DNA of 64,000 bases from an uncultured Oscillibacter sp. (GTDB taxonomy: Bacteria > Bacillota > Clostridia > Oscillospirales > Oscillospiraceae). A program made the position numbers and the translations under genes. Below are positions 1 through 64,000 of the stretch, one piece after another. The stretch spans positions 1 through 64,000 of the forward strand of contig NZ_CANTJS010000013.1 of the NCBI RefSeq assembly GCF_947654275.1. The letters are read 5' to 3'. Positions within the stretch are counted from its first letter, which is position 1. Each line of letters opens with the position of its first letter. The notes under the pieces are model-generated. The model was not told the origin of the DNA. It ran no database searches and saw only the letters and a list, made by a program, of their open reading frames with translations.

Positions 1-10
1 CCGCCGCTGT

Positions 11-38
11 TTGAAAATCGGTAGATACCGATTTTCAA
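11..38. repeat. Perfect 28-bp inverted repeat, 13-bp arms
   Basis: TTGAAAATCGGTA and its exact reverse complement are separated by 2 nt. It is AT-rich in a GC-rich setting. It lacks a following T-tract, so an operator or DNA hairpin is as likely as a terminator. The rest of 1-279 holds no gene I can support. Confidence 0.6.
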
Positions 39-159
39 CTGTGCTGACTATATCATCAGGAGCAGAGCACCAGAAAGAATCGAAAAAAGGGCGCTGAATG
101 TCCAGGCGGAAAAGGGAAGGGAGGAGGCCCTCCGCCGCTTCCGGCACCGGATATGGAAC

Positions 160-190
160 ATGCCGCGGATTTCGGTGAAATCCGCGGCAT
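160..190. repeat. Perfect inverted repeat, 13-bp arms, 5-nt loop
   Basis: ATGCCGCGGATTT and AAATCCGCGGCAT flank CGGTG. It lies about 90 nt beyond the stop of the minus-strand HD gene. It could end that transcript, but no U-tract follows the stem on either strand. Confidence 0.5.
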
Positions 191-279
191 TGGCCGGACG
201 GCGGAAAGAGGCCCATCCTCGTGCTCCGCCGCCCATGAAAGGTCTTGATTTTGCCGGGGGTTTCTCTCCCCGGAAGCGG

Positions 280-867
280 TCAGGTCAGGGCTTCCAGCTC
301 GGCGGCGACGCCGGCCTCGCAGTCCCGCATGGCCAGGATGGTTTTTTCCATCAGCTCCTCCAGGGACCAGCCCAGCCGCTCCGCGCCCTCCTTGATGACG
401 TCCCGGGAGCAGCCGGCGGCAAACTTCTTGTCCTTGAACTTCTTTTTCAGGGAGGAGACCTCCATGTCGGAGCAGGATTTGCTGGGCCGCATCCGGGCGG
501 CAGCGCCCACCAGACCGGTGAGCTCGTCGGCGGCGAAGAGGACCTTTTCCATCTGATGGATGGGCTCCACGTCGCTGCACAGGCCGAAGCCATGGCTGCA
601 CACAGCATGAATCAGCTCCTCGGAGCAGCCGATTTCCGCCAGCAGCTCAGGAGCCTTTTTGCAGTGCTCCTCGGGCCACTTCTCGAAATCCACGTCGTGG
701 AGCAGGCCCACGGTGGACCAGAAAGCGGCGTCCTCTCCATAGCCCAGTTCCCGGGCAAACCAGCCCATGACCCCCTCCACCGTCAGGGCGTGCTGGATGT
801 GGAAGGGCTCGCTGTTGTAGGTTTGCAGCAGCTTCAGGGCCGCCGCTCTCTCAGGATATGCTTTCAT
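280..867 (-). CDS. HD-domain phosphohydrolase
   Basis: A 195-aa cytoplasmic protein of the HD superfamily, metal-dependent phosphohydrolases that usually act on nucleotides or related phosphoesters. An early His (IQHALTVEG) and the HD pair in GLLHDVDFEKWP near residues 55-60 form the metal site, and a later His/Asp set (AVCSHG, AADELTG) completes the fold. The start follows AAAGGAGATC at good spacing. A TATAAT -10 lies on the minus strand at 888-893 with a poor -35. The substrate cannot be told from sequence. It is monocistronic. Confidence 0.85.
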   Translation of the reverse strand: MKAYPERAAALKLLQTYNSEPFHIQHALTVEGVMGWFARELGYGEDAAFWSTVGLLHDVDFEKWPEEHCKKAPELLAEIGCSEELIHAVCSHGFGLCSDVEPIHQMEKVLFAADELTGLVGAAARMRPSKSCSDMEVSSLKKKFKDKKFAAGCSRDVIKEGAERLGWSLEELMEKTILAMRDCEAGVAAELEALT

Positions 868-887
868 GAAACGATCTCCTTTATATC

Positions 888-893
888 ATTATA
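888..893 (-). promoter_or_regulatory. Probable -10 element of the HD-domain gene
   Basis: The minus strand reads TATAAT 20 nt before the start codon region. No good -35 is seen at 16-18 bp, so the promoter is only partly supported. Confidence 0.4.
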
Positions 894-1042
894 GTGCAGA
901 TAGCAGACAGCAAAATTGCCGGCAAATGCGGGGTATCTCAGCCGCTGCGCCGGCGCGCAAGGAAGAGACTGTTCCCTCCATCCTCCGGCGTGATGCAAAA
1001 GGGGGCTTTCTGTTTTCTGCCGCTGGCGTGGAGTAAAATTTT

Positions 1043-1720
1043 CTATGGCACGGGGTCCGGGTCCCCGTCCAGGGTTACGAAATAGTCATAGTAGGGCAGG
1101 AGGAAGGTGAACCCCTGCTTCAGCCGGTCCACGACGTCCCGGCAGAACAGCTCTTCTGTCAGCTTGTCTTCGTGGCAGATGGAAAAGGACTTGGCCCGGT
1201 ACCAGGGGGCCAGGAGCTCCGAGGGCGCGGGGCCCTTGGGCCGCTTGTATTCCTCGGCGTCCAGACGGAATTCGTCTTGCCTGTTCAGAGCGCGGGTCAG
1301 CTTCTCCATGGGCTGGGGGTCCCGGTCCATGCGGGCCCGGAGCTTGGCCATGGTGAGGGCCTTGGGCAGGTAATAGCCCATGCCGTAGGTCCAGCCCTCC
1401 GGCATCAGCTCGAACCAGAAGGTAGGTCTGGCGGTCCACTGCTCGCCGGGCTGCTCCACGGAGAACCAGAGGCTTTCCTTATAAGGTCCCCGGCCATGGA
1501 GACGGCGGGCGTCCCGGTAAATGCGGGTGACCTTGCCGGTCAGCCCGTAATCCGGCCTCTGCTCCCGGAGGAACTCGTACATCTCGCCGCCCAGCTCCTG
1601 CATGGGACGGTAGAAATATTGCAGATATGCCTGCTTGTGCGCCTCGAACCAGGTCCGCTCGTTGTTGAAGCGGATGCCCCACATGAAGTCCACTGTTTCA
1701 TTGGAAAAGCCAGTAAACAT
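1043..1720 (-). CDS. DUF2461 domain protein
   Basis: A 225-aa protein matching the DUF2461/TIGR02453 family in length and in the conserved pattern FNNERTWFEAHK near the N-terminus, followed by RIYRDARR and GPYKESLWF. The biochemical role of this family is unknown. A strong ribosome binding site (AAGGGAG) precedes the ATG. No signal peptide or membrane segment is visible. It reads as a stand-alone gene. Confidence 0.85.
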   Translation of the reverse strand: MFTGFSNETVDFMWGIRFNNERTWFEAHKQAYLQYFYRPMQELGGEMYEFLREQRPDYGLTGKVTRIYRDARRLHGRGPYKESLWFSVEQPGEQWTARPTFWFELMPEGWTYGMGYYLPKALTMAKLRARMDRDPQPMEKLTRALNRQDEFRLDAEEYKRPKGPAPSELLAPWYRAKSFSICHEDKLTEELFCRDVVDRLKQGFTFLLPYYDYFVTLDGDPDPVP

Positions 1721-1809
1721 GCCGCGCTCCCTTCGCCGCCGGTTTCCGGCGGCTTTCGACTCTCATAAAATCGAGGGAAGTATACCACAAAAAGCCCCTT
1801 TCGGCAAGC

Positions 1810-2109
1810 TCATTTTTCCGCCGCCGGCGGGTAGGGAATGCGGTAGGGCGCTCCGCCCCGCTGGTCGTATTTTTGCGTGAGCCAGTCCCGCAGAGCCGCT
1901 ATGCCCTCCTCTGTCCAAGGGAAGGTCTCCGTCTCCACATCCTGGGCCAGCTCAAAGCTGGTGTTTTCATAGACCCAGGCCTGAAGACTGCCGTCGCCGG
2001 GCTTGCCCGTCTGCTGAAAGCGGTAGCGGAAGGCCCCCAGGCTTCCGGGATAGATGGAAGCCTTGCTGAAAAACTGGGGGGTGAGAAAGGAAAAATCAGG
2101 TTCCGGCAT
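1810..2109 (-). CDS. Small conserved-looking hypothetical protein
   Basis: A 99-aa soluble protein that I do not recognise. It is rich in aromatic residues (SFLTPQFFSKASIYPG; GAFRYRFQQTG) and ends with a short Pro/Ala tail. An excellent ribosome binding site (AAGGAGGATTTCC) supports it as real. It lies between DUF2461 and the zinc-binding lipoprotein on the same strand, but gaps of 53 and 89 nt do not show co-transcription. Confidence 0.65.
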   Translation of the reverse strand: MPEPDFSFLTPQFFSKASIYPGSLGAFRYRFQQTGKPGDGSLQAWVYENTSFELAQDVETETFPWTEEGIAALRDWLTQKYDQRGGAPYRIPYPPAAEK

Positions 2110-2162
2110 GGGAAATCCTCCTTACTGTGTCCGGTTTGTATCAGATATGAGGCTCCGGCGGT

Positions 2163-3122
2163 TCAGCCCATGACCGCCCGCAGGGTCTCCAGATTCCCCT
2201 CCATCAGGGAGAGGTACGTGGCCCCGGCGTCCAGATCCGCCTGGGACACGTTGTGGCAGGTGTGGAAGAGAGCGGTGCTCGTTCCCGCCGCCTCAGCGAT
2301 GCTGTCCGCCACCAGATGATTGGAGAACTCAATATACCAGACGGCGGGCAGGTCTTCGTCCCGGACCTTTTCCGTCAGAAAGGCCACCGTGGCCGCCGAG
2401 GGCTCCGTCTGAGCCCCGCAGCCGGGGAAGGCGGCGTAATAGTCCAGGTCATAGGTCTCCGCAAAATAGCGGAGGGGGAAGCGGTCTCCGAAGACCATGG
2501 TTTTATGGGGAAGCCCGTTGAAAAAGGCGGTAAATTCTCCGTCCAGGGCGTCCAGCTCCCGGGCATAGTCTTCGGCTGCGGTCCGGTAGTCCCCGGCGTG
2601 GTCCGGGTCCAGATTTGCCAGGGTTTCCCCCAGGAGACGGGTGATGACGGCGGCGTTTTTCGGTGAGGTCCATACGTGCTCGTCCATCCCCAACACCTCG
2701 CCGGGATGGCCGTGGGCTTCCTCGGAATGATCGTGGTCCTCGTGCCCGCCGGTCATGCCCTCCACCGTCTCCTCCTCCAGCAGGTCCACGCAGTCCACCA
2801 TCCGCAGGCATTCCCCCTGGGGCTCAATGGCGGAGAGGATGGTGTCCACCCAGGCGTCGGACTCGCCCCCCAGATAGATGAAGAGGTCGCAGTTCCGGAC
2901 CCGGAGGATATCCGCCGGGGTGGGCTCGTAGGAGTGGCTCTCCGCGCCGGGGGGCAGCAGCAGGGTCACGTCCCCGTGGGCTCCGGCAGCGGCTCTGGCA
3001 AAGTCATAGGCGGGAAAAACGGCGGCCACGATTTGCAGCCGCCCGTCCTCCGGCTCCGGCGGCGGGGCGGCGCATCCGCACAGCAGCGCCAGGGCGCAGA
3101 GCAGGGGAAGGAGCTGTTTCAT
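2163..3122 (-). CDS. Zinc/manganese ABC transporter substrate-binding lipoprotein (ZnuA/AdcA-like)
   Basis: A 319-aa cluster A-I solute-binding protein. The lipobox LLCGC gives lipidation at Cys17. The conserved AAVFPAYDFARA start, PGAESHSYEPTP, the central DEHVWTSPKNA and the MVFGDRFPLRYFAE segments supply the His/Asp/Glu metal ligands. A His-rich loop (GGHEDHDHSEEAHGHPG) around residues 135-155 is typical of zinc rather than manganese binders. No ABC ATPase or permease gene is adjacent, so the partners must be elsewhere. A Fur-family-like box lies upstream. Confidence 0.9.
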   Translation of the reverse strand: MKQLLPLLCALALLCGCAAPPPEPEDGRLQIVAAVFPAYDFARAAAGAHGDVTLLLPPGAESHSYEPTPADILRVRNCDLFIYLGGESDAWVDTILSAIEPQGECLRMVDCVDLLEEETVEGMTGGHEDHDHSEEAHGHPGEVLGMDEHVWTSPKNAAVITRLLGETLANLDPDHAGDYRTAAEDYARELDALDGEFTAFFNGLPHKTMVFGDRFPLRYFAETYDLDYYAAFPGCGAQTEPSAATVAFLTEKVRDEDLPAVWYIEFSNHLVADSIAEAAGTSTALFHTCHNVSQADLDAGATYLSLMEGNLETLRAVMG

Positions 3123-3226
3123 AAGGGTTCCTTTCTTCTGAGGCAGAGATCAGATTTCCCGGCAGACAGGCCCCTGCATACCGTTTGCAGGGAGCGCCGG
3201 TCCTTCGGTTTGGAAGGGATATAAAC

Positions 3227-3241
3227 TGAGAATTACTTTCA
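3227..3241. promoter_or_regulatory. Fur-family (possible Zur) box upstream of the zinc-binding lipoprotein
   Basis: TGAGAATTACTTTCA fits the 7-1-7 Fur-family pattern with 5 of 7 arm positions paired. It lies about 105 nt upstream of the lipoprotein start within an AT-rich stretch. Zur control is inferred from the gene it precedes. Confidence 0.45.
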
Positions 3242-3300
3242 AATATACTACGCACCCGGAAAAAAAGCAAGAGTGAATCCCTGCCGGGGCGCGTTCCTTC

Positions 3301-3435
3301 GCGCATTTTATCAGGTGAGGGGGGCAGGGGACTGGCATCAGGCCTGCGGCAGAGTCCGTCCGCCCGATGATGCCAGGTTTCCGGCAGAGGGGCCGGGACA
3401 GCGCCCGGTCCCTGCATAAAAGCCCCAGACGGGAC
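3301..3435. repeat. Intergenic repeat family C, copy 1
   Basis: This segment shares its two ends and several internal blocks with 27329-27452: GCGCATTT at the left, TTCCGG in the middle, and CCCGGTCCCTGCATAAAA at the right. It contains a 9-bp inverted repeat, CTGGCATCA/TGATGCCAG (3332-3340 and 3368-3376). Both copies end just upstream of a regulator promoter. It occupies most of the 468-nt gap at 3123-3590. Confidence 0.5.
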
Positions 3436-3460
3436 GCTCTCTCCGCTTTCAAAATTATTT

Positions 3461-3561
3461 GTAAAGGACCCTTGACAAAAGCCGAAGCCTGTGATAGCTT
3501 ATAGGTAAAGGAACCTTTACATATTGCGGACGGCCGCCGTAGTACGTCACGGAACCTTTAC
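3461..3561. promoter_or_regulatory. Three tandem operators and promoter of the XRE regulator operon
   Basis: A perfect dyad GTAAAGG-AA-CCTTTAC lies at 3505-3520. Two 14/16 matches lie at 3461-3476 (GTAAAGGACCCTTGAC) and 3546-3561 (GTCACGGAACCTTTAC). Start-to-start spacings are 44 and 41 bp, about four helical turns. The first site overlaps the -35 TTGACA (3472-3477); the -10 is ambiguous (TAGCTT or TATAGG). The arrangement predicts cooperative autorepression. Confidence 0.7.
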
Positions 3562-3590
3562 ATAATTCTGAAAGGAGGCTTTCATGAGGC

Positions 3591-3797
3591 ATGGAAAACC
3601 GTGTGGAACAGCTCCGGAAGGAACGGGGACTGCGGCAGGAGGAATTCGCCAGGGCCATTCGGGTCTCCCGGCAGACGGTCAGCGCCATTGAGACAGGGAA
3701 ATACAACCCGTCCCTGGAGCTGGCATTTACAATCTCGGATTTTTTTGAACTGCCGATTGAGGAAATTTTCATTCATGAAAGGAAGGATGTCCTATGA
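3591..3797 (+). CDS. XRE/Cro-CI family transcriptional regulator
   Basis: A 68-aa, single-domain helix-turn-helix protein (MENRVEQLRKERGLRQEEFA, then VSRQTVSAIETGKYNPSLEL). The family usually acts as a dimeric repressor. It overlaps the next gene by 4 nt (ATGA), a classic pair of small XRE regulator plus membrane protein. The AAAGGAGG site is closer to an out-of-frame ATG at 3584 (a 35-codon frame) than to the true ATG at 3591, so initiation may be modest. The three upstream operators suggest autoregulation. Confidence 0.9.
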   Translation: MENRVEQLRKERGLRQEEFARAIRVSRQTVSAIETGKYNPSLELAFTISDFFELPIEEIFIHERKDVL

Positions 3798-4234
3798 AAA
3801 AGAGTGATCTATGGGCCGGCATCGGGATGATTGGGCTGGGCCTTTGCTGCCTGCTGGCGGCGCTGCTGCTGGACACGCCGCTGGACAGCGTGCTCTGCGG
3901 CCTCTTCGGGGCCCTCACCGCACCCGGTATTGTGCAGATTTACAAGTATTTCATGTGGGGCCGCAGTCCGGAGTACCGGGCGAAGCTGGAGGAGGAGCAG
4001 ATCGACCTCCGGGACGAGCGGAAGGAGATGCTGCGGAACAAATCCGGGCGAATCGCCTATGTGATTGGCCTTCTGGCCGCAGCGGTATCCATGACGGCCT
4101 TTTCCGTCCTGGGAACCCTGGGGATTGTGAGCGAGGCTGCCAGCCGTCTGATGATTCTGTTCCTGGCGGGTTATATGCTGTTCCAGCTTGCGGCCGGGCG
4201 GATCGTCTACCGCCTGCTGGCCCGGAAATACTGA
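3794..4234 (+). CDS. Small membrane protein paired with the XRE regulator
   Basis: A 146-aa protein with about four hydrophobic segments: two near the N-terminus (IGMIGLGLCCLLAALLL; CGLFGALTAPGIV) and two after a charged cytoplasmic stretch (EEEQIDLRDERKEMLRNK). The same layout is common next to small XRE regulators in Clostridia; its function is not known. Its start overlaps the regulator stop, so translation is probably coupled. A Pfam name cannot be assigned with certainty. Confidence 0.8.
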   Translation: MKKSDLWAGIGMIGLGLCCLLAALLLDTPLDSVLCGLFGALTAPGIVQIYKYFMWGRSPEYRAKLEEEQIDLRDERKEMLRNKSGRIAYVIGLLAAAVSMTAFSVLGTLGIVSEAASRLMILFLAGYMLFQLAAGRIVYRLLARKY

Positions 4235-4355
4235 GCCGTCCCATCAGGGGAAGCGGCGGCCCCGGTTTTTCACGACCCTGCCGGGGTATTGACAGGACGC
4301 ACAAAAAAAGAACCATTCTTTACAGCTTCTTTACAATTAGAACCGGCAAACTCTC

Positions 4356-4384
4356 TTGACACCGAATAGCCGTCTGGTTATAAT
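4356..4384 (+). promoter_or_regulatory. Consensus sigma-70 promoter of the tetR-efflux operon
   Basis: TTGACA at 4356-4361 and TATAAT at 4379-4384 with a 17-bp spacer: both hexamers match the consensus exactly. Such a strong promoter fits tight repression by the downstream operators. Confidence 0.9.
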
Positions 4385-4385
4385 A

Positions 4386-4420
4386 AGTGACAGCCTGTCA
4401 TAAAGCGACAGACTGTCACT
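4386..4420. promoter_or_regulatory. Twin TetR operators
   Basis: Two 13-bp dyads start 18 bp apart: TGACAG-C-CTGTCA (4388-4400) and CGACAG-A-CTGTCA (4406-4418). The outer arms AGTGACAG/CTGTCACT make the whole block symmetrical. It begins 1 bp after the -10, so bound repressor would block initiation. Confidence 0.85.
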
Positions 4421-4447
4421 TTTCCTGTAAAGGAGGGAAATCATGCG

Positions 4448-5086
4448 ATGTGCACGGAGACCTTTCTCCGCCTGCCAGAGGAGAAGCGAACCCGTTTTCT
4501 AAACGCGGCGTGGGAGGAGTTTACCTCCACCCGGTTCGCGGATGTTTCCATTAACCAGATTGTCCGGAAGGCCGGGATTCCCCGGGGGAGCTTCTATCAG
4601 TATTTTCTGGACAAGGAAGACCTGTTCGCCTATCTGCTGGAGGAGGTGCGGGAGCACGTCAAACGGGAGTACCGCCGGGCGCTGGAGGATGCCGGAGGCG
4701 ACATGTTCCAGGCCCAGCTGAACTGCTTCGACCGGCTGACCTCTCAGGAACTGGCGCTGGACCCCATGATGAACCGCTGCGTTCTGTTTCTGCGGAACAA
4801 CCAGGGCGTGGACATCCAGAAGCTTCTGCCCACCCGGCCCGGCCAGAGGCTGATGGACGGCCTGTGGGACCTGATGGACCTCAGCGGGCTCCGGGAGCGG
4901 AACGCGGACTATGCCCGGGTGGTGTTCAGTCTGCTGATGGCGGCTCTGGGCAGCGCCTTTATGGACGCCATGCTCCGATCGGAGAACTGGCAGGAGTGCC
5001 GGAACGAGCTGGTCATGAAGATGGAGATTGTCAGGTACGGCTGCCTCAAAGAGGCCGCATCCGGCCAAAATGAAAAATCCTCTTGA
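4448..5086 (+). CDS. TetR/AcrR family repressor of the RND efflux operon
   Basis: A 212-aa regulator. The N-terminal helix-turn-helix is clear (ILNAAWEEF-type helix, then VSINQIVRKAGIPRGSFYQYF near residues 30-50). The remainder is the ligand-binding, dimerising helical domain. It is the first gene of the tetR-tolC-adaptor-RND cluster and sits directly behind twin operators, so autorepression and drug-type induction are inferred. An out-of-frame ATG at 4443 lies nearer the GGAGGG site; the in-frame ATG at 4448 is 10 nt from it and starts the family pattern. Confidence 0.92.
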   Translation: MCTETFLRLPEEKRTRFLNAAWEEFTSTRFADVSINQIVRKAGIPRGSFYQYFLDKEDLFAYLLEEVREHVKREYRRALEDAGGDMFQAQLNCFDRLTSQELALDPMMNRCVLFLRNNQGVDIQKLLPTRPGQRLMDGLWDLMDLSGLRERNADYARVVFSLLMAALGSAFMDAMLRSENWQECRNELVMKMEIVRYGCLKEAASGQNEKSS

Positions 5087-5113
5087 CATTCCAGCGGCTG
5101 GAAGGTGTAGAAC
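5083..5113 (+). promoter_or_regulatory. MerR-type promoter with 19-bp spacer and dyad, internal to the efflux operon
   Basis: TTGACA (5083-5088) and TAGAAC (5108-5113) are 19 bp apart. The spacer begins with the perfect 7-1-7 dyad TTCCAGC-G-GCTGGAA (5089-5103). Long spacers with a central dyad mark promoters that MerR-family activators untwist. The -35 overlaps the tetR stop codon, so this promoter would drive the pump genes without tetR. Confidence 0.75.
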
Positions 5114-5170
5114 ATAGAAGAGCATTGCGGAGGAACACAGTTAAAACCCGGGAAAATAAAGGAGGAACAC

Positions 5171-6580
5171 ATGGACCGGAAAAAAATCGCGCTGCTGCTG
5201 GCGGTGGCGCTGACGCTGTGCGCGGTCCCGGCCCTGGCCGGCACGGACGGGGGGACAGAACCCCTGGCGCAGGCGGAAGCCGCCGGCGCGAAGACAGACG
5301 GCCTGGAAGAGCAGACGGGAGCCGCGGAGCAGCTGGAAAACGACAGCGCGGAGGGCAAACAGAGCGGCGGCGTCTGGCAGGAGGGCTATGACGGCACAAA
5401 GCCCTGGATTTCCAGCGCGGATGATGAGCTGGCATTCACAGGGGAGACGGATTTCCGCTATCTGAGCTTTAACGACCTGCGGGAGCGGGTATTGGACAAC
5501 AGCCTGACGGCGCTGATGATGGAGGAGTCCATTGCCTCCATTGACGCCATCGACTTTACAAAGATGTATAATGAGCTGGCGAGCCAGCTGGGCAGTCTGG
5601 AACGGGCTCAGGACATGTATGCGCAGATTCCGGTGGCCACGCCCATGGAGGGGGCCATGCAGGGCTATGTGATTTCCAACCTGGCCAGCTCCTACGGGTC
5701 TTTGTCCAACACCGTGTCGGATCTTGCCACCGGCAAGCTCCAGAAGGACTATGACGCCGCCAAGCGGCAGCTGGAGAACGCCAGGGATCAGCTGGTGATT
5801 GGCGCGGAATCCCTCTACATCGCCACCCTGGAGCTGGAGCAGACCAAGGGAACTCTCCAGCGGAATTTGACGGCCCTGGACCGGACGGTGGCGGAGATGG
5901 AGCTCCGCTACCAGCTGGGGCAAATCTCAGCCCTGACCCTGGAGCAGGTAAGGAATGGCCGGGCCGCCCTCCAGAGCAGCCTGAGCACCGTGGATATGAA
6001 CCTCAGGCGCTGCAAGATGCAGCTGGAGTCCATGACCGGGGCGGGCATGGAGGGCACCCTGCGGCTGGGCCCCCTGCCGGAGCTCAGCGACGGCCTCATT
6101 GATTCCATGGACCTGCGGACGGACCTGGAGGAGGCGGAGGAAAAAAGCTATGACCTCTTTGCTGCCCGGAAAAAGCTGAAGGAGGCCTCCGACACCTATG
6201 ACGACGCCCAGGCCTCCTATTCCAAGGATACATACAATCTCCGCTCCGCCCGGCACACCTATGAATCTTCAAAATATGAATTCCAGTATACCCAGCAGAC
6301 CTTTGAGATGAATTTCCGCAATGCCTACAACACCGTGAAGGATTACCGGCAGGTCCTCAGCGCCTCCCGGACCACGCTGGCCTTCCAGGAGAGCACCTAT
6401 GCCTCCATGGAACTGAAATACCAGCAGGGGAACATCTCTCATAACGCGCTTCTGGACGCGGCAGATGACCTGGCGGAGGCCAAGGAGGCCGTCGCCACCG
6501 CACAGCGCAACCTTTTTACCGCTTACCGCTCCTATTACTGGGCGGTGAACTACGGCGTGATGAACAGCGCCCAGGCCTGA
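5171..6580 (+). CDS. TolC-like protein of an RND efflux system
   Basis: A 469-aa exported protein with a signal peptide (KKIALLLAVALTLCAVPALAG). An acidic linker and a long, mostly helical region with two coiled-coil hairpins follow (around ASQLGSLERAQDMYAQ and EAEEKSYDLFAARKKLKEA), with the internal duplication typical of outer membrane efflux proteins. It lies between tetR and the adaptor gene. In didermic bacteria TolC crosses the outer membrane; this organism appears monoderm, so the protein may form a wall-spanning duct or periplasm-like tunnel. A ribosome binding site AAAGGAGG precedes the start. Confidence 0.85.
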   Translation: MDRKKIALLLAVALTLCAVPALAGTDGGTEPLAQAEAAGAKTDGLEEQTGAAEQLENDSAEGKQSGGVWQEGYDGTKPWISSADDELAFTGETDFRYLSFNDLRERVLDNSLTALMMEESIASIDAIDFTKMYNELASQLGSLERAQDMYAQIPVATPMEGAMQGYVISNLASSYGSLSNTVSDLATGKLQKDYDAAKRQLENARDQLVIGAESLYIATLELEQTKGTLQRNLTALDRTVAEMELRYQLGQISALTLEQVRNGRAALQSSLSTVDMNLRRCKMQLESMTGAGMEGTLRLGPLPELSDGLIDSMDLRTDLEEAEEKSYDLFAARKKLKEASDTYDDAQASYSKDTYNLRSARHTYESSKYEFQYTQQTFEMNFRNAYNTVKDYRQVLSASRTTLAFQESTYASMELKYQQGNISHNALLDAADDLAEAKEAVATAQRNLFTAYRSYYWAVNYGVMNSAQA

Positions 6581-6638
6581 CCGGGGAGCCCCGGCGGAAG
6601 GGGCGTCCGTATGACAACCGACAATTTGGAGGAACAGC

Positions 6639-7913
6639 ATGAAGAAACAACGTTTAACAGCTCTGGCCCTGGCCGCCGTGCTGGCCCTGAGCCTCACTGC
6701 CTGCGGCGGAGGCGGCGAGGAGCCGCCGGAGGAGGAGGCCGGGCCCCAGGGCGTGGCCGTCCAGGTCCAGGAGATTGCGGCAGACACCATCTATGCCGAG
6801 AATACCGTCTCCGGCCGCCTGACGGCGGAGGACGAGGATGTGATTATGGTGGCGGTCTCCGCCAAGTGCACGGCGGTCTATGCCGAGGCCGGCGACGAGG
6901 TGAAGGCGGGAGACGTGCTGTGCACCCTGGATCTGGCCAGCACCCTGTCCTCCTATGACGCCGCCAGCATTGGCTATCGTTCCGCCGTCCAGAGCTATAA
7001 CGATCAGGCGGCGGTCTTTGAAAAGCAGATTGCCCTTCAGGAGAAGAACGTCAGCGACCTGAAGGCTCTCTTTGAGATTGGCGCGGCCTCTCAGATGGAG
7101 ATTGATCAGGCGGAGCTGCAATTGCAGAGCTCCATTGCCACCCGGAACTCCACTCTGGCCCAGCTGGAGGCGGGGATGCAGAGCTCCAAGTCCAATGTGG
7201 AGCAGCTGGACACCGTTCTGGAGAATGTGGACGCCCGGGGCAATGTGATTGCCCCCAGCACCGGCACCCTGGTGACCATGAACGCCGTGGAGGGCAGCTT
7301 TGTGTCCAACGCAGCCCCGGTGGCGGTGATTGACGGGGTGGAGCAGATGAAGGTGGTGGTTCAGGTCTCCGAGGCCCTGGTGCCCAAGCTGAAGGCCGGA
7401 GACGAGGCCGACGTGACGGTTTCCGCCGCCGGCGAGACCTTCACCGCCTCCATCCGTTCTGTGGAGCGGGCGGCCAACGTGCAGACCAAGCTGTATACCG
7501 TGACGCTGGCGGCTCCCTCCGGGGTGGACGGCCTGCTGGCGGGCATGTTCGCGGACGTGACATTCCACACCGATGTTTCCGAAAACACCGTGGTGGTGCC
7601 CACCGAGGCCATCCTCACCAGAGGCGACGTCCAGTATGTCTACGTGGTGGAGAACGGCGCCGCCAGGTATGTGGAGGTTACCGTGGGCCTCACCGGCAGC
7701 GGCGTGACGGAGGTCCTCTCCGGCCTCTCCGCCGGGCAGCAGCTGGTGACGGTGGGCCAGGCCTACCTGAGCGACGGCGACCCGGTCCGCATTGTGGGCG
7801 GTACGGACGCGGAAGGCGGCGCGGAGAACGCAGGCGGCGCGGAGAACGTGGACGGCACGGAAACAGCGCCGGAGGACGGAAACGAAACAAGCCCGTCCGG
7901 GGAGGACGCATGA
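6639..7913 (+). CDS. RND efflux adaptor lipoprotein (membrane fusion protein)
   Basis: A 424-aa HlyD/AcrA-type adaptor. The lipobox LTAC places lipidation at Cys22. A split biotinyl-lipoyl-like domain flanks a coiled-coil hairpin (DQAAVFEKQIALQEKNVSDLK to IATRNSTLAQLEAGMQ). Beta-barrel and membrane-proximal domains follow (GDVQYVYVVENGAARYVEV). The C-terminal tail is Glu/Gly/Ala-rich low complexity. It links the RND pump to the TolC-like protein. Its stop overlaps the pump start by 4 nt (ATGA), giving translational coupling. Confidence 0.92.
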   Translation: MKKQRLTALALAAVLALSLTACGGGGEEPPEEEAGPQGVAVQVQEIAADTIYAENTVSGRLTAEDEDVIMVAVSAKCTAVYAEAGDEVKAGDVLCTLDLASTLSSYDAASIGYRSAVQSYNDQAAVFEKQIALQEKNVSDLKALFEIGAASQMEIDQAELQLQSSIATRNSTLAQLEAGMQSSKSNVEQLDTVLENVDARGNVIAPSTGTLVTMNAVEGSFVSNAAPVAVIDGVEQMKVVVQVSEALVPKLKAGDEADVTVSAAGETFTASIRSVERAANVQTKLYTVTLAAPSGVDGLLAGMFADVTFHTDVSENTVVVPTEAILTRGDVQYVYVVENGAARYVEVTVGLTGSGVTEVLSGLSAGQQLVTVGQAYLSDGDPVRIVGGTDAEGGAENAGGAENVDGTETAPEDGNETSPSGEDA

Positions 7914-10900
7914 ATATCGCGAAAGCAAGTATTCAGCATAAGGTGGCGACGCTGCTGGCCAGCATCCTGATCTGCGTCTTCGGCCTGATGTACGCCACCC
8001 AGCTGCAAATGGCCCTGATGCCGGACATGGAGATGCCCATGGCGGTGGTGGCCTGCTACTATGTGGGAGCCAGCCCCAGCGACATCGAGGAGCTGGTGAC
8101 CCGGCCCCTGGAGGGCGCGATTATGTCCGTCCCCGGAGTGGATGAGATTGCCTCCACCTCCTCCGACGGCGTCAGTCAGATTCAGATTACCTATGTGGAC
8201 GGCACGGACCTGGACATTGCCGCCACCAAGCTCCGGGAGCAGTTCGACATGGTGAGCCTCCCGGAGGACGCCATGGACCCGGTCATCATCAATATGAACC
8301 TCAGCGCCCTGATGCCCACGGCCATGATTGCCCTGATGGGCGAGGACCTCAGCCGCCTCCAGACCCTGGCGGACGACGTGGTGGTCCCCGCTCTGGAGCG
8401 GATCAACGGCGTGGCACAGGTGACGGTGAACGGCGGCACGGAGCAGCAGATCGCCGTGGAGCTGGACCCCACCCGGGCGGCGGGCTACGGCCTGTCCACC
8501 TCCTATGTCTCCCAGTTTCTGGCGGGACAGAACCTGATTTATCCCGGCGGCAGTCTGGAGAACGGCACCCAGAAGCTGACCGTCTCCACCGACGCCAAGT
8601 TTCAGACGGTGGAGGACGTGGCCAACATGGTTCTCACGCTGCCTACCGGCGGCACGGTGCGCCTGAACGAGGTGGCCGATGTGGCACTGGAGGAAAAGGA
8701 CATGGAGGCTGTCGCCAAATCCGGCGAATCCGCCTGCGTGGTGCTCCAGGTTTCCAAGCAGTCCTCTGCCAACGAGGTCTATGTCTCCGAGCAGGTGGTA
8801 AAGCGGCTGGAGAGCCTGAAGGAAGACAATCCCACTCTGCGCTACAGCACGCCCTACCTGGCCAGCGAGTACATCAATCAGACGGTGGACGCCGCCTATC
8901 AGAACATTCTGCAGGGCGTGCTGCTGGCGGCTATTGTGGTGCTCCTGTTTCTCCGCCGGGGCGGGGCCACCCTGACCATTGCGGTGTCCATGCCCATCTG
9001 CATTCTGACGGTGTTCCTGCTGATGAACACCTTTGGCCTGACGCTGAACATGATGAGCCTGGGCGGCATCGCCATGGGCGTGGGCATGATCGTGGATAAC
9101 TCCATTGTGGTGCTGGAAAATATTTACCGCTTTTCCGCCGACGGATACGACCGGGAGAGCGCCTGCATCGAGGGCACAAAGGAGGTTACCAGCTCCGTGC
9201 TGGCTTCCACCCTCACCACCGAGGCGGTTTTTGTCCCTCTGGCCCTCACCGGCGGCATGGCGGGCATGATGTTCAAGGATTTCTGTCTGACCATCGCCTC
9301 TCTGATCTTCGCCTCTCTGGTGATTTCCCTGACTCTGGTGCCTCTGCTCTGCTATTTCACCCTGGATGAAGAAAAAGTCCGCCGCCGGGAAGCGAAAAAA
9401 GCCGCGAAGCGGCCCGGTCCCCTGAAGAAGCTGGCGGAAGCCATCGGCGGGTTCTATATGAAGACGCTGGGCTTCTTTGTGCGGCATCTGTTTTTGGGAA
9501 TGATGGCCTCTCTGGCCCTGGTGGTCCTCTTCGGCGTCACGCTTATGAATACAAAAATGGTCCTGATTCCCGATATGGACCAGGGGACCGTGAACCTCAG
9601 CGTCAGCATGCCCATCGGCTCCCAGCTGAACGAGACCGCCGCCATTGCCGACCGGGTCAGCGCCATTGTGGAGGCGGAGACGCCGGAGATAGAAGAGATG
9701 TTTTACATCGCGTCCAACGAATCCGTTACCTTCATGCTGGACGTGGGGTCCAAGTCCCAGCGGGAACGGAGCAGCAACGACATTGCCGCGGGAATCCGGG
9801 AAGCCCTCCGGGATATCGCCGGCTGTGAGATCAGCGTCTCCGCCTCGGATTCCGAGGCCATGATGGGCGGCGGGGGAGACATCGCCGTGGTCATCGAGGG
9901 AGACGACTACGATACCCTGGAATTCCTGGCAAACGACCTGATTGCCCAGATTTCCGCCCTGCCCGATGCAGTGAACGTAACCAGCTCCCTCAGCGATGAG
10001 GTGCCCCAGGTAAAGGTCCGTGTGAACCGGGAGGCCGCCGCCCAGTACGGCCTTACCGCCGCGGCCATCGGCGGGGCGGTCCGGTCGGAGCTCACCGGCT
10101 CCACCGCCACCAGAGTTACCGTCAGCGGCCAGGAGCTGGAGGTGGTGGTCCGGGGCAGCGGCGCGGCGGCTGAGAGTCTGGACGCTCTGCGGTCCATGGG
10201 CGTGCCCTCCTCCTTTGGCGGGACGGTTCCTCTGAGCTCTGTTGCCAGCGTGAGCGTTGAGCAGGCTCCCCAGGTCATCGTCCGGTCCAACCAGACCCGG
10301 CAGGTCACCATCACCGGCGACTCCGTCAGCGGCGATACCTCCGCCATGACCCAGGCCATCTGGGAGATTCTGGGCAGCTATACCTTCCCCCAGGGCTACA
10401 GCGTGGAGACCGACGGCAGCTATGAGACCATGATGGAGAGCTTTACCGACCTGCTGCTGGCTCTGGCGGTGGCGCTGCTGCTGGTCTATTTCGTGCTGGC
10501 GGTGCAGTTCGAGAGCTTCCTGATGCCCGTTATGGTTATGCTGATTCTGCCGGTTGCCTTCACCGGATCTCTGTTCGGCCTTCCGCTGACGGGGCGGGAC
10601 CTCAGCATGCTGTCCCTGGTGTCTATCATCATGCTGGCGGGCACGGTGGTCAACTCCTCCATTATTCTGGTGGAGTATATCAAGATCCGCCGGGCCCGGG
10701 GCGAGGACCGGGTGACTGCCATTCTCAACGCCTGCCCCCTCCGGGTGCGGCCCATCCTGATGACCACCCTGACCACCATTCTGGCCATGGTCCCCATGGC
10801 CATGGGCATCGGGGAGACCAACGAGATGATGGCGGACATGGGCATCACCATGATCGCGGGCATGGTCATCTCCACCATTGTCACCCTGGTCTTCACACCG

Positions 10901-11071
10901 GTGTACTATTCTGTCATCGACAACCTCAGCCATGTCTTCCGCAGGAAGGATAAGGGTGAGAAGCCCCCCAGGCAGCCCCGAAAGGCTCGAAAAAGTCTGT
11001 TCTGCCGCAAGGGCAAGGAGCTTCCGGAGGCTGCCGGAGTCCCAGAAACCGTTCTGCCGGAAAGCATCTGA
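7910..11071 (+). CDS. RND family efflux permease (AcrB/SwrC type)
   Basis: A 1053-aa inner-membrane pump with the usual twelve-helix RND plan: one N-terminal helix, a large extracytoplasmic porter loop, a six-helix block, a second loop and a second six-helix block. The proton-relay helix reads GMIVDNSIVVLENIY; the first Asp of the AcrB Asp pair is present and the second is Asn, as in many Firmicute relatives. The later GTVVNSSIILVEYI repeat matches it. The length is normal. It exports amphiphilic compounds by proton antiport; the substrate is not predictable. It is the last gene of the operon, followed by a terminator. Confidence 0.95.
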   Translation: MNIAKASIQHKVATLLASILICVFGLMYATQLQMALMPDMEMPMAVVACYYVGASPSDIEELVTRPLEGAIMSVPGVDEIASTSSDGVSQIQITYVDGTDLDIAATKLREQFDMVSLPEDAMDPVIINMNLSALMPTAMIALMGEDLSRLQTLADDVVVPALERINGVAQVTVNGGTEQQIAVELDPTRAAGYGLSTSYVSQFLAGQNLIYPGGSLENGTQKLTVSTDAKFQTVEDVANMVLTLPTGGTVRLNEVADVALEEKDMEAVAKSGESACVVLQVSKQSSANEVYVSEQVVKRLESLKEDNPTLRYSTPYLASEYINQTVDAAYQNILQGVLLAAIVVLLFLRRGGATLTIAVSMPICILTVFLLMNTFGLTLNMMSLGGIAMGVGMIVDNSIVVLENIYRFSADGYDRESACIEGTKEVTSSVLASTLTTEAVFVPLALTGGMAGMMFKDFCLTIASLIFASLVISLTLVPLLCYFTLDEEKVRRREAKKAAKRPGPLKKLAEAIGGFYMKTLGFFVRHLFLGMMASLALVVLFGVTLMNTKMVLIPDMDQGTVNLSVSMPIGSQLNETAAIADRVSAIVEAETPEIEEMFYIASNESVTFMLDVGSKSQRERSSNDIAAGIREALRDIAGCEISVSASDSEAMMGGGGDIAVVIEGDDYDTLEFLANDLIAQISALPDAVNVTSSLSDEVPQVKVRVNREAAAQYGLTAAAIGGAVRSELTGSTATRVTVSGQELEVVVRGSGAAAESLDALRSMGVPSSFGGTVPLSSVASVSVEQAPQVIVRSNQTRQVTITGDSVSGDTSAMTQAIWEILGSYTFPQGYSVETDGSYETMMESFTDLLLALAVALLLVYFVLAVQFESFLMPVMVMLILPVAFTGSLFGLPLTGRDLSMLSLVSIIMLAGTVVNSSIILVEYIKIRRARGEDRVTAILNACPLRVRPILMTTLTTILAMVPMAMGIGETNEMMADMGITMIAGMVISTIVTLVFTPVYYSVIDNLSHVFRRKDKGEKPPRQPRKARKSLFCRKGKELPEAAGVPETVLPESI

Positions 11072-11080
11072 GCGGACAAA

Positions 11081-11119
11081 AACAGCGGACCGTCCAAAGG
11101 GACGGTCCGCTGTTTTTTG
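11081..11119. terminator. Bidirectional terminator
   Basis: A 15-bp stem AACAGCGGACCGTCC / GGACGGTCCGCTGTT with a short loop and a T-tract on the plus side. The A-run before the stem serves the minus-strand gene that ends at 11123. Confidence 0.9.
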
Positions 11120-11122
11120 TTG

Positions 11123-11974
11123 TTATTTTTCAGAGGCTTCTTCAGTCTCCTCCTCCAGCCCCAGCAGCGCCCTGCCGTGGGGACCCATGTGGGGGAGAAG
11201 CTCCTCATAGGTCAGGTGGAATACCTGCTCCCCGGCGGCATAGCAGGCCAGCTCATAGGGGGAGAAGGCCACGGTCATGCCCTCCTCGTCAAAGCTGACG
11301 GCATAGCTGGTCCAGTTTTCCAAAATCTCCTCGTAATCCTCCCAGAAAAAATCCGTCGGGGAAAGGCTGTTTTCCTGGGCCCGGTTCTGAGCCTGCCGCT
11401 TCAGGGCCCGGACCACGGCGGCATGGAACCCGGCGTCGTCGTCCAGAGTGGCGGCGTCGAAAAAAGTGCCGCTGTCCAGGTCAAAGTTCCAGCTTAAAAG
11501 TATGGTGTTGCCGTGGGCTCCGCCGGTATAGTTGTGGTATTCCGCCGATACGCTGACCAGCCGCCCTGTCTGATAGGCCGTGCAGGTCAGCTGCTCCACC
11601 AGGGGCTGGCCGTTCTGCGCCGGGGCCTGGGCCAGGAGCTCCTGAATGCGGGGCGCGTCTGCCCTCCAGTCCGCAAACCGGAGGTTAAAGGTCTCCGTCA
11701 GCTCCAGGGCCCGCTCCTCCTCCGGGTTTTGGGCCTCCAGTATCTGGGAGCCGTCCTCCCGCAGGGCGGACATCTGGGGTACGGTATAATCGCAATAGGC
11801 CAGGGTGTTCCCCTTGTAGTCCAGAAAACTCTCCTCATAGCTGCTGTAGTCCAGCTGATAGAAAATTTCCCGAGGGGCCGGCTCCGGCAGGGCGTTTTTC
11901 AGGTCAGTCAGCGTCTCTCTGGCGCAGCCCGACAGGGTGGACAGGACCAGAAGCAGCGCGAGCATGGTTCCCAT
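11123..11974 (-). CDS. DUF3298 (RsiV/PdaC-like) lipoprotein
   Basis: A 283-aa lipoprotein (lipobox LSGC, Cys17). The middle holds the DUF4163-type strand region with the hallmark YTGGAHGN, followed by the DUF3298 domain (FFDAATLDDD to the C-terminal AAGEQVFHLTYEEL). Members include the anti-sigma-V receptor RsiV and PdaC-associated proteins; no sigma gene lies next to this one. A good AAAGGAGG site precedes the start. It converges on the efflux operon and shares its terminator. Confidence 0.85.
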   Translation of the reverse strand: MGTMLALLLVLSTLSGCARETLTDLKNALPEPAPREIFYQLDYSSYEESFLDYKGNTLAYCDYTVPQMSALREDGSQILEAQNPEEERALELTETFNLRFADWRADAPRIQELLAQAPAQNGQPLVEQLTCTAYQTGRLVSVSAEYHNYTGGAHGNTILLSWNFDLDSGTFFDAATLDDDAGFHAAVVRALKRQAQNRAQENSLSPTDFFWEDYEEILENWTSYAVSFDEEGMTVAFSPYELACYAAGEQVFHLTYEELLPHMGPHGRALLGLEEETEEASEK

Positions 11975-12013
11975 GGAAGTTCCTCCTTTGTTCCCGGCAT
12001 CTGAGCCCCGGGG

Positions 12014-13222
12014 TTACAGCATCGCGGGGCCCTCCCGCCACTCTCCGCCGCCCTGAGCGGCGGCAAGGTCGGGATAGGCCAGGGTATATAGATCGGAAGC
12101 CCGGACCTCCAGCGAAAACAGCGCCTGTGCCTGGGGGCTCAGCCGCCCTGCGCCGGCGGGCCTGGTCAAAACGGGAACGGCGGCGGTCTTCCGCATCCGC
12201 CCCAGCAGGGCGCGGCCCGCGGCGTTGGCGGCCAGGGGCCGCAGGTAGGGGACGTCTTCGGGGAGACCGGCGGGGGGGAGGCCCAGAAAGGCCCACAGGA
12301 CCATCCGGCGGAGCCGGGCGTGGGCATAGCGCTTGGTTTTGGCGGAGGCAAGCAGCTCTTCCAGAGAGGCGGCGGTGCGGCTGGCCCGATAGAGCCGGTT
12401 CCCCAGGCCCTCCCGGCCCTGGTCCAGGGCGGCGAAATCCGCCCGGTCCATGGTGCGCAGGCGGGCCAGCATGGCCCGTTCACAGGTCTCCCGGAATACC
12501 GGGGCCCGTCCGGCGCGCAGCTCCTCCCGGCAGGCTTCGGCCATGGCGGGAGCCATGTACGAGAGGGCCTGTTCCGTCTCTCCCGCCTGGAGCAGGGCCC
12601 GGATGGCGGAGGCGGAGGGGAGGGGGGAGGCGGTCCCCGGCTGGTCATGGGCCCCGCCGGTGCGCTTTACCGTCAGGGGGCGGATGGAGCGGTTCAACCG
12701 CAGCAGCTCCTTGCAGTATTCCACGCCCAGGATATTGTTGGGCTGTTCCAGAAGAGCGGCGTCCGTCGGGGAGAGAAGCGCCGCGGCGGCCCGCTGGCGG
12801 GCGGCGGCGAAGCTGTCGCCCTGTGCAAGCTCCTGCTTCAGCAGGGGCGGGAAATCTTCCGACAGCAGGGCGGCGGCCAGGCGCTCCAGCGCCGCGCTTT
12901 CGCCGCATTCGCTGCCGAAAGCCAGACGGGTCACGAGGCCGGAGGCCGCCAGGGTCCGGACGGCCCCCCGGGCGAACCGCTCCGCCGAGGCGACGGCCCA
13001 GGGCAGGGGAAGCTCCAGCACCAGGTCCGCCCCGCTTTGGACGGCGGCGGCAGCCCGGGCGTGCTTGCGGAGGAGGGCGAAGTCCCCCCGCTGGACGAAA
13101 TTCCCGCTCATGACGCAGATAACGGCGGTTTCAGGGCCCAGCAGGCGGCGGGTTTCCTCCAGAAGACGCACGTGGCCCATATGGAGAGGATTGTATTCTG
13201 CTATGATACCAGCGGTCTCCAC
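12014..13222 (-). CDS. tmcAL: tRNA(Met) cytidine acetate ligase
   Basis: A 402-aa TmcAL/YlbM nucleotidyltransferase. It makes acetyl-AMP from acetate and ATP and acetylates C34 of elongator tRNA-Met. The nucleotide-binding start VETAGIIAEYNPLHMGHVR contains the HxGH motif, followed by VMSGNFVQRGDFAL and LELPLPWAVASAE. The track starts at an upstream ATG, but a GTG at 13222 behind GAGGGGG matches the family N-terminus. It is divergent from ackA, so two acetate-using enzymes share one intergenic region. Confidence 0.92.
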   Translation of the reverse strand: METAGIIAEYNPLHMGHVRLLEETRRLLGPETAVICVMSGNFVQRGDFALLRKHARAAAAVQSGADLVLELPLPWAVASAERFARGAVRTLAASGLVTRLAFGSECGESAALERLAAALLSEDFPPLLKQELAQGDSFAAARQRAAAALLSPTDAALLEQPNNILGVEYCKELLRLNRSIRPLTVKRTGGAHDQPGTASPLPSASAIRALLQAGETEQALSYMAPAMAEACREELRAGRAPVFRETCERAMLARLRTMDRADFAALDQGREGLGNRLYRASRTAASLEELLASAKTKRYAHARLRRMVLWAFLGLPPAGLPEDVPYLRPLAANAAGRALLGRMRKTAAVPVLTRPAGAGRLSPQAQALFSLEVRASDLYTLAYPDLAAAQGGGEWREGPAML

Positions 13223-13274
13223 AAAATTCCCCCTCAAAGTAATGACAAAAAAGTGACATTTTGGTAAAAAGCGG

Positions 13275-13302
13275 TTGTAAGTGAGAAAAAGTCTGGTATA
13301 AT
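13275..13302 (+). promoter_or_regulatory. Promoter of ackA
   Basis: TTGTAA at 13275-13280 and TATAAT at 13297-13302 with a 16-bp spacer, giving an approximately 95-nt leader before ackA. Confidence 0.75.
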
Positions 13303-13404
13303 GAAAATGGGACAACGGGAGAAGCGCTGTCCCTGGAACTACATCTTATATGAATTTGGAAAAACCCGCAAGGTTTTTCTGAAAAGAAGAGGAGACGGTC
13401 AATC

Positions 13405-14598
13405 ATGAACATTCTTGTCATCAACGCAGGCAGCTCTTCCCTGAAGTACCAGCTGCTGGACCCTGAGAATGGCGTCCTGCTGGCCAAGGGCCTGTGCGAG
13501 CGGATCGGCATCGACGGCAAATTCACCTACAAAGCGGAGGGGAAGAACACCCTGGACGCGGTGGACGTGGCCATGCCCACCCATTCCGAGGCCATTCAGG
13601 CGGTGCTGAACGCCCTGACGGACAAAGAGAACGGTGTTGTGTCCTCCATGGCGGAGATTGGCGCGGTGGGCCACCGGGTGGTCCATGGCGGCGAAAAATT
13701 CGCCTCGTCCGTCGTGATTACCGGCGAGGTGATGGCGGCCATTGAGGAGTGCAACCCCCTGGCCCCCCTCCACAATCCCGCCAACATCATCGGCATCAGG
13801 GCCTGCCAGTCCCTCATGCCCACCACGCCCATGGTGGCTGTGTTCGACACCGCCTTCCACCAGACCATGCCCCCCGCCGCCTATATGTACGCCCTGCCCT
13901 ATGCGTATTATGAAAACGACAAGGTCCGGCGGTACGGCTTCCACGGCACCAGCCACAAATATGTGGCCGGACGGGCCGCCGCCATGCTGGGCCGGCCCAT
14001 TGAGGAACTGAAGCTGATTTCCTGCCACCTGGGCAACGGCTCCTCCATCACTGCCGTCAGCGGAGGAAAGAGCGTGGACACCTCCATGGGCTTCACGCCT
14101 CTGGCCGGCGTGCCCATGGGCACCCGTTCCGGCGACCTGGACGCGGGCATTCTCCAGTATCTCATGAACAAATACCAGATGGGCATTGACGAGATGCTGA
14201 ACGTGCTGAATAAAAAGTCCGGCGTGGAGGGCCTCTCCTGCGTGTCCTCCGACTTCCGGGATCTGGAGTCCGCGGCCGGTAAGGGAGACGCCAAGGCCGC
14301 GCTGGCCCAGGAGAAGTTCGCCTATGAGGTCCGCAAGTACGTGGGCGCTTACGCCGCCGCCATGGGCGGGGTGGACGCGGTCATCTTCACTGCCGGCGTG
14401 GGCGAAAATGACAAGGCCATCCGTTCCATGGTCTGCCAGGGCCTGGAGTACATGGGCCTGAAGCTGGACGCCGGAGCCAACGATGTCCGGGGCAAGGAGA
14501 CGGTGATTTCCACCGCGGATTCCAAGGTGAAGGTTCTGCTGATTCCCACCAACGAGGAACTGATGATTGCCATGGATACGGCGGCCCTCGTAAAATAA
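13405..14598 (+). CDS. ackA: Acetate kinase
   Basis: A 397-aa acetate kinase of normal length that converts acetyl phosphate and ADP to acetate and ATP. The signature NILVINAGSSSLKYQL starts the protein; YGFHGTSHKY, the acetate-site HRVVHGG and the C-terminal FTAGVGENDKAIR are all present. No phosphotransacetylase gene is adjacent. It is transcribed alone from its own promoter and ends at a strong terminator. It probably gives the main ATP-yielding step for acetyl-CoA made by the neighbouring island. Confidence 0.98.
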   Translation: MNILVINAGSSSLKYQLLDPENGVLLAKGLCERIGIDGKFTYKAEGKNTLDAVDVAMPTHSEAIQAVLNALTDKENGVVSSMAEIGAVGHRVVHGGEKFASSVVITGEVMAAIEECNPLAPLHNPANIIGIRACQSLMPTTPMVAVFDTAFHQTMPPAAYMYALPYAYYENDKVRRYGFHGTSHKYVAGRAAAMLGRPIEELKLISCHLGNGSSITAVSGGKSVDTSMGFTPLAGVPMGTRSGDLDAGILQYLMNKYQMGIDEMLNVLNKKSGVEGLSCVSSDFRDLESAAGKGDAKAALAQEKFAYEVRKYVGAYAAAMGGVDAVIFTAGVGENDKAIRSMVCQGLEYMGLKLDAGANDVRGKETVISTADSKVKVLLIPTNEELMIAMDTAALVK

Positions 14599-14679
14599 GA
14601 GTTCGGCAAGAGTCAGAATTTCCGGCAGGCGGCAAATCCCCCGCAGGGCCCGCCGCCGGTTCTGACGAATGCTGAAAAA

Positions 14680-14711
14680 AGCCCTGCCCATTCATTGGGC
14701 AGGACTTTTTG
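14680..14711 (+). terminator. Terminator of ackA
   Basis: Stem CCTGCCCA / TGGGCAGG with loop TTCAT, followed by ACTTTTT. An A-run before the stem lets it work for the opposite strand too. Confidence 0.8.
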
Positions 14712-14865
14712 CCGTTGGGCCGGATGGCTGCGCCAGCCCCGGAAGCTCCCCGCCTCTGCCTGAAAAGGAACCGTCCTTTTCAGCCCCGGCGGCGATATCC
14801 GAAAAGGCGCGGGGAAGAGGTTTCTTCCCTGCGCCTGCCGGAACGCGCCCTGCCGGAACAGACCG

Positions 14866-15774
14866 TCAGCAGGGGTTTTCGATGTTCATCTGGTGTCCGC
14901 TGTAGTTGCCGGAAATCTCCCGGGCCTGGAACTTGGCGGCCTCCACCAGCTTGGCGAAATCGACGCCGGTATCATAGCCCATTTCGTTGAACATCCACAC
15001 CGTGTCCTCGGTGGACAGGTTGCCGGAGGCGCCGGGGGCGAAGGGACAGCCCCCCAGGCCGCCCAGGGCCGCCTGGATGTGGGTGACGCCGGACTCCACC
15101 GCCGCCATGGAGTTGACCATGCCGCAGCCCCGGGTGTCGTGGAAGTGGACGCCCAGCTCCACCTTGGGGAATGCGGCCTTCACCCTGGCAATCAGCTCCT
15201 TGACCTGGGCGGGGTCGGCGATGCCGATGGTGTCGCACAGGCAGCAGGTGGTCATGCCGGCGTCGGCGTAATCCTTCAGGAAGGCCACCACGGCGTCATA
15301 GTCCCGGTATTTGCCCTCGAAGGGGCAGCCGAAGGCTGTGGCCAGGTCCACGGTAACATCCAGGTCGGGGAAGGCCGCCCGGATTTCCCTGTAGGCCTCC
15401 AGGGACTGTTCGTGGGTACGGTTGATATTGGCCTTGTTGTGGCTTTTGCTGAAGGAAACCACATAGCAGACCTTCCGCAGGCCCAGGTTGTAGGCATTTT
15501 CAGCGCCCCGGAGGTTGGGAACCAGGGCAAACAGGTCCAGCTCCGGATACTTCTCCAGAACCGCCCTGGTGACGTCGGCGGCGTCCGCCAGCTGGGGAAT
15601 GGCCTTGGGGCTGACGAAAGAGGTGTATTCCATGTGGGTCACCCCGGCGTCCGCCAGCCGGTCGATGACGGCCAGCTTCTGTTCGGTGGTGATGGGGGCG
15701 CACTTTACGCTCTGGAAGCCGTCCCGGGGGCCGACTTCAACGATGTCGATTTTACCCTTGTGTACCGTGCTCAT
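14866..15774 (-). CDS. HMG-CoA lyase family enzyme, paralog 1
   Basis: A 302-aa DRE-TIM metallolyase of the HMG-CoA lyase family. Conserved catalytic features are VEVGPRDGFQ (Arg-Asp), the Glu in MEYTSFVSPK, CDTIGIADP, the metal His pair in HFHDTRG, and the flexible-loop Cys plus Asn in GGLGGCPFAPGASGN. Such enzymes cleave 3-hydroxy-3-methyl acyl-CoAs to acetyl-CoA plus an oxoacid; citramalyl-CoA lyase of Chloroflexus belongs here too. It starts 15 nt after the CoA-transferase in the same operon, so it probably acts on that enzyme's CoA ester. HMG-CoA versus citramalyl-CoA cannot be decided by eye. Confidence 0.88.
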   Translation of the reverse strand: MSTVHKGKIDIVEVGPRDGFQSVKCAPITTEQKLAVIDRLADAGVTHMEYTSFVSPKAIPQLADAADVTRAVLEKYPELDLFALVPNLRGAENAYNLGLRKVCYVVSFSKSHNKANINRTHEQSLEAYREIRAAFPDLDVTVDLATAFGCPFEGKYRDYDAVVAFLKDYADAGMTTCCLCDTIGIADPAQVKELIARVKAAFPKVELGVHFHDTRGCGMVNSMAAVESGVTHIQAALGGLGGCPFAPGASGNLSTEDTVWMFNEMGYDTGVDFAKLVEAAKFQAREISGNYSGHQMNIENPC

Positions 15775-15789
15775 GACGCTGCCTCCTTA

Positions 15790-16989
15790 TTAAATAACGC
15801 CTTTTTCCTTCAACTCCGCCAGTCTGGCCTCGTCCAGCCCCAGCAGCTCGCCGTAAACGCCGGCGTTGTCCTCGCCCAGCAGCGGCGCGGCCTTCCGGGG
15901 ATAGGATTTGGTGCGGGTCAGCTTCTGAGGGCAGGCGGTGATGTGCAGCTTGCCGATGCCGGGCTGCTCGATTTCAGGGAACATATCCCGGGCCCCGGCG
16001 ATCTGGGGGTCCTTCACCAGCCGGTCGATGGTGTTCACGGCGCAGGCGGGGCATCCGGCACCGTTGAGCATGGAGTCGATTTCGTCGATGGTATACTGCT
16101 CCGTCCAGGGGCAGATGATCTCCCGCAGGGCCTCGTGGTTGGCCACCCGGTCCTTGCTCTCCAGGAAGCGGGGGTCGCTGGTCAGCTCCGGCATCTTCAT
16201 TACGTCGCAGAGGATGGAAAACAGCTTGTTGTTTCCGGCGGCAATGACCACGTCGCCGTCCCTGGCGGGGAAGACGTCATAGGGGTAGGTGGATTCATAG
16301 CGGTTGCCGATGCGCTGGGGGATGCGTCCGGTGGACTGGTAGATCATGGTGATATTCTCCATGGCGGAGGCCACGGAGTCCACCAGGGCCACGTCCACCT
16401 TCTCGCCCAGGCCGGTTTTCTGCCGGTTTACCAGAGCCGCCAGAACGCCCACGGTGAGGTTCAGTCCGCCCAGCACGTCGCCCAGGGGGGTGCCGGTGCG
16501 GGTGGCGGGGCCGCCGGGCCAGCCGGTGGTGCTCATCATGCCGCCCATGGCCTGACCCACGATGTCATAGCCCGCCCGCTTGCTGAAGGGGCCTGTATGG
16601 CCGAAGCCGGAGACCGCGCCGTAGATAATGGCGGGGTTGACCTCCTTCAGCACGTCATAGCCCAGGCCCAGCTTTTCCATGGTGCCGGGACGGTAGTTCT
16701 CAATCACGATGTCGGCCTTCTTAACCAGCTCCAGGAAGAGGGCCTTGCCCTCCGGGGCTTTCAGATTCAGGGTGCAGCCCAGCTTACTGCGGTTGAAGTT
16801 GGCGTAATAGACGCTGTTGTCATTGACAAAGGGGCCCATTTTCCGGGTGTCGTCGCCGCCGTTGGGATTTTCCAGCTTGATGACGGTGGCTCCCATGTCC
16901 GCCATCATCATGCCGCTGTACGGGCCGGCCAGCACCCGGGTCAGGTCCAGAACGACAATGCCCTCCAGCAAACCTTTTTCGTTTGTCAT
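15790..16989 (-). CDS. CaiB/BaiF family III CoA-transferase
   Basis: A 399-aa family III CoA-transferase. The N-terminus VVLDLTRVLAGPYSGMMMAD, KLENPNGGDDTR, the IVIENYRPGTMEKLGLGYD block and TPLGDVLGG near residue 170 (whose Asp is the expected acyl carrier) are all present. It moves CoA between carboxylic acids; relatives include succinyl-CoA:citramalate and succinyl-CoA:glutarate/HMG transferases. The track start at 17061 is rejected: ATG 16989 has an AGGAAAGAGG site and begins the family sequence. It is the first gene behind a minus-strand sigma-54 promoter. Confidence 0.92.
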   Translation of the reverse strand: MTNEKGLLEGIVVLDLTRVLAGPYSGMMMADMGATVIKLENPNGGDDTRKMGPFVNDNSVYYANFNRSKLGCTLNLKAPEGKALFLELVKKADIVIENYRPGTMEKLGLGYDVLKEVNPAIIYGAVSGFGHTGPFSKRAGYDIVGQAMGGMMSTTGWPGGPATRTGTPLGDVLGGLNLTVGVLAALVNRQKTGLGEKVDVALVDSVASAMENITMIYQSTGRIPQRIGNRYESTYPYDVFPARDGDVVIAAGNNKLFSILCDVMKMPELTSDPRFLESKDRVANHEALREIICPWTEQYTIDEIDSMLNGAGCPACAVNTIDRLVKDPQIAGARDMFPEIEQPGIGKLHITACPQKLTRTKSYPRKAAPLLGEDNAGVYGELLGLDEARLAELKEKGVI

Positions 16990-17136
16990 AATCAAAGACC
17001 TCTTTCCTGTTTTTCCTGTTTTTTCCGGTTCACATGTTCCTGTTTTAGTTGGCTGCTTCAAGCAGCGGAACGCGCCGTTCGCCGCGGCGAGGAGCGGCGG
17101 GACCCGTCCTGTAGAAATTCGCTGTGAAACCTATGA

Positions 17137-17152
17137 AGCAAATCCCATGCCA
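17137..17152 (-). promoter_or_regulatory. Sigma-54 promoter P1 (CoA-transferase operon)
   Basis: The minus strand reads TGGCAT-N5-TTGCT, an exact -24/-12 layout. The predicted transcript start is about 137 nt before the CoA-transferase ATG. The gap 16990-17462 holds P1, P2 and an AT-rich presumed enhancer, and no gene. Confidence 0.85.
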
Positions 17153-17278
17153 GCTATATTCCGCCGCTTTCGCGCCGGATGCCTTTCCGTGGGACAGACA
17201 GGGAAGGAGGGAGGGGGTCTGCGTCGGAACCGGCGGCATTTTGGCGTAACATGTAACAAAATGATACGAAACTGTTCT

Positions 17279-17290
17279 ATTGTGAAACGG
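17279..17290. promoter_or_regulatory. Candidate shared enhancer motif for P1 and P2
   Basis: ATTGTGAAACGG matches ATTGTAAAACAG upstream of P3 (10 of 12 positions identical). It lies 126 bp from P1 and 119 bp from P2, in an AT-rich block (17241-17305) that also holds TGTAACA and a second GTGAAACG. Activator binding is inferred. Confidence 0.45.
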
Positions 17291-17409
17291 GTGAAACGAA
17301 TGCCGCCGGGTTTATGGAATGCCGTCCGGGAGAAACGGGAACCATCATGACAGGTTCGGAAAAAATTTTTCTGATAAATCCAGCCGCAGCCCGGGAAAAC
17401 CGGCGGGAC

Positions 17410-17425
17410 TGGCACCTGTTTTGCT
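17410..17425 (+). promoter_or_regulatory. Sigma-54 promoter P2 (AEC transporter operon)
   Basis: TGGCAC-N5-TTGCT, the near-perfect -24/-12 consensus. Transcription would start about 27 nt before the AEC start codon. Confidence 0.9.
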
Positions 17426-17462
17426 ATGCAAACTTTACAAGAAGATCGGAGTGATGACACCC

Positions 17463-18407
17463 ATGCTTGATAATCTGCTGTTCAGCCTGAATATCAGCCT
17501 GCCCCTGTTTGTGATGATGGGGCTGGGCTGTCTGCTGGCTCATAAGGGGCTGTTTACGGAGGACTACATTGCCCGGACCACGGACCTGGTGTATTATGTG
17601 CTGCTGCCGGGGAAGCTCTTTCTGGACATCGCCACCATGGATCTCTCCACGGCCTTTGATGTCCGCTACATGGCGGTGACGCTGACGGGGGCCATGCTCC
17701 AGTTCGGCCTGGCCTGGGTCTGCGGGAATCTGCTGTGCCGGGACCGGCGGAAGCAGAGCGCCTTTGCCCATGCCTGCTTCCGGGGCAATTTTGTGTACCT
17801 GGGCGTGGCGCTGCTGCAAAACATCTACAATACCAACTCCGTGGCCTCGGCGGCGCTGATTCTGCTGGTGGTGATGCCCCTGTACAACATTCAGGGCGTC
17901 ATTCTGATGAGCGTCAAGGAGGGAAAAGGAGAGCTGCGTCTGGGTTCGCTGCTGCTGGCGGTGCTGAAAAACCCGGCGGTTCTGGCTATTCTGGCGGGTC
18001 TGCCCTTCGCCTGGTTCCAGATTCCCCTGCCCTATGTGGCGTCCAAGAGCCTGGAGTATTTCCGTTCCGCCCTGAGCACGGTGGCGCTGCTGCTGGTGGG
18101 GTCCACCATCCGGCTGGACGTGATCCGGTCTAACCTGCGGCTGCTGCTGAAAATCAGCGGCGTGAAGCTGGTGCTGATTCCGGCCCTGTGGGCGGCGTTT
18201 TCCGCCTGGGCGGGGCTGACGGCGGAGCAGATTGCCACGCTGACCATTGTGGGCGCCATGCCCGCGGCGGTGAACGTCTATGTCGTCACCGGCAAGATGG
18301 GAGGCGACGGGGAAGTGGCCAGCGGCGCGGTGGTGCTGACGCATCTGCTGTCCCTGTTTACCATGACCGGGGTGGTCTTTCTCCTCAAAAGCCTGGGGAT
18401 GGTCTGA
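17463..18407 (+). CDS. AEC (auxin efflux carrier) family permease
   Basis: A 314-aa integral membrane protein with about ten helices in two five-helix halves. N-terminal LPLFVMMGLGCLLAHKGLF and the C-terminal GAMPAAVNVYVVTGKMGGDG are typical of bacterial AEC carriers, many of which carry malate, malonate or related acids. The track extends upstream to 17319, but P2 lies inside that extension; ATG 17463 follows GGAG with 11 nt and is preferred (ATG 17454 is possible). It is the first gene of the P2 operon, 105 nt before the second lyase. Confidence 0.88.
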   Translation: MLDNLLFSLNISLPLFVMMGLGCLLAHKGLFTEDYIARTTDLVYYVLLPGKLFLDIATMDLSTAFDVRYMAVTLTGAMLQFGLAWVCGNLLCRDRRKQSAFAHACFRGNFVYLGVALLQNIYNTNSVASAALILLVVMPLYNIQGVILMSVKEGKGELRLGSLLLAVLKNPAVLAILAGLPFAWFQIPLPYVASKSLEYFRSALSTVALLLVGSTIRLDVIRSNLRLLLKISGVKLVLIPALWAAFSAWAGLTAEQIATLTIVGAMPAAVNVYVVTGKMGGDGEVASGAVVLTHLLSLFTMTGVVFLLKSLGMV

Positions 18408-18512
18408 GCGGCGCGTTCCCGTGTCCGCCCCGCAGAGCGGCCGGACATTTTAATATACAAACCAGTTCAAACAACGCACAAAACGAAAACGGAGAGGGAA
18501 AGGGAGGATTGC

Positions 18513-19436
18513 ATGGCCATGTATATGCCGGAAAAAGTGGAGCTGATTGAGGTCTGCCCCCGGGACGGATTCCAGAACATTCACGATATGATTCCCACGG
18601 AGAAGAAAGTCGCCATCATCAAAAAGCTGGCGAAGGCCGGCTTTAAGCGGATGGAAATTACCTCCTTCGTCAGCCCCAAAGCGATTCCCCAGATGGCCGA
18701 CGCCAGGGCGGTGACCGCCGCTGTGATGGACACCCTGCGGGCCGAGGGCGTGGAGGCGGTGGCCCTGGTGCCCAACGCCCGGGGAGCGGAGGACGCCATT
18801 GCCTGCGGCATCGACGAATTGACCTTTGTCATCAGCGTCAGCCGGGCCCACAATATGGCTAACGTCCACCGTACGCCGGAGGAATCCATGGAACAGTTTA
18901 AAGGCCTGGTTGAAAAATACGGACATCAGATCAAGTTCCGCCTGGGGCTGGCTACCGCCCTGGGCTGCCCCTTCGGTGAGGAAATCACAGCCGAGCGGGT
19001 GGCGGCAATGACGAAGTTCGGTCTGGACCTGGGCTGTGAGGAGGTTATGATTGCCGACACGGTGGGCATATCCAACCCTGTCCGTACTTATAAGCTGATG
19101 CGGGAGCTGCTGATGCAGTTCGGCGCCCAGCGCTTTGTCATGCACCTCCACGATACCCGGGGGCTGGCTCTGGCCAACACCGTGGCGGCGATGCAGGTGG
19201 GCATCCATAAGTTTGAGTCCGCCGCCGGCGGTCTGGGCGGCTGTCCCTTCGCCCCCGGCGCGGCGGGCAACGTTGCCACCGAAGATGTGCTGAACATGAT
19301 GACCCAGATGGGCATTGAGACCGGTATTGACGCCGGCAGGCTGATGGAGGCGGTGGACCTGATCCGGCAGGAGGTCCACGCTTCCATCGTCAGCCACATG
19401 GCACTGCTGTGCCCCAGGGCCCCGGAACCGGCGTAA
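18513..19436 (+). CDS. HMG-CoA lyase family enzyme, paralog 2
   Basis: A 307-aa HMG-CoA lyase-type TIM barrel. All expected catalytic elements are kept: IEVCPRDGFQ, MEITSFVSPKAIPQMAD, ADTVGISNP, HLHDTRG and GGLGGCPFAPGAAGN. It differs clearly from paralog 1 elsewhere, for example HLHDTRGLALAN versus HFHDTRGCGMVN. It sits behind the AEC gene with no separate promoter recognised, so P2 probably drives both. Two lyases in one regulon suggest two substrates, two stereoisomers or two steps. A strong terminator follows. Confidence 0.88.
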   Translation: MAMYMPEKVELIEVCPRDGFQNIHDMIPTEKKVAIIKKLAKAGFKRMEITSFVSPKAIPQMADARAVTAAVMDTLRAEGVEAVALVPNARGAEDAIACGIDELTFVISVSRAHNMANVHRTPEESMEQFKGLVEKYGHQIKFRLGLATALGCPFGEEITAERVAAMTKFGLDLGCEEVMIADTVGISNPVRTYKLMRELLMQFGAQRFVMHLHDTRGLALANTVAAMQVGIHKFESAAGGLGGCPFAPGAAGNVATEDVLNMMTQMGIETGIDAGRLMEAVDLIRQEVHASIVSHMALLCPRAPEPA

Positions 19437-19456
19437 GGGAGGTTCGCTCTCCAGAA

Positions 19457-19490
19457 AGACGCCCGCCTGTTGATTGCAGGCGGGCGTTTT
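19457..19490 (+). terminator. Terminator of the AEC-lyase operon
   Basis: Stem ACGCCCGCCTG / CAGGCGGGCGT with a 7-nt loop and a short T-tract. Confidence 0.9.
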
Positions 19491-19567
19491 CGCGGGAGCG
19501 GAACTTCGCCGTTTTTTCTGGCAAGGCGGAGGAAAGGAAACAAGGGGTTTCCGTTCCGGCCGGAATG

Positions 19568-19576
19568 TGCTATAAT
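19568..19576 (+). promoter_or_regulatory. Extended -10 promoter of the sigma-54 activator gene
   Basis: TGCTATAAT at 19568-19576 is an extended -10 element. No good -35 is seen. It would give a leader of about 145 nt and lets the activator be made without sigma-54. Confidence 0.55.
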
Positions 19577-19728
19577 ATAGTTTCCGATGCTTGAAGCCGT
19601 TTTGCCCGCCGCCGCAGGCGGCGGCCGCAAAACATGATATTCCTTCCGGCCTTTCGGTTCGGAAGCAATCAAAACAATTCCGGCCTGAGGAGCGGGCCGG
19701 GACGAGTCAGGACAGGCAGGTGAAAGGG

Positions 19729-21678
19729 ATGGAACTGGATTGGGAGAAGCTGGACTGTGTGCAGGAGATCTGCATGCTGGCCCCTACCCGGCAGCTGGCG
19801 GAAAAGGCCCGGGGCATCATCGCCGCTCGGGGCTGGGAGGCGATGGACGTGGTCCTCAGCCCCTATGGACGAAAGAATATCATGAATTGCGCCAAAGGAC
19901 TGGGGGAGAAGGGGGCCCGCATCATCGTCTCCCGGAAGGGCTCCGCCCAGATTGTGAAGGAAACCACGGATTTGAAGGTGGTCAGCCTGAACAATACGCT
20001 GATTGACTATCTCCAGACTCTGCGTATGCGGGGGCTGCATACCCCCGGCCTGGTGGCGGTGTTTTCCTATGACCCTATGGGGGAGGAGCTTCAGCGGCTG
20101 TTTGAGCTGGTGGATATCCAGGTGAAAAACTATATTTTCAAAACCGCCGAGGACTGTGACGGCTGCGTGGAGCAGGCCCTGCGTGACGGGGCGGTGTACA
20201 GCATCGGCGGCGCGTGGACCGCCCAGTCCGCCCTGGAACGGGGGCTGCCTCATGTAATCCTGGAAAATTCCGAGGAGTCCATCGTCAACGCGCTGGAAGT
20301 GGCGGACCAGATCCGCCGCCTCCAGCGGGAGGAGGAAGAGAAGCAGCGGGCGCTGAAAATCCGGATGGAGACCTATCAGGCGGTTCTGGACTTCACCCAT
20401 GACGCCATTTTGTCCATTGACGAGGAAGGCCGGGTCCAGGTGATGAACCCCGTGGCGGAGCGGATTATGGGCTGCCGGGCCGAGGATGTCATCGGGAGGC
20501 CGGTGGACCAGGTGCTGCCCAATACCCGGCTGCCGGAGGTGCTGCGCAGCGGGAAAAAACAGGTGAATCAAATTATGAAGATTCACCAGACCATGTCCAA
20601 CACCAACCGGATTCCCATTGAGGTCAACGGTCAGATACACGGTGCGGTGGCCACCTTCCAGGACGTCCGGCAGCTCCAGAGCGCGGAGCAGAAAATCCGC
20701 CTCAAGCTCCATGAAAAGGGCCTGGTGGCCAAGTATTTCTTTTCGGATATCCTGGGGGAGTCCTCCGCCATCAAAAAGGCCGTGGCCGTGGCCCAGAGCT
20801 ATGCGGCTTCTCAGGCTGCGGTGCTGATTCACGGCGAGACCGGCACCGGCAAGGAGCTCTTTGCCCAGAGCATCCACAACGCCAGCGCCCGGCGGGACGG
20901 TCCCTTTGTGGCGCTGAACTGCGCCGCCGTCAACAGCAGTCTGCTGGAAAGCGAGCTCTTCGGCTATGAGGCCGGGGCCTTCACCGGGGCCTCCAAGGGG
21001 GGCCGGGAGGGCCTTTTTGAGCTGGCCCACGGCGGCACCATCTTCCTGGACGAAATCGGCGATATCCCCAGGGAGACACAGGTGGAGCTGCTGCGGGTGC
21101 TCCAGGAGAAGGAAATCCGCCGGGTAGGCGGCGACCGGGTGATTCCTGTGGACGTGCGCATCATCACCGCCACCAACCGGGACCTGCCCCAGGAGGTCGC
21201 CGGCGGAAGCTTCCGCCAGGACCTCTATTACCGCCTGGACGTGCTGGACCTGGAGCTGCCGCCTCTGCGGGCCCGGGAGAGCGACGCCCGCATCCTGGGA
21301 CTCCACCTGTTCCGGCAGATGCAGGACGGAGAGGACCCGGCCATACAGGCCCGGTTTCTGGAGCTGCTGGACCAGGTGGGGGATTACCCCTGGTACGGCA
21401 ACATCCGGGAATTGCAGAACTTCGTGGAGCGTACACACATTCTGCTCCGGAGCCATGTGGACCTCCGGGACAGCCGGCAGGGACTGCTGTGCCGCCGGGC
21501 TTCCGCCTCCGAAACGGAAGCAGCGGGAGGGCCCAGGACCCGGGAGGACCGGGAGCGGGCCGCCATTCGGGAGGCTCTGGAGGCCTTCCCGGCATCTCTG
21601 GAGGAGGCTGCACGGAGTCTGGGGTGCAGCCGTCAGACACTCTGGAGAAAAATGAAGAAGTATGGAATCACACGCTGA
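19729..21678 (+). CDS. PrpR-type sigma-54-dependent transcriptional activator
   Basis: A 649-aa enhancer-binding protein. Domain order: PrpR_N sensor (about 10-180), a PAS domain (about 210-320), a sigma-54 AAA+ module with Walker [11 protein letters not shown], the sigma-contact loop GAFTGA and Walker [11 protein letters not shown], then a Fis-type helix-turn-helix ([20 protein letters not shown]). PrpR_N domains sense organic acids such as methylcitrate. ATG 19729 behind AGGTGAAAGGG is chosen over the track start at 19591, which is upstream extension. It lies between its presumed targets: P1/P2 on one side and P3 on the other. Confidence 0.93.
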
Positions 21679-21719
21679 GAGCGTTGCGAGGCTCCAGGAT
21701 TGACGTTGCAATCTGAAAC

Positions 21720-21731
21720 ATTGTAAAACAG
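21720..21731. promoter_or_regulatory. Candidate enhancer motif upstream of P3
   Basis: ATTGTAAAACAG resembles the 17279 motif. TGTTACA follows at 21736-21742. The distance to P3 is 131 bp, in the usual enhancer range. Confidence 0.45.
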
Positions 21732-21862
21732 AATATGTTACACACCTGCAACATCCTGAAAAACACGAGAAAGCGGATTCGTCTTTTTTCGCAGCCGTTC
21801 AAAAACTGTCCATATTTTCCGTCAATGCGTCTAAAGATTTTCGTCAGGTGGAAGCGGATATT

Positions 21863-21878
21863 TGGCATTGTTTTTGCT
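21863..21878 (+). promoter_or_regulatory. Sigma-54 promoter P3 (DASS transporter)
   Basis: TGGCAT-N5-TTGCT, exact -24/-12 spacing. It would give a leader of about 77 nt before the transporter gene. Confidence 0.88.
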
Positions 21879-21965
21879 TCTATTTTTTCCGTACCGGTGA
21901 GCGGCGAGGCAGCCGGCACAGCGCCCCATCCGTCGGCGCACACAAAATAATAGGAGGAGAAATTG

Positions 21966-23435
21966 ATGGGTAAGTATCCAATTCGCAAAGTCGGCTTCAT
22001 CGTGGGCATTCTGCTGATGCTGATTATCGGCTTCATGCCTACCCCTGCGGGCCTGGCGGCGGTTGTTCCTGAGGGAGCGCCCCCGGAGCTGGCTCAGAGA
22101 GTGCTGGCAGTAACGGTTCTGATGGTGGTTTTCTGGATTACAGAGGCCATGCCGATTCCCTTTACCGCACTGCTCCCGATTCTGCTGTTCCCTCTGATGG
22201 CCATTACCGGCGCCAAGGGCGAGAACGGCATCCAGCTGTTCCGGCACTACGCCTATCAGACCTGCTACCTGCTGGTGGGCGTGGGTTTCCTGTCCGGCTC
22301 CATGGTCAAGCACGGCCTGCATAAGCGTCTGGCCCTGGGCATCGTCAGCAAGGTGGGCAAGAAGCCCACCACCCTGATTCTGGGCTTCATCATCGCCGTG
22401 GCGTTTGTCTCCATGTGGATGAGCAACACCGCCGCCACCGTCATGATGCTCCCCATTGCCATGTCCATCGCCTCTACCCTGGACGAGGACAAGAGCTCTT
22501 TGAAGAAGGCAATGCTGCTGTCCATCCCCTATGCAGCAACAATCGGCGGCATGTCGACCACCATCGGCACCACCACGAACCCCACAGGTATCGGATTGAT
22601 TGCCGAGACCATCGGCGTTGATATCAACTTTGTGGACTGGCTGAAAATCGGCCTGCCCTTCACTGTGATTCTGATTCCCCTGATGTGGATTTACATGGTG
22701 AAGTTCTTCAAGGTGGACAAGATGGAGGCCGTGGACATCTCCGAAGCCCACAAGCAGTATGAGGCTCTCGGCCCCATGAACAAGGGCGAGAAGTGGACCG
22801 CCATCATCTTCCTGATCTGCGTGGTCCTGTGGTGCACCCGCTCCATCGTCTGGGGCAAGTACATGAAGTTCGCCTCCGATGAGACCGTCGCCATGCTGGG
22901 CGCGTTCCTGGTGATGGCCATTCCTCTGAACTACAAAGAGGGCGAGAATGTCTGCGACTGGAAGACCGGCTTCAACGACATCCCCTGGAACGCGGTCATC
23001 CTGCTGGGCGGCTCCATGGTCATGGGCAACGCCTTCAAGGACGCCGGCTGCGCCACCTGGGTCGCCAACATGCTGGGCGGTCTCGCCGGCATGAATGCTG
23101 TGGTCATCTGCATCATCGTCGGCCTGGTCACCGCCCTGCTGACGGAGCTGACCACCAACGCCGTTGTGGTTGCGGCCTTCATCCCTGTTCTGGCAGGCGT
23201 GGGCACGGCCATCGGCGTCAGCCCCTTCGCCATGATGATTGCCACCATGCTGGCCTGCAACTTTGCCTTTATGCTGCCTCCCGCCACGCCTCCCAACGCC
23301 ATTGCCTACGGTACCGGCGAGATCACCATGAAGGACCTGGTTACCTGCGGCCTTGGACTGAAGCTGATCGCTCTGGTGGTGTTCCCCATTGTGCTGTACG
23401 GCATCACCATGGGCCTGTTCGGCATCGGCGCCTGA
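21966..23435 (+). CDS. DASS/SLC13 family sodium:dicarboxylate symporter
   Basis: A 489-aa transporter with 11-13 membrane segments. The two conserved Ser-Asn-Thr-type motifs are visible: WMSNTAATVMMLPIA with TTIGTTTNPTG in the first half, and TELTTNAVVVAAFIP with PPATPPNAIAYGTG in the second. The family imports succinate, malate, citrate and related acids with Na+. An AGGAGGAGAAATTG site precedes ATG 21966. Control by P3 ties it to the neighbouring CoA-transferase/lyase genes. It differs from the AEC carrier in family and mechanism, so the island has two uptake or exchange routes. Confidence 0.93.
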   Translation: MGKYPIRKVGFIVGILLMLIIGFMPTPAGLAAVVPEGAPPELAQRVLAVTVLMVVFWITEAMPIPFTALLPILLFPLMAITGAKGENGIQLFRHYAYQTCYLLVGVGFLSGSMVKHGLHKRLALGIVSKVGKKPTTLILGFIIAVAFVSMWMSNTAATVMMLPIAMSIASTLDEDKSSLKKAMLLSIPYAATIGGMSTTIGTTTNPTGIGLIAETIGVDINFVDWLKIGLPFTVILIPLMWIYMVKFFKVDKMEAVDISEAHKQYEALGPMNKGEKWTAIIFLICVVLWCTRSIVWGKYMKFASDETVAMLGAFLVMAIPLNYKEGENVCDWKTGFNDIPWNAVILLGGSMVMGNAFKDAGCATWVANMLGGLAGMNAVVICIIVGLVTALLTELTTNAVVVAAFIPVLAGVGTAIGVSPFAMMIATMLACNFAFMLPPATPPNAIAYGTGEITMKDLVTCGLGLKLIALVVFPIVLYGITMGLFGIGA

Positions 23436-23480
23436 TAAAAGCCGCCGCATCCAGTTGAATCAATCCGGCAAATCAGCCTG

Positions 23481-23516
23481 AAAAGCGCGGTCCCCAACGG
23501 GGGCCGCGCTTTTTTG
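23481..23516 (+). terminator. Terminator of the DASS gene
   Basis: AAAAGCGCGGTCCCC stem with GGGGCCGCGCTTTTTT; a strong hairpin with A- and T-runs on both sides. Confidence 0.92.
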
Positions 23517-23561
23517 CATTCGTGGGATTTGATATTCCCGGGATGCTGTGCTATACTGCCG

Positions 23562-23945
23562 CTAGAGAATGTTTTTCACGCTGAACCGCTCCATTTCCGC
23601 CAGCAGGCGCAGCTGGTCCCGGAGGCCGGCCGCCTCTGCCTGGAATTCGCTGTCTTCCTGACAGGCGGCGAAGGCCATTGCCCGGTGGTACATGGCCCCG
23701 GCGTCGTCTACGGCGTCGTGCTGTGTGACCGTGTGGAGATAGGTCTGCTTCCGGCTCCAGTCGGCATAGCCCGCGTCCAGGGCGGCGGCGGCTCCGGACC
23801 AGTCCCCGTCCTCCGCCAGGCGGACTGCCTCGTCAACCTGGGACTGCCAGCGCCGGACATGGGCGGACATGGCGAAGCTGTTCCACAGGGAGAAGGCCAG
23901 AAGCAGCCCCAGAACGGCGGCGGGAAGAAACAGGGCCCGCTTCAT
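23562..23945 (-). CDS. DUF4363 family protein
   Basis: A 127-aa protein with an N-terminal membrane anchor (FLPAAVLGLLLAFSLWNSF) and an extracytoplasmic helical region rich in Trp and Ala (WQSQVDEAVRLAEDGDW). It matches the DUF4363 pattern, which is often coded with a DUF421/YetF protein, as here. The genes overlap by 4 nt, so translation is coupled. Function is unknown. Confidence 0.8.
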   Translation of the reverse strand: MKRALFLPAAVLGLLLAFSLWNSFAMSAHVRRWQSQVDEAVRLAEDGDWSGAAAALDAGYADWSRKQTYLHTVTQHDAVDDAGAMYHRAMAFAACQEDSEFQAEAAGLRDQLRLLAEMERFSVKNIL

Positions 23946-24616
23946 GCTTCCGCCTCCTTTTTCACGCAGAATACCTGTCCCGTTTCATCCAGGGTAAGCA
24001 GGAAGACGTCCCCGGGTGCGTTCGCCCCTTCCCGCCGCAGGGTTTCCTCCAGCCACGCGGCGTCCCGGCCGCAGGCCTCCAGATTTCCCCGCAGGACCCG
24101 GCCGTCGTTGACCAGGACCACCGGCAGGACAGGCTCCTCCGACCGCAGGCCCATCTGGGCGGCGCTGGGCGGAGGCGACCAGGGGAGAACGGACAGGTGC
24201 CCGGAGTTTTCCAGGATTGCGTATTTCACCTCGCTGATGCCGGAATAGCCCTGGCCCCGGAGCTCCTCCAGAAGCTCGTCCAGGGTATAGCGGTTTTTCC
24301 GCATGACGGATTGCTGCAAAACCCCCTGACGAATCAGGATGGAGGGGGTGCCGCAGACCAGCGCCCGAAACCGCAGGTTTATCAGGGACAGCTGGCTCAG
24401 CAGCATGGACAGGGCCAGCAGCGTCAGAATGGGGATGACGCCGGCCAGCAGGGGAATGCCGAAGTCCTGCATAGGCACGGTGGCCAGATCGGAGATCATC
24501 ATGGTCAGCACCAGTTCGCCGGGCTCCAGCTCCCCGATCTGCCGCTTGCCCATGAGGCGCAGACCGGTCATGATGAGGAAATAGAGGATGATGGTACGGG
24601 TAAACGCGGTAATCAC
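23942..24616 (-). CDS. DUF421 (YetF-like) membrane protein
   Basis: About 224 aa. Three N-terminal membrane helices (TIILYFLIMTGLRLMGKRQIG; MMISDLATVPM; VIPILTLLALSMLLSQ) are followed by the cytoplasmic YetF domain (GTPSILIRQGVLQQSVMRKNRYTLDELLEELR). The family is common in spore-formers; the role is not settled. The track start at 24742 looks like extension. GGAGG lies 2 nt from ATG 24622 but 8 nt from the in-frame GTG 24616, so GTG is preferred; the difference is two codons. Confidence 0.85.
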   Translation of the reverse strand: MITAFTRTIILYFLIMTGLRLMGKRQIGELEPGELVLTMMISDLATVPMQDFGIPLLAGVIPILTLLALSMLLSQLSLINLRFRALVCGTPSILIRQGVLQQSVMRKNRYTLDELLEELRGQGYSGISEVKYAILENSGHLSVLPWSPPPSAAQMGLRSEEPVLPVVLVNDGRVLRGNLEACGRDAAWLEETLRREGANAPGDVFLLTLDETGQVFCVKKEAEA

Positions 24617-24721
24617 AGGCATTTCCTCCGGGAGAAAATCGTTTGTCTCAGTATCCGCCGTTTTGGCCGCCCCTATTCCCGGCGGGATTTCGGAAATCTG
24701 AAAAAAATTTTTTCGGAGGCC

Positions 24722-24749
24722 GCAACCTTTTGCCGCCTTCAAACGTTTC
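24722..24749 (+). promoter_or_regulatory. ECF-type promoter of the sigma factor gene
   Basis: GCAACC at 24722-24727 and CGTTTC at 24744-24749 with a 16-bp spacer resemble an ECF sigma promoter (AAC-type -35, CGT-type -10). It lies just ahead of the ECF gene, which suggests autoregulation. Confidence 0.55.
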
Positions 24750-24795
24750 TATAACAAGAGAGAGAAAGGGGGCGGGGACGCTGCTTTCATATTGT

Positions 24796-25320
24796 ATGAC
24801 CCTGCTGGAGAGCAATACGGACCGGGAGCGCTTTACCCGGATCTACCGGGACAATCAGCGCCAGATGCTCCGGCAGGCGGCTTGTATTTTGGGCGAGGGC
24901 CCTCGGGCGGAGGATGTGGTCCACGACGCCTTTGTGAAGCTGATTCGCTGCTTTGACGAGCTGCGGGACCGGCCCGAGGACCGTCTTTCCGCCTGGCTGC
25001 TGGTGGTGACGAAGAACAACGCGCTGGACCTCCTGCGGAGGGAGAGCCGGGAAACGGAGTTGGGGGAGCTGGAGAAGCGGACGGCCGCTCCGGCTGAGGA
25101 CGGGGAGTTTTATGCCCTGGTGGCCCTGATTCGCAGGATGCCGGAGGGCTACCGCCGGATTCTGGAGCTTCGTTTCGTGGCGGAATGGAGCCTGGCGGAC
25201 ATCGCCGGAGAGCTGGGCATCTCGGAGGGAGCGGTTAAGAGCCGCATTTTCCGGGGACGAAAGCTGCTGATTCGGGAACTGAGAAAGGAGGGGTATCTGG
25301 ATGGACGGGCCTGTATTTGA
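24796..25320 (+). CDS. ECF-type RNA polymerase sigma factor
   Basis: At least 174 aa. Region 2 is clear (ACILGEGPRAEDVVHDAFVKLIRCFD) and region 4 holds the -35-binding helix-turn-helix (WSLADIAGELGISEGAVKSRIFRGRKLL). ATG 24796 is the nearest standard start but stands 23 nt from the AAAGGGGG site. An in-frame CTG at 24781 is 8 nt from that site and would give MLSYCMTLLES, so a CTG start is possible. The track start at 24643 lies before the presumed promoter and is rejected. The gene overlaps the next by 20 nt. Confidence 0.88.
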   Translation: MTLLESNTDRERFTRIYRDNQRQMLRQAACILGEGPRAEDVVHDAFVKLIRCFDELRDRPEDRLSAWLLVVTKNNALDLLRRESRETELGELEKRTAAPAEDGEFYALVALIRRMPEGYRRILELRFVAEWSLADIAGELGISEGAVKSRIFRGRKLLIRELRKEGYLDGRACI

Positions 25321-26353
25321 CGCTATGCTGAAAACCGCTCTGGAGGAGGCCCTTCGTCAGGACCTGGAGGAAGCGCCGCCTGCGCCCCGGCCCTCCCGCC
25401 GGCACAGGCGGCGGATGAGGCGGCTGCTGGACGGATATGCCAACCGGGAGACAGGCTGCGGCTGGCGGCGCCGTCCCGCCCGATGGCTGGCGGTGGTGGT
25501 CATCGCCGCGCTGCTGACCGGCACCGCCGCAGGCTATGCCCTGGGGGGCGGGGGTCTGTTTCAGCGGATGTTTGAGGAAAGTAACTGGGCCGACCGCTAC
25601 GGCGGTGCGGCGGACACAAGTCAGCTGTTGGGCATGGGCGGCGATTTGAACGCCGCGGCGGCGGAGGGAAACGGCCTGCGCTTTGAGCTGCTGGATGCCG
25701 TTTCCGACGGGCAGTTTGCCATGGTCTGCGGCCGTCTGACCATACAGGACCGGCATTTTCTGGAGCAGATGGAGAACCCCGGCGATCTCTCCTTCAAAGA
25801 GTGGGGGATGCTGCGGCAGGGGGAAACAGAGCTGCCCGTGAGCTGCGGACTCAGCATCAATTCCTGGGTCAACCGGCCTGAGCTGGAGGAAGGGCAGTAT
25901 TATCTGGTCTTCTCCGTCAGCGACGGTGCGCTGTCAGAGGGCGGAGAGTATGAGGTCTGTCTGCGGGACGCCTTCTGCCGCGGCGGCAGTGCGGAGCTGG
26001 CGGGGGATTGGACCATGTCCGTGACCTTCAGCCCCGCCGCTCTGCGGACCGGGACGCCGGAACAGGTCTGCCGGATTGCCGGCCGGACTCTGATTCTGGA
26101 TCGGCTGTCCATTTCGCCGCTGGCGCTGAACATGGAGCTCCATGCCGCCGAGCCGGGTCTGGAGTTGGAGGATATCAGCAGCCTGGCGGTCCGCATGGAG
26201 GACGGAACCCTCATCGGACGGGAGGACTGCGTGCTGGGGGTCACCCAAAGTGAATCGGACCTGCGGCTGATACTGGAATTTCAGATGCCTCTGGATGTGG
26301 AGCGGGTGGACTGTGTGCTTATGGGCGGACAGCCGCTTTACCTGGAGGAATAA
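25301..26353 (+). CDS. Probable membrane-anchored anti-sigma factor (DUF4179-like)
   Basis: A 350-aa protein with a short cytoplasmic N-terminus rich in Arg/Pro, one membrane helix near residues 60-80 (LAVVVIAALLTGTAAGYAL), and a large extracytoplasmic beta-rich domain. Position right after an ECF sigma gene, with a 20-nt overlap, and the one-helix layout fit a regulator that holds the sigma factor at the membrane. The DUF4179 assignment is by architecture and not certain. The RBS is AAAGGAGG. Confidence 0.75.
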   Translation: MDGPVFDAMLKTALEEALRQDLEEAPPAPRPSRRHRRRMRRLLDGYANRETGCGWRRRPARWLAVVVIAALLTGTAAGYALGGGGLFQRMFEESNWADRYGGAADTSQLLGMGGDLNAAAAEGNGLRFELLDAVSDGQFAMVCGRLTIQDRHFLEQMENPGDLSFKEWGMLRQGETELPVSCGLSINSWVNRPELEEGQYYLVFSVSDGALSEGGEYEVCLRDAFCRGGSAELAGDWTMSVTFSPAALRTGTPEQVCRIAGRTLILDRLSISPLALNMELHAAEPGLELEDISSLAVRMEDGTLIGREDCVLGVTQSESDLRLILEFQMPLDVERVDCVLMGGQPLYLEE

Positions 26354-26388
26354 GGAAATCCCCCGCCCTCCGGCGGGGGATTTTTCTC
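26354..26388. terminator. Bidirectional terminator
   Basis: AAATCCCCCGCC / GGCGGGGGATTT stem with loop CTCC and T-tract; it serves the sigma/anti-sigma pair and the convergent DUF4261 gene. Confidence 0.9.
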
Positions 26389-27214
26389 AGTGCTGGCCCA
26401 TAATCCACAGCGCGCCGTTCATCGCCCGAAAGACCGAGGTCTTTCCCGGCGTGAACTGAATGGTGTCCCCGTCCCTGTAGAGCTCCCGTCCGGTGATTTG
26501 GAACATGGACATCAGGTACAGTCTCTGATGGATTTCCGGCCAGTCCGCTTCCGGATTGATGAACCACAGCTCCGGGAAACCGAACTGCTTCAGTCCCCAT
26601 GTGCCGGTCAAGGGGAGGTCCCCCTTCTGCCCGTGGCGGATGGAGACCCAGAGAGGTGCGGGGAAGTATTCCGGGTCCTGGAAATGCTGTTCCAGAATTT
26701 CGGCGTGGTGCAGGTAGACCCGCCGGCTGACCAGCAGCCCGGGGGATTCGGCATAGACGCCCAGGGCGCTCTCCGCGTCCAGCAGGGCGGCGGCCAGCCG
26801 TGTGAACAGGCGGCAGGCACGGACCGTTTCCTCCAGCGTGGTTCCCCCGTCCTGCCGGGCCAGGACCAGGAAGGCCCGATTGCCCAGAATGGCCTCTTTT
26901 TCCTCCGGGGAAAACAGCCCTTCCTGAATGGCGGACAGGTCGCAGACATGGGGCGGGTGGGGCATGGCCATATAGCTGCAAAAGAACGAGACACCTTCCA
27001 GACTGATATGCGCAGCGGGGGCGTGGGGATGGCTGTCGTCCCTGACGCTTAGGGCGCGGGGGCCGAACCGGTCTTCCACCAGCCGGAGCACCGCAGACCA
27101 GCCCACGTCCCTGCCCAGCAGAATGACGGCTTTGGCATCCGCCTTCGGAGCGGCGGCGGGCTCCGGGTCCTTGGCCGGTTCCCGGCTGCGTTTGAAGCGG
27201 TCGAAAATTCCCAT
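26387..27214 (-). CDS. DUF4261 domain protein
   Basis: A 275-aa soluble protein. After a variable N-terminus (MGIFDRFKRSREPAKDPEP) comes the DUF4261 region from AVILLGRDVGWSAVLRLVEDRFG to the end, with AHISLEGVSFFCSYMAMP and ELWFINPEADWPEIHQRLYLMSMFQITGREL in two short blocks. The function of this family is unknown. ATG 27214 behind GGAGGAAGGAC is chosen over the track start at 27334. It is monocistronic. Confidence 0.8.
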   Translation of the reverse strand: MGIFDRFKRSREPAKDPEPAAAPKADAKAVILLGRDVGWSAVLRLVEDRFGPRALSVRDDSHPHAPAAHISLEGVSFFCSYMAMPHPPHVCDLSAIQEGLFSPEEKEAILGNRAFLVLARQDGGTTLEETVRACRLFTRLAAALLDAESALGVYAESPGLLVSRRVYLHHAEILEQHFQDPEYFPAPLWVSIRHGQKGDLPLTGTWGLKQFGFPELWFINPEADWPEIHQRLYLMSMFQITGRELYRDGDTIQFTPGKTSVFRAMNGALWIMGQH

Positions 27215-27328
27215 ATGTCCTTCCTCCAGATATCCGGTTTTCCGGTTTTTTTCTTGACTGACAGGGAAGATGATAGCACAAAACCAATGACGGTTCAATC
27301 TTTTTTCAAAATCGGGGCGTGTCCATCT

Positions 27329-27452
27329 GCGCATTTCATAGCAGGTATGCCATGCAGGGGAGGGGCTCTGTTCCCTCCCGTTCTTCCGGACTTTCTATGC
27401 TTCCGGGGAATGGGGCAGAGCCCGGCCCCTGCGTAAAATCTCCGATTGGGAT
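27329..27452. repeat. Intergenic repeat family C, copy 2
   Basis: Counterpart of 3301-3435: it keeps GCGCATTT, CAGGT, TTCCGG and the right end CCCGGCCCCTGCGTAAAA, followed by a similar GA--GGGA-G stretch. It fills most of the 352-nt gap at 27215-27566 and ends just upstream of the merR promoter. Confidence 0.5.
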
Positions 27453-27476
27453 GTTACCCCAAACTTAAAATTCCTC

Positions 27477-27507
27477 TTGACTCTCACCCCGGGGGAGGGC
27501 GTATGCT
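27477..27507 (+). promoter_or_regulatory. MerR-type promoter with 19-bp spacer upstream of merR
   Basis: TTGACT (27477-27482) and TATGCT (27502-27507) are 19 bp apart. The spacer starts with a 7-1-7 dyad with one mismatch (CTCACCC-C-GGGGGAG, 27483-27497). This is the layout expected for autoregulation by a MerR activator. Confidence 0.8.
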
Positions 27508-27566
27508 GTTCCTGAGCTCAAAATCCGGACCCCGGACGGGGCCCGCAACGTTGCGGAGGATATACC

Positions 27567-28385
27567 ATGCTGAAAATCGGTGAATTTTCAAAACTGTCCA
27601 GAATCAGCATCCGTCTGCTGCGCCAGTACGATGAGGCGGGCCTGCTGGCGCCCGTCCGCACCGACTCCTTTACAGGCTATCGGTACTACAGCGAAGCGCA
27701 GCTGCCCATTGCCGGCCGCATCCGCTCCCTAAAGGAAATGGGCTTTACACATGCCGCTATTTCAGAGGTTTTGCGGTGTTATGATGAGCCGGCGGCGCTG
27801 GAGCGCTGTCTGATGCTCCGGCGGGCCGAGGCCCGCGAGGAGGCGGAGGAGGCGGCCCGGCGGCTGCGGCTTCTGGACACAGCCATTGAACGGCTGAGAA
27901 AGGATGAAGCAAAGATGAAATACGATGTGAGCGTTAAAACCATTCCCGCGCGCACGGTGGCCAGCGTGCGGCAGATCATCCCCAGCTACGACCGGGAGGG
28001 GGACCTGTGGAGCATTTACTGTCAGGAGACCGCCCGGATGAACATTCAGGACGGGGACCCGGCGCTGTGTACCGCCGTGTATCACGACGGCGAATACAGG
28101 GAGTCCGACGTGGACGTGGAGATTCAGAAAAGCGTAACGGGCTGTTATCCGGATACGGAGCACGTGAAGTTCAGGACCGTGCCGGCGGTGGAGGTGGCCT
28201 CCGCCACCTTCCGGGGGAGCTATGACCAGATTACCGCGGCGAATGAGGCCGTGGCCGCCTGGGCGGCGGACAACGGCTGGGCATTGGCTGACAGCGCCTT
28301 TTTCATCTACCATGTCAGCCCTCACGACACCCGGAACCCCGATGAGTTTGTCACCGAGGTCTGCTATCCTGTGAAGCGGAAGTGA
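27567..28385 (+). CDS. MerR family regulator with GyrI-like ligand domain
   Basis: A 272-aa regulator. The N-terminal winged helix (MLKIGEFSKLSRISIRLLRQ, then YYSEAQLPIAGRIRSLKEMGF) is followed by a coiled-coil dimerisation helix (EEAEEAARRLRLLDTAIERL) and a C-terminal GyrI-like effector domain (AVEVASATFRGSYDQITAANE) as in BmrR-type multidrug sensors. It is transcribed alone from a 19-bp-spacer promoter with a matching dyad. No target gene is adjacent; the dyad differs in sequence from the one in the efflux operon. Confidence 0.9.
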   Translation: MLKIGEFSKLSRISIRLLRQYDEAGLLAPVRTDSFTGYRYYSEAQLPIAGRIRSLKEMGFTHAAISEVLRCYDEPAALERCLMLRRAEAREEAEEAARRLRLLDTAIERLRKDEAKMKYDVSVKTIPARTVASVRQIIPSYDREGDLWSIYCQETARMNIQDGDPALCTAVYHDGEYRESDVDVEIQKSVTGCYPDTEHVKFRTVPAVEVASATFRGSYDQITAANEAVAAWAADNGWALADSAFFIYHVSPHDTRNPDEFVTEVCYPVKRK

Positions 28386-28399
28386 AGAGAGAGCCACAC

Positions 28400-28438
28400 C
28401 GGCGGCGGGGAGAATTCCCCGCCGCTTCGGCGGTTTCT
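28400..28438 (+). terminator. Probable terminator of merR
   Basis: Overlapping hairpins (GGCGGGGA/TCCCCGCC, then CCGCC/GGCGG) end in TTTCTT. The second is the better terminator. Confidence 0.6.
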
Positions 28439-28526
28439 TCGGCAGCTTTTCGGTGACTTTTCAGGCGCGGCGCTCTGCCCATTGTCCACGGCTTTTCCTG
28501 TGTTTTCCCAAAAAGGAAGATTTTCC

Positions 28527-28555
28527 TTGCGCCTTTGGCGGAAGGCGGTTATAAT
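28527..28555 (+). promoter_or_regulatory. Promoter of the der-plsY-gpsA region
   Basis: TTGCGC (28527-28532), 17-bp spacer, TATAAT (28550-28555). It leaves a leader of almost 200 nt before der, with a CCTTTTGGACCTTTTAGAC-type short repeat and several G/C-rich hairpins; I recognise no known riboswitch. The gap 28386-28753 holds the merR terminator, this promoter and the leader. Confidence 0.8.
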
Positions 28556-28753
28556 AGAGACAGAAAAGAGGACTGCCGGCGGGATGTCACTCGGCTGAGG
28601 ACGAAAGCGGTTCTTTTCGACCTTTTGGACCTTTTAGACTGCCTGAGCGGGAGAGGCGCGGACGCGCCGGCCGCCTTTGGTCCGCCGCCGGCGGACAGGG
28701 CGCAATGAATTGTGAAAGGGAGGAGCCGAAAGGCTTCTTTGGGAGGGATGCAA

Positions 28754-30082
28754 ATGGCAAAGCCTATTGTCGCGATTGTGGGCCGCCCCAATGTGGGCAA
28801 GTCCATGCTGTTTAATAAGCTCATCGGAAAACGCCTCTCCATTGTGGAGGACACCCCCGGCGTCACCCGGGACCGCATTTATGGAGAGACCGACTGGAAC
28901 GGACGGAGCTTCACCCTGGTGGACACCGGCGGCATCGAGCCCCGGACGGACAACCTGATTTTGGAGTTCATGCGGGATCAGGCCCAGATCGCCATTGACA
29001 CCGCCACGGTGATTGTCTTCCTGACGGACGTCCGCACCGGCCTCACCGCCTCGGACCAGGAGGTGGCGAATCTGCTCCTCCGCAGCGGAAAGCCCATCGT
29101 TCTGGCGGTGAACAAAATGGACTCCGTCGGCGCGCCGGACCCGGATTTCTATGAGTTCTATAATCTGGGCCTTGGGGACCCCATCGCGGTTTCCGCCGTC
29201 CACGGCCACGGCACCGGCGACCTTCTGGACGCCTGCGTGCAGTATTTTCCCCCGGAAGAGGAGGAAGAGGAGGAGGACGACGCCATCAAGGTGGCCGTCA
29301 TCGGCAAGCCCAACGCCGGCAAATCCTCTCTGGTCAACCGCATCCTGGGGGAGAACCGGGTCATTGTCTCCGACGTGGCGGGCACCACCCGGGACGCCAT
29401 CGACTCCCGGTTTGAAAACGACAAGGGTAAATTTGTCTTCATTGACACGGCGGGTCTCCGCCGGAAGAGCAGGGTGGAGGAGAACATCGAGCGGTACAGC
29501 GTTCTCCGGGCCACCATGGCCATTGACCGGGCGGACGTGTGCCTCATTCTGATTGACGCCACCGAGGGCGTCACGGAGCAGGACACCAAGGTGGCGGGCC
29601 TGGCCCACGAGGCGGGAAAGGCCAGCATCATTGTGGTGAACAAATGGGACCTGGTGGAGAAGGACGGCAAGACCATGGACCGTATGCGCAAGGAGGTTCA
29701 GGAGGGTCTGAGCTTCATGACCTACGCCCCCGTTCTCTTCATCTCCGCCCTGACGGGGCAGCGGGTGGACCGGCTCTTTGAGCTGATTGACTATGTTTCC
29801 AACCAGTCCGCCACCCGCATCACCACGGGTATGCTCAACGACGTGCTGGCCGACGCCCAGGCCAGAGTCCAGCCTCCCACGGACAAGGGCCGGCGGCTGA
29901 AGATTTACTATATGACCCAGGTGGGCGTCAAGCCGCCTCACTATGTGATCTTCTGCAACGATTCCCGGCTGTTCCACTTCTCCTATCAGCGCTATCTGGA
30001 GAACTGTATCCGCAATACCTTCGGCCTGGAGGGGACCCCCATCCGCATCTCCATCCGGCAGAAGGGGGACAATGAGCCGTGA
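28754..30082 (+). CDS. der: Ribosome biogenesis GTPase Der
   Basis: A 442-aa double GTPase (EngA). The first G domain begins IVAIVGRPNVGKSMLFNKL; the second begins VAVIGKPNAGKSSLVNRI after an acidic linker (EEEEEEEDD). A KH-like C-terminal domain follows (RRLKIYYMTQVGVKPPHYVIF). Der acts in 50S subunit assembly. ATG 28754 is chosen over 28712 and 28748 because it is spaced 7 nt from GGGAGGG and begins MAKPIVAIVG. It is followed by plsY after 91 nt. Confidence 0.97.
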   Translation: MAKPIVAIVGRPNVGKSMLFNKLIGKRLSIVEDTPGVTRDRIYGETDWNGRSFTLVDTGGIEPRTDNLILEFMRDQAQIAIDTATVIVFLTDVRTGLTASDQEVANLLLRSGKPIVLAVNKMDSVGAPDPDFYEFYNLGLGDPIAVSAVHGHGTGDLLDACVQYFPPEEEEEEEDDAIKVAVIGKPNAGKSSLVNRILGENRVIVSDVAGTTRDAIDSRFENDKGKFVFIDTAGLRRKSRVEENIERYSVLRATMAIDRADVCLILIDATEGVTEQDTKVAGLAHEAGKASIIVVNKWDLVEKDGKTMDRMRKEVQEGLSFMTYAPVLFISALTGQRVDRLFELIDYVSNQSATRITTGMLNDVLADAQARVQPPTDKGRRLKIYYMTQVGVKPPHYVIFCNDSRLFHFSYQRYLENCIRNTFGLEGTPIRISIRQKGDNEP

Positions 30083-30173
30083 GCCGGGCGGCCGTCCGGC
30101 GGCTCCGGTGTATATTCCCGGACGGTTCCTTTCCTTCCACAAAACTGCACACGTGTCATAAGGAGGTTTGAGT

Positions 30174-30815
30174 ATGATCGGGATTGGGTGGTATTTCCTG
30201 TATTACGGCGGAATCGCCCTGGCGTGTTACCTCCTGGGCTGTTTCAACGGAGCGGTTATCGTGTCCAAGTATATACTCCGGGATGACGTCCGGAACCACG
30301 GCAGTGGCAACGCAGGCCTGACGAATTTCCACCGGACCTTCGGCGGAGGGCTGACCTTCGTGGTGATTCTCTGCGACGTGCTGAAGGCGGTGATCGCCGT
30401 GCTGCTGGGGAGCTGGCTGTTCAGGGGGGACCCGGTGCTGGGCAAGTACTTCGCGGCCCTGTTCTGCCTGCTGGGGCATATGTTCCCCTGCATGTTCCGC
30501 TTCAAGGGGGGCAAGGGCATCCTCTCCGGGGGCGCTATCGCCCTGATGATTGACTGGCGGATTGCCCTGGTGGTCTGGGGGGGCTTTTTGATTCTGGTAC
30601 TTCTGACCCGCTTTGTTTCCCTGGGGTCTTTGTGGGCCGGGGCCAGCTTCCCCTTTGTCAGCTGGTACTGCTATCCGGAGCCCTGGGCCGTAGTGCTGGC
30701 CTTCCTCTGCGGGGGGCTGGTGGTCTGGCAGCACCGGGCCAATATCAAGCGGCTGCTGGCGGGAAATGAGAACAAATTCAGCCTGCGTCGAAAGAAGGAG
30801 GGAGGACAGTCATGA
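30174..30815 (+). CDS. plsY: Acyl-phosphate:glycerol-3-phosphate acyltransferase
   Basis: A 213-aa membrane enzyme that makes lysophosphatidate from acyl-phosphate and glycerol-3-phosphate. PlsY motifs are seen: HGSGNAGLTNFHRTFG, GHMFPCMFRFKGGKG and the later loop. Five or so membrane helices fit the family. The track starts at TTG 30168, but ATG 30174 stands 7 nt from AGGAGG. It overlaps gpsA by 4 nt, joining synthesis of the substrate to its use. Confidence 0.95.
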   Translation: MIGIGWYFLYYGGIALACYLLGCFNGAVIVSKYILRDDVRNHGSGNAGLTNFHRTFGGGLTFVVILCDVLKAVIAVLLGSWLFRGDPVLGKYFAALFCLLGHMFPCMFRFKGGKGILSGGAIALMIDWRIALVVWGGFLILVLLTRFVSLGSLWAGASFPFVSWYCYPEPWAVVLAFLCGGLVVWQHRANIKRLLAGNENKFSLRRKKEGGQS

Positions 30816-31816
30816 AAACAGTGGTTTTGGGCAGCGGCGGCTGGGGCACGGCTCTGGCCCTGGTCCTCTGTGACAACGGGCACGACGTGACCCTCTGGTC
30901 ACGGACCCCCGCCAAGGCGGAGGCTCTGCGCGCGGAACGGGAAAATCCCCTTTTGAAGGGCGTGCCCCTGCCGGATGCCCTGAACATCACCAGCGAACAG
31001 AGCTGTCTGGAGGGGGCAGAGCTGGTGGTCTGTGCCGCGCCCTCCTTCGCCGTCCGGAAGACGGGGGAAATGGCCGCGCCCTATCTCGGACGGGATACGG
31101 TGCTGGTGTCGGTGTCCAAGGGCATCGAGCGGGACACCCATCTGCGGATGAGCCAGATTCTTCAGGAGGCTACCGGCTATACCTGTAAAGTGGCTGCCCT
31201 GTCCGGTCCTTCCCACGCAGAGGAGGTGGGACTCCGTCTGCCCACCGGCTGTGTGTCCGCCTGCCCGGACCGGGGCGCGGCCCGCTTTGTACAGGACGCC
31301 TTTATGAACGACTATTTCCGGGTCTACACCAGCTACGACATCATTGGCGTGGAGCTGTCGGCGGCACTGAAAAATGTGATTGCCCTCAGCTGCGGCATCT
31401 GTGCCGGCCTGGGCTTCCAGGATAACACCAAGGCCCTTCTGATGACCCGGGCCATGGCGGAGATCACACGTCTGGGGGAGCGGCTGGGAGGCACCCGGCG
31501 GACCTTCGGCGGGCTGGCGGGCATGGGGGACCTGATTGTCACCTGCACTTCCATGCACTCCCGCAACAACCGGGCCGGGATGCTGATTGGCCAGGGGAAA
31601 ACGCCCCGGGAGGCCATGGACGAGGTGGGGGCCGTGGTAGAGGGCTACTATGCCGCCGAGAGTATCCACCAGCTGGCGGAGCATGAGGACGTCGAAATGC
31701 CCGTCTGCCGCTGCGCCTATGAGGTCCTCTACCAGGGCAGGGACCCCAAGGAGGTGGTTCCGGAGCTGATGGGCCGGGCCAAAAAGGACGAACTGCTGGA
31801 GAGATCATGGCTGTAA
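30812..31816 (+). CDS. gpsA: Glycerol-3-phosphate dehydrogenase [NAD(P)+]
   Basis: A 334-aa enzyme of normal length that reduces dihydroxyacetone phosphate to glycerol-3-phosphate for phospholipid synthesis. The Rossmann motif VLGSGGWGTALALVL, the VSVSKGIERDT block, LSGPSHAEEV, the catalytic Lys in ALKNVIAL and the GLAGMGDLIVTCTS block are all present. It is coupled to plsY by a 4-nt overlap. Confidence 0.97.
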   Translation: MKTVVLGSGGWGTALALVLCDNGHDVTLWSRTPAKAEALRAERENPLLKGVPLPDALNITSEQSCLEGAELVVCAAPSFAVRKTGEMAAPYLGRDTVLVSVSKGIERDTHLRMSQILQEATGYTCKVAALSGPSHAEEVGLRLPTGCVSACPDRGAARFVQDAFMNDYFRVYTSYDIIGVELSAALKNVIALSCGICAGLGFQDNTKALLMTRAMAEITRLGERLGGTRRTFGGLAGMGDLIVTCTSMHSRNNRAGMLIGQGKTPREAMDEVGAVVEGYYAAESIHQLAEHEDVEMPVCRCAYEVLYQGRDPKEVVPELMGRAKKDELLERSWL

Positions 31817-31910
31817 GGGGAGTTTCCTTGCCGGATAAATCCTGGGGAAGCCCCGGCAGTGTTCGTGTCTGTCCTGACAGGTCCGCCGGATTGAATCAAT
31901 GAATAGAACA

Positions 31911-31952
31911 GCGGTCCGTCCCAAAGCCCGGGGCGGACCGCAGATCAATTTT
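31911..31952 (+). terminator. Probable terminator after gpsA
   Basis: GCGGTCCG / CGGACCGC stem with G/C loop; the T-tract starts about 6 nt after the stem, so it may be less efficient. The rest of 31817-32116 holds no gene. Confidence 0.55.
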
Positions 31953-32075
31953 TCTGTTCCGGCGCGGGGGAGTCGCTTCGGTTATGGCAGTCCGGACGCA
32001 GATGCGGTCCGTCCCGCCGCCTCCTGTGAGCCTGAACGCTTCTCTGTGTCCGTTGGAGGCAGGGGGAGAAAAGGA

Positions 32076-32105
32076 AAAAATCCCGGACATCATTGTCCGG
32101 GATTT
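32076..32105 (-). terminator. Terminator of rpmB
   Basis: On the minus strand AAATCCCGGACA / TGTCCGGGATTT with loop ATGA runs into TTTTTTCC. Confidence 0.88.
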
Positions 32106-32116
32106 GATCTGTTGGC

Positions 32117-32305
32117 TCAAATCGCTCTGGTAACCTTGCCGGAGCGCATGCACCGGGTACAAACGTAAACGTGGCGCGGGGAACCGTCAACGATTGCCTT
32201 CACACGTTTCACGTTGGGCTTCCAGGGACGGTTGGAACGCCGGTGAGAGTGAGAGACTTGAATCCCAAAGGTCACGCCTTTGCCGCAATACTCGCACTTA
32301 GCCAT
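32117..32305 (-). CDS. rpmB: 50S ribosomal protein L28
   Basis: A 62-aa L28. It starts MAKCEYCGKGVTFG and has the Cys pairs CEYC and CTRC of the zinc-binding form, with SHSHRRSNRPWKPN in between. ATG 32305 behind GGGAGGTGC is the right start; the three extra codons in the track are upstream sequence. It is monocistronic with its own promoter and terminator. Confidence 0.97.
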   Translation of the reverse strand: MAKCEYCGKGVTFGIQVSHSHRRSNRPWKPNVKRVKAIVDGSPRHVYVCTRCMRSGKVTRAI

Positions 32306-32362
32306 CCATAGCACCTCCCTGCTGCATATACTTTTGTGCCCACTTTCACAAGCACGTCTGTT

Positions 32363-32391
32363 ATGATAGCAGAATTATTCAGAAAAAGCAA
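32363..32391 (-). promoter_or_regulatory. Promoter of rpmB
   Basis: Minus strand TTGCTT (32386-32391), 17-bp spacer, TATCAT (32363-32368), with TGC before the -10. Confidence 0.75.
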
Positions 32392-32466
32392 GAAGAATTT
32401 TCAAAAATTTTAAAAAGATTTCTAAAAATCGTGGTTTTTTTCCCGGCCTCTGGATGCGGGAAGGTG

Positions 32467-32495
32467 TTGCGGAATCCGGCGAGTTCATATATAAT
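32467..32495 (+). promoter_or_regulatory. Promoter of the hprK-whiA operon
   Basis: TTGCGG, 17-bp spacer, TATAAT. The leader is about 200 nt and contains a 10-bp inverted repeat GGCTGAAAAC / GTTTTCAGCC (32507-32516 and 32529-32538). The gap 32306-32699 holds the two divergent promoters and this leader. Confidence 0.85.
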
Positions 32496-32699
32496 AGGGT
32501 CAACGAGGCTGAAAACCGGCAGACAGCCGTTTTCAGCCGGCAGGTCCGCCGGCGCGTGGGCATTCCCCGGGAAAGCGGGGCATGTTGGAGGCAGGCGGAC
32601 GCCGGCGGCGTGCACGGCCGGTCCACGGCGCCGGTTTCCCTTCCTGCGCGGAAATACAGACAGAACAGGCGCGGCTCTGCGCCGGAAAGGTGAGAAAAC

Positions 32700-33638
32700 A
32701 TGCGTGAGGTAAGTGACAACGGCTTGAAGATTACGGAGTTTATTCCCCTGTTTCATTTGGAGGTGCTGCACCGGGGAGGCGACTTTGAGACAGCCAGGCT
32801 GGTGGTGCCGGACCTGAACCGGCCGGGTCTCCAGTTTCACAGCTTTTTTGACTATTTTGACCCCTGCCGGCTTCAGGTGGTGGGCAAAATGGAGGTTACA
32901 TTTTTAAAGGGCCTGACCTCGGCCCAGCGCCGCAAATGCTTTGACGACCTCTTTCTCTATGATATTCCCGCGCTGGTCATTGCCCGGGGGCTGGACTGCT
33001 TCCCGGAGTGCATGGAGAGCGCCATTGAGCACGAGCGGACCCTGCTGCGGACGGACGAAGAGACGGTGGTCTTTACCAGCCGGACCATTGAATATCTCAA
33101 CAGGGTGCTGGCTCCCTGCATTACCCGTCACGGCGTGCTGCTGGATATCTATGGCGAGGGTGTTATGATTACCGGCGACTCCGGCGTGGGCAAGAGCGAG
33201 GCGGCCATTGAGCTGATTATGCGGGGCCACCGTCTGGTGGCCGACGACGCGGTGGAGCTCCGCCGGGTATCCGACCAGCTGACGGGCAGCGCCCCGGAGA
33301 TGATTCGGGATTACATCGAGCTCCGGGGCATCGGCGTCATCAATGTGCGGCAGCTCTTCGGCGTCCGGGCCATCAAGAATGAAACCAAGCTGGACATGGT
33401 GGTTCACTTCGAGCCCTGGGACAGTACCAAGTTCTATGATCGGCTGGGCATTGAGGACCATTTCATCGACATTCTGGACGTGCAGGTGCCGATTGTCACC
33501 ATTCCGGTCCGGCCGGGCCGGAATCTGGCCAGCATCGTGGAGGTGGCGGCCATGAACAACCGCCACAGGAAGTTCGGCTATAATGCGGCCCAGGAGCTGG
33601 CCCAGAAGGTGGACGCCCGGGCGGACGGAAAACTGTGA
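32700..33638 (+). CDS. hprK: HPr kinase/phosphorylase
   Basis: A 312-aa bifunctional enzyme that phosphorylates HPr on Ser46 and removes the phosphate, the centre of carbon catabolite control in Firmicutes. The N-terminal domain is followed by Walker A GDSGVGKSEAAIEL near residue 160, and the HprK signature ELRGIGVINVRQLFG. It is the first gene of a long operon. With yvcK and rapZ further on, the operon links sugar sensing with wall synthesis. Confidence 0.96.
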   Translation: MREVSDNGLKITEFIPLFHLEVLHRGGDFETARLVVPDLNRPGLQFHSFFDYFDPCRLQVVGKMEVTFLKGLTSAQRRKCFDDLFLYDIPALVIARGLDCFPECMESAIEHERTLLRTDEETVVFTSRTIEYLNRVLAPCITRHGVLLDIYGEGVMITGDSGVGKSEAAIELIMRGHRLVADDAVELRRVSDQLTGSAPEMIRDYIELRGIGVINVRQLFGVRAIKNETKLDMVVHFEPWDSTKFYDRLGIEDHFIDILDVQVPIVTIPVRPGRNLASIVEVAAMNNRHRKFGYNAAQELAQKVDARADGKL

Positions 33639-33650
33639 GGAGGACGGGAC

Positions 33651-34565
33651 ATGTATATCGGGATTGACGTAGGCGGCACCAACCTGAAGGCCGGCCTTGT
33701 GGACGGGGAGGGCCGTATTTTAAAGGTGGAGCGGATTCCCCTGGACTTCCGGAGCCCTGAGCAGTTTGCCGAAACCCTGGCGTCGCTGGCGAAGACGGTG
33801 ATGGGGGAGGGCGTGCAGTCCGTAGGCGTGGGGCTGCCCGGCGCGGTGGACGGCGGCGACGTGCTGTTCACCACCAATATTCCCATGAAGGACGTGCCGC
33901 TGGAGACCCTGTTCCGCCGCCATCTGGATTTGCCGCTGCTGCTGGGCAACGACGCGGACTGCGCCGCCGTGGGTGAGTTCTTCTGCGGCGCGGGCAAGGG
34001 GACGGAGGATTTTGCCATCGTCACCCTGGGCACCGGCGTAGGCGCGGGACTGATTTTAAACGGGAAGCTGCGGGGCGGCGTGGCCTCCAGCGAGGCGGGC
34101 CACATGGTCATGCGGCAGGGCGGCGAGCCCTGCAACTGCGGCCGTCTGGGCTGCTGGGAGCGCTATGCCTCCGCCACCGGTCTGATTCAGCTGACGAAGC
34201 GGGCCATGGAGGCCCACCCCGAGAGCGCCCTCCATACCTGTGCCGCCCAGGGCGGTGTGGAGGGCCGGACGGCCTTCCAGGCGGCGGAGGCCGGCGACGA
34301 AACGGCTCTGGCGGTGTGCCGGGAGTACGTGGAGAATCTGGCCTGCGGAACGGCCAGCCTCATCAACATCCTGCGGCCCGAGGTGGTGGCCATTGGCGGC
34401 GGCGTGGCGGCGGCGCCCGCCCACCTGCTGATGGAGCCCCTGCGGGAGGCGGTGGGCCGGGAGAGCTTTTCCCGCCACGGCGGACGGGCGACCCGCATCC
34501 TCCCGGCGGAGCTGGGCAACGACGCCGGCATCATCGGCGCGGCCTTTTTGCCCCGCGTGCTGTAA
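33651..34565 (+). CDS. ROK family sugar kinase (probable glucokinase)
   Basis: A 304-aa kinase. It has IGIDVGGTNLKAGLVD (phosphate loop), the LLGNDADCAAVGE active-site Asp, TLGTGVGAG, and the ROK zinc motif CNCGRLGCWERYAS. Glucose is the likely substrate by family resemblance, but ROK kinases vary. It lies 12 nt after hprK. Confidence 0.9.
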   Translation: MYIGIDVGGTNLKAGLVDGEGRILKVERIPLDFRSPEQFAETLASLAKTVMGEGVQSVGVGLPGAVDGGDVLFTTNIPMKDVPLETLFRRHLDLPLLLGNDADCAAVGEFFCGAGKGTEDFAIVTLGTGVGAGLILNGKLRGGVASSEAGHMVMRQGGEPCNCGRLGCWERYASATGLIQLTKRAMEAHPESALHTCAAQGGVEGRTAFQAAEAGDETALAVCREYVENLACGTASLINILRPEVVAIGGGVAAAPAHLLMEPLREAVGRESFSRHGGRATRILPAELGNDAGIIGAAFLPRVL

Positions 34566-34584
34566 TCTCTGAGATTTTATGATT

Positions 34585-34623
34585 TTTTGATTTTCTTGAT
34601 TTTTGATTTTCTTGATTTTTGAT
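34585..34623. repeat. AT-rich 16-bp tandem repeat between the ROK kinase and murB
   Basis: Two full copies and a partial third of TTTTGATTTTCTTGAT, preceded by more GATTTT-type sequence from 34573. The tract is nearly free of C and stands out sharply from the GC-rich genes around it. The murB ribosome binding site follows it directly. Confidence 0.8.
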
Positions 34624-34640
34624 AACAGGAGGCCCCTTGC

Positions 34641-35558
34641 ATGGACTGGGTAACGGCGTTTGACAACAAGGCCGCGGCATATCTGCCGGACGTGGAGCTT
34701 CTCCGGGAGGAGCCCATGGCAAAACACACCTCCTTCCGCACCGGCGGCCCGGCCCGGCGGATGGCCTTTCCCCGAAGCGGGGAACAGCTGGTGCTGCTGC
34801 TGTCCCTGGCGGAGGACTGCGGAGCCCGGCCCTTTGTAATGGGCTGCGGGACCAACCTCCTGGCCCCCGACCAGGGGCTGGACCGGCTGGTGATTATAAC
34901 CTCCGGCCTCAGCCGTCTGGAAATGGGGGCGGAGTCCGGCACGCTTCTGGCGGAGTCCGGCGTGTCCCTGGCCCGTCTGGCAGACTTCGCCTGTAAGCAG
35001 GGCCTGACAGGGCTGGAATTTGCCCACGGCATCCCGGGCACGGTGGGCGGCGGCGTTTGCATGAACGCCGGGGCCTACGGCGGGGAGATGAAACAGGTGG
35101 TCTCCGGCGTGTCCGCGCTGTTCCCGGAGGAGGGCGTGAGAGTTCTGACGGGGGAGGAGCTGGCTTTCGGCTACCGCCGGAGCTTTCTCACGGAGCACCC
35201 GGAGGCCGTGGTGCTCTCCGCCGTGTTCCGCCTGTCCCCCGGGAACCCGGAGTCCATCCGGGAGACACAGCGCTCCCTGATGGCCCGCCGGAAGGCCAGC
35301 CAGCCTCTGGAGTGGCCCAGCGCCGGCAGCACCTTCAAGCGGCCGGAGGGCCACTTTGCCGGGACCCTCATTGACCAGTGCGGCCTGAAGGGGCTGAGGG
35401 TTGGCGGGGCCCAGGTGTCGGAGAAGCACGCGGGGTTTGTCATCAACCGGGGCGGGGCCGCCTCGGCCGATGTGAGGGAGCTGATCCGGCAGGTGCAGGC
35501 GCGGGTCTTTGAGAAAACCGGCGTCCGGCTGGAGCCGGAGGTCAAGTTTGTGGATTAG
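34641..35558 (+). CDS. murB: UDP-N-acetylenolpyruvoylglucosamine reductase
   Basis: A 305-aa FAD enzyme, the size of the short MurB type, which reduces UDP-GlcNAc-enolpyruvate to UDP-MurNAc. It shows KHTSFRTGGPA, GCGTNLLAPDQG, GIPGTVGGGVCMNAGAYGGEM, the catalytic Ser in SAGSTFKRP, and the late catalytic Glu near LEPEVKFV. It is followed 12 nt later by rapZ, the usual order in Clostridia. Confidence 0.96.
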   Translation: MDWVTAFDNKAAAYLPDVELLREEPMAKHTSFRTGGPARRMAFPRSGEQLVLLLSLAEDCGARPFVMGCGTNLLAPDQGLDRLVIITSGLSRLEMGAESGTLLAESGVSLARLADFACKQGLTGLEFAHGIPGTVGGGVCMNAGAYGGEMKQVVSGVSALFPEEGVRVLTGEELAFGYRRSFLTEHPEAVVLSAVFRLSPGNPESIRETQRSLMARRKASQPLEWPSAGSTFKRPEGHFAGTLIDQCGLKGLRVGGAQVSEKHAGFVINRGGAASADVRELIRQVQARVFEKTGVRLEPEVKFVD

Positions 35559-35570
35559 GAGCTGCTTTCT

Positions 35571-36437
35571 ATGGAAATTCTCATTATCTCGGGCCTCTCC
35601 GGCGGCGGCAAGAGCAAAGCCGCCTCTTTTTTGGAGGACATCGGCTTTTATATTGTGGACAATATGCCCGCCGCCATGATTTTGAAATTCGCGGAATTCT
35701 GCGCCGGCGGCGGGGGACGCTATGCCCGGGTGGCCCTGGTGTATGACGTGCGGACGGCGGACTCCTTTTCCGAGCTCTTTTCCGTGCTGGAAAAGCTGAA
35801 GGCCATGCAGAACTGCGTCTGCCGGATGCTGTTTCTGGAGGCGGCGCCGGACACCATCATCAAGCGCTACAAGGAGACCCGCCGCCGCCATCCCCTCCGG
35901 GAGTCCACGGATTCCCTGGAGGAGGCGGTGGCCCAGGAACGGACGCTGATGGAGCCGGTGAAGGAACGGGCGGACCTCGTCATAGACACCACCCGCCTCT
36001 CCACCGGCAAGCTCCGGCAGGAGCTGCTGGGCATTTTCGGAGGCGAGGAGGAGAAGGGGGGCATGGCGGTGAATGTGGCCTCCTTCGGCTTCAAGTACGG
36101 CCTGCCTCTGGAGGCGGACCTGGTTTTTGACGTGCGGTTTATGCCAAACCCCTTTTATATAGAGGAGCTGCGGCATCAGACAGGGCTGGACAAGCCGGTG
36201 GCCGACTATGTGTTTGGATTCCCCCAGACCCAGGACTTTCTGGGCCGCCTCCGGGACCTGCTCGCCTTCACGCTGCCCCTTTATGCTGAGGAAGGGAAGA
36301 CCAGCCTCTTCATCGGCGTGGGCTGCACCGGCGGGCATCACCGCTCCGTGGCGGTGGCCCACGCCCTGGCGGAGTACATCCGCAGTCTGGGCTACCAGAC
36401 GGCGGAGCATCACCGGGACATGGAACGGTCCGTTTGA
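35571..36437 (+). CDS. rapZ: RapZ/YvcJ nucleotide-binding protein
   Basis: A 288-aa protein with a P-loop (GLSGGGKSKAASFLEDIGFY) and the C-terminal domain carrying GVGCTGGHHRSVAVAHAL. In E. coli RapZ steers RNase E on the GlmZ sRNA; in Gram-positives YvcJ binds nucleotides and UDP-sugars, with an effect on competence and wall control. Its place between murB and yvcK is the conserved one. Confidence 0.95.
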   Translation: MEILIISGLSGGGKSKAASFLEDIGFYIVDNMPAAMILKFAEFCAGGGGRYARVALVYDVRTADSFSELFSVLEKLKAMQNCVCRMLFLEAAPDTIIKRYKETRRRHPLRESTDSLEEAVAQERTLMEPVKERADLVIDTTRLSTGKLRQELLGIFGGEEEKGGMAVNVASFGFKYGLPLEADLVFDVRFMPNPFYIEELRHQTGLDKPVADYVFGFPQTQDFLGRLRDLLAFTLPLYAEEGKTSLFIGVGCTGGHHRSVAVAHALAEYIRSLGYQTAEHHRDMERSV

Positions 36438-36453
36438 GCCGGGGAGGGAAGAC

Positions 36454-37515
36454 ATGGAGATGAAGCCCTATCGGGTCCCCCGGAGCCGGGGACCGAAGAT
36501 TGCCGCCATCGGCGGCGGACACGGCCTGTCCAACATGCTGCGGGGACTGAAGGAGTACACGGAAAACCTCTCCGCCATCGTCACGGTGGCGGACGACGGC
36601 GGTGGCTCCGGCGCTTTGCGTCAGGACCTGGGGATGCCGCCCCCCGGCGATATCCGGAACTGTCTCCTGGCTCTGGCCAACACGGAACCCCTGCTGAGCG
36701 AGCTCATCGACTACCGCTTTTCCGAGGGGAGCCTGGCGGGCCAGAGCTTCGGGAACCTCTTCCTGGCGGCGCTGAACGGCATTTCCCCCAGCTTTGACAC
36801 GGCGGTGCGCCGCATGAGCGAGGTCCTGGCCATCACCGGCCGGGTTCTGCCTGTGACCACCGCCGATGTGCGGCTGGAAGCGGAGTTTGAAAACGGCGCG
36901 TCGGTGGTAGGGGAGTCGAAGATTTTTTACTGCAAGAAAAAAGAGGACTGCCGCATCACCCGGGTCCGGCTGCTGCCGGAGCGGCCCAGGCCCCTGCCGG
37001 AGGCCCTGGCCGCCATTGCCGGAGCGGACATGATTCTCCTGGGGCCCGGCAGCCTGTATACCAGCATCATTCCCAATCTGCTGGTGGACGGCATCGTGGA
37101 GGCAATCCAAAATTCCCCGGCGCTGAAGGTCTACGTCTGCAACGTCATGACCCAGGAGGGGGAGACGGAGGGCTATACGGCTTCGGACCACATCGCCGCT
37201 ATTTTCAAGCACTCGGCGGACCACCTCTTTGACGTGTGCCTGGTGAACTCCTCTCCCGTTCCCAGGGCCGTGGCCGCCCGTTATGCCGAGGAGGGGGCGG
37301 AGATGCTGCGCTATGACACGGACCGCTGCGCCGCCCTGGGGGTGGAGCTGGTGAGCCGCCCCATCGCCATGGTAGAGGACGGCTTCGTCCGCCACCAGCC
37401 GGAGCACCTGGCCCGGGAGCTGATTCTGCTTCACGCGGAGCGGAGCGTCCGCATTGCCGGCGGCCCCGGAGGCGGCGACGCCTTCCGGGTGGAGCGGAAA
37501 AGAGGCGCCCGTTAA
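36454..37515 (+). CDS. yvcK: Gluconeogenesis factor YvcK
   Basis: A 353-aa CofD-like protein that binds UDP-sugars and is needed for growth on gluconeogenic carbon and for correct peptidoglycan synthesis. It has IAAIGGGHGLSNMLRGL, VTVADDGGGSG, and DMILLGPGSLYTSIIPNLLV. The track start at 36208 is upstream sequence in frame; ATG 36454 behind GGGGAGGGAAG fits the family. Confidence 0.95.
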   Translation: MEMKPYRVPRSRGPKIAAIGGGHGLSNMLRGLKEYTENLSAIVTVADDGGGSGALRQDLGMPPPGDIRNCLLALANTEPLLSELIDYRFSEGSLAGQSFGNLFLAALNGISPSFDTAVRRMSEVLAITGRVLPVTTADVRLEAEFENGASVVGESKIFYCKKKEDCRITRVRLLPERPRPLPEALAAIAGADMILLGPGSLYTSIIPNLLVDGIVEAIQNSPALKVYVCNVMTQEGETEGYTASDHIAAIFKHSADHLFDVCLVNSSPVPRAVAARYAEEGAEMLRYDTDRCAALGVELVSRPIAMVEDGFVRHQPEHLARELILLHAERSVRIAGGPGGGDAFRVERKRGAR

Positions 37516-37553
37516 GCGGACGGACGCCCCGGGAAACAGAAAGGAGACGCCGG

Positions 37554-37931
37554 ATGACAAGATCGGAATATAAGCTGGCTTTGCGGGAGCTGCTGAATCA
37601 GGACGTGGAGGGTCTGACCGAGGAGAAAAAGGCTGCGCTGGTCAAAAAGACTCTGATGGACCATCAGATTGAGTATTACCAGTCGCTGCCGCACCGAAAC
37701 CACAGAAAGAAGTGGGAGGACAAGGAGCTTCGTGTGATTTTGAAGGATGCGCCGACGAAAGAAAACTGCCTGATGTACGCCCGTCTGTTTGAAAGAAATT
37801 ACGGGAGCATTGAGCTGATTTACCGCTGGGCCGCCACAGCCGGCCGTGATATTCCGGAGGAGTACCGGAACAACCGGTTTATCAAGCAGATCAAAAGAAT
37901 TGCCAAGGAGGTCGGCTGGCGCGCTACATAG
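37554..37931 (+). CDS. Hypothetical protein between yvcK and whiA
   Basis: A 125-aa charged, soluble, mainly helical protein that I do not recognise (SEYKLALRELLNQDVEG; KENCLMYARLFERNYGSIEL). Lys and Arg are more frequent than in its neighbours, and GC content looks lower. A good AAAGGAGA site precedes it. It lies where yvcK and whiA are normally adjacent, so it may be a lineage-specific insertion. Confidence 0.7.
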   Translation: MTRSEYKLALRELLNQDVEGLTEEKKAALVKKTLMDHQIEYYQSLPHRNHRKKWEDKELRVILKDAPTKENCLMYARLFERNYGSIELIYRWAATAGRDIPEEYRNNRFIKQIKRIAKEVGWRAT

Positions 37932-37954
37932 CGCCGCCGAAAAGGAGCCGCGAG

Positions 37955-38863
37955 ATGTCTTTTTCTTTCGACACGAAAAACGAGCTTTGCCGCCTGCCGG
38001 TGCAGAAGCTCTGCTGTGCCAGGGCGGAGGCCTACGGCATCCTGCTCTACTGCCATACCTTCAGCGCCTCGGAGGTCCGCATCATCACAGCCAACGAGAA
38101 CCTGGCCGCCCGGCTGCCCAGGCTCTTTCAGCGGGCCTTTGACGTCCGCTTTGACCGCCAGCCGGAGCCCTCCGGCGGGGAGCCCGGCGGCAAGATGGTC
38201 TTTCAGATTCACGCACAAAAAAAGCTGGACCACATGATTAACCTCCTGGGCTATGAGCCCCGGCAGAACCTGGCTCTGCATATCAATTTCGCCATGGTAG
38301 AAGAGGACTGCTGCCGGGCCGCGTTTCTGCGGGGCTGTTTTTTTGCCGGGGGCAGCGTAACGGACCCCCTGAAGCACTATCATCTGGAGCTCACCAGCTC
38401 CCATTTGCAGGCCAGCCGGGAGCTGGGAGCGTTGCTGCGGGAAAGCGGCTATCAATCCAAGGGCATGAGCCGGAATGGCAGCTTCGTGACCTATTTCAAG
38501 CAGAGCCACCAGATTGAGGACTTTCTGACCCTCATCGGCGCGCCGGTGGCGGCCATGAAGCTGATGTCCGCCAAGCTGGAAAAGGACCTGCGGAACGACG
38601 TGAACCGCCGCCTGAACTGCGACAGCGCCAACCTGGACAAAGCGGTGGAGGCCGCCCGGAGCCAGGGGGAGGCCATCCGGAAGCTCCAGGCGGCGGGCCG
38701 CCTGATAGAGCTGCCAGACAAGCTCCAGCAGACGGCGGCTCTGCGGCTGGAGTATCCGGAGCTGACCCTTTCCGAGCTGGCGGAGGAGTTCGACCCGCCG
38801 GTGACGAAGTCCTGCCTGAACCACCGGCTGCGGAAGCTGGTGGAGCTGGCGGAAGAGCTTTGA
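37955..38863 (+). CDS. whiA: DNA-binding protein WhiA
   Basis: A 302-aa WhiA: an N-terminal LAGLIDADG-like domain (FDTKNELCRLPVQK to FLRGCFFAGGSVTDP) and a C-terminal helix-turn-helix (LTLSELAEEFDPPVTKSCLNHRLRKL). In Streptomyces it controls sporulation septation; in Firmicutes it affects division and chromosome segregation. It is the last gene of the conserved rapZ-yvcK-whiA cluster. Confidence 0.96.
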   Translation: MSFSFDTKNELCRLPVQKLCCARAEAYGILLYCHTFSASEVRIITANENLAARLPRLFQRAFDVRFDRQPEPSGGEPGGKMVFQIHAQKKLDHMINLLGYEPRQNLALHINFAMVEEDCCRAAFLRGCFFAGGSVTDPLKHYHLELTSSHLQASRELGALLRESGYQSKGMSRNGSFVTYFKQSHQIEDFLTLIGAPVAAMKLMSAKLEKDLRNDVNRRLNCDSANLDKAVEAARSQGEAIRKLQAAGRLIELPDKLQQTAALRLEYPELTLSELAEEFDPPVTKSCLNHRLRKLVELAEEL

Positions 38864-39022
38864 CCCCAAACCCATGACGCCGCAATTGCTGTAAGCCGAA
38901 GTTACTTTATGGGTAAAAAGGGGCCTGCGCTTGCCCGGATGGACAGGCATTGTCTGCCTCCGCTGGGAAGCCGCCATTGCCGGGAACGCAGACGGCAAAA
39001 ATGATAAGGAGAACCGCCATTT

Positions 39023-39469
39023 ATGACGAACACGACAAACTGGGCCCAGCTGTTTCCCATGGACCGGCAGCCCTCACTGGAAGAGCTGGACCGCTATGCG
39101 GACAGCCCCCTCTGGCAGTCGCTGCGGGCTTATCTGAAAGAAGCCTACGGCGCAGAACCCCGGATGGAGTACAGCCGCTGCGGTCTGGAACCGGGGTGGA
39201 ACGTGAAATTCAAAAAGGGGAGCAAGGCCCTGACCACCGTGTACCTCCGCCCGGGCTACGTGACGGCCATGGTCTCCGTGGCCCCCAAGGACGAGGCGGC
39301 GGCGGAAGGTGTGCTTCTGACCTGTACGGAGGCGACCCGGACCCTGTACCGGCGTACAGCCTCGTCGAAGATGGGCCGCTGGCTGATGATGGACCTGACC
39401 TCTCCGGAGGTGCTGGAGGACGTCAAGGCCCTGCTGCGCCTCCGGGCGGGGGGAGCGCCGAAGAAATAG
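39023..39469 (+). CDS. DUF3788 family protein
   Basis: A 148-aa soluble protein matching DUF3788: WNVKFKKGSKALTTVYLRPG and VTAMVSVAPKDEAAAE in the middle, and RWLMMDLTSPEVLEDVKALL near the end. The function is unknown. It lies 41 nt before dnaE in the same direction, with a purine-rich repeat in between. Confidence 0.8.
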   Translation: MTNTTNWAQLFPMDRQPSLEELDRYADSPLWQSLRAYLKEAYGAEPRMEYSRCGLEPGWNVKFKKGSKALTTVYLRPGYVTAMVSVAPKDEAAAEGVLLTCTEATRTLYRRTASSKMGRWLMMDLTSPEVLEDVKALLRLRAGGAPKK

Positions 39470-39470
39470 A

Positions 39471-39500
39471 ACAAGAAAGAGCAAGAAAGAGTAAGAAAGG
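39471..39500. repeat. Purine-rich decamer tandem repeat upstream of dnaE
   Basis: Three decamers: ACAAGAAAGA, GCAAGAAAGA, GTAAGAAAGG. The third merges into the weak dnaE ribosome binding site (AGGGTGAGAG). Confidence 0.75.
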
Positions 39501-39510
39501 GTGAGAGACC

Positions 39511-42500
39511 ATGGCCTTCGTCCATCTGCACGTCCACACGGAATACAGTCTGCTGGACGGCGCATGCCGCATCAAGGAGCTGCCCAGGGTTGTCAGGGAG
39601 ATGGGACAGACGGCCTGTGCCATTACGGACCACGGCGTCATGTACGGCGCTGTGGAATTCTACAAGGCCTGTAAGGACGCAGGCGTCAAGCCTATCATCG
39701 GCTGCGAGGTCTATGTGACGCCCCAGGGCCGCTCCCGCCTCCAGAAGGAGCATGAATTCGACTCCGAGAGCCGGCATCTGGTGCTGCTCTGCGAGAACGA
39801 GACAGGCTACCGGAATCTCTCCTTCCTGGTCTCCGCAGCCTGGACCGAGGGGCACTATATCCGTCCCCGAATTGACAAGGCGCTTCTGCGGGAGCACCAC
39901 GAGGGTCTGATTGCCCTGTCGGCCTGTCTGGCGGGGGAGATTCCCCGGCGGCTCCGGAACGGGGAGTATGAGGCCGCCAGGGCCTACGCGGTGGAGATGG
40001 GGGAGCTCTTCGGCCCGGACCGCTTTTACCTGGAGCTCCAGGACCACGGCATCCGGGAACAGCGGACGGTGAATCAGGGCATCCTGCGGCTCCATCAGGA
40101 GACGGGCCTGCCCATGGTCTGCACCAACGACGCCCACTATCTCCGGAAGGAGGACGCGGAGACCCACGACGTTCTCCTCTGTATCCAGACCGGCAAGACC
40201 CTGGACGACGAGAACCGGATGCGCTACGAGCCCCGGAATTTCTACCTCCGCAGCGAGGCGGAGATGGAAGCGCTGTTCGGCGGCTATGAGGGGGCCCTGG
40301 AAAACACGGTCAAAATCGCGGAGATGTGCCATAAGGACTTCGTGTTCGGCAAGTATCACCTGCCGGAATTCCAGCTGCCGGAGGGCTATGACAGCTACAG
40401 CTACCTGAAAAAGCTCTGCGACGAGGGCTACCGGGAGCGCTACGGAGACGACGAGAGCCACCGGGGCCAGCTGGACTACGAGCTGGACATGATCCGCCGG
40501 ATGGGCTTCACGGACTATTTCCTGATTGTCTCCGACTTCGTGCGCTACGCCAAAGGGGTGGACATCCCCGTGGGCCCGGGCCGGGGCAGCGCGGCAGGCA
40601 GCGTGGTGAGCTACTGCCTCCGCATCACCGACGTGGACCCGGAGAAGTACGATCTCTATTTCGAGCGCTTCCTGAACCCGGAGCGTGTGAGCATGCCGGA
40701 TATCGACATGGACTTTGCCGATACCCGCCGGGACGAGGTGATTGACTACGTCCGCCGGAAATACGGCGCCGACCGGGTGGCCCAGATCGTCACCTTCGGC
40801 ACCATGGCCGCCCGGGCGGCGGTGCGGGACGTGGGGCGGGTGATGGGTCTGTCCTATGCCGACGTGGACGCCATCGCCAAGCAGATTCCCCAGCGGGACG
40901 GCAACAAATCCATCACGCTGGAGCGGGCCCTGACCCTCTCCAAGCCCCTTCGGGACATGTGCGAGTCCGACCCCGACGTGGCCCGGCTGATTGACACCGC
41001 CAAAAAGCTGGAGGGAATGCCCCGGAACGCCTCCACCCACGCCGCCGGCGTGGTGATTACCAAGCTGCCTGTGGTGGAGTACGTGCCCCTGTCCAAAAAC
41101 GACGACACCGTGGTCTGCCAGTATGAAAAGGACACCTTGGAGAAGCTGGGCCTTTTGAAGATGGACTTCCTGGGCCTGCGGAATTTGACGGTGCTGGACG
41201 ACGCGGTGAAGATGCTCCAGGAGGAGCGTCCGGACTTCCGCCTGGAGGACATCCCGGAGAACGACCCGGACACCTACGCCATGCTCTCCGCCGGAAAAAC
41301 CTCCGGCGTGTTTCAGATGGAATCCGGGGGCATGACGGACCTCTGCACCCGCCTGGGGCCCCGGAGCATCGAGGACATCACCGCCATCATCGCCCTGTTC
41401 CGCCCCGGCCCCATGGATTCCATTCCCCAGTTTCTGGAGAGCGCCAAAAATCCGGAGAAGGTCCGCTACGATCACCCGCTGCTGGAACCCATCCTCTCCA
41501 ATACCTACGGCTGCATCGTCTATCAGGAGCAGGTCATCAAAATCTTTCAGGAGCTGGCGGGCTACTCCCTGGGCCAGGCGGACATGGTGCGCCGGGCCAT
41601 GAGCAAAAAGCACGTGGAGGAGATTGAGAGCGAGCGGGAGGCCTTCCTCCACGGTGACAAGGAGAGAAACATTACAGGCTGTGTGGCGAGAGGGGTTCCG
41701 GAGAAGACAGCCCAGATTATCTACAATAAAATCTACGATTTTGCCGAGTACGCCTTCAACAAGGCCCACGCCGTTTCCTATGCGGTGCTGGCCTATCAGA
41801 CGGCCTGGTTCAAGTGCCATTTCCCCCGGGAGTATATCGCGGCTCTGCTGACGTCGGTGCTGAACAACACCGACAAAATCAAGGTGTATATTAAAGAGTG
41901 CCGGGACAGCGGCATCCCTCTGCTGCCGCCGGACATCAACCGCTCCACCGACCGTTTCACCGTCGAGGCGGACGGGATCCGCTTCGGCCTGGCCGCCATC
42001 AAGAACATTGGCCGGGGCTTCATACAGACAGTCATGAGAGAGCGGGAGGAGAAGGGGCCCTTTACCTCTCTCCATGACTTCTGCCGCCGCATGACCGGCA
42101 GCGACGTCAACAAGCGGGCCCTGGAAAACCTGATTCGCTCCGGCGCCTTTGACGCCTCCGGCGCACGCCGCTCCCAGCTGCTGCGGGTCTATGAAACCGT
42201 GCTGGACGCCGCCGCCAACCGGCAGCGCCAGAATCTGGAGGGCCAGATGGATTTCTTCTCCATGGCCGCGGAGGACGGCGGGACCCAGGCGGAGGAAGCG
42301 CCTCTTCCGGATATCCCGGAATTTACCCCCCAGGAGCTGCTGAGCATGGAGAAGGGGGCCACGGGGCTCTATCTCTCCGGACATCCCATGGACGCCTACC
42401 GGGACATTGTCCGCCGTCTGCAAATCCCCGCTGTGGGGTCCATTACTCAGGACCTGGCCCAGGAGAACGGGCCCAGCCGCTTTGCCGACGGCCAGCAGGT

Positions 42501-43008
42501 CACCCTGGCGGGGGTTGTGGCCTCCAGCAAGACCAAGACCACCAGGAACAACTCGCTGATGGCCTATGTCACCCTGGAGGATGAAACCGGCTCCATAGAA
42601 ATGCTGTGCTTCAGCCGGACCCTGGACACCTGCGGCTCCTATCTGCGGGAGGGGGAGGCCATTACGGCAAAGGGCCGTCTCTCCGTCCGGGACGAGAAGG
42701 CCCCGCAGCTGATGTGCGACACGGCCTATCCTCTGGCCAATGCCGAAGCCGGTCTGCCGGAACCGGCGCGGGGGGCGAGACCGGACCGGCAGGAGGCGGG
42801 AGAGGTTCTGTTCCTGAAATTCCCGTCCCTGGAGCACCCCTCTCTCCGTCATATGAAGCTGGTGTTTTCCATGTTTCCCGGTACGACGCCGGTGAAAATG
42901 CGCATGGCGGACACCCGGAAAATCTATGTCACACGGGTGCTGCTCCACAAGGCCCTGGTTCAGGAGGCGCGGGACACCCTGGGAGAGGAAAACGTGGTGG
43001 TCCGGTAG
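39511..43008 (+). CDS. dnaE: DNA polymerase III alpha subunit
   Basis: A 1165-aa DnaE. The N-terminal PHP domain (FVHLHVHTEYSLLDGA) is followed by the polymerase core with GPGRGSAAGSVVSYC and the catalytic Asp triplet region PDIDMDFADTRRDEVIDYV, the beta-clamp-proximal region and a C-terminal OB fold (VTLAGVVASSKTKTTRNN). In Firmicutes DnaE works with PolC in lagging-strand synthesis and repair. Length and motifs are normal. It ends at repeat family A. Confidence 0.97.
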   Translation: MAFVHLHVHTEYSLLDGACRIKELPRVVREMGQTACAITDHGVMYGAVEFYKACKDAGVKPIIGCEVYVTPQGRSRLQKEHEFDSESRHLVLLCENETGYRNLSFLVSAAWTEGHYIRPRIDKALLREHHEGLIALSACLAGEIPRRLRNGEYEAARAYAVEMGELFGPDRFYLELQDHGIREQRTVNQGILRLHQETGLPMVCTNDAHYLRKEDAETHDVLLCIQTGKTLDDENRMRYEPRNFYLRSEAEMEALFGGYEGALENTVKIAEMCHKDFVFGKYHLPEFQLPEGYDSYSYLKKLCDEGYRERYGDDESHRGQLDYELDMIRRMGFTDYFLIVSDFVRYAKGVDIPVGPGRGSAAGSVVSYCLRITDVDPEKYDLYFERFLNPERVSMPDIDMDFADTRRDEVIDYVRRKYGADRVAQIVTFGTMAARAAVRDVGRVMGLSYADVDAIAKQIPQRDGNKSITLERALTLSKPLRDMCESDPDVARLIDTAKKLEGMPRNASTHAAGVVITKLPVVEYVPLSKNDDTVVCQYEKDTLEKLGLLKMDFLGLRNLTVLDDAVKMLQEERPDFRLEDIPENDPDTYAMLSAGKTSGVFQMESGGMTDLCTRLGPRSIEDITAIIALFRPGPMDSIPQFLESAKNPEKVRYDHPLLEPILSNTYGCIVYQEQVIKIFQELAGYSLGQADMVRRAMSKKHVEEIESEREAFLHGDKERNITGCVARGVPEKTAQIIYNKIYDFAEYAFNKAHAVSYAVLAYQTAWFKCHFPREYIAALLTSVLNNTDKIKVYIKECRDSGIPLLPPDINRSTDRFTVEADGIRFGLAAIKNIGRGFIQTVMREREEKGPFTSLHDFCRRMTGSDVNKRALENLIRSGAFDASGARRSQLLRVYETVLDAAANRQRQNLEGQMDFFSMAAEDGGTQAEEAPLPDIPEFTPQELLSMEKGATGLYLSGHPMDAYRDIVRRLQIPAVGSITQDLAQENGPSRFADGQQVTLAGVVASSKTKTTRNNSLMAYVTLEDETGSIEMLCFSRTLDTCGSYLREGEAITAKGRLSVRDEKAPQLMCDTAYPLANAEAGLPEPARGARPDRQEAGEVLFLKFPSLEHPSLRHMKLVFSMFPGTTPVKMRMADTRKIYVTRVLLHKALVQEARDTLGEENVVVR

Positions 43009-43027
43009 AGAAAAAAACGGCAATAAG

Positions 43028-43056
43028 AAAGGACTCAGCCGGGGGCTGAGTCCTTT
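43028..43056 (+). terminator. Terminator hairpin after dnaE
   Basis: AAAGGACTCAGCC / GGCTGAGTCCTTT. It forms the left part of repeat family A copy 1. Confidence 0.8.
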
Positions 43057-43215
43057 CAGCCTGTCGAAAAAGTCTTTTCGACAGGCTGAGCAAGTTTACA
43101 AAACTTCAAAAAAGTTTTGTAAACTTATTGATTGAACATGAAAGACACCCCTGATGGGTTTCTTTCATACTATCTTCCTTTCCGAAAACTAAAAGCAATC
43201 CGTTTTTTCGACAGT
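43028..43215 (+). repeat. Intergenic repeat family A, copy 1
   Basis: Order: a terminator hairpin; a 13-bp-arm hairpin AGCCTGTCGAAAA / TTTTCGACAGGCT (43058-43087); GCAAGTTT; a hairpin GTTTACAAAACTT / AAGTTTTGTAAAC; then ACCCCTGATGGGTTTCTTTC, ATCTTCCTTTCCGA and TTTTTTCGACAG. The same order occurs on the minus strand at 59529-59712. Both lie between convergent genes. Confidence 0.8.
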
Positions 43216-43223
43216 CTCCTTTC

Positions 43224-43745
43224 TTATTCGTCCTCCTTCAGCAGGACCTGAATGAGATCCCCGTAGAGCTTTTCCGGCGCTTTCCGGAACTTTTCCGCCA
43301 GCACCTTGGCCATGTCCTCCCGAACGACCATGAGCCGCAGGTCCATGACGCTGCCCATATCGTCGTCCAGGGCCAGCTTGACCGTATAGGTTCCGTTGGG
43401 CCGCTTTTCCGTGACGGCCCGGACCTGGTTTTTCCGCCGGAGCCGCCGGTTCCACTCCGAGAGGTTCCGGTCGCAGCGCAGCCGCACGGAGTAGGGCAGG
43501 CTGGACTCGCAGATCTGGCTGTTCCGCCGTCCCTTGGCGGTGATGGCGTAGAGGTCGTTTTCGAGTGTGAGATGCTCCGTGCGGACCAGATCGGCCAGGC
43601 AGTCGGAGAAGTCGAAATAGTCGATGGCGTCGTCGCAGAGGGTCAGGTCCAGTACGGTGTCAAAGGGAATGGGCTCGATGACCCGGGCGGTGATGTAGAG
43701 AATCAGAAACTTAATTTCCAGCTTGTCCTGAATGAAACCGGGCAT
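43224..43745 (-). CDS. DUF4364 family protein
   Basis: A 173-aa protein typical of Clostridia. It reads like a winged-helix protein: KLEIKFLILYITARVIEPIPFDTVLDL at the N-terminus, then DYFDFSDCLADLVRTEHL, and a C-terminal alpha/beta part. The DNA target is unknown. ATG 43745 behind GAGGTGC is chosen over the track start at 43799. Confidence 0.85.
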   Translation of the reverse strand: MPGFIQDKLEIKFLILYITARVIEPIPFDTVLDLTLCDDAIDYFDFSDCLADLVRTEHLTLENDLYAITAKGRRNSQICESSLPYSVRLRCDRNLSEWNRRLRRKNQVRAVTEKRPNGTYTVKLALDDDMGSVMDLRLMVVREDMAKVLAEKFRKAPEKLYGDLIQVLLKEDE

Positions 43746-43849
43746 AGCGGGCACCTCGCTTGTTTTTTTCCCATTATACATCCCTCCGGACGAAAACACA
43801 AGTCCGGCGGCGTTTTTGTGAACTTTGTCGAAATTTGGGAAAAAGCACC

Positions 43850-43878
43850 TTGACGTTCCTCCCGCGGATTGCTATGAT
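43850..43878 (+). promoter_or_regulatory. Promoter of the DUF3048 gene
   Basis: TTGACG, 17-bp spacer, TATGAT with TGC before the -10; leader about 22 nt. Confidence 0.85.
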
Positions 43879-43906
43879 AGGAAAAACCTTTGAAAGGCGG
43901 GGGAAC

Positions 43907-44992
43907 ATGAAGACAAGGATGCTTGCGTTTTGGCTGGCGGCGGCCATGCTGCTCTCTCTCACGGGCTGCGGCAAAGAGGAGACGGAGGAGCCGCCGGTCC
44001 AGACCCCTGTGGAGAATCCGGAGCCCGAACCGGAACCCGAGCCGGAGCCGGAGCCTCCTTACGTCCCGGCGGGAACCAACCCCCTGACCGGTCTGCCCAT
44101 GGAGCCGGAGGACGAGGAGAAGCGCCCGGTGGCGGTGATGCTGAACAATCTGAAGGCGGCTCAGCCCCAGCTGGGCATCTCCCAGGCGGACATCATCTAT
44201 GAGGTCACCGCCGAGGGGGGCATCACCCGGATGCTGGGCCTCTATCAGACCATGGACGGCATAGGGACCCTGGGCAGCATCCGGTCCACCCGGCCCTATT
44301 ACATTGAGCTGGCCCTGGGGCACGACGCCCTGCTGATCCACGCCGGTGGCAGCCAAGAGGCCTATTCCGATATTTACAGCTGGAAGGTGGACAATATGGA
44401 CGGAGTCCGGGGCGGCAGCGACGCGGAAATTTTCTGGCGGGATCGGGACCGGCAGAGGAACAATGGCTATGAACACAGTCTGATTACCTCCGGCGAGAAG
44501 ATACAGGCCTATCTGGACCAGGGCCGCTTTGACACGGAGCACCGGGACGGATGGGAAGAGGCCCTGCACTTTGCCCAGGACGGAACCCCCGCCGGCGGCG
44601 AGAGGGCGGAGCACATTACACTGCGCTTTTCCACATACAAGACCGGAACCTTTGACTATGAGCCCGCTGTGGGCCAGTATCTGGCGGGCCAGTACGGCGA
44701 AAACCACGTGGACGCCGCCACGGGCATGCAGGTGGCGGCCACCAATGTGCTGGTGCTGGAGACCTCCATTTCCGTCATTGACAGCGAGGCGCGCCAGCGG
44801 GTGAAAACCGTGGGGGAGGGGAAGGGGACCTTCTTCTGCGGAGGAAAGGCCGCGGCGATTCAATGGAGCCGGGAGGACCGGAACAGCCCCTTTGTCTATA
44901 CCCTGGAGGATGGGACGCCTCTGACACTGGGGCAGGGGAAGAGCTATATCTGTCTGATTTCCCCCAAGGTCAGCACGCTGAAATATGAGTGA
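43907..44992 (+). CDS. DUF3048 (YerB-like) lipoprotein
   Basis: A 361-aa lipoprotein (lipobox LTGC, Cys21). A Pro-Glu repeat linker (PEPEPEPEP) follows, then DUF3048: NPLTGLPMEPEDEEKRPVAV, VMLNNLKAAQPQLGISQADI, GSIRSTRPYYIELALGHDAL, and the C-terminal half from HITLRFSTYKTGTF. YerB-like proteins are exported and of unknown activity. It is transcribed alone from a good promoter. Confidence 0.9.
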   Translation: MKTRMLAFWLAAAMLLSLTGCGKEETEEPPVQTPVENPEPEPEPEPEPEPPYVPAGTNPLTGLPMEPEDEEKRPVAVMLNNLKAAQPQLGISQADIIYEVTAEGGITRMLGLYQTMDGIGTLGSIRSTRPYYIELALGHDALLIHAGGSQEAYSDIYSWKVDNMDGVRGGSDAEIFWRDRDRQRNNGYEHSLITSGEKIQAYLDQGRFDTEHRDGWEEALHFAQDGTPAGGERAEHITLRFSTYKTGTFDYEPAVGQYLAGQYGENHVDAATGMQVAATNVLVLETSISVIDSEARQRVKTVGEGKGTFFCGGKAAAIQWSREDRNSPFVYTLEDGTPLTLGQGKSYICLISPKVSTLKYE

Positions 44993-45141
44993 GCGCCAAA
45001 ACCGCTGGAATCATGGCCGGGCGGGATTGCTTCCCGGAGTTCCCCCGCAATCCGGAGGGACTGCGGCGCAATGGAAAGGGGCGGGAACCGCCCGGACAGT
45101 GGTTCTTCGCTGTGAACGGTTCCAGGCAGAAACTGGATTGG

Positions 45142-45168
45142 GCCGCCCGCCGGGCGGCTCTTTCACCT
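45142..45168 (+). terminator. Possible terminator after the DUF3048 gene
   Basis: GCCGCCCG / CGGGCGGC hairpin followed by TCTTTC; the T-tract is weak. Confidence 0.4.
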
Positions 45169-45241
45169 CTTGAGCCCCTGCGCATACACTGGAATGAAGG
45201 GACCGCCCCTTCACTCAGTTACTTATCAGGAGGTTATTGCA

Positions 45242-46072
45242 ATGCCCGAAAAAGTTATGCCCGGTCCCGTGTCGGATCTCAGCGGCATCCGCGAGGCGGT
45301 TTGCATCCATACCAGGAAGATTTATGATTCCTGCAGAGATAAAGACTGCATCGAGGACCTTCGTTTCTATCCCAAGCTCCAGTATGTGGACGTCATCAAC
45401 CGCGCCCTGTCCGTAAAGGGCGGCAGCGCCAGACTGCTGTATGTCTACGTGGATGTGGAGCCCGTCAGCTTCAACCGGGGCTTCTACACCGTAGATATGC
45501 GCTTCTTCTACTCCGTGACCCTCCAGGCCTACCTCAGCTGCCCCGCCCCCGTCACCGTGGAAGGCCTGTGCGTGTTTGACAAGCGGGCCATTCTCTTCGG
45601 CAGCGAGGGCAACGCCAAGATCTTTTCCTCTGAGCTCCGCACCGGTGAGCCGGATCTTCAGCTCATGAGCCGCTCCAATCTCCCTGTGGCCGTGGTGGAG
45701 GCGGTGGACCCCATCGTTCTGGACGCCCGGCTCATGGACTGCTGCGGCAAGCGGGAGTGTGACTGCGACCTGTGCGAGGTGCCCTCCTTCGTCAACAGCT
45801 GCTTCAACGGCGAGCTCTCCAGCGGGGACGACAGCCGCCGCATCTATGTCACCCTGGGCCAGTTCTCCATCGTCCGGCTGGAGCGGGATTCTCAGCTGCT
45901 GGTTCCGGTGTATGACTACTGCATGCCCGATAAGGAGTGCGCCTGCGGCACGGGGAACGAGGACCCCTGCGGCATTTTCCGCAACATCTCCTTCCCGGTG
46001 GGTGAGTTCTTTCCCCCCAACACCGTTCGGATGCCGGAGAATTACGAGGAATGCTGCTGCGCCTGCCGGTAA
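45242..46072 (+). CDS. Cysteine-rich conserved protein of spore-forming Clostridia
   Basis: A 276-aa protein with no signal peptide. The N-terminal part (REAVCIHTRKIYDSCRDKDC, then VYVDVEPVSFNRGFYTVDMR) looks conserved among clostridial spore-formers as I recall the family; I cannot name it firmly. The C-terminal half is rich in Cys: CCGKRECDCDLCEVP, CACGTGNEDPCG and a final ECCCACR. This suggests metal binding or disulfide cross-linking, as in coat proteins. ATG 45242 behind AGGAGGTT replaces the track start at 45170. Confidence 0.75.
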   Translation: MPEKVMPGPVSDLSGIREAVCIHTRKIYDSCRDKDCIEDLRFYPKLQYVDVINRALSVKGGSARLLYVYVDVEPVSFNRGFYTVDMRFFYSVTLQAYLSCPAPVTVEGLCVFDKRAILFGSEGNAKIFSSELRTGEPDLQLMSRSNLPVAVVEAVDPIVLDARLMDCCGKRECDCDLCEVPSFVNSCFNGELSSGDDSRRIYVTLGQFSIVRLERDSQLLVPVYDYCMPDKECACGTGNEDPCGIFRNISFPVGEFFPPNTVRMPENYEECCCACR

Positions 46073-46187
46073 GGGTTTTCCCGGGAAAGGCCGCGCAGGA
46101 GAGCGCTGTAGTCTCCGCCCTGGGGCGTCTTAAATAAGGCCGGCCGCCAGCGGAGGCAGACCGCCCGAAGAAATGAACGGCTCCTCA

Positions 46188-46234
46188 CAAAAAGGCCCCT
46201 TCCCGATTGCAAAACCGGGCAGGGGCCCTTTTTT
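46188..46234 (+). terminator. Terminator after the Cys-rich gene
   Basis: AAAAAGGCCCC--CCCG / CGGG--GGGGCCCTTTTTT, with a short internal loop and a long U-tract. Confidence 0.85.
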
Positions 46235-46333
46235 CGCCGGAAACTGAAGATACATATGCCGGGCTCCTTCTGCCTGGGCGGCTGTCTTATGGGGGGCGGC
46301 GTCTTTTTTAGAAAAAGGGCTGTCATCGGAGCT

Positions 46334-46353
46334 GACAGAGGGCGCCCTCTGTC
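46334..46353. repeat. Perfect 20-bp palindrome
   Basis: GACAGAGGGCGCCCTCTGTC has no central gap. It lies in the 527-nt gap at 46073-46599, which also holds the preceding terminator and the helicase promoter. It may be an operator. Confidence 0.55.
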
Positions 46354-46478
46354 CTTCGGAGACCGGTCAAAACCCCGGCACGTGGAAACAGCACCATGGC
46401 AATGACTCTGCCTGCGGAGGCGATTGGGGACGGACCATAAAAGCGGGAGGGTCCCATAAAATTCAGAAATAATAGCAC

Positions 46479-46507
46479 TTGTGTTCTATCCGAACTTCTG
46501 CTATGAT
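46479..46507 (+). promoter_or_regulatory. Promoter of the helicase gene
   Basis: TTGTGT, 17-bp spacer, TATGAT with TGC before the -10. Confidence 0.65.
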
Positions 46508-46599
46508 AATCGTAACGTTTACTGCCAACAGGGCTCAGGGAAGACAGCCGCCTTTTCGGGCGGAAATGCGGACTGACCGGGAGCCGGAAGGGGGGACCT

Positions 46600-48750
46600 A
46601 TGCCGGAGATATTGGAGGGTCTGAACGGAGCGCAGCGGGAGGCGGTCACGGCCACGGAGGGCTATGTCCGGGTGATTGCGGGCGCAGGCTCCGGCAAGAC
46701 ACGGGCGCTGTCGCACCGGTTTGCCTATCTGGTCAACGAGGTGGGCATTCTGCCGGGGAATATCCTCTGCGTCACCTTCACCAATAAATCCGCCAACGAG
46801 ATGCGCCAGCGGATACACGCCCTGACAGGGGATAACGACACCGGCTATATCAACACCTTCCACGGGTTCTGTGTCTCCATTCTTCAGGAGGACAGCCATG
46901 CGGTGGGCTATCCGCGGAGCTTTCTGGTGCTGGACAACGCCGATATTGACGCCATGCTTCAGATCATCTATGAGGAACGGAGCCTGACCCTTCGGGACAT
47001 GACCTATGGCATGGCCCGCAACATGATTGAGGTTCGGAAGCTTTTCAAGGAACCGGACTATTACCTGGATTTGATTACGCTGTCCCTGGATGTGCTGCGG
47101 AACAAGTACCTGGCGGCCGAGCGGGCCGAGGACATCATTTTCTATGGATACCTCTATCAGGAGAAAAAATGCTTCGGGCTGGACTACAACGATTTAATCA
47201 AGTTCTCCCTGTACATATTCGCGGAGAACGAAGCCGCCCGGCACAAGTGGCAGGAGCGGCTGGAATACATCATGATTGACGAGTTTCAGGATATCGACAG
47301 TCTGCAATACCAGCTGATGGAGGTTCTCTGCGGCTATCATAAAAATCTCTTTGTGGTGGGGGACCCGGACCAGACCATTTATACCTGGCGGGGAGCCGAC
47401 ATCAGGTATCTGCTGAACTTTGACCAGGTGTTTTCCCCGGCACATACCGTTCTGATGACGGAAAATTACCGTTCCACGCCTCAGATTCTGGCGGCGGCAA
47501 ATTCCCTGATTGCCAGGAACAGCCTGCGGGTCAGGAAAGAGCTGCGGCCCACGCTGCCGCCGGGGCCGCCGGTGCTCTGTCATTACGCCTCCGACGCGGA
47601 GGAGGAGGCCCGCTGGATTGCCGGGCAGATCAAGGCCCTTTGGGAGGCCGGGACTCCATACCGGGACATCGCCGTTCTTTACCGGGCCCACTATGTGACC
47701 CGCCAGGTGGAGGAGGTTTTGATGGGGGAAGAGATTCCCTATACCATTTACAGCGGCACCCAGTTTTTTGGCCGCATGGAAATCAGGGACGCCCTGGCCT
47801 ATCTGCGGATGATCGCCCTCCAGGATGATTTGTCCTTTCTGCGGATTGCCAACGTGCCCAAGCGGAATCTGGGAAAACGGCGGATGGCCTTCTTGCGGGA
47901 CCGGGCGGCGGAGACGGGAAACACGCTTTATCAGACGCTGAAGCAGCATCTGGAGGACCCCCTATTCAAGGGAACAGGAGCGGAGAAGTTTGTGAAGCTG
48001 GTGGACGCTTTTTCCGCCTCCAGCGGCGGGAGGCCGGTCTCCGAGGTCCTCTCCAATATCCTGGACCGAAGCGGCTATGAACGGATGCTGCGCACCGAGG
48101 GGAGTCAGGAGCGGCTGGACAATCTGGCGGAGCTGAAGCAGTCGGTTTACGTCTTTGAGACCACCTGCGGCGAGGAATGCACCCTGGAGCATTACCTGGC
48201 TCACGCGGCCCTGTTCACCAACGGCGACGCCGCGGAGCAGGGGGACCGGGTGAAGCTCATGACCGTCCACGCCGCCAAGGGGCTGGAGTTTCCCCACGTG
48301 TTTCTCTGCGGCATGAACGAAGGGGTGTTTCCCTCCCGCCGGACCCGCACCCAGGACGCCATGGAGGAGGAACGGCGGCTGGCCTTTGTGGCTATGACCC
48401 GGGCGGAACAGGGGCTGTATCTCTCCGAGGCCGAGGGCCGGAATCTGGACGGGTCCCCCCGGTATCCCTCCCGGTTCCTGCTGGATATCGACCCGGACTG
48501 CCTGACCCTGACGCACCCGCCCCGGGCCGGACTGGTGGAGGAGGCGCGGCGCGCCATTGAGAACAGTCTCCGGTGGATGCCGGAGAGCGAGTCCGCTGTC
48601 CTCCCGGCGGGACAGCGGGTGCGGCACGCCGTGTTCGGCCCCGGCACGGTGACGGGGGCGGACCTGGACCGCTCCGCCTACATCGTCCAGTTTGACGGCA
48701 TCAACACCCCCCGGAAAATCTCCTTCCGGGCCAGGCTGGAACGTCTGTAA
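46600..48750 (+). CDS. UvrD/PcrA-like superfamily 1A DNA helicase
   Basis: A 716-aa 3'-5' helicase. Motifs in order: LNGAQREAVTATEG (Q motif), VIAGAGSGKTRAL (Walker A), CVTFTNKSANEM (Ia), IMIDEFQDIDSLQYQLM (II), GDPDQTIYTWRGAD (III), LTENYRSTPQIL-type (IV), VKLMTVHAAKGLEFPHVF (V) and EERRLAFVAMTRAEQ (VI). The C-terminus has a PcrA-like Tudor fold (VRHAVFGPGTVTGADLD). It is slightly shorter than PcrA and could be PcrA itself or a second UvrD paralog. Repair or replication-restart roles are inferred from family. Confidence 0.92.
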   Translation: MPEILEGLNGAQREAVTATEGYVRVIAGAGSGKTRALSHRFAYLVNEVGILPGNILCVTFTNKSANEMRQRIHALTGDNDTGYINTFHGFCVSILQEDSHAVGYPRSFLVLDNADIDAMLQIIYEERSLTLRDMTYGMARNMIEVRKLFKEPDYYLDLITLSLDVLRNKYLAAERAEDIIFYGYLYQEKKCFGLDYNDLIKFSLYIFAENEAARHKWQERLEYIMIDEFQDIDSLQYQLMEVLCGYHKNLFVVGDPDQTIYTWRGADIRYLLNFDQVFSPAHTVLMTENYRSTPQILAAANSLIARNSLRVRKELRPTLPPGPPVLCHYASDAEEEARWIAGQIKALWEAGTPYRDIAVLYRAHYVTRQVEEVLMGEEIPYTIYSGTQFFGRMEIRDALAYLRMIALQDDLSFLRIANVPKRNLGKRRMAFLRDRAAETGNTLYQTLKQHLEDPLFKGTGAEKFVKLVDAFSASSGGRPVSEVLSNILDRSGYERMLRTEGSQERLDNLAELKQSVYVFETTCGEECTLEHYLAHAALFTNGDAAEQGDRVKLMTVHAAKGLEFPHVFLCGMNEGVFPSRRTRTQDAMEEERRLAFVAMTRAEQGLYLSEAEGRNLDGSPRYPSRFLLDIDPDCLTLTHPPRAGLVEEARRAIENSLRWMPESESAVLPAGQRVRHAVFGPGTVTGADLDRSAYIVQFDGINTPRKISFRARLERL

Positions 48751-48777
48751 AGTCTGAAAACTGTTACCGGATTGTGG

Positions 48778-48806
48778 TTGCAATGGAAAAACGCCCTTCC
48801 TATACT
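48778..48806 (+). promoter_or_regulatory. Probable promoter of the small lipoprotein gene
   Basis: TTGCAA, 17-bp spacer, TATACT. A long-loop inverted repeat AAAACGCCCT/AGGGCGTTTT (48787-48796, 48825-48834) brackets it; its left arm is upstream of the transcript start, so it is not a leader hairpin for this promoter. Confidence 0.45.
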
Positions 48807-48835
48807 GTTGGAAAACAGAGAGGGAGGGCGTTTTC

Positions 48836-49078
48836 ATGAGGTTCAGAGGGAGGGGGCTGACACTGGCGCTGTGTCTGCTGCTGGCGGCCTGCGGCGAGGC
48901 AGGGACGGAGCGCCTGCCGGAGAATCTGCCGGAAGAAGCCGCCGCCGAAACGGCGGTTCTGGAGGGGAAGGCCCTGTCCCCGGACGGGCGTTTTTTGGCG
49001 CGGACGGAGGGAGTCAACGAGGGTATCACGGCATCGGGACTCAATCCTTACTGGGAGGGGATACGGACGGCGGAATGA
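48836..49078 (+). CDS. Short lipoprotein, probably C-terminally truncated
   Basis: An 80-aa lipoprotein with lipobox LAAC (Cys19) and a Glu/Ala-rich linker. It ends with GKALSPDGRFLARTEGVNEG and TASGLNPYWEGIRTAE, which looks like the first blade of a longer SPDG-type beta-propeller lipoprotein. The stop comes after a single blade, just before a terminator. The start is strong (GAGAGGGAGGG). It may be a remnant of a larger gene. Confidence 0.6.
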   Translation: MRFRGRGLTLALCLLLAACGEAGTERLPENLPEEAAAETAVLEGKALSPDGRFLARTEGVNEGITASGLNPYWEGIRTAE

Positions 49079-49080
49079 AG

Positions 49081-49113
49081 AAAAACGCCGCCCGGAAAGA
49101 TGGACGGCGTTTC
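49081..49113. terminator. Bidirectional terminator (small lipoprotein and dapA)
   Basis: AAACGCCG--C / G--CGGCGTTT stem with T-runs on both strands. Confidence 0.75.
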
Positions 49114-49117
49114 TCCT

Positions 49118-50005
49118 TTACACAGTCAGCCCGTACTGAGTTAGAACGGATTTGATGTGCTCCAGATGCTCCGGGGAGGGGGGACACATGGGGGAGCGGA
49201 GCTCGCCCACCTTCCAGCCCAGCAGGGCCAGGGCGGTTTTCACCGGGATGGGGTTCACCTCGCAGAACATGGCGTCGCAGAAGTCCTTCAGCTGGAGCTG
49301 CAGGACCCCGGCGGCGGCGAAGTCGTTCTGCTGGCAGAGCCGGACCAGCCGGTGCATCTCCGCCGGAAGGACGTTGGCCGCCACGGAGATGACTCCCAGA
49401 CCGCCCAGGGCGCAGATGGGAACCGTCTCGTCGTCATTGCCGGACCAGATGCAGAAGTCCGGCGGGCAGAGGTTCCGGGTCCGCTGGATGGCCCCCAGGT
49501 TTCCGGAGGCCTCTTTTACGCCTGCGATGTTGGACAGCTCCGACAGGGCGGCGTAGGTCTCCGGGGCGATGGAGACCCCGGTGCGGGAGGGGACATTATA
49601 GAGGATGATGGGGGTGGAGACGGCGGCGGCGATGGTCTGATAGTGGCGGAGCAGGCCCGCCTGGGTGGCTTTGTTGTAGTAGGGGGTCACCACCAGCAGA
49701 GCGTCCGCACCCAGGCGCTCCGCCGCCTGGGACTGCTCCACGGCCCTGGCGGTGCTGTTGGAGCCGGTGCCGGCAATCACCGGCACCCGGCCGCCTACGT
49801 GGCGGACACAGAAGCCGATGGTCTCCTGACGCTCGGACTCCGTCATGGCGCTTGCCTCTCCGGTGGTGCCGCAGACCACAATGGCGTCGGTCCCGTTTTC
49901 CAGCTGGAAGTCCAGCAGCTCCCCCAGAGCCGTGAGATTCACGCCCTCCTCGGAAAACGGGGTGACGATGGCCGCGGCAGACCCTGTAAAAATCGGATGC
50001 TTCAT
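49118..50005 (-). CDS. dapA: 4-hydroxy-tetrahydrodipicolinate synthase
   Basis: A 295-aa TIM-barrel aldolase that joins pyruvate and aspartate semialdehyde, the first step to diaminopimelate, lysine and spore dipicolinate. It has VVCGTTGEASAMTESE, VIAGTGSNSTARAVE, YYNKATQAGLLRHY, the Tyr in ILYNVPSRTGV and the Schiff-base Lys in IAGVKEASG. It lies downstream of asd, which supplies its substrate. Confidence 0.97.
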   Translation of the reverse strand: MKHPIFTGSAAAIVTPFSEEGVNLTALGELLDFQLENGTDAIVVCGTTGEASAMTESERQETIGFCVRHVGGRVPVIAGTGSNSTARAVEQSQAAERLGADALLVVTPYYNKATQAGLLRHYQTIAAAVSTPIILYNVPSRTGVSIAPETYAALSELSNIAGVKEASGNLGAIQRTRNLCPPDFCIWSGNDDETVPICALGGLGVISVAANVLPAEMHRLVRLCQQNDFAAAGVLQLQLKDFCDAMFCEVNPIPVKTALALLGWKVGELRSPMCPPSPEHLEHIKSVLTQYGLTV

Positions 50006-50076
50006 GAAACGACCGCCTTTCTTAAAGAATGAAGCCGCAGGGGCGGCGGGGGAAGAGCCCCGCTCACCGCCTGACT

Positions 50077-50113
50077 GAAAAGGGCGTCCGCGCAGTTCGC
50101 GGACGCCTCTTTT
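50077..50113 (-). terminator. Terminator between asd and dapA
   Basis: GGCGTCCGCG / CGCGGACGCC stem with CTTTTC on the minus side. It would limit read-through from asd into dapA; dapA may have its own promoter in 50006-50076. Confidence 0.8.
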
Positions 50114-50137
50114 GTAGATAGTAGAGATATGAATGCC

Positions 50138-51229
50138 TCAGTCTGCCTCGATGTATCCCTTGGCGCACAGCAGTTCGGCCAGCAGCACCGCGCCGCCGGC
50201 GGCGCCCCGGAGGGTATTGTGGCTGAGACCCACGAATTTATAGTCATATTGGCTGTCCTCCCGGAGACGGCCCAGGGAGATGGCCATACCCTTTTCAAGG
50301 CCCCGGTCCAGACGGGTCTGGGGCCGGTCGGGCTCCTCAAAATAGTGCAGGAACTGCCTGGGGGCGGAAGGAAGGTCCAGCTCCTGGGCGGGGCCCCGGA
50401 AGGCGGCCCAGTCGGCCTTGATTTCCTCGATAGACGGCTTTTTTCCCTCCTGGAACTTCACGAACACCGCCGCCATGTGGCCGTCCAGGCAGGCCACCCG
50501 GAAGCACTGGGCCGTGATGGCGGGACCGGTAGCCTTGACGATTTCCCCGTCCCGGATGCTGCCCCAGAGCTTCAGGGGCTCCTGCTCGCTTTTCTCCTCC
50601 TCGCCGCCGATGTAGGGGATGCAGTTGTCCACCATCTCCGGCCAGCGCTCAAAGGTCTTGCCTGCGCCGGAAATGGCCTGATAGGTGCAGACCAGGGCCC
50701 TGTCCAGGCCGTATTTCAGAAGGGGATGCAGGGCGGGGACATAGCTCTGGAGAGAGCAGTTGGATTTCACGGCGATAAAGCCCCGTTTGGTGCCCAGGCG
50801 TCTGCGCTGGGCCTCGATAATCTGGATATGGTCCGCGTTGATCTCCGGCACCACCATGGGCACGTCGGCGGTCCAGCGGTTGGCGGAGTTGTTGGAGACG
50901 ATGGGGCACTCCAGTTTGGCATAGCGCTCCTCAAGGGCCCGGATTTCCTCTTTGTTCATATCCACGGCACAGAAACAGAAGTCCACCTGCTCCGCCATTT
51001 TTTCCGCGTCGGCCTGGGCGTCCAGGACCACCAGGTTCCTGGCCTCCTGGGGCAGGGGGGTCTCCATGGCCCAGCGGCTGCCCACCGCCTCCTCATATGT
51101 TTTTTCGGCGCTGCGGGCGCTGGCGGCGACAGCCGTCAGCTGAAACCAGGGGTGCTGCTCCAGCAGCGTGATGAAGCGCTGGCCCACCATGCCGGTTCCG
51201 CCGATCACGCCGACCTTGTACTGTTTCAT
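50138..51229 (-). CDS. asd: Aspartate-semialdehyde dehydrogenase
   Basis: A 363-aa enzyme that reduces aspartyl phosphate to the semialdehyde. The N-terminal VGVIGGTGMVGQRFI binds NADP(H). The catalytic Cys is in AVKSNCSLQS, and the late His in the GLSHNTLRGAAGG region. The SNNSANRW block and overall length match the archaeal/fungal-type Asd group found in many Clostridia, not the enterobacterial type. It starts behind AGGAGG. Confidence 0.95.
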   Translation of the reverse strand: MKQYKVGVIGGTGMVGQRFITLLEQHPWFQLTAVAASARSAEKTYEEAVGSRWAMETPLPQEARNLVVLDAQADAEKMAEQVDFCFCAVDMNKEEIRALEERYAKLECPIVSNNSANRWTADVPMVVPEINADHIQIIEAQRRRLGTKRGFIAVKSNCSLQSYVPALHPLLKYGLDRALVCTYQAISGAGKTFERWPEMVDNCIPYIGGEEEKSEQEPLKLWGSIRDGEIVKATGPAITAQCFRVACLDGHMAAVFVKFQEGKKPSIEEIKADWAAFRGPAQELDLPSAPRQFLHYFEEPDRPQTRLDRGLEKGMAISLGRLREDSQYDYKFVGLSHNTLRGAAGGAVLLAELLCAKGYIEAD

Positions 51230-51287
51230 AGTGTGTTCCTCCTGCTGTTAAAAGATAGACCGGTTTTTCTCTTTCCGTCGATTTGGG

Positions 51288-51316
51288 TTGAATGTGGGAG
51301 AGGTTTGTATTATAAT
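51288..51316 (+). promoter_or_regulatory. Promoter of the SpoIID-like gene
   Basis: TTGAAT, 17-bp spacer, TATAAT; leader about 100 nt. Confidence 0.7.
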
Positions 51317-51369
51317 GGTTCCAGCTTTGTAACGACTGTTCCTGATGTGCGGACAATTGTCTGCTGAAT

Positions 51370-51398
51370 ATAGTAGCATGATTTTCAACCGCCGTCAA
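51370..51398 (-). promoter_or_regulatory. Promoter of asd
   Basis: Minus strand TTGACG (51393-51398), 17-bp spacer, TACTAT (51370-51375) with TGC before the -10; leader about 135 nt. Its transcript would overlap the start of the divergent leader by roughly 40 nt. Confidence 0.75.
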
Positions 51399-51421
51399 GA
51401 GAGGGGATATTGGGAGGTCTC

Positions 51422-53074
51422 ATGAAAAAAAAGCTGCTGACGCTCTTTCTCGTTGTGACATTTTTTGCGCTGGGTCCGGTTCTGAAGGCCGAAGCCGTGG
51501 AGAACGGAACGGTCAAGGTGGGCCTCCGCTCCGGCTCCAGCGCCCTGTTTTCCGCCAATCTGGAAAACGCGGTGGGAGACGGCTATGAATTCGGCTATTT
51601 CGACGACAGCCGGGCCTTTATCTCCCTGGGCTGGACCGGGGAAACCGCCATTTCCATGACTGCCGCCGGTACTATTTATATGGACGGCAGCGGCGCCTAT
51701 GCCTCCAACATTCCCGCCGGAGGCTATCGGACCATTGGGAGCTGGCATGTACAGCTGGACGGATTCCGCTCCTTTGAGGACGCGGCGGACGAGGCGGCGG
51801 CCTGCGGCGGCTGGCCCGCCTGGATTGACTGGAGCTATGTGGTCCGCGTCGGGTCCTTTGAGTCCCGGGGGGAGGCGGAGGACGCCGCCCGGGACTACGG
51901 CGGCAGCGCCGTCCAATCCGGGTCCACCGGCGTGCTGGTTACCCGGACCCGGACCACCGATGTGCTCTTTGAGTTCGACTGCGGCGGCGCACTCTCCCTG
52001 GGCGTTCAGCCCTCCGGACGGGGGCGGGAGACGTCCACATGGTTCAAGGGGTACAAGTACGGCGGCGGCTTCGAGTATCCCAGGGTCACAGGCGGAAACC
52101 TCAACGTGGTCAACGTCGTCGGCGTGGAGGAGTACGTCAAGGGCGTCATCCCCTATGAGATGGGCCCCGCCTGGCCCCTGGCGGCCCTGGAGGCCCAGGC
52201 GGTCTGCGCCCGGACCTATGTCTGCGGCCACAGCCTCCATCTCAGCGCCGACGGCTTCGACGTCTGCGGGGGCACCCACTGCCAGGTCTACAACGGACAC
52301 GGCAGCGGCGTCACCGGAGCCTCCGCGGTCAGCGACCAGGCCGTGGAGAATACCGCCGGGCAGTGCCTCTATTATGACGGCCAGCTGGTGCGGGACGCGG
52401 TTTATCATTCCTCCGACGGCGGCGCCACCGAGGACGGCGGCAACGTCTGGGGCACGGAAACGGGATATCTGAAGGGCAAGCCGGACCCCTATGAGGCCCA
52501 GACCACCGTGCCCAACAACACCTATTCCGTCACCTACACCGCCGCGGAGCTCAGCTGGATTCTGGAGCAGAAGGGCTATTCCGTGGGGACCGTGCGGGAT
52601 GTGTATGTCTCGGAGTACACCCCCATGGGCAATGTCGCTAAGGTGACCTTTGTGGGCTCCGGCGGCACCAAAACCGTCAGCGGGGAGACCTGCCGGACCA
52701 TCTTCTACAGCAGCACCTATCAGAAATCCGTCAGCAGCATGCGCTTTGACATCAACGGGGGCCGGGGCTCCGGCATCTATGTCAACGGAACGGGGCAGCT
52801 CTCCTCCCTGGAGGGGGTCTCCGTGATCTCCGGTGCCGGCGAGATATCCTCCCTGAGAGACAATACCGCCTCTGTGATTTCCTCCTCCGGCGCCTCCACG
52901 GTCTCCGGCGGAGGCCGGCCCACCGGCGGCGGCACCGGGAACTTCGTCATCACCGGCACCGGAAACGGCCACAATGTGGGCATGAGCCAGTATGGAGCCA
53001 AGGCCATGGCGGAACTGGGGTATAGCTGGCGGGAAATTTTGGAATTTTATTATACGGATATTACCATCGGCTGA
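51422..53074 (+). CDS. SpoIID/LytB domain exported protein
   Basis: A 550-aa secreted protein with a signal peptide (KKKLLTLFLVVTFFALGPVLKAEA). An N-terminal region including a SPOR-like part (VRVGSFESRGEAEDAARDYG) precedes the SpoIID domain: VNVVGVEEYVKGVIPYEMGP, LEAQAVCARTYVCGHSLH, and HSSDGGATEDGGNVWGTETGYLKG. The end is Ser/Gly-rich with GNGHNVGMSQYGAKAMAELG. SpoIID is a lytic transglycosylase for engulfment; LytB-type members modify autolysin activity. It is longer than B. subtilis SpoIID, so SpoIID-like is the safer name. Confidence 0.88.
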   Translation: MKKKLLTLFLVVTFFALGPVLKAEAVENGTVKVGLRSGSSALFSANLENAVGDGYEFGYFDDSRAFISLGWTGETAISMTAAGTIYMDGSGAYASNIPAGGYRTIGSWHVQLDGFRSFEDAADEAAACGGWPAWIDWSYVVRVGSFESRGEAEDAARDYGGSAVQSGSTGVLVTRTRTTDVLFEFDCGGALSLGVQPSGRGRETSTWFKGYKYGGGFEYPRVTGGNLNVVNVVGVEEYVKGVIPYEMGPAWPLAALEAQAVCARTYVCGHSLHLSADGFDVCGGTHCQVYNGHGSGVTGASAVSDQAVENTAGQCLYYDGQLVRDAVYHSSDGGATEDGGNVWGTETGYLKGKPDPYEAQTTVPNNTYSVTYTAAELSWILEQKGYSVGTVRDVYVSEYTPMGNVAKVTFVGSGGTKTVSGETCRTIFYSSTYQKSVSSMRFDINGGRGSGIYVNGTGQLSSLEGVSVISGAGEISSLRDNTASVISSSGASTVSGGGRPTGGGTGNFVITGTGNGHNVGMSQYGAKAMAELGYSWREILEFYYTDITIG

Positions 53075-53158
53075 ACCCTTTCCCGGCGGGGCCGTATGAC
53101 CGGAACGGCAGGCCCGGGGCAGAGGGACGATGGAATTTATGGATTGGGTAAGGGAACC

Positions 53159-54184
53159 ATGAAGACAAGTGATTTTTTCTATGATCTGCCGCCGGAGCTC
53201 ATCGCCCAGACGCCCATTGAGCAGCGGGACGGCTCCCGCCTCCTGACGCTGGACCGGGAGACGGGCCGGACGGAGCACCGCCGTTTTTATGAGCTGCCGG
53301 AGCTGCTGCGGCCCGGCGACTGTCTGATTTTAAACGACTCCCGGGTGCTACCCGCCCGTCTGCTGGGCCAGCGCCTGCCCGGCGGCGGGGCCTGCGAGGT
53401 GCTTCTGCTGATAGACAGAGGGGAAAACGTCTGGGAGTGCCTGGTCCGGCCGGGGCGGAAGCTGCGGACCGGGGCCCGGCTGACCTTTGGAGACGGGGAG
53501 CTCACTGCCCAGGTGGTGGGGGAGGAGGCGGACGGCAACCGCCTGGTCCGCTTCGAGTACCGGGGCATTTTCCTGGAGGTGCTGGAGCGCCTGGGAAAAA
53601 TGCCCCTGCCGCCCTACATCAAGGAGGAATTGCAGGACCGGGAGCGGTATCAGACGGTGTATTCCAAGGTCCTGGGCAGCGCCGCCGCCCCGACGGCGGG
53701 ACTCCACTTCACGCCGGAGCTTCTGGAGCAGATTGGGGCCAGGGGCGTGGGAATCGGATATGTGACCCTCCACGTGGGCCTGGGCACCTTCCGGCCTGTG
53801 AAGGAGGAGACCATCGAGGCCCATCCCATGCACAGCGAGTTCTGCACCGTTCCGCCGGAGACGGCGGAGCTGATTAACCGCACCAGGGCGGCGGGGGGCC
53901 GCTGCATCTGCGTGGGGACCACCTCCTGCCGGACACTGGAGTCCTGGGCAGGGGAGGACGGACACATGGAGCCCCGGGCAGGCTGGACGGATATCTACAT
54001 CTATCCCGGATACTGCTTCAAGGTTATGGACGGGCTGATTACCAACTTCCATCTGCCGGAAAGCACGCTGGTGATGCTGGTGTCCGCCTTCGCCGGGCGG
54101 GAGCCAGTACTGGCCGCCTACCGGCAGGCGGTGGAAGAGCGCTACCGGTTCTTCTCCTTCGGGGACGCCATGTTTATTTCATAG
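53159..54184 (+). CDS. queA: S-adenosylmethionine:tRNA ribosyltransferase-isomerase
   Basis: A 341-aa QueA, which makes epoxyqueuosine in tRNA. It has the N-terminal [47 protein letters not shown], and the C-terminal [23 protein letters not shown] 53159 after GGGTAAGGG replaces the track start at 53096. The tgt gene, whose product it follows in the pathway, is 580 nt downstream. Confidence 0.97.
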
Positions 54185-54196
54185 GGAGGCATTTAC

Positions 54197-54433
54197 ATGA
54201 CTTTGACAGAGCTGCCCAATATCGGTCCCAGGCTGGCGGAGGACCTCGGCGTCGAGACGCCGGAGGGCCTCCGGGAGCTGGGGGCGGCTTTTCTCCGTGT
54301 CCGGGCCCAGGTGGCCCCGGCGGCCTGCTTTCGTCAGCTCACCGCCCTGGCCGGGGCGGAGCTGGGGATTCCCGAGAAGACCCTGACGGCGGAGAAAAAG
54401 ACGAAGCTGCGGGCCTTTTTTGACGGCCTGTGA
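54197..54433 (+). CDS. TfoX C-terminal domain protein
   Basis: A 78-aa protein that is a stand-alone TfoX/Sxy C-terminal domain (LTELPNIGPRLAEDLG, then PEGLRELGAAFLRVRAQV), which carries a helix-hairpin-helix. It lies 12 nt after queA and is probably co-transcribed. In some bacteria TfoX acts in competence; the role of this single domain is unknown. Confidence 0.85.
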   Translation: MTLTELPNIGPRLAEDLGVETPEGLRELGAAFLRVRAQVAPAACFRQLTALAGAELGIPEKTLTAEKKTKLRAFFDGL

Positions 54434-54446
54434 GACTGCCCGGACA

Positions 54447-54779
54447 ATGGTTTTCAGATATGCCGGGCTGAAAGAGTATGTGCGGGAGGATTTTGAGCGG
54501 TTTTACCGAATGGGCTTCCGGGAGGAGGAGATCGTTCCCGCCGTGCTGGATGAATACCGGCACGGGGAGGACTTTTCCGTTACTGAGTAGATTTGCATTC
54601 ATATCTTTTTAGCCCTGAATTACGCCGAAAAGGGCTTGGACCCGGGCGGAATCGTCAGGAGGCTGAAAGGGCTTCTGACGGTGGAGGCCCTGGAGGCGGC
54701 GCGGGACGCGCTGGGACCGGAGTACGCGGAGCTGACGGGAGATTTGAACAAAGGAGTTTTTGCGTGTTTGAAGTACTGA
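54447..54779 (+). pseudogene. Amber-interrupted 110-residue protein between tfoX-C and tgt
   Basis: One frame reads MVFRYAGLKEYVREDFERFY up to DFSVTE, then TAG (54588-54590), then ICIHIFLALNYAEKGLDPGG to the end at TGA 54777-54779. Both halves look like real protein and lie in the same frame; together they give about 110 aa. As I recall, related clostridial proteins read ...TENICIHIFLALNYAEKGLD... without a break, so a nonsense mutation is likely. Its end overlaps the tgt start, whose ribosome binding site lies inside it. Each half is too short for the ORF track. Confidence 0.7.
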
Positions 54780-55897
54780 AAACAGAGGGCCGCGCCCGCC
54801 GGGGCCGCTTTTCCTGCGCCCACGGCGGCGAGGTCCAGACCCCTGTCTTTATGAACGTGGGCACCCAGGCCGCCATCAAGGGCGGCGTGGACGCCTTTGA
54901 CCTGCGGGAGGTCAACTGCCAGATTGAACTGAGCAATACCTACCATCTTCACATCCGCCCCGGCGACGGTCTGATTCGCCAGATGGGGGGACTCCATACC
55001 TTCATGAACTGGGACGGCCCCATTCTGACGGATTCCGGCGGTTTTCAGGTCTTCTCCCTGGCGCCTCTCCGGCGCATCAGGGAAGAGGGGGTTTATTTCT
55101 CCTCTCATGTGGACGGGCGGAAGATTTTCATGGGGCCGGAGGAATCCATGCGGATTCAGTCCAATCTGGGCAGCGACATTGCCATGGCCTTCGACGAGTG
55201 CGTGGAGAACCCGGCGACCTATGAGTACGCCAAGGCCTCCTGTGAGCGGACATACCGCTGGCTGGAGCGGTGCAAACGGGAGCACGACCGGCTGAACGGC
55301 CTGCCGGAGACCATCAACCCCGGCCAGCTGCTCTTCGGCATCAATCAGGGGGCTACCTTCGAGGATCTGCGGGTGTGGCATATGAAGGAGATTGCCGGGC
55401 TGGACTGCGACGGCTATGCCATCGGCGGTCTGGCCGTGGGGGAGCCCACGCAGGTGATGTATGACGTCATCGACGCCGTGGAACCCCACATGCCCCAGGA
55501 CAAGCCCCGGTATCTGATGGGCGTGGGCACCCCCAGCAACATCATTGAGGCGGTGGCCCGGGGGGTGGATTTCTTCGACTGCGTGATGCCCTCCCGGAAC
55601 GGCCGTCATGGCAAGCTCTTCACCTGGGAGGGCACCGTGAACATCCTGAACGCCAAGTACGCCGCGGACAGCCGGCCCATCAGCGAGACCTGCCAATGTC
55701 CCGTCTGCCGGCGCTTCTCCCGGGCCTATCTCCGCCACCTCTTCAAGGCGGAAGAGACCCTTGCCCTGCGGCTGGCGGTGCTGCACAACCTGTATTTTTA
55801 CAATGAGCTGACGGCGAAAATCCGGGAAGCCCTGGACCAGGGCCGTTTCGGGGCCTTCCGGGCGGAGTACAGCGAACGGCTGGCAGAGCGGGTCTGA
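54764..55897 (+). CDS. tgt: tRNA-guanine(34) transglycosylase
   Basis: A 377-aa enzyme that exchanges guanine 34 for preQ1. It starts at GTG 54764, 8 nt from AAAGGAG; the track start at 54593 adds unrelated sequence. The nucleophile Asp lies in LTDSGGFQVFSL; GGLAVGEPTQVMYDV, DFFDCVMPSRNGRHG and the zinc motif CQCPVCRRFSRAYLRHL are present. It works before QueA in queuosine synthesis. Confidence 0.97.
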   Translation: MFEVLKTEGRARRGRFSCAHGGEVQTPVFMNVGTQAAIKGGVDAFDLREVNCQIELSNTYHLHIRPGDGLIRQMGGLHTFMNWDGPILTDSGGFQVFSLAPLRRIREEGVYFSSHVDGRKIFMGPEESMRIQSNLGSDIAMAFDECVENPATYEYAKASCERTYRWLERCKREHDRLNGLPETINPGQLLFGINQGATFEDLRVWHMKEIAGLDCDGYAIGGLAVGEPTQVMYDVIDAVEPHMPQDKPRYLMGVGTPSNIIEAVARGVDFFDCVMPSRNGRHGKLFTWEGTVNILNAKYAADSRPISETCQCPVCRRFSRAYLRHLFKAEETLALRLAVLHNLYFYNELTAKIREALDQGRFGAFRAEYSERLAERV

Positions 55898-55940
55898 GGG
55901 AGAACCGGCGGACGCCTCCGGCTCAGGGCGCGGAGAGCCC

Positions 55941-56083
55941 CCTGTATGTATAGCCGGGGGATGGGAATTTTCCCGGCAGGCAGGGAGATTTTCCGCGGCA
56001 AGCCTGATGGATTGCGAGGGAAACCGGCGGGGTCCGGCGGGGAAAAGACCCCTCGGACAGCCTTCGGCGGTTGAGGATACAGG
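55941..56083. repeat. Intergenic repeat family B, copy 1
   Basis: Begins CCTGTATGTATAGCCGGGGGA and ends CGGCGGTTGAGGATACAGG. The ends are imperfect inverted repeats (CCTGTAT...ATACAGG). It aligns along its length with 56835-56993 on the other side of yajC. Most of the 478-nt gap at 55898-56375 is this repeat plus the yajC leader. Confidence 0.75.
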
Positions 56084-56375
56084 CTCGGAAAGAAAATGCT
56101 TGCAAAACAGCGCAAATTTGGTATAATAGAGCTGTTCTGGCTTAGGGCCTGTTTAAAAAATGCCACGCGCACAACCGGCGGATTTTTCCTGATACTTTCC
56201 CCATGCTTTCTCGATGCTTTCCGCTGGCGCGCCATTGCGTTCCCGTGAAATCCGCCGGGATTTCCCAGGGAAGCCGTTCCAAGCGGCAGCCGGAAACAAA
56301 AAAGCACCGCCGGGCATTCCGCCGTTTTTTAACAGCCCCTGACGCGAATTTTTACGAAAAGGAAGGAAGTTTTAA

Positions 56376-56714
56376 ATGGACCAGGGAACTTACACAATTG
56401 TCATGATCGTCGTTTTGATTGCGATGATGTATTTCATGATGATTCGCCCGGAGAACAAGCGGAAAAAGAAGGCACAGGAGATGCGGGACAGCCTGAAAAA
56501 GGGCGACATTGTCACCTCCATCGGGGGAATTGTGGGCAAGATCGTGGCCGTTCAGAAGGACACCATTGTGGTCGAGACCAGCGACGACCGGGTCCGGGTG
56601 GAGCTGACCAAGTGGGCCGTGAGCTCCGTCGGCGTGCAGAGCAATGAGCAGCCCGAGGAAAAGAAGGAGGAAGCGAAAAAAGAGGCTCTGCCTGAGGATA
56701 CGGAAAAGAAATAA
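56376..56714 (+). CDS. yajC: Preprotein translocase subunit YajC
   Basis: A 112-aa YajC: one N-terminal membrane helix (IVMIVVLIAMMYFMMIRPENK), then the conserved soluble part (MRDSLKKGDIVTSIGGIVGKIV, and VVETSDDRVRVELTKWAVSSV) and a Lys/Glu-rich tail. It belongs to the SecDF-YajC accessory complex of protein export. secDF is not adjacent. The RBS is AAGGAAG. Confidence 0.93.
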   Translation: MDQGTYTIVMIVVLIAMMYFMMIRPENKRKKKAQEMRDSLKKGDIVTSIGGIVGKIVAVQKDTIVVETSDDRVRVELTKWAVSSVGVQSNEQPEEKKEEAKKEALPEDTEKK

Positions 56715-56834
56715 CCGGGAGTTCCGGGAACGGACTCCCGTCTCAACCTGATAAAATCTCTGCTGAGGGGCAGCCCCCGGCAGAGATTTTGTCCTGTCTG
56801 GGAGAATGTCTCCGTCCGGCCGGCGAAATAAGAA

Positions 56835-56993
56835 CCTGTATTCATAGCCGGGGGACGCTGGATGGGCGAGGATTTGTCCCGCCAGACAAGGAGATTGTTC
56901 ACGCCCTTGCCATACTGACGGATTGCAAGGGAAATCGACGCAGTATGGCAAGAAAAAGACTGGCCAGACGGCGGGCAGCGGTTGTGAATACAG
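56835..56993. repeat. Intergenic repeat family B, copy 2
   Basis: Left end AGAACCTGTATTCATAGCCG and right end GGTTGTGAATACAGGTTCT form imperfect terminal inverted repeats. The interior shares GGAGATT, GGATTGC-AGGGAAA and GAAAAAGAC with copy 1. It fills the 350-nt gap between yajC and the TIGR04086 gene. Confidence 0.75.
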
Positions 56994-57064
56994 GTTCTAA
57001 AAGGGGTTGGACGCATAAACGCCCCGCCTCCCGGAATATGTTCCAATAAAGGGAGGTTTGAGCA

Positions 57065-57463
57065 ATGGCAAAAAAACGAAAACAGGCGGCGGTCTGGCAG
57101 GGCTTTCTGTGGGGCGGTCTGCTGTCTCTGGGGATCTATCTGCTGGGTCTGCTGCTGCTGGCCCTGCTGCTGGTGCGGGGGACGCTGTCCGAGGGCTTTC
57201 CCGCCGTGGCGGTGCTCTGCACGGCTGCGGCCATGGGGGGCGGCCTGCTGGCGGTCTGGCGGACCGGCTGGGGCGCCGGCGGCCTGCTGACCGGAGCGGC
57301 CTTCGCGGGGGTCCTGATTCTGGGGGGCCTCCTGTTCTGGGAGGAGCTGACCTGGACGGGAAGCGGAGGCATTCTGCTGCTCTGCGCCCTGGGGGGCGGG
57401 TTCCTGGCCACCCTGGCCAGTCTGACCGGCCTGACCAAAAGACAGCGGAAGCGGCGGAAATAA
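57065..57463 (+). CDS. TIGR04086 family membrane protein
   Basis: A 132-aa protein with four predicted helices (GFLWGGLLSLGIYLLGLLLL; AVLCTAAAMGGGLLAVW; GLLTGAAFAGVLILGGLLF; ILLLCALGGGFLATLASL) and a basic tail (KRQRKRRK). The family commonly follows yajC in Clostridia, as here. In many relatives it precedes the SCIFF peptide gene; none is seen next to it in this window. Function is unknown. Confidence 0.85.
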   Translation: MAKKRKQAAVWQGFLWGGLLSLGIYLLGLLLLALLLVRGTLSEGFPAVAVLCTAAAMGGGLLAVWRTGWGAGGLLTGAAFAGVLILGGLLFWEELTWTGSGGILLLCALGGGFLATLASLTGLTKRQRKRRK

Positions 57464-57740
57464 GAAGGGGAGAGGCCCCGGGAAAGCTGCTATCGTGAAA
57501 TTCTACAAATTTGTCATTTCGCACCGGCATTGGCACGCCGCTGCTTCGGCTGCCGCTCTCCCGTCCCGCAGGGGAGGGGGACGGTACATCTGGGGCGGCG
57601 TGCCGGTGGGGTCCACCAGATATGGCGTGCCGGGGGCCTCCGCCGGAGCCCGTCGAGGGGTCCAAAAACAGGTTTACATAACTCAGTTTACATAATATTT
57701 TGTCATAATCTCCAAAAAGTAAAAAATTTCGGCAAATTCC

Positions 57741-57769
57741 TTGCGAAATCCGGAGAAATGAACTATATT
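57741..57769 (+). promoter_or_regulatory. Candidate promoter in the leader of the SpoIIM-like gene
   Basis: TTGCGA (57741-57746), 17-bp spacer, TATATT (57764-57769), in an AT-rich stretch (57670-57790). Confidence 0.5.
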
Positions 57770-57801
57770 AGAAGCATCAGATATCTTTGCCATAATGGAA
57801 G

Positions 57802-57839
57802 CTCCTACCTTGCGGACACACCCTGGCGGGAGTTTTTTT
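57802..57839 (+). terminator. Terminator hairpin in the leader of the SpoIIM-like gene
   Basis: CTCCT..CC / GG..GGGAG stem followed by seven Ts. It lies about 25 nt after the predicted start and 105 nt before the coding region, so it may be an attenuator or end a short RNA. No other gene is seen in 57464-57944. Confidence 0.55.
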
Positions 57840-57944
57840 GCGCTTTCCTTCGGCTGCTGCCGGGCGGCTGCTTCTGCGGCCCCGCTGTCCAAAGCATGTA
57901 TAAACCGCGGTCCGGCCTCATAGGATGCAGTGAGGTGAGGCGGT

Positions 57945-58577
57945 TTGAACTGGAAACGCGGAGGCGAAACAATCCAATGGGGACAGCCGCTGGCTCGCCT
58001 GCTGTTCCTGGCGCTGTTTTTTTTCGGCGGCCTGCTTTTGGGACAGGTTCTGGCAGGGCGGGTGCCGCCGCCGGCGGGAGAGGAGCTGACCCGTTACCTG
58101 ACGGACTATTTGCAGGTGGAGGGGGATGTGAGTCCGGCCGCGGCACTGTCGGCGGTTGTGCTCTATTTTCGCTATCCTCTGGCGGCGTTTTTCCTGGGGT
58201 TTGCTTCCATCGGCGTGCTGCTTCTGCCGCTGGTAAGCGGAGCCTTCGGCTTTTTTCTGTCCTTTTCCGTCTGCTGCTTCACGGCGGCCTTCGGCTCCGA
58301 CGGGGTTCTGCTGGCGCTGACGGTGTTCGGCCTGCGCTGCGCCATTACGCTGCCCTGTTACTTTCTGCTGGCGGTCCCGGCCTGGGAGCGCTCCGCCGCT
58401 CTGGCCAGCCTGTCCTTTGGGAGGGGACGCCGGGCCGCGCCGGCGGCGTACGGACGGAGCGGATGGATGGGACTGGCGGCGGTTTCCGCCGTGCTGCTGG
58501 CAGGCGTGGGGGCGGAGCTGCTTCTGTCGCCGTGGCTCCTGCGGCAGATACTGGAACAGGTTTTGTTTGAAGTGTGA
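57945..58577 (+). CDS. SpoIIM-like membrane protein
   Basis: A 210-aa protein with about five helices (LARLLFLALFFFGGLLLGQVL; FRYPLAAFFLGFASIGVLLLP; GFFLSFSVCCFTAAFG; CAITLPCYFLLAVPAW; AVSAVLLAGVGAELLLS) and an exposed loop after the first. Size, layout and a xerD-like gene directly after it, as near B. subtilis spoIIM, suggest SpoIIM of the engulfment DMP complex. The sequence is divergent, so this is moderate. The start is TTG 57945 behind GAGGTGAGG. Confidence 0.6.
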   Translation: MNWKRGGETIQWGQPLARLLFLALFFFGGLLLGQVLAGRVPPPAGEELTRYLTDYLQVEGDVSPAAALSAVVLYFRYPLAAFFLGFASIGVLLLPLVSGAFGFFLSFSVCCFTAAFGSDGVLLALTVFGLRCAITLPCYFLLAVPAWERSAALASLSFGRGRRAAPAAYGRSGWMGLAAVSAVLLAGVGAELLLSPWLLRQILEQVLFEV

Positions 58578-59480
58578 TTGAAAAAGAGAGAGGGGATCAA
58601 CACGGACGATCTGAAACGCTATGGCGACTATCTGGCAAATGAGCGCCATGCCTCCCAGAATACAACGACCGCCTACCTGCGGGACGTGAGGCAGTTTGCC
58701 GACTATCTGCGGGGACAGGGCCGGGAGCTGCGGGAGGCCACCGGGGAGACGATTCAGGGCTACATGATGTGGATGATGAATCGCGGAAAATCCGCCGCGT
58801 CCGCCACCCGCTCCCTGGCGTCCATCAAGTCCTTTTACAATTACCTGGTGTCCGCCGGCGTCCTGCGGACCAGCCCGGCCAGGGGCGTGGTCTCCGCCAG
58901 GGTGGAACGGAAATATCCGGAGATTCTCACCAGCAGGGAAGTGGAGCTTTTTTTGGAACAGCCACGCTGTGTGGACGCCAAGGGCTTCCGGGACCACGCA
59001 ATGCTGGAACTGCTCTATGCCACGGGCATTCGTGTCAGCGAGCTGATAGACCTGGATTTGGACGACCTGAATCTTCCCGCCGGTTTCATCCACTGCGCCA
59101 GCAAGGGACGGGAGCGGATGATTCCGCTGTATCACACCGCCGTGAAAGCCCTTCAGGACTACATCTGGAAGATTCGCCCCCAGCTGGTGGCCGACGGGGA
59201 GGAACCGGCGCTGTTTGTCAACATGAACGGCGAGCGCATGACCCGTCAGGGCTTTTGGAAAATCATCAAGTTCTACCAGGAAAAGGCGGGCATTGAGAAG
59301 GAGATCACCCCCCACACCCTGCGGCACTCCTTTGCGGCCCACCTGCTGGAAAACGGGGCGGACCTGCGTTCCATTCAGGAGATGCTGGGCCATGCGGACA
59401 TTTCCTCCACCCAGATTTATACCCACGTGGTGAAGCGCCAGCTGAAGGACGTTTATCAGAAGGCCCACCCCAGGGCGTAG
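58578..59480 (+). CDS. XerD-like tyrosine recombinase
   Basis: A 300-aa integrase-family recombinase. The N-terminal SAM-like core-binding domain (RYGDYLANERHASQNTTTAYLRD) is followed by the catalytic domain with Arg in GIRVSELIDL, Lys in SKGRERMIPL, HTLRHSFAAHLL, GHADISSTQIY with the nucleophile Tyr. Length and position after the SpoIIM-like gene fit XerD, used for chromosome dimer resolution at dif. TTG 58578 follows the previous stop directly; the only purine-rich site (GAGAGGGG) lies inside the frame, so the start is uncertain. Confidence 0.85.
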   Translation: MKKREGINTDDLKRYGDYLANERHASQNTTTAYLRDVRQFADYLRGQGRELREATGETIQGYMMWMMNRGKSAASATRSLASIKSFYNYLVSAGVLRTSPARGVVSARVERKYPEILTSREVELFLEQPRCVDAKGFRDHAMLELLYATGIRVSELIDLDLDDLNLPAGFIHCASKGRERMIPLYHTAVKALQDYIWKIRPQLVADGEEPALFVNMNGERMTRQGFWKIIKFYQEKAGIEKEITPHTLRHSFAAHLLENGADLRSIQEMLGHADISSTQIYTHVVKRQLKDVYQKAHPRA

Positions 59481-59528
59481 AAGGGCCGGGAACCGAAGGC
59501 CCGAGACCAACGTACATAGGCGCGCTGA

Positions 59529-59712
59529 AAGCGCCCTCCACTAAGGAGGGCGCTTCAGCTTGTCAAAAAACAGTACATGTAAAAGCATCGGAAAGGAAGA
59601 TGGAAAGAAACCCATCAGGGGTTCCTTACTTCCCACGGGTTCTGAAAACTTGCACAGGCTGTCGAAAATACTTTTTCGACAGCCTGAGCGCCCTCCAAAA
59701 GGAGGGCGCTTT
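59529..59712 (-). repeat. Intergenic repeat family A, copy 2
   Basis: On the minus strand: terminator hairpin AGCGCCCTCC/GGAGGGCGCT, hairpin AGGCTGTCGAAAA / TTTTCGACAGCCT (59658-59687), GCAAGTTTT, ACCCCTGATGGGTTTCTTTC, ATCTTCCTTTCCGA, TTTTTTGACA, and a second GCGCCCTCC hairpin. It matches copy 1 in order and orientation. It lies between convergent xerD-like and cotH-like genes and supplies terminators to both. Confidence 0.8.
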
Positions 59713-59716
59713 TGTG

Positions 59717-61522
59717 TTATCCCCGCCGTCTGAACCGCCAGGCAAAGGCCAGCCCCGCCAGAAGCGCCGCCCCGGAGACCCCCAGAGGAAGAAGACCGTC
59801 CGGGGACGCGGAGGGAAACGCCTCCGGCGGCGCGCCGCCGGGAGGGTCCGTCCCCCGAAGCGGGAGCGCCTCGCTTCCCTCCGCGGCCTGCCAAAGCCCG
59901 TCGTCCCCGGGCCGCCTCATCTCGCCTCTCTGGCCCTCCATCCCGGCGCCGCCGCGGTTCATGGTTCCCATATCCGTCAGAACCAGACCGGAGGCGTCAA
60001 CCAGGGCGGAGGCGTTGGCGCTCTGGCCCGCCTCGGTGGAGGGGATGGACCCGTCCAGCTGACCCATGACGCTCTCGGAGCGGAGACGGCAGAAGGCTTT
60101 CAGTGTCTCCACGCCGGTCTCAAAGTCCTCATAGCTGTAAAACTTCGTGGGGTCCTTCTCCACATAGGGCGCAATCAGTTTGGCGGCGGCGTCGATGATG
60201 GAAGCGGCGTCCACCGTTTCCAGAAACGCACGGAAATACTGATGATACAGCTCCGTGTATTCCGGGCTGTCAAACATCCAGTCCGACATGGGCCGGCTGT
60301 CGCCGCCGGACACCGGCGTGTCAATGGGGGCGTTTACCTCCGCGGTGGCGTCGGCGCTCTGGAAGGTTCCAAAGGCCAGATTATAGTCCCAGGGAATCAT
60401 GGACAGCTGTCCGTCCTTTTCGTAGAGATAGTAATTGTGCACCATGGAACCAGTATAGCTGTCCCCGTTGCGGACGAAGTTGTGTACCACGAAGTAGCGG
60501 AGCACCTGGTCGATATCCAGAACCTCCTCCAGATTCTCGCCGGCGCTGAGGGCCTTCAGGGAAGCGATCAGCCGGGCCTGGTCCGCCTCTGTGACGTCGG
60601 TTTTGGCGTTTTCAAAGATGTTGGAATAGCTGGCCGGGTCGTCGTCGATATAGCGGAGCTTCACGTCGTCGCTCCCCATGCCGCCGGAGAAAAAGCCTCT
60701 CCCGCCGCCCATTTCTTCAGGGGGTTTTTCAAAGGCTCCGGACTCAGCGGGAGGAGGGGAGCCGTCGAGAGAGCCGCCGGGGAAGCCATCGGGGAAGCCG
60801 TCTGAAAAACCGCCGGACTCCTCCGGCGGGGAAGGAAAACCGCCCCTGTCTCCCGGGAAATCATCCATATTGAAGTTCCTGCCGTTGCCCCGGCCCCCTC
60901 CGAAGCTCATGCTGTCCGGCTTATAGAGCTCACCGGCGTCCTTGCCGTAGTTCCGCCGGAGGAATCCGTCCTCCACGCCCTCCGCCGCCAGATAGAGCCC
61001 CCAGTCCTCTCCGTTGACGGTGATGTAAATATAGGAGCTCAGAGGCGCGGCCGCGCCGAAGGCGTTCATCAGCTGGTAGGTAAGGTAGTCCTTCATATAG
61101 GTGGTGTCCTGAATGATATTGTTCAGGCTCAGCTTGTCCAGACCGTAATAGGTTCGGGTGCTGTCATAGTGGTCGAATTCCAGCTTGAAGCTGTACCGGC
61201 TGCTGTCCATGGCGGAAACCATGCTGAGGGACGTGTTGCCCTTGGCCCGGATGCCGACATTATGATAGGACTCCCCATCAATCACCACAGAGCAGGAGGC
61301 GTATTCCTCGTTTTCGCAGGTCTCTATGAAGCCGTCCCAATCGTCCATGACGATATCCAGCGTATGAACCCGGCCTGTGTCAAAGAGGCGGGTCTCGTAG
61401 CCCATGACCCTGAAGGCAGGCTGAAGCCCCAGGGATTCTCCATTCATGAACAGAAGCGTTGCCAGCAGCGTCAGAGCCAGAGCGGCGGCGCAGAGCCGGT
61501 CCATGTATTTGTGGGTGGACAT
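59717..61522 (-). CDS. CotH kinase family protein
   Basis: A 601-aa exported protein with an N-terminal anchor (LCAAALALTLLATLLFMNG). The CotH domain runs from HTLDIVMDDWDGFIETCENE through IRAKGNTSLSMV, LDKLSLNNIIQDTTYMKDYLTY to MIPWDYNLAFGTFQ. An insert of about 80 residues rich in Gly, Phe, Pro and Ser lies in the middle (FPGDRGGFPSPPEESGGF). A C-terminal helix with an Arg tail (GLAFAWRFRRRG) could anchor it a second time. CotH proteins are kinases of spore coat proteins in B. subtilis; here it is in an operon with VTC and DUF4956. The RBS overlaps the end of DUF4956. Confidence 0.9.
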   Translation of the reverse strand: MSTHKYMDRLCAAALALTLLATLLFMNGESLGLQPAFRVMGYETRLFDTGRVHTLDIVMDDWDGFIETCENEEYASCSVVIDGESYHNVGIRAKGNTSLSMVSAMDSSRYSFKLEFDHYDSTRTYYGLDKLSLNNIIQDTTYMKDYLTYQLMNAFGAAAPLSSYIYITVNGEDWGLYLAAEGVEDGFLRRNYGKDAGELYKPDSMSFGGGRGNGRNFNMDDFPGDRGGFPSPPEESGGFSDGFPDGFPGGSLDGSPPPAESGAFEKPPEEMGGGRGFFSGGMGSDDVKLRYIDDDPASYSNIFENAKTDVTEADQARLIASLKALSAGENLEEVLDIDQVLRYFVVHNFVRNGDSYTGSMVHNYYLYEKDGQLSMIPWDYNLAFGTFQSADATAEVNAPIDTPVSGGDSRPMSDWMFDSPEYTELYHQYFRAFLETVDAASIIDAAAKLIAPYVEKDPTKFYSYEDFETGVETLKAFCRLRSESVMGQLDGSIPSTEAGQSANASALVDASGLVLTDMGTMNRGGAGMEGQRGEMRRPGDDGLWQAAEGSEALPLRGTDPPGGAPPEAFPSASPDGLLPLGVSGAALLAGLAFAWRFRRRG

Positions 61523-61531
61523 GCGTGCCTC

Positions 61532-62203
61532 CTATCCCATATAGTCGCCGTTATAGCTGACCAGCACCGCGCTGCGGACGCCGGGCAGGCCGGAGAGCTC
61601 ATTGATAAACGCGGTGCTGTCATCCTTGAGCCGGACTTCCATATTCAGTTCCACCGAGCCCTTCTGCACGGTTTTGCTCTTCACGGTGCAGCGGCGGGTC
61701 TGCTCCTTCAAAAAGTCCGCCGCCCGGGTCTCGCTGTCCTGCCCGTCGCACTGGAGCACCACAATGTAAGGGTCACAGCTGGATTTTCTGTTGACGAAAA
61801 CCAGCAGCATCACGCCTATGATGACGCTGCCGAACACCGCAAGGGGAATCAGCCCCGCCGCCAGGACGATGCCCACGGCAATGGACCAGAAGAGGAAGGC
61901 GATGTCCAGAGGCTCCTTGATGGCGGTGCGGAACCGGACGATGGACAGCGCGCCCACCATGCCCAGGGACAGCACCACGTTGCTGGTGACGGCCAGAATC
62001 ACCATGGTGGTAATCATGGCCAGGGCCACCAGGGTTACGCCGAAGCTGGAGGAGTACATGACGCCGGTAAAGGTTTTTTTGTAGACCAGGAAGATGAACA
62101 GGCCGATGCCAAAGGCAAGCAGCAGCGCCACGCTCATGTCCAGCAGGCTGACGCTGGTGACGTTTTCCAGAAAACCGGATTTGAAAATGTCCTGAAAAGT
62201 CAT
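61532..62203 (-). CDS. DUF4956 membrane protein
   Basis: A 223-aa protein. Four helices in the N-terminal half (SVALLLAFGIGLFIFLVY; VTLVALAMITTMVILAV; SVIIGVMLLVFV) include the strongly conserved LSLGMVGALSIVRFRTAIKE. A soluble C-terminal half (YIVVLQCDGQDSETRAADFL) follows. It is regularly found with VTC-type polyphosphate polymerase genes, which suggests a shared process. ATG 62203 behind AAAGGATG replaces the track start at 62224. Confidence 0.9.
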   Translation of the reverse strand: MTFQDIFKSGFLENVTSVSLLDMSVALLLAFGIGLFIFLVYKKTFTGVMYSSSFGVTLVALAMITTMVILAVTSNVVLSLGMVGALSIVRFRTAIKEPLDIAFLFWSIAVGIVLAAGLIPLAVFGSVIIGVMLLVFVNRKSSCDPYIVVLQCDGQDSETRAADFLKEQTRRCTVKSKTVQKGSVELNMEVRLKDDSTAFINELSGLPGVRSAVLVSYNGDYMG

Positions 62204-62267
62204 GATGAAACATCCTTTCTGCAATCAGATATCAAATATGTGAGGTACTTGCGAGGTACTCAGCCGT

Positions 62268-62939
62268 TCAGCCGTAGATCCGGCAGGCGGCGTATTTGGA
62301 GAAGGCGGAGGTGTGCCGGCCCTTCAGCTGCACAGCGTCCCGGATGACGCCGGGCAGGAATTCGTCCCATTTGACCTCCAGAATCACCAGGCCGTCCCCG
62401 ACGGGAACGGTGGGGCAGTCCGGGTTCAGAAAGTCGATGCCGCCCAGTCCGGTGCGGATGTGATGGTCCAGGGTGACCCGTACATTTCCGGCGGGGAAGG
62501 TATAGGCGGTGCGGGTGTAGTCCACAATGGTCTTCGGCCGGAGCCCCTTGATTCTCATGGCGCGGTACAGCTCCGATACCAGAGGCCGGCTGTCCGTTGC
62601 CATCCAGGACCAATCTCCCTTTAAAATGCTCTGTACCTCCCAGGGGTTCATCCCGGCGGAGGCTTTCGCGCACAGTCCGTCCGTCTTGCTCTTTTTCTCA
62701 AGGCAGATGCGGGAGACGTCGCCGTTGTAGTACCGGAGGCGGAATTTCTCCCGGCGGTTGACGCCGTTGATTTTCTCCCGCAGGGCGGTGTCCCGGGGGT
62801 CGTCAAAATAGAGGCTGCGGACTTCGTAGCGTCCGTTGTCGCCGTGGGTGTCCCGCCGGGCTATCGCGTCCAGCCGGGCCTGCAGAACCAGGCAGTCCCT
62901 GGCGGCAATCTCGTGTTTCCATTCGTGTCTGAATTTCAT
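62268..62939 (-). CDS. VTC-domain polyphosphate polymerase-like protein
   Basis: A 223-aa single-domain VTC protein, with the basic residues that line the tunnel of the yeast Vtc4 polymerase: FRHEWKHEI, RSLYFDDPRDTALREK, RREKFRLRYYNGD, LEKKSKTDG, and late VILEVKWDEFLPG. It probably makes or binds inorganic polyphosphate on the inner membrane face. It is the first gene of the VTC-DUF4956-CotH operon; the RBS is AAAGGAGC. Confidence 0.88.
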   Translation of the reverse strand: MKFRHEWKHEIAARDCLVLQARLDAIARRDTHGDNGRYEVRSLYFDDPRDTALREKINGVNRREKFRLRYYNGDVSRICLEKKSKTDGLCAKASAGMNPWEVQSILKGDWSWMATDSRPLVSELYRAMRIKGLRPKTIVDYTRTAYTFPAGNVRVTLDHHIRTGLGGIDFLNPDCPTVPVGDGLVILEVKWDEFLPGVIRDAVQLKGRHTSAFSKYAACRIYG

Positions 62940-63166
62940 CAGCCGCTCCTTTCAGTGAAATCATCAGGGGCATCATACCCGGCAAAGCTTAGCGCTACCT
63001 TAAAAAATTCCGTAAATTTTCCTGCGTTTTTCCCACGCTTTTCCTGGGCGGAGCACCGGCGCGGAAGCGGGAAAAAGGGCTGAAACAGGCACTTTTCCGG
63101 GACTCTACCGCTGGTCGGTTGCTTTTTTCCCTCTTCCAGGTGTACACTGGCAGGGAGGTGATTACC

Positions 63167-64000
63167 ATGAATAAAGAACAGCTTGGCGTCTTCATCGCGG
63201 AAAATCGAAAAGCCGCCGGTCTGACTCAGAAAGACCTGGCGGCGCGGCTTCATGTGACGGACAAGGCGGTGAGCAAATGGGAGCGTGCCCTGAGCTACCC
63301 CGACGTAACTCTGCTGGAGCCGCTGGCGGAGGCGCTGGAGATGGGCGTGGAGGAGCTGATGGCCTGCCGGAGGGCGGCAGTGAAAAAAGAGGAGGAACCT
63401 GTGATGGCGCTGTTGGAGATTTCCCGGGAAAACATGGAGAAGGAGCGCCGCCGGAACATCCGGCAGGTGCTTCTGGCCATGCTGCTGATGCTGGCGGTGA
63501 CACTGGCGGTGGTCTGGTATACCGGTTCCTATGTCAGCGGGGAGATTACGGACGGCATTGTTCTGAAGGAGACGGCGGAGGGGGAGAACTATCTCTATGT
63601 GGACCAGGAGGGCCACCTGCTCCGTCTGAAATGCGGGGAGGGCGTGGACTTCGACGGCATCCAGCTGAAAAACCAGTGGGGGGACGAGCTGACCTACCGC
63701 ATGGACTGCCGGTGGAACAGGCGGACCTTTGAGGGAAGCGTCACCGGCTGTCAGTTTTTCGGAACCTCTCTGGGGGACATGATGGACGTGACCTTTGAGA
63801 CGGAGACCGCCCCGCTGTTCTGGTATGATGAGGTTTGCTGGGTCCCCGAAAACTACTATCCGGACCCCTATGCCCAGCCCCAGGCGTTCCTCTGCGACTA
63901 CCGCTTCTGGACCGAAACCTGGGACAATGAGACGGCCCAGTGGAAGGATTGGGAGCACGTTCTGCTGGTGGAGGACTGTATCAGCGCGGCCGTGGAGGAC
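63167..64000 (+). CDS. XRE family regulator with membrane segment (partial, runs off the window)
   Basis: An open frame of at least 278 codons with no stop before the window end, hence absent from the track. The N-terminal XRE domain (LGVFIAENRKAAGLTQKDLA, then VTDKAVSKWERALSYPDVTL) is followed by a helix near residues 105-122 (VLLAMLLMLAVTLAVVWYTG) and an extracytoplasmic region rich in Tyr, Trp and Asp. The layout is that of a membrane-bound one-component regulator. The start follows GGGAGGTGATTACC. A weak promoter (TTGCTT, 18 bp, TACACT) lies at 63119-63148. Confidence 0.85.
   Translation, partial: MNKEQLGVFIAENRKAAGLTQKDLAARLHVTDKAVSKWERALSYPDVTLLEPLAEALEMGVEELMACRRAAVKKEEEPVMALLEISRENMEKERRRNIRQVLLAMLLMLAVTLAVVWYTGSYVSGEITDGIVLKETAEGENYLYVDQEGHLLRLKCGEGVDFDGIQLKNQWGDELTYRMDCRWNRRTFEGSVTGCQFFGTSLGDMMDVTFETETAPLFWYDEVCWVPENYYPDPYAQPQAFLCDYRFWTETWDNETAQWKDWEHVLLVEDCISAAVED

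Follow-up and report, generated by a model that had tools for sequence, protein, structure and literature searches.

Divergent sigma-54 operons under a common activator are known from several bacteria. The orp1 and orp2 operons of Desulfovibrio vulgaris are jointly activated by their cognate regulator DVU2106, which, as reporter assays and gel shifts show, acts through palindromic intergenic sites approximately 90–130 bp upstream of the transcription starts (PMC3897727). Control of divergent T3SS operons in Desulfovibrio by one activator, DVUA0100, is predicted (PMC4641369). In Escherichia coli, the bidirectional transcription units zraP and zraSR are separated by a single spacer, to which the sigma-54-type activator ZraR binds (PMC8249747). 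The one-component activators of the Clostridiales, PrdR among them, carry a Fis-type HTH domain and recognize TGT-N10-12-ACA sites; these sites are often several in number and lie mostly 100–250 bp upstream of targets that usually adjoin the activator gene (PMC6615313).

The locus described here lies in a 64-kb stretch of DNA (the window) from a 3.05-Mb assembly of 111 contigs that is 93% complete. The preferred reading, held at a probability of about 0.7, is that positions 17245–17289 form an upstream activating sequence with two sites for the sigma-54 activator whose gene lies 2 kb away, at 19591–21678, and serve the two divergent operons that start at promoters P1 and P2.

Results

Promoters and activator of the locus

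The CoA-transferase and HMG-CoA-lyase-like genes run leftward, and the AEC transporter, the second HMG-CoA-lyase-like gene, the activator and the DASS transporter follow one another rightward. The genes and promoters are:

14866–15774, minus strand: HMG-CoA-lyase-like gene, second behind P1
15790–16989, minus strand: CoA-transferase family III (CaiB type) gene, first behind P1
17138–17152, minus strand (read 17152–17138): P1, sigma-54 promoter TGGCATGGGATTTGC of the CoA-transferase/HMG-CoA-lyase-like operon
17410–17424, plus strand: P2, sigma-54 promoter TGGCACCTGTTTTGC of the AEC transporter operon
17463–18407, plus strand: AEC (auxin efflux carrier type) transporter gene, behind P2
18513–19436, plus strand: second HMG-CoA-lyase-like gene
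19591–21678, plus strand: sigma-54 activator gene (695 aa; PrpR_N, PAS, AAA+ and Fis-type HTH domains)
21863–21877, plus strand: P3, sigma-54 promoter TGGCATTGTTTTTGC of the DASS transporter gene
21963–23435, plus strand: DASS-family sodium-coupled anion symporter gene, behind P3

All three promoters match the -24/-12 pattern TGGCAY-N5-TTGC. They are credible as sigma-54 promoters because the 3.05-Mb genome holds just 13 perfect matches, against 5 for a reversed control pattern, and 3 of the 13 are found here. A perfect TGGCAC-N5-TTGC is present at P1 of the sibling species G034 as well, and a consensus sigma-54 promoter occupies the P3 position in 6 of 6 orthologous loci. The rpoN gene was not found in this 93%-complete assembly with either Pfam domain and is present in all six relatives that have the locus (G034, G008, G045, G038, G035 and G049); its absence is most likely an assembly gap.

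The initial annotation called the activator PrpR-type. The PrpR_N domain is indeed present, and the term names this domain rather than the identity of the protein. The activator scores 361.7 bits against the NCBIfam PrpR model (TIGR02329; cut-off 499.2) and 390.6 bits against PrdR (cut-off 795). Because both scores fall below the cut-offs, it is assigned by sequence comparison to an ortholog group separate from PrdR and PrpR.

A 17-bp inverted repeat upstream of the promoters

The initial annotation proposed a 12-mer as a single enhancer, shared by P1 and P2 and equidistant from them, on the strength of a similar 12-mer upstream of P3. The two elements, ATTGTGAAACGG at 17279–17290 and ATTGTAAAACAG at 21720–21731, are where they were reported, and the distances given (126 bp to P1, 119 bp to P2 and 131 bp to P3) are correct. 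Their likeness carries little weight as evidence: a pair agreeing in 10 of 12 letters occurs between the two regions in 72% of dinucleotide shuffles, a share that falls to 11% when the distances must also agree within 12 bp. The corresponding elements in G034 read ATTATGAAACAG and CTATAAAACAAA, with the common letters lost. On the shuffles and the sibling genome together, the 12-mer is rejected as the recognition unit. A side remark in the same annotation, that TGTAACA/TGTTACA occurs near both elements, proved the better clue, since TGTAACA at 17252 starts the strongest site described below.

The proposed unit is a 17-bp inverted repeat, approximately TGTTRC-N5-GYAACA (TGT-N11-ACA). The ortholog set comprises seven genomes from the genus, each encoding a close ortholog of the activator; a search of 401 family members for further orthologs returned none outside the genus. 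A palindromic matrix, tGTtaCannntGtaACa, was trained on non-coding DNA from five other species, taken upstream of P3 in all five and also upstream of the CoA-transferase promoter in three, with the window and G034 excluded from the fit. The 17-bp seed form was chosen after the ortholog regions and the window had been viewed together, so its choice was not entirely blind. Without a seed, searches restricted to the orthologs returned the same half-sites and ranked the 17-bp form as one of the few best of its width, but not first; a free, non-palindromic search returned GTTGCA/GTTACA half-sites and no longer unit. When the end of the activator gene was included, the motif search recovered conserved HTH codons alone, and coding parts were then removed.

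The five best matrix matches in the window start at 17252, 21704, 21714, 17273 and 21747, and all five sit in the intergenic regions upstream of P1/P2 and P3. They define two predicted arrays, listed here without strand:

17245–17289: predicted upstream activating array between P1 and P2, with two 17-bp inverted repeats and an overlapping extra half-site, GTAACA
17252–17268: site A, TGTAACAAAATGATACG, score 18.9, rank 1 in the window
17273–17289: site B, TGTTCTATTGTGAAACG, score 12.5, fourth best in the window
21704–21763: predicted upstream activating array for P3, immediately after the activator gene
21704–21720: P3 array site, score 17.7, centre 151 bp from P3
21714–21730: P3 array site, score 13.2, centre 141 bp from P3, containing most of ATTGTAAAACAG
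21747–21763: P3 array site, score 12.5, centre 108 bp from P3

A further half-site, GTGAAACG, directly follows the intergenic array. The supposed single enhancer comprises at least two sites plus extra half-sites. ATTGTGAAACGG lies mostly inside site B and is the right half of that weaker site.

The repeats might be chance occurrences, or parts of a terminator hairpin with no regulatory role. The chance-level result of the 12-mer comparison is in keeping with this view, as is the P3 region of G049, where the repeat approximately 120–160 bp upstream of the promoter (L108:10578) is a hairpin of inverted repeats, TGTTGCGTA...TACGCAACA, with T-runs after it, and resembles a terminator of the activator gene. 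The matrix statistics argue the other way. A matrix built from other species gives ranks 1 and 2 in 64 kb to one site in each array (18.9 and 17.7), and none of 200 window shuffles reaches either score, the best being 16.9. Approximately 0.75 matches scoring at least 12.4 are expected by chance per 64 kb. The intergenic array is also more conserved than its surroundings, with 89% identity to G034 against 57% and 80% in the flanks. Chance or a bare terminator is thus a very improbable account. In G049, an activator site and the terminator of the activator gene may overlap.

Counts of half-sites (GHAAC, either strand) show clusters that precede several P3 promoters, and P1/P2, by approximately 110–175 bp, and the cluster at 17245–17289 has p < 1/300 by shuffling. 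The strict form of the motif occurs at six places in the genome, two of them at this locus. Another, at C54:11853, lies without a sigma-54 promoter ahead of what appears by eye to be a threonine aldolase gene and is probably a chance match.

The repeats could also bind a different regulator, either an unrelated factor or one of the other four sigma-54 activators, as the genome holds five clear ones in all. This is improbable: the same motif stands directly behind the 19591–21678 activator gene at P3, and it is absent (no score ≥10.5) within 1.5 kb of the sigma-54 promoters C11:22847, C41:7811 and C69:5461, which lie beside other activator genes. Two of these genes occupy C41:3535–7150 on opposite strands, approximately 3 kb apart, and the perfect promoter at C41:7811 lies approximately 0.7 kb past the AAA+ domain of one of them.

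Spacing of the sites

Measured from its center, site A lies at 108 bp (P1) and 150 bp (P2), and site B at 129 bp from each promoter; the two sites are 21 bp apart, which corresponds to two helical turns. With the yardstick for upstream activating sequence spacing taken from PMC6615313, the array contains more than one inverted repeat at approximately 100–250 bp upstream, and as one array it has workable spacing to both P1 and P2, the geometry of a shared enhancer.

In G034, whose activator is 96% identical, the distances are 117 and 138 bp to P1, 149 and 128 bp to P2, and 151, 141 and 108 bp to P3. The P2 spacing is therefore kept within 1 bp and the P3 spacing is identical, whereas the P1 spacing shifts by 9 bp. 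In the window, the best-scoring site is 150 bp away for P2 and 151 bp away for P3; in G034, the figures are 149 and 151 bp. The equidistance noted in the initial annotation is exact for the weaker site B in this genome and is not conserved, being 138/128 bp in G034. Since the P2 and P3 spacings are fixed and the P1 spacing drifts, the exact equidistance holds in this genome by coincidence.

Orthologous loci

In G045, G008 and G038, the motif precedes the CoA-transferase promoter by approximately 95–115 bp. The CoA-transferase and activator genes are on different contigs in G045 and G008, and in G038 the CoA-transferase gene lies beyond the DASS gene. Retention of the motif at these displaced promoters therefore ties it to the activator in trans and points to P1 as a target. 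The 17-bp inverted repeat recurs in the orthologous regions: it is found at P3 and at the three CoA-transferase promoters, weakly at P3 of G045, G038 and G049. When each genome was left out of the fit in turn, the P1/P2 and CoA-transferase sites ranked first or second in their own loci, and the P3 sites of the latter three genomes were found weakly and ranked poorly by the 17-bp matrix. Because the motif from other species ranks the intergenic spot first and recurs at P3 and the CoA-transferase promoters, comparative sequence evidence makes this spot very probably the binding region of the neighboring PrpR_N-type sigma-54 activator. To this extent the activator site of the initial annotation stands, with the 17-bp repeat in place of the 12-mer as its unit.

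The connection to P2 is less widely distributed. A matrix scan placed no such site upstream of the transporter promoters of G008, G045 and G038, and the tie to P2 therefore rests on two close species. The array may then serve one promoter, most likely P1, with P2 controlled by another activator or from elsewhere and the closeness of the array to P2 a by-product of the divergent gene order. The motif does accompany the CoA-transferase promoter and not the transporter promoter in G045, G008 and G038, and G045 and G038 have another activator gene (approximately 40% identical) directly before the transporter. Control of one promoter is nevertheless judged unlikely, as it is the P2 spacing that stays within 1 bp between the window and G034 and matches that of P3, with the P1 spacing drifting, and no other array of sites lies upstream of P2.

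Good copies of the motif occur behind the transporter, in the gap before the HMG-CoA-lyase-like gene, in G038 (L106:7331–7347, score 18.0) and G045 (L105:8513–8529, score 13.5). No clear sigma-54 promoter follows either copy; each may be an enhancer acting from downstream, or a remnant.

The divergent pair is also present in G049 (L108:4944–5014), with its sigma-54 promoters back to back and 41 bp apart. There is no site between these promoters and no recognizable one close by, and the entire intergenic region is without a half-site. The 13-residue recognition helix of the activator is invariant in 7 of 7 orthologs, G049 included. Among relatives with the divergent pair, the arrangement with the array is kept in G034 and not in G049; the shared arrangement, as read from these genomes, therefore appears to be specific to a lineage, one pair of close species, and not general. 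The suggestion that one site serves both directions is plausible for this pair and does not carry over to G049.

Discussion

The reading favored here is a two-site array that serves the operons of both P1 and P2. Dimers of the activator would bind inverted repeats A and B and assemble into an AAA+ oligomer, which would loop in either direction and remodel the sigma-54 polymerase waiting at P1 and P2. P1 would then yield the CoA-transferase and HMG-CoA-lyase-like products, and P2 the AEC transporter and the second HMG-CoA-lyase-like protein. The second array, behind the activator gene, would act likewise on P3 and the DASS transporter. Together the arrays may coordinate how an organic acid is taken up and cleaved in a CoA-dependent manner, this acid presumably being the activator's signal or the precursor of that signal.

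One array acting in both directions is a plausible inference. The narrower proposal that a single oligomer on this array drives P1 and P2 at once, and that the sharing is a recent rearrangement, is tentative and more doubtful than probable. The rearrangement is suggested because the CoA-transferase promoter of relatives has its own array elsewhere and their transporter promoter has none.

The analysis yields a candidate binding motif and three target promoters for a PrpR_N-type activator, along with a few relatives whose versions of these operons carry an enhancer that is either shared or separate; it leaves the general picture of sigma-54 control unchanged. Common activator control of divergent sigma-54 operons is already known from the orp, T3SS and zraP/zraSR systems, and the arrangement proposed here is sensible and ordinary. 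Each orp operon has its own site and is helped by IHF, whereas the present locus has one array between its two promoters, with the activator gene elsewhere in the cluster. The activator and genes of the Desulfovibrio T3SS system differ from those of this locus, and ZraR differs in being the response regulator of a two-component system and in controlling its own operon as well. The motif falls within the TGT-N10-12-ACA class of the Clostridiales activators, with which the locus has in common the Fis-type HTH, inverted TGT/ACA repeats, multiple sites, 100–250 bp spacing and neighboring targets; the locus differs from PrdR of that class in an activator that falls below both family cut-offs.

Follow-up and report, generated by a model that had tools for sequence, protein, structure and literature searches.

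A dispersed gene-less repeat at gene 3' ends in Oscillibacter, very probably a non-autonomous IS1182-type element inserted at intrinsic terminators

Introduction

In the 64,000-nucleotide stretch of uncultured Oscillibacter sp. DNA analysed here (the window), a structured non-coding sequence of ~160 bp occurs twice next to terminator hairpins, which raises the question of what this repeat is and how it came to lie at the ends of genes. The sequences directly display a family of such repeats, bounded by terminal repeats, located at gene 3' ends, flanked by duplicated hairpins and missing from the corresponding empty sites of a sister genome. We conclude that the repeat is very probably a MITE-type, non-autonomous member of the IS1182 family of transposable elements, which would be mobilised in trans and which targets intrinsic terminators. 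The IS1182 family itself is known, and the repeat is best read, from its sequence, as a new gene-less branch of it; in the open-access literature we have found no description of a terminator-targeting MITE of this sort.

Copies and distribution of the repeat

Within the window CCCCTGATGGGTTTCTTTC is found exactly twice against 0.01 expected occurrences, and the arrangement CTGTCGAAAA-N-TTTTCGACAG also occurs twice, none being expected. The original prediction had described the two copies as one ordered array on opposite strands, and both were located where it had placed them and in that order; its remark that the terminator stems differ while the rest is conserved is also true between the window copies. 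The terminator hairpin does have its place in that order, although it is host target DNA and lies outside the repeat (Table 1). The BLASTN search proposed at the time, when run on the own genome (a 3.05 Mb draft in 111 contigs, 93% complete), returned 50 matches that correspond to about 20 copies and fragments, and the further copies that had been anticipated therefore exist. Related copies exist elsewhere: in one sample of genomes they are present in 14 of the 18 others of the same genus (Oscillospiraceae MAGs) and in 0 of 11 outside the genus, so that 15 of the 30 genomes searched, the own one included, have matches and all belong to one genus. The named records that contain the core motif are from Oscillospiraceae/Oscillibacter and uncultured Clostridia MAGs. 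A search of the repeat against Rfam, at gathering and relaxed thresholds, yielded no credible family and nothing above the gathering score. Several properties that define MITEs were found, namely a length of 130-220 bp without a transposase ORF, terminal inverted repeats (CAGSYTGTCRAAAAA at the left end and the inverse of CAGSYTGTCRAAAAA at the right), a flanking target-site duplication and empty sites.

Location at gene ends

Gene orientation around the copies was scored with a codon-usage gene caller. Of 42 scorable copies, 25 have convergent neighbours, 15 have codirectional ones and 2 have divergent ones, and none is inside an ORF; all junctions at the same loci, a baseline that includes the occupied ones, comprise 91 codirectional, 35 convergent and 15 divergent. 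The bias to gene 3' ends, which had been put forward as a check, is thus strong. The placement between convergent genes that had been predicted applies to both window copies and to most of the scorable ones, but a position just downstream of a stop codon is the better rule, the nearest stop codon being typically 30-50 nt away (~40 nt).

Table 1. Features of the window around the two copies of the repeat
Feature	Position	Strand	Remarks
Long-ORF gene, upstream of copy 1	39511..43008	+	Translation presumably a DNA polymerase III alpha subunit
Target of copy 1, terminator hairpin of the host, AAAGGACTCAGCCGGGGGCTGAGTCCTTT	43028..43056	+	Only left copy present; single hairpin also in the sister's empty site
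Copy 1 (putative MITE), 162 bp, CAGCCTGTCGAAAAAG ... TTTTTTCGACAGTCTC	43057..43218	+	Absent from orthologous site in sister G097
Copy 1, left end, H1	43057..43088	+	Perfect palindrome of terminal repeat and its inverse
Copy 1, H2 (AAGTTTACAAAACTT...AAGTTTTGTAAACTT)	43092..43126	+	
Copy 1, H3 (ATGAAAGACACCCCTGATGGGTTTCTTTCAT)	43138..43168	+	
Copy 1, core CTTCCTTYCCG	43174..43184	+	Followed by ~20-25 nt hypervariable spacer
Copy 1, right terminal inverted repeat TTTTTTCGACAGTCT	43203..43217	+	
Copy 1, short direct repeat CTTT	43219..43222	+	Matches base of left hairpin
Convergent gene across copy 1, 191 aa	43224..43799	-	
Gene at one side of copy 2	58578..59480	+	Translation taken to be a XerC/D-type tyrosine recombinase
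Copy 2, right hairpin copy (AAGCGCCCTCC TTAGT GGAGGGCGCTT)	59529..59555	-	
Copy 2 (putative MITE), 130 bp	59557..59686	-	
Copy 2, left hairpin copy (AAGCGCCCTCC TTTT GGAGGGCGCT)	59687..59711	-	
Convergent gene across copy 2	59717..61522	-	Translation presumably a CotH-like protein

Anatomy of the element

Read 5' to 3', the element consists of a hairpin H1, the dinucleotide GC, a second hairpin H2, a linker with GATT, a third hairpin H3, the core CTTCCTTYCCG, a spacer and the right terminal repeat, TTTTTCGACA(G/A)NCT. In H1 the terminal repeat is followed by its own inverse to give a near-perfect palindrome (CAGGCTGTCGAAAAAG...CTTTTCGACAGCCTG), H3 contains ACCCCTGATGGGT, and the core is nearly invariant and is followed by a hypervariable spacer of ~20-25 nt. 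A role of this spacer as target guide was considered and rejected, because within a subfamily the spacer is common to the copies and yet their targets differ. The shorter window copy 2 has lost ~30 nt internally, including the 3' arm of H2, and the terminator hairpin flanks it on both sides. At copy 1 the full right copy of the hairpin is missing and the right direct repeat measures 4-7 bp, from CTTT up to TCCTTTC according to the position chosen for the end, so that either the duplication was short there or the second hairpin has been lost.

Duplication of whole terminator hairpins

The sequence directly to the left of the initial CAG recurs directly to the right of the right terminal repeat over 22-45 bp, and in almost every case this duplicated flank is a terminator stem-loop, a different one at each locus. 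The duplication is clear in 25 of the 27 copies with both ends pinned, with identities of 36/36 (L082), 35/35 (L085) and 32/32 (L035, L081 and L037). Hairpins flank both sides in 47 of the 50 full-length copies, and by our own count the two are visibly identical in origin at about 37; in these 47 the identity of left and right hairpins averages 0.80 at one locus against 0.43 across loci, and reaches at least 0.8 in 32 of 47 same-locus pairs versus 5 of 2162 mismatched pairs. In older copies the two hairpins differ mainly in the loop, and a minority of copies, including window copy 1 and L002, are without a duplicated hairpin. The orientation of the element relative to the T- or A-tract evidences no clear preference among the 47 copies (26 vs 24). 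The hairpin sequence is specific to the locus and is duplicated when the element inserts, and the hairpin is therefore not carried by the element. The original prediction had left open whether the repeat inserts at terminators or carries them; it inserts at them, the hairpins being locus-specific and duplicated and the empty site holding one host hairpin.

We have examined such empty sites, another of the checks proposed at the outset, by searching the flanks of ten own copies in the sister genome G097 (record CAJTFK; the same genome as G067, as judged from identical PF05598 coordinates), where the matching flanks are mostly 95-100% identical to those of the own genome. Six sites are without the element in the sister, namely those of L001 (window copy 1), L002, L005, L008, L009 and L011. 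The cleanest is L011, at which GCGGC-AGGAGAGGCGTTTCCGCCTCTCCT-GTTTTC is present once in the sister versus a hairpin-element-hairpin arrangement in the own genome. The element of L012 is common to both genomes, and at the L003 site the sister has a double element. Movement of the element after the separation of the two species is the simplest explanation; the alternative, a loss from the sister, is less likely in view of the single intact hairpin that remains there.

IS1182 elements with the same ends

Transposases of the IS1182 family in the genus and in the sister genome have the same ends (CAGSCTGTCGAAAAAGTC), which abut terminator hairpins; ends common to the repeat and to IS1182 transposase genes were found at L112, L113, L165, L177, L178, L180, L239, L241 and L245. 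At L112, L113, L177, L178 and L180 a hairpin immediately followed by CAG[GC]CTGTCGAAAAAGTC directly precedes the IS1182 gene, and L118 and L245 have matching IS1182 right ends against hairpins. The sister genome with the empty sites carries IS1182 genes (PF05598) whose left ends join a hairpin to CAGGCTGTCGAAAAAGTC, and its IS1182 copies with matching terminal repeats run into contig ends. The domain PF05598, which worked as a probe, is present in 27 of 86 genomes of the genus, PF13751 being weak in relatives. L165 is an IS1182-type copy that extends end to end, with the same terminal repeat and a 31-bp hairpin duplication (30/31) and with a frameshifted transposase gene; an intact full-length IS1182 partner with the exact terminal repeat was not seen among the genus genomes examined. 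The transposases of L165, L166 and L113 have NF033551 as best match, that of L166 scoring 440 bits where the cut-off is 270. A second IS1182 subgroup, in G094, has an intact transposase of 484 aa (NF033551, 440 bits) and whole-hairpin duplications at L166, L168, L170, L171, L173 and L176, and the IS1182 copy L183 has a duplication of 25/25. Given the duplications at L165, at the G094 loci and at L183, duplicating the hairpin is a habit of the IS1182 elements of the genus that is common to the small repeat. Two further IS1182-type copies, L062 and L126, have terminator hairpins of different sequence on their two sides, perhaps through recombination between copies.

The repeat thus has the features by which IS1182 membership is judged, i.e. 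shared ends and a palindromic target and/or long direct repeats of variable length. From the shared ends and the co-occurrence in the sister genome, mobilisation in trans by an IS1182 transposase can be inferred. An IS1182 transposase (PF05598, PF13751) was not found in the own 93% complete draft, from which multi-copy insertion sequences may drop in assembly, and the gene may have been either lost or dropped in this way. This absence speaks against the IS1182 reading, as do the frameshift of L165 and the contig ends that cut off the sister's copies, the minority of copies without a duplicated hairpin and the unlike hairpins of L062 and L126. The own genome has two equally scoring, identical Y1 (PF01797) transposase genes (G000:C27:22754-23110 and C31:10460-10816). 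Ten regions with solo CTGTC[AG]AAAA sites of the own genome were examined as possible ends of insertion sequences; none was such an end, and one was a solo H1 palindrome.

Structure of the internal hairpins and alternative explanations

A conserved array of three hairpins could also belong to a host small or regulatory RNA gene lying between bidirectional terminators and spread by gene duplication. Indeed, H1-H3 are conserved with strong covariation: in H1 and H3, 10 pairs have compensatory changes, and both sides have changed in 38 cells compared with 11.6 for shuffles (0 of 500), the number of independent changes being limited by the relatedness of the copies. The invariant core beside a hypervariable spacer likewise indicates a stronger constraint than a MITE in decay would require. 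However, H1 and H3 have no one-sided (GU) changes, and the pairs counted across H1-H3 of 21 copies are Watson-Crick in 885 cases and GU in 6, a deletion having left the H2/H3 of one copy unparsed; because a constraint at the RNA level normally leaves more GU, this suggests that it is in DNA rather than RNA that the pairing is important or is restored by repair. Flanks that are unrelated between copies, a flanking hairpin that is duplicated and locus-specific, the existence of empty sites, ends equal to those of an insertion sequence and the lack of an Rfam family also argue against an RNA gene, which we consider very unlikely.

Two other routes of movement were weighed against the IS1182-type transposition that we favour. 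In one of them the element is the same, but the duplication made on moving has a fixed length of 4-7 bp at the foot of the hairpin and is extended to the long form later; the direct repeats of only 4-8 bp at window copy 1 and L002 are what it predicts, whereas the many perfect duplications of 25-36 bp, whose length follows the hairpin, and the single hairpin at the empty L011 site make it extremely improbable. The least probable of all is that the repeat is of the REP/PATE type and owes its movement to a Y1 transposase (IS200/IS605 or RAYT), an enzyme that also acts on hairpins. The own genome would offer such an enzyme, having the two identical PF01797 copies and no IS1182 gene that was found; to our knowledge, however, Y1 elements have neither a target-site duplication nor terminal inverted repeats of this sort, while in the repeat a duplication of 22-45 bp is the rule and the ends match IS1182 elements.

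Comparison with known systems and proposed mechanism

Within the IS1182 family, IS1272 and TnSha1 target hairpins or terminators (PMC5678879, PMC4923244), and these staphylococcal elements resemble the repeat in having a stem-loop target, often a terminator, without preference for a primary sequence. They differ in the outcome: IS1272 deletes the stem-loop (PMC5678879) and TnSha1 likewise trims it (PMC4923244), neither of them generating a duplication, whereas the repeat duplicates it. A stem-loop-replacing transposition of the IS1272 type was thus discarded for the repeat, the hairpin being retained and duplicated. Duplication of the whole stem-loop corresponds to 'pathway b' of a published model, in which it was drawn only as a possibility (PMC5678879); the repeat documents it by empty sites and many copies. 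The range of 2-60 bp given in ISfinder for the direct repeats of IS1182 (PMC7335449) fits the variable hairpin duplication. With IS1182 insertion sequences (NCBIfam NF033551; PF05598 with PF13751/PF01609) the repeat shares terminal repeats, a terminator or hairpin target and long variable direct repeats; unlike them it has 160 bp and no transposase gene, its left end is a closed palindrome of the terminal repeat, and its interior is occupied by two further hairpins and a conserved core. The pneumococcal SPRITE, RUP and BOX elements, bacterial MITEs covered by a review in whose text IS1182 is absent (PMC10969869), are equally short, non-coding, intergenic, dispersed and structured, but SPRITE carries a terminator-like sequence, whereas the repeat uses the host terminator as target.

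We propose that an IS1182 transposase, supplied in trans, would recognise the ends CAGSYTGTCRAAAAA and, instead of choosing its target by sequence, would use an intrinsic terminator in its extruded form of hairpin or putative cruciform, both 5' feet of which it would attack; since the duplication has the length of the target stem-loop, the strands would be cut at the two hairpin feet. The left hairpin copy abuts CAG and the right one keeps its T-tract, so that after insertion the distal copy retains a U-tract in each direction. Termination of both neighbouring genes should therefore survive, and with a hairpin and its U-tract still closing each of them, gene ends would be a safe landing site at which a gene-less element could spread without destroying terminators. 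A rather doubtful extension is that the IS1182-type transposase reads DNA shape at element ends and target alike, structure guiding it without any target sequence; if true, the ends and interior would be kept as perfect DNA hairpins, the whole length of the target hairpin would set the size of the duplication, and the element would be a minimal substrate of such a system. The repeat is also a warning that, where identical terminators enclose a structured intergenic repeat, the pair can be the scar of an insertion and not evidence of a small-RNA gene.

Variant copies

The terminal inverted repeats, the target-site duplication and the IS1182 link were absent from the original prediction. The loops of the duplicated hairpins appear inverted at L065, L041 and L088, as if the stem-loop had been flipped, and the orthologous terminator loops of L005 and the sister locus L216 also look inverted (e.g. 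ATTT vs AAAT). At L075 and L221 (G097:C32) the sister has two tandem elements at one terminator, whereas the own genome has only one element at this site. A solo 33-bp palindrome, composed of the terminal repeat and its inverse only, lies right after a gene at L024 (G000:C44:20666-20698), and no hairpin duplication is seen around it. At L026 (G000:C5:73925-73979) a gene 3' end (gaaaacagagagcaaaaccgcgctggtggacgcgctgcggaagctgtaa) has been duplicated, and a remnant of the element separates its two copies. Finally, an independent palindromic repeat of 55 bp (ACCCGTAAAGGGCACGCCGCATCCCTAAGCGGCAGAGCCGCCAAGGGCTGCGCT) is found within H3 at L015 (G000:C1:16145-16365), L007, L009, L014 and L006, and is also dispersed alone across the genus.
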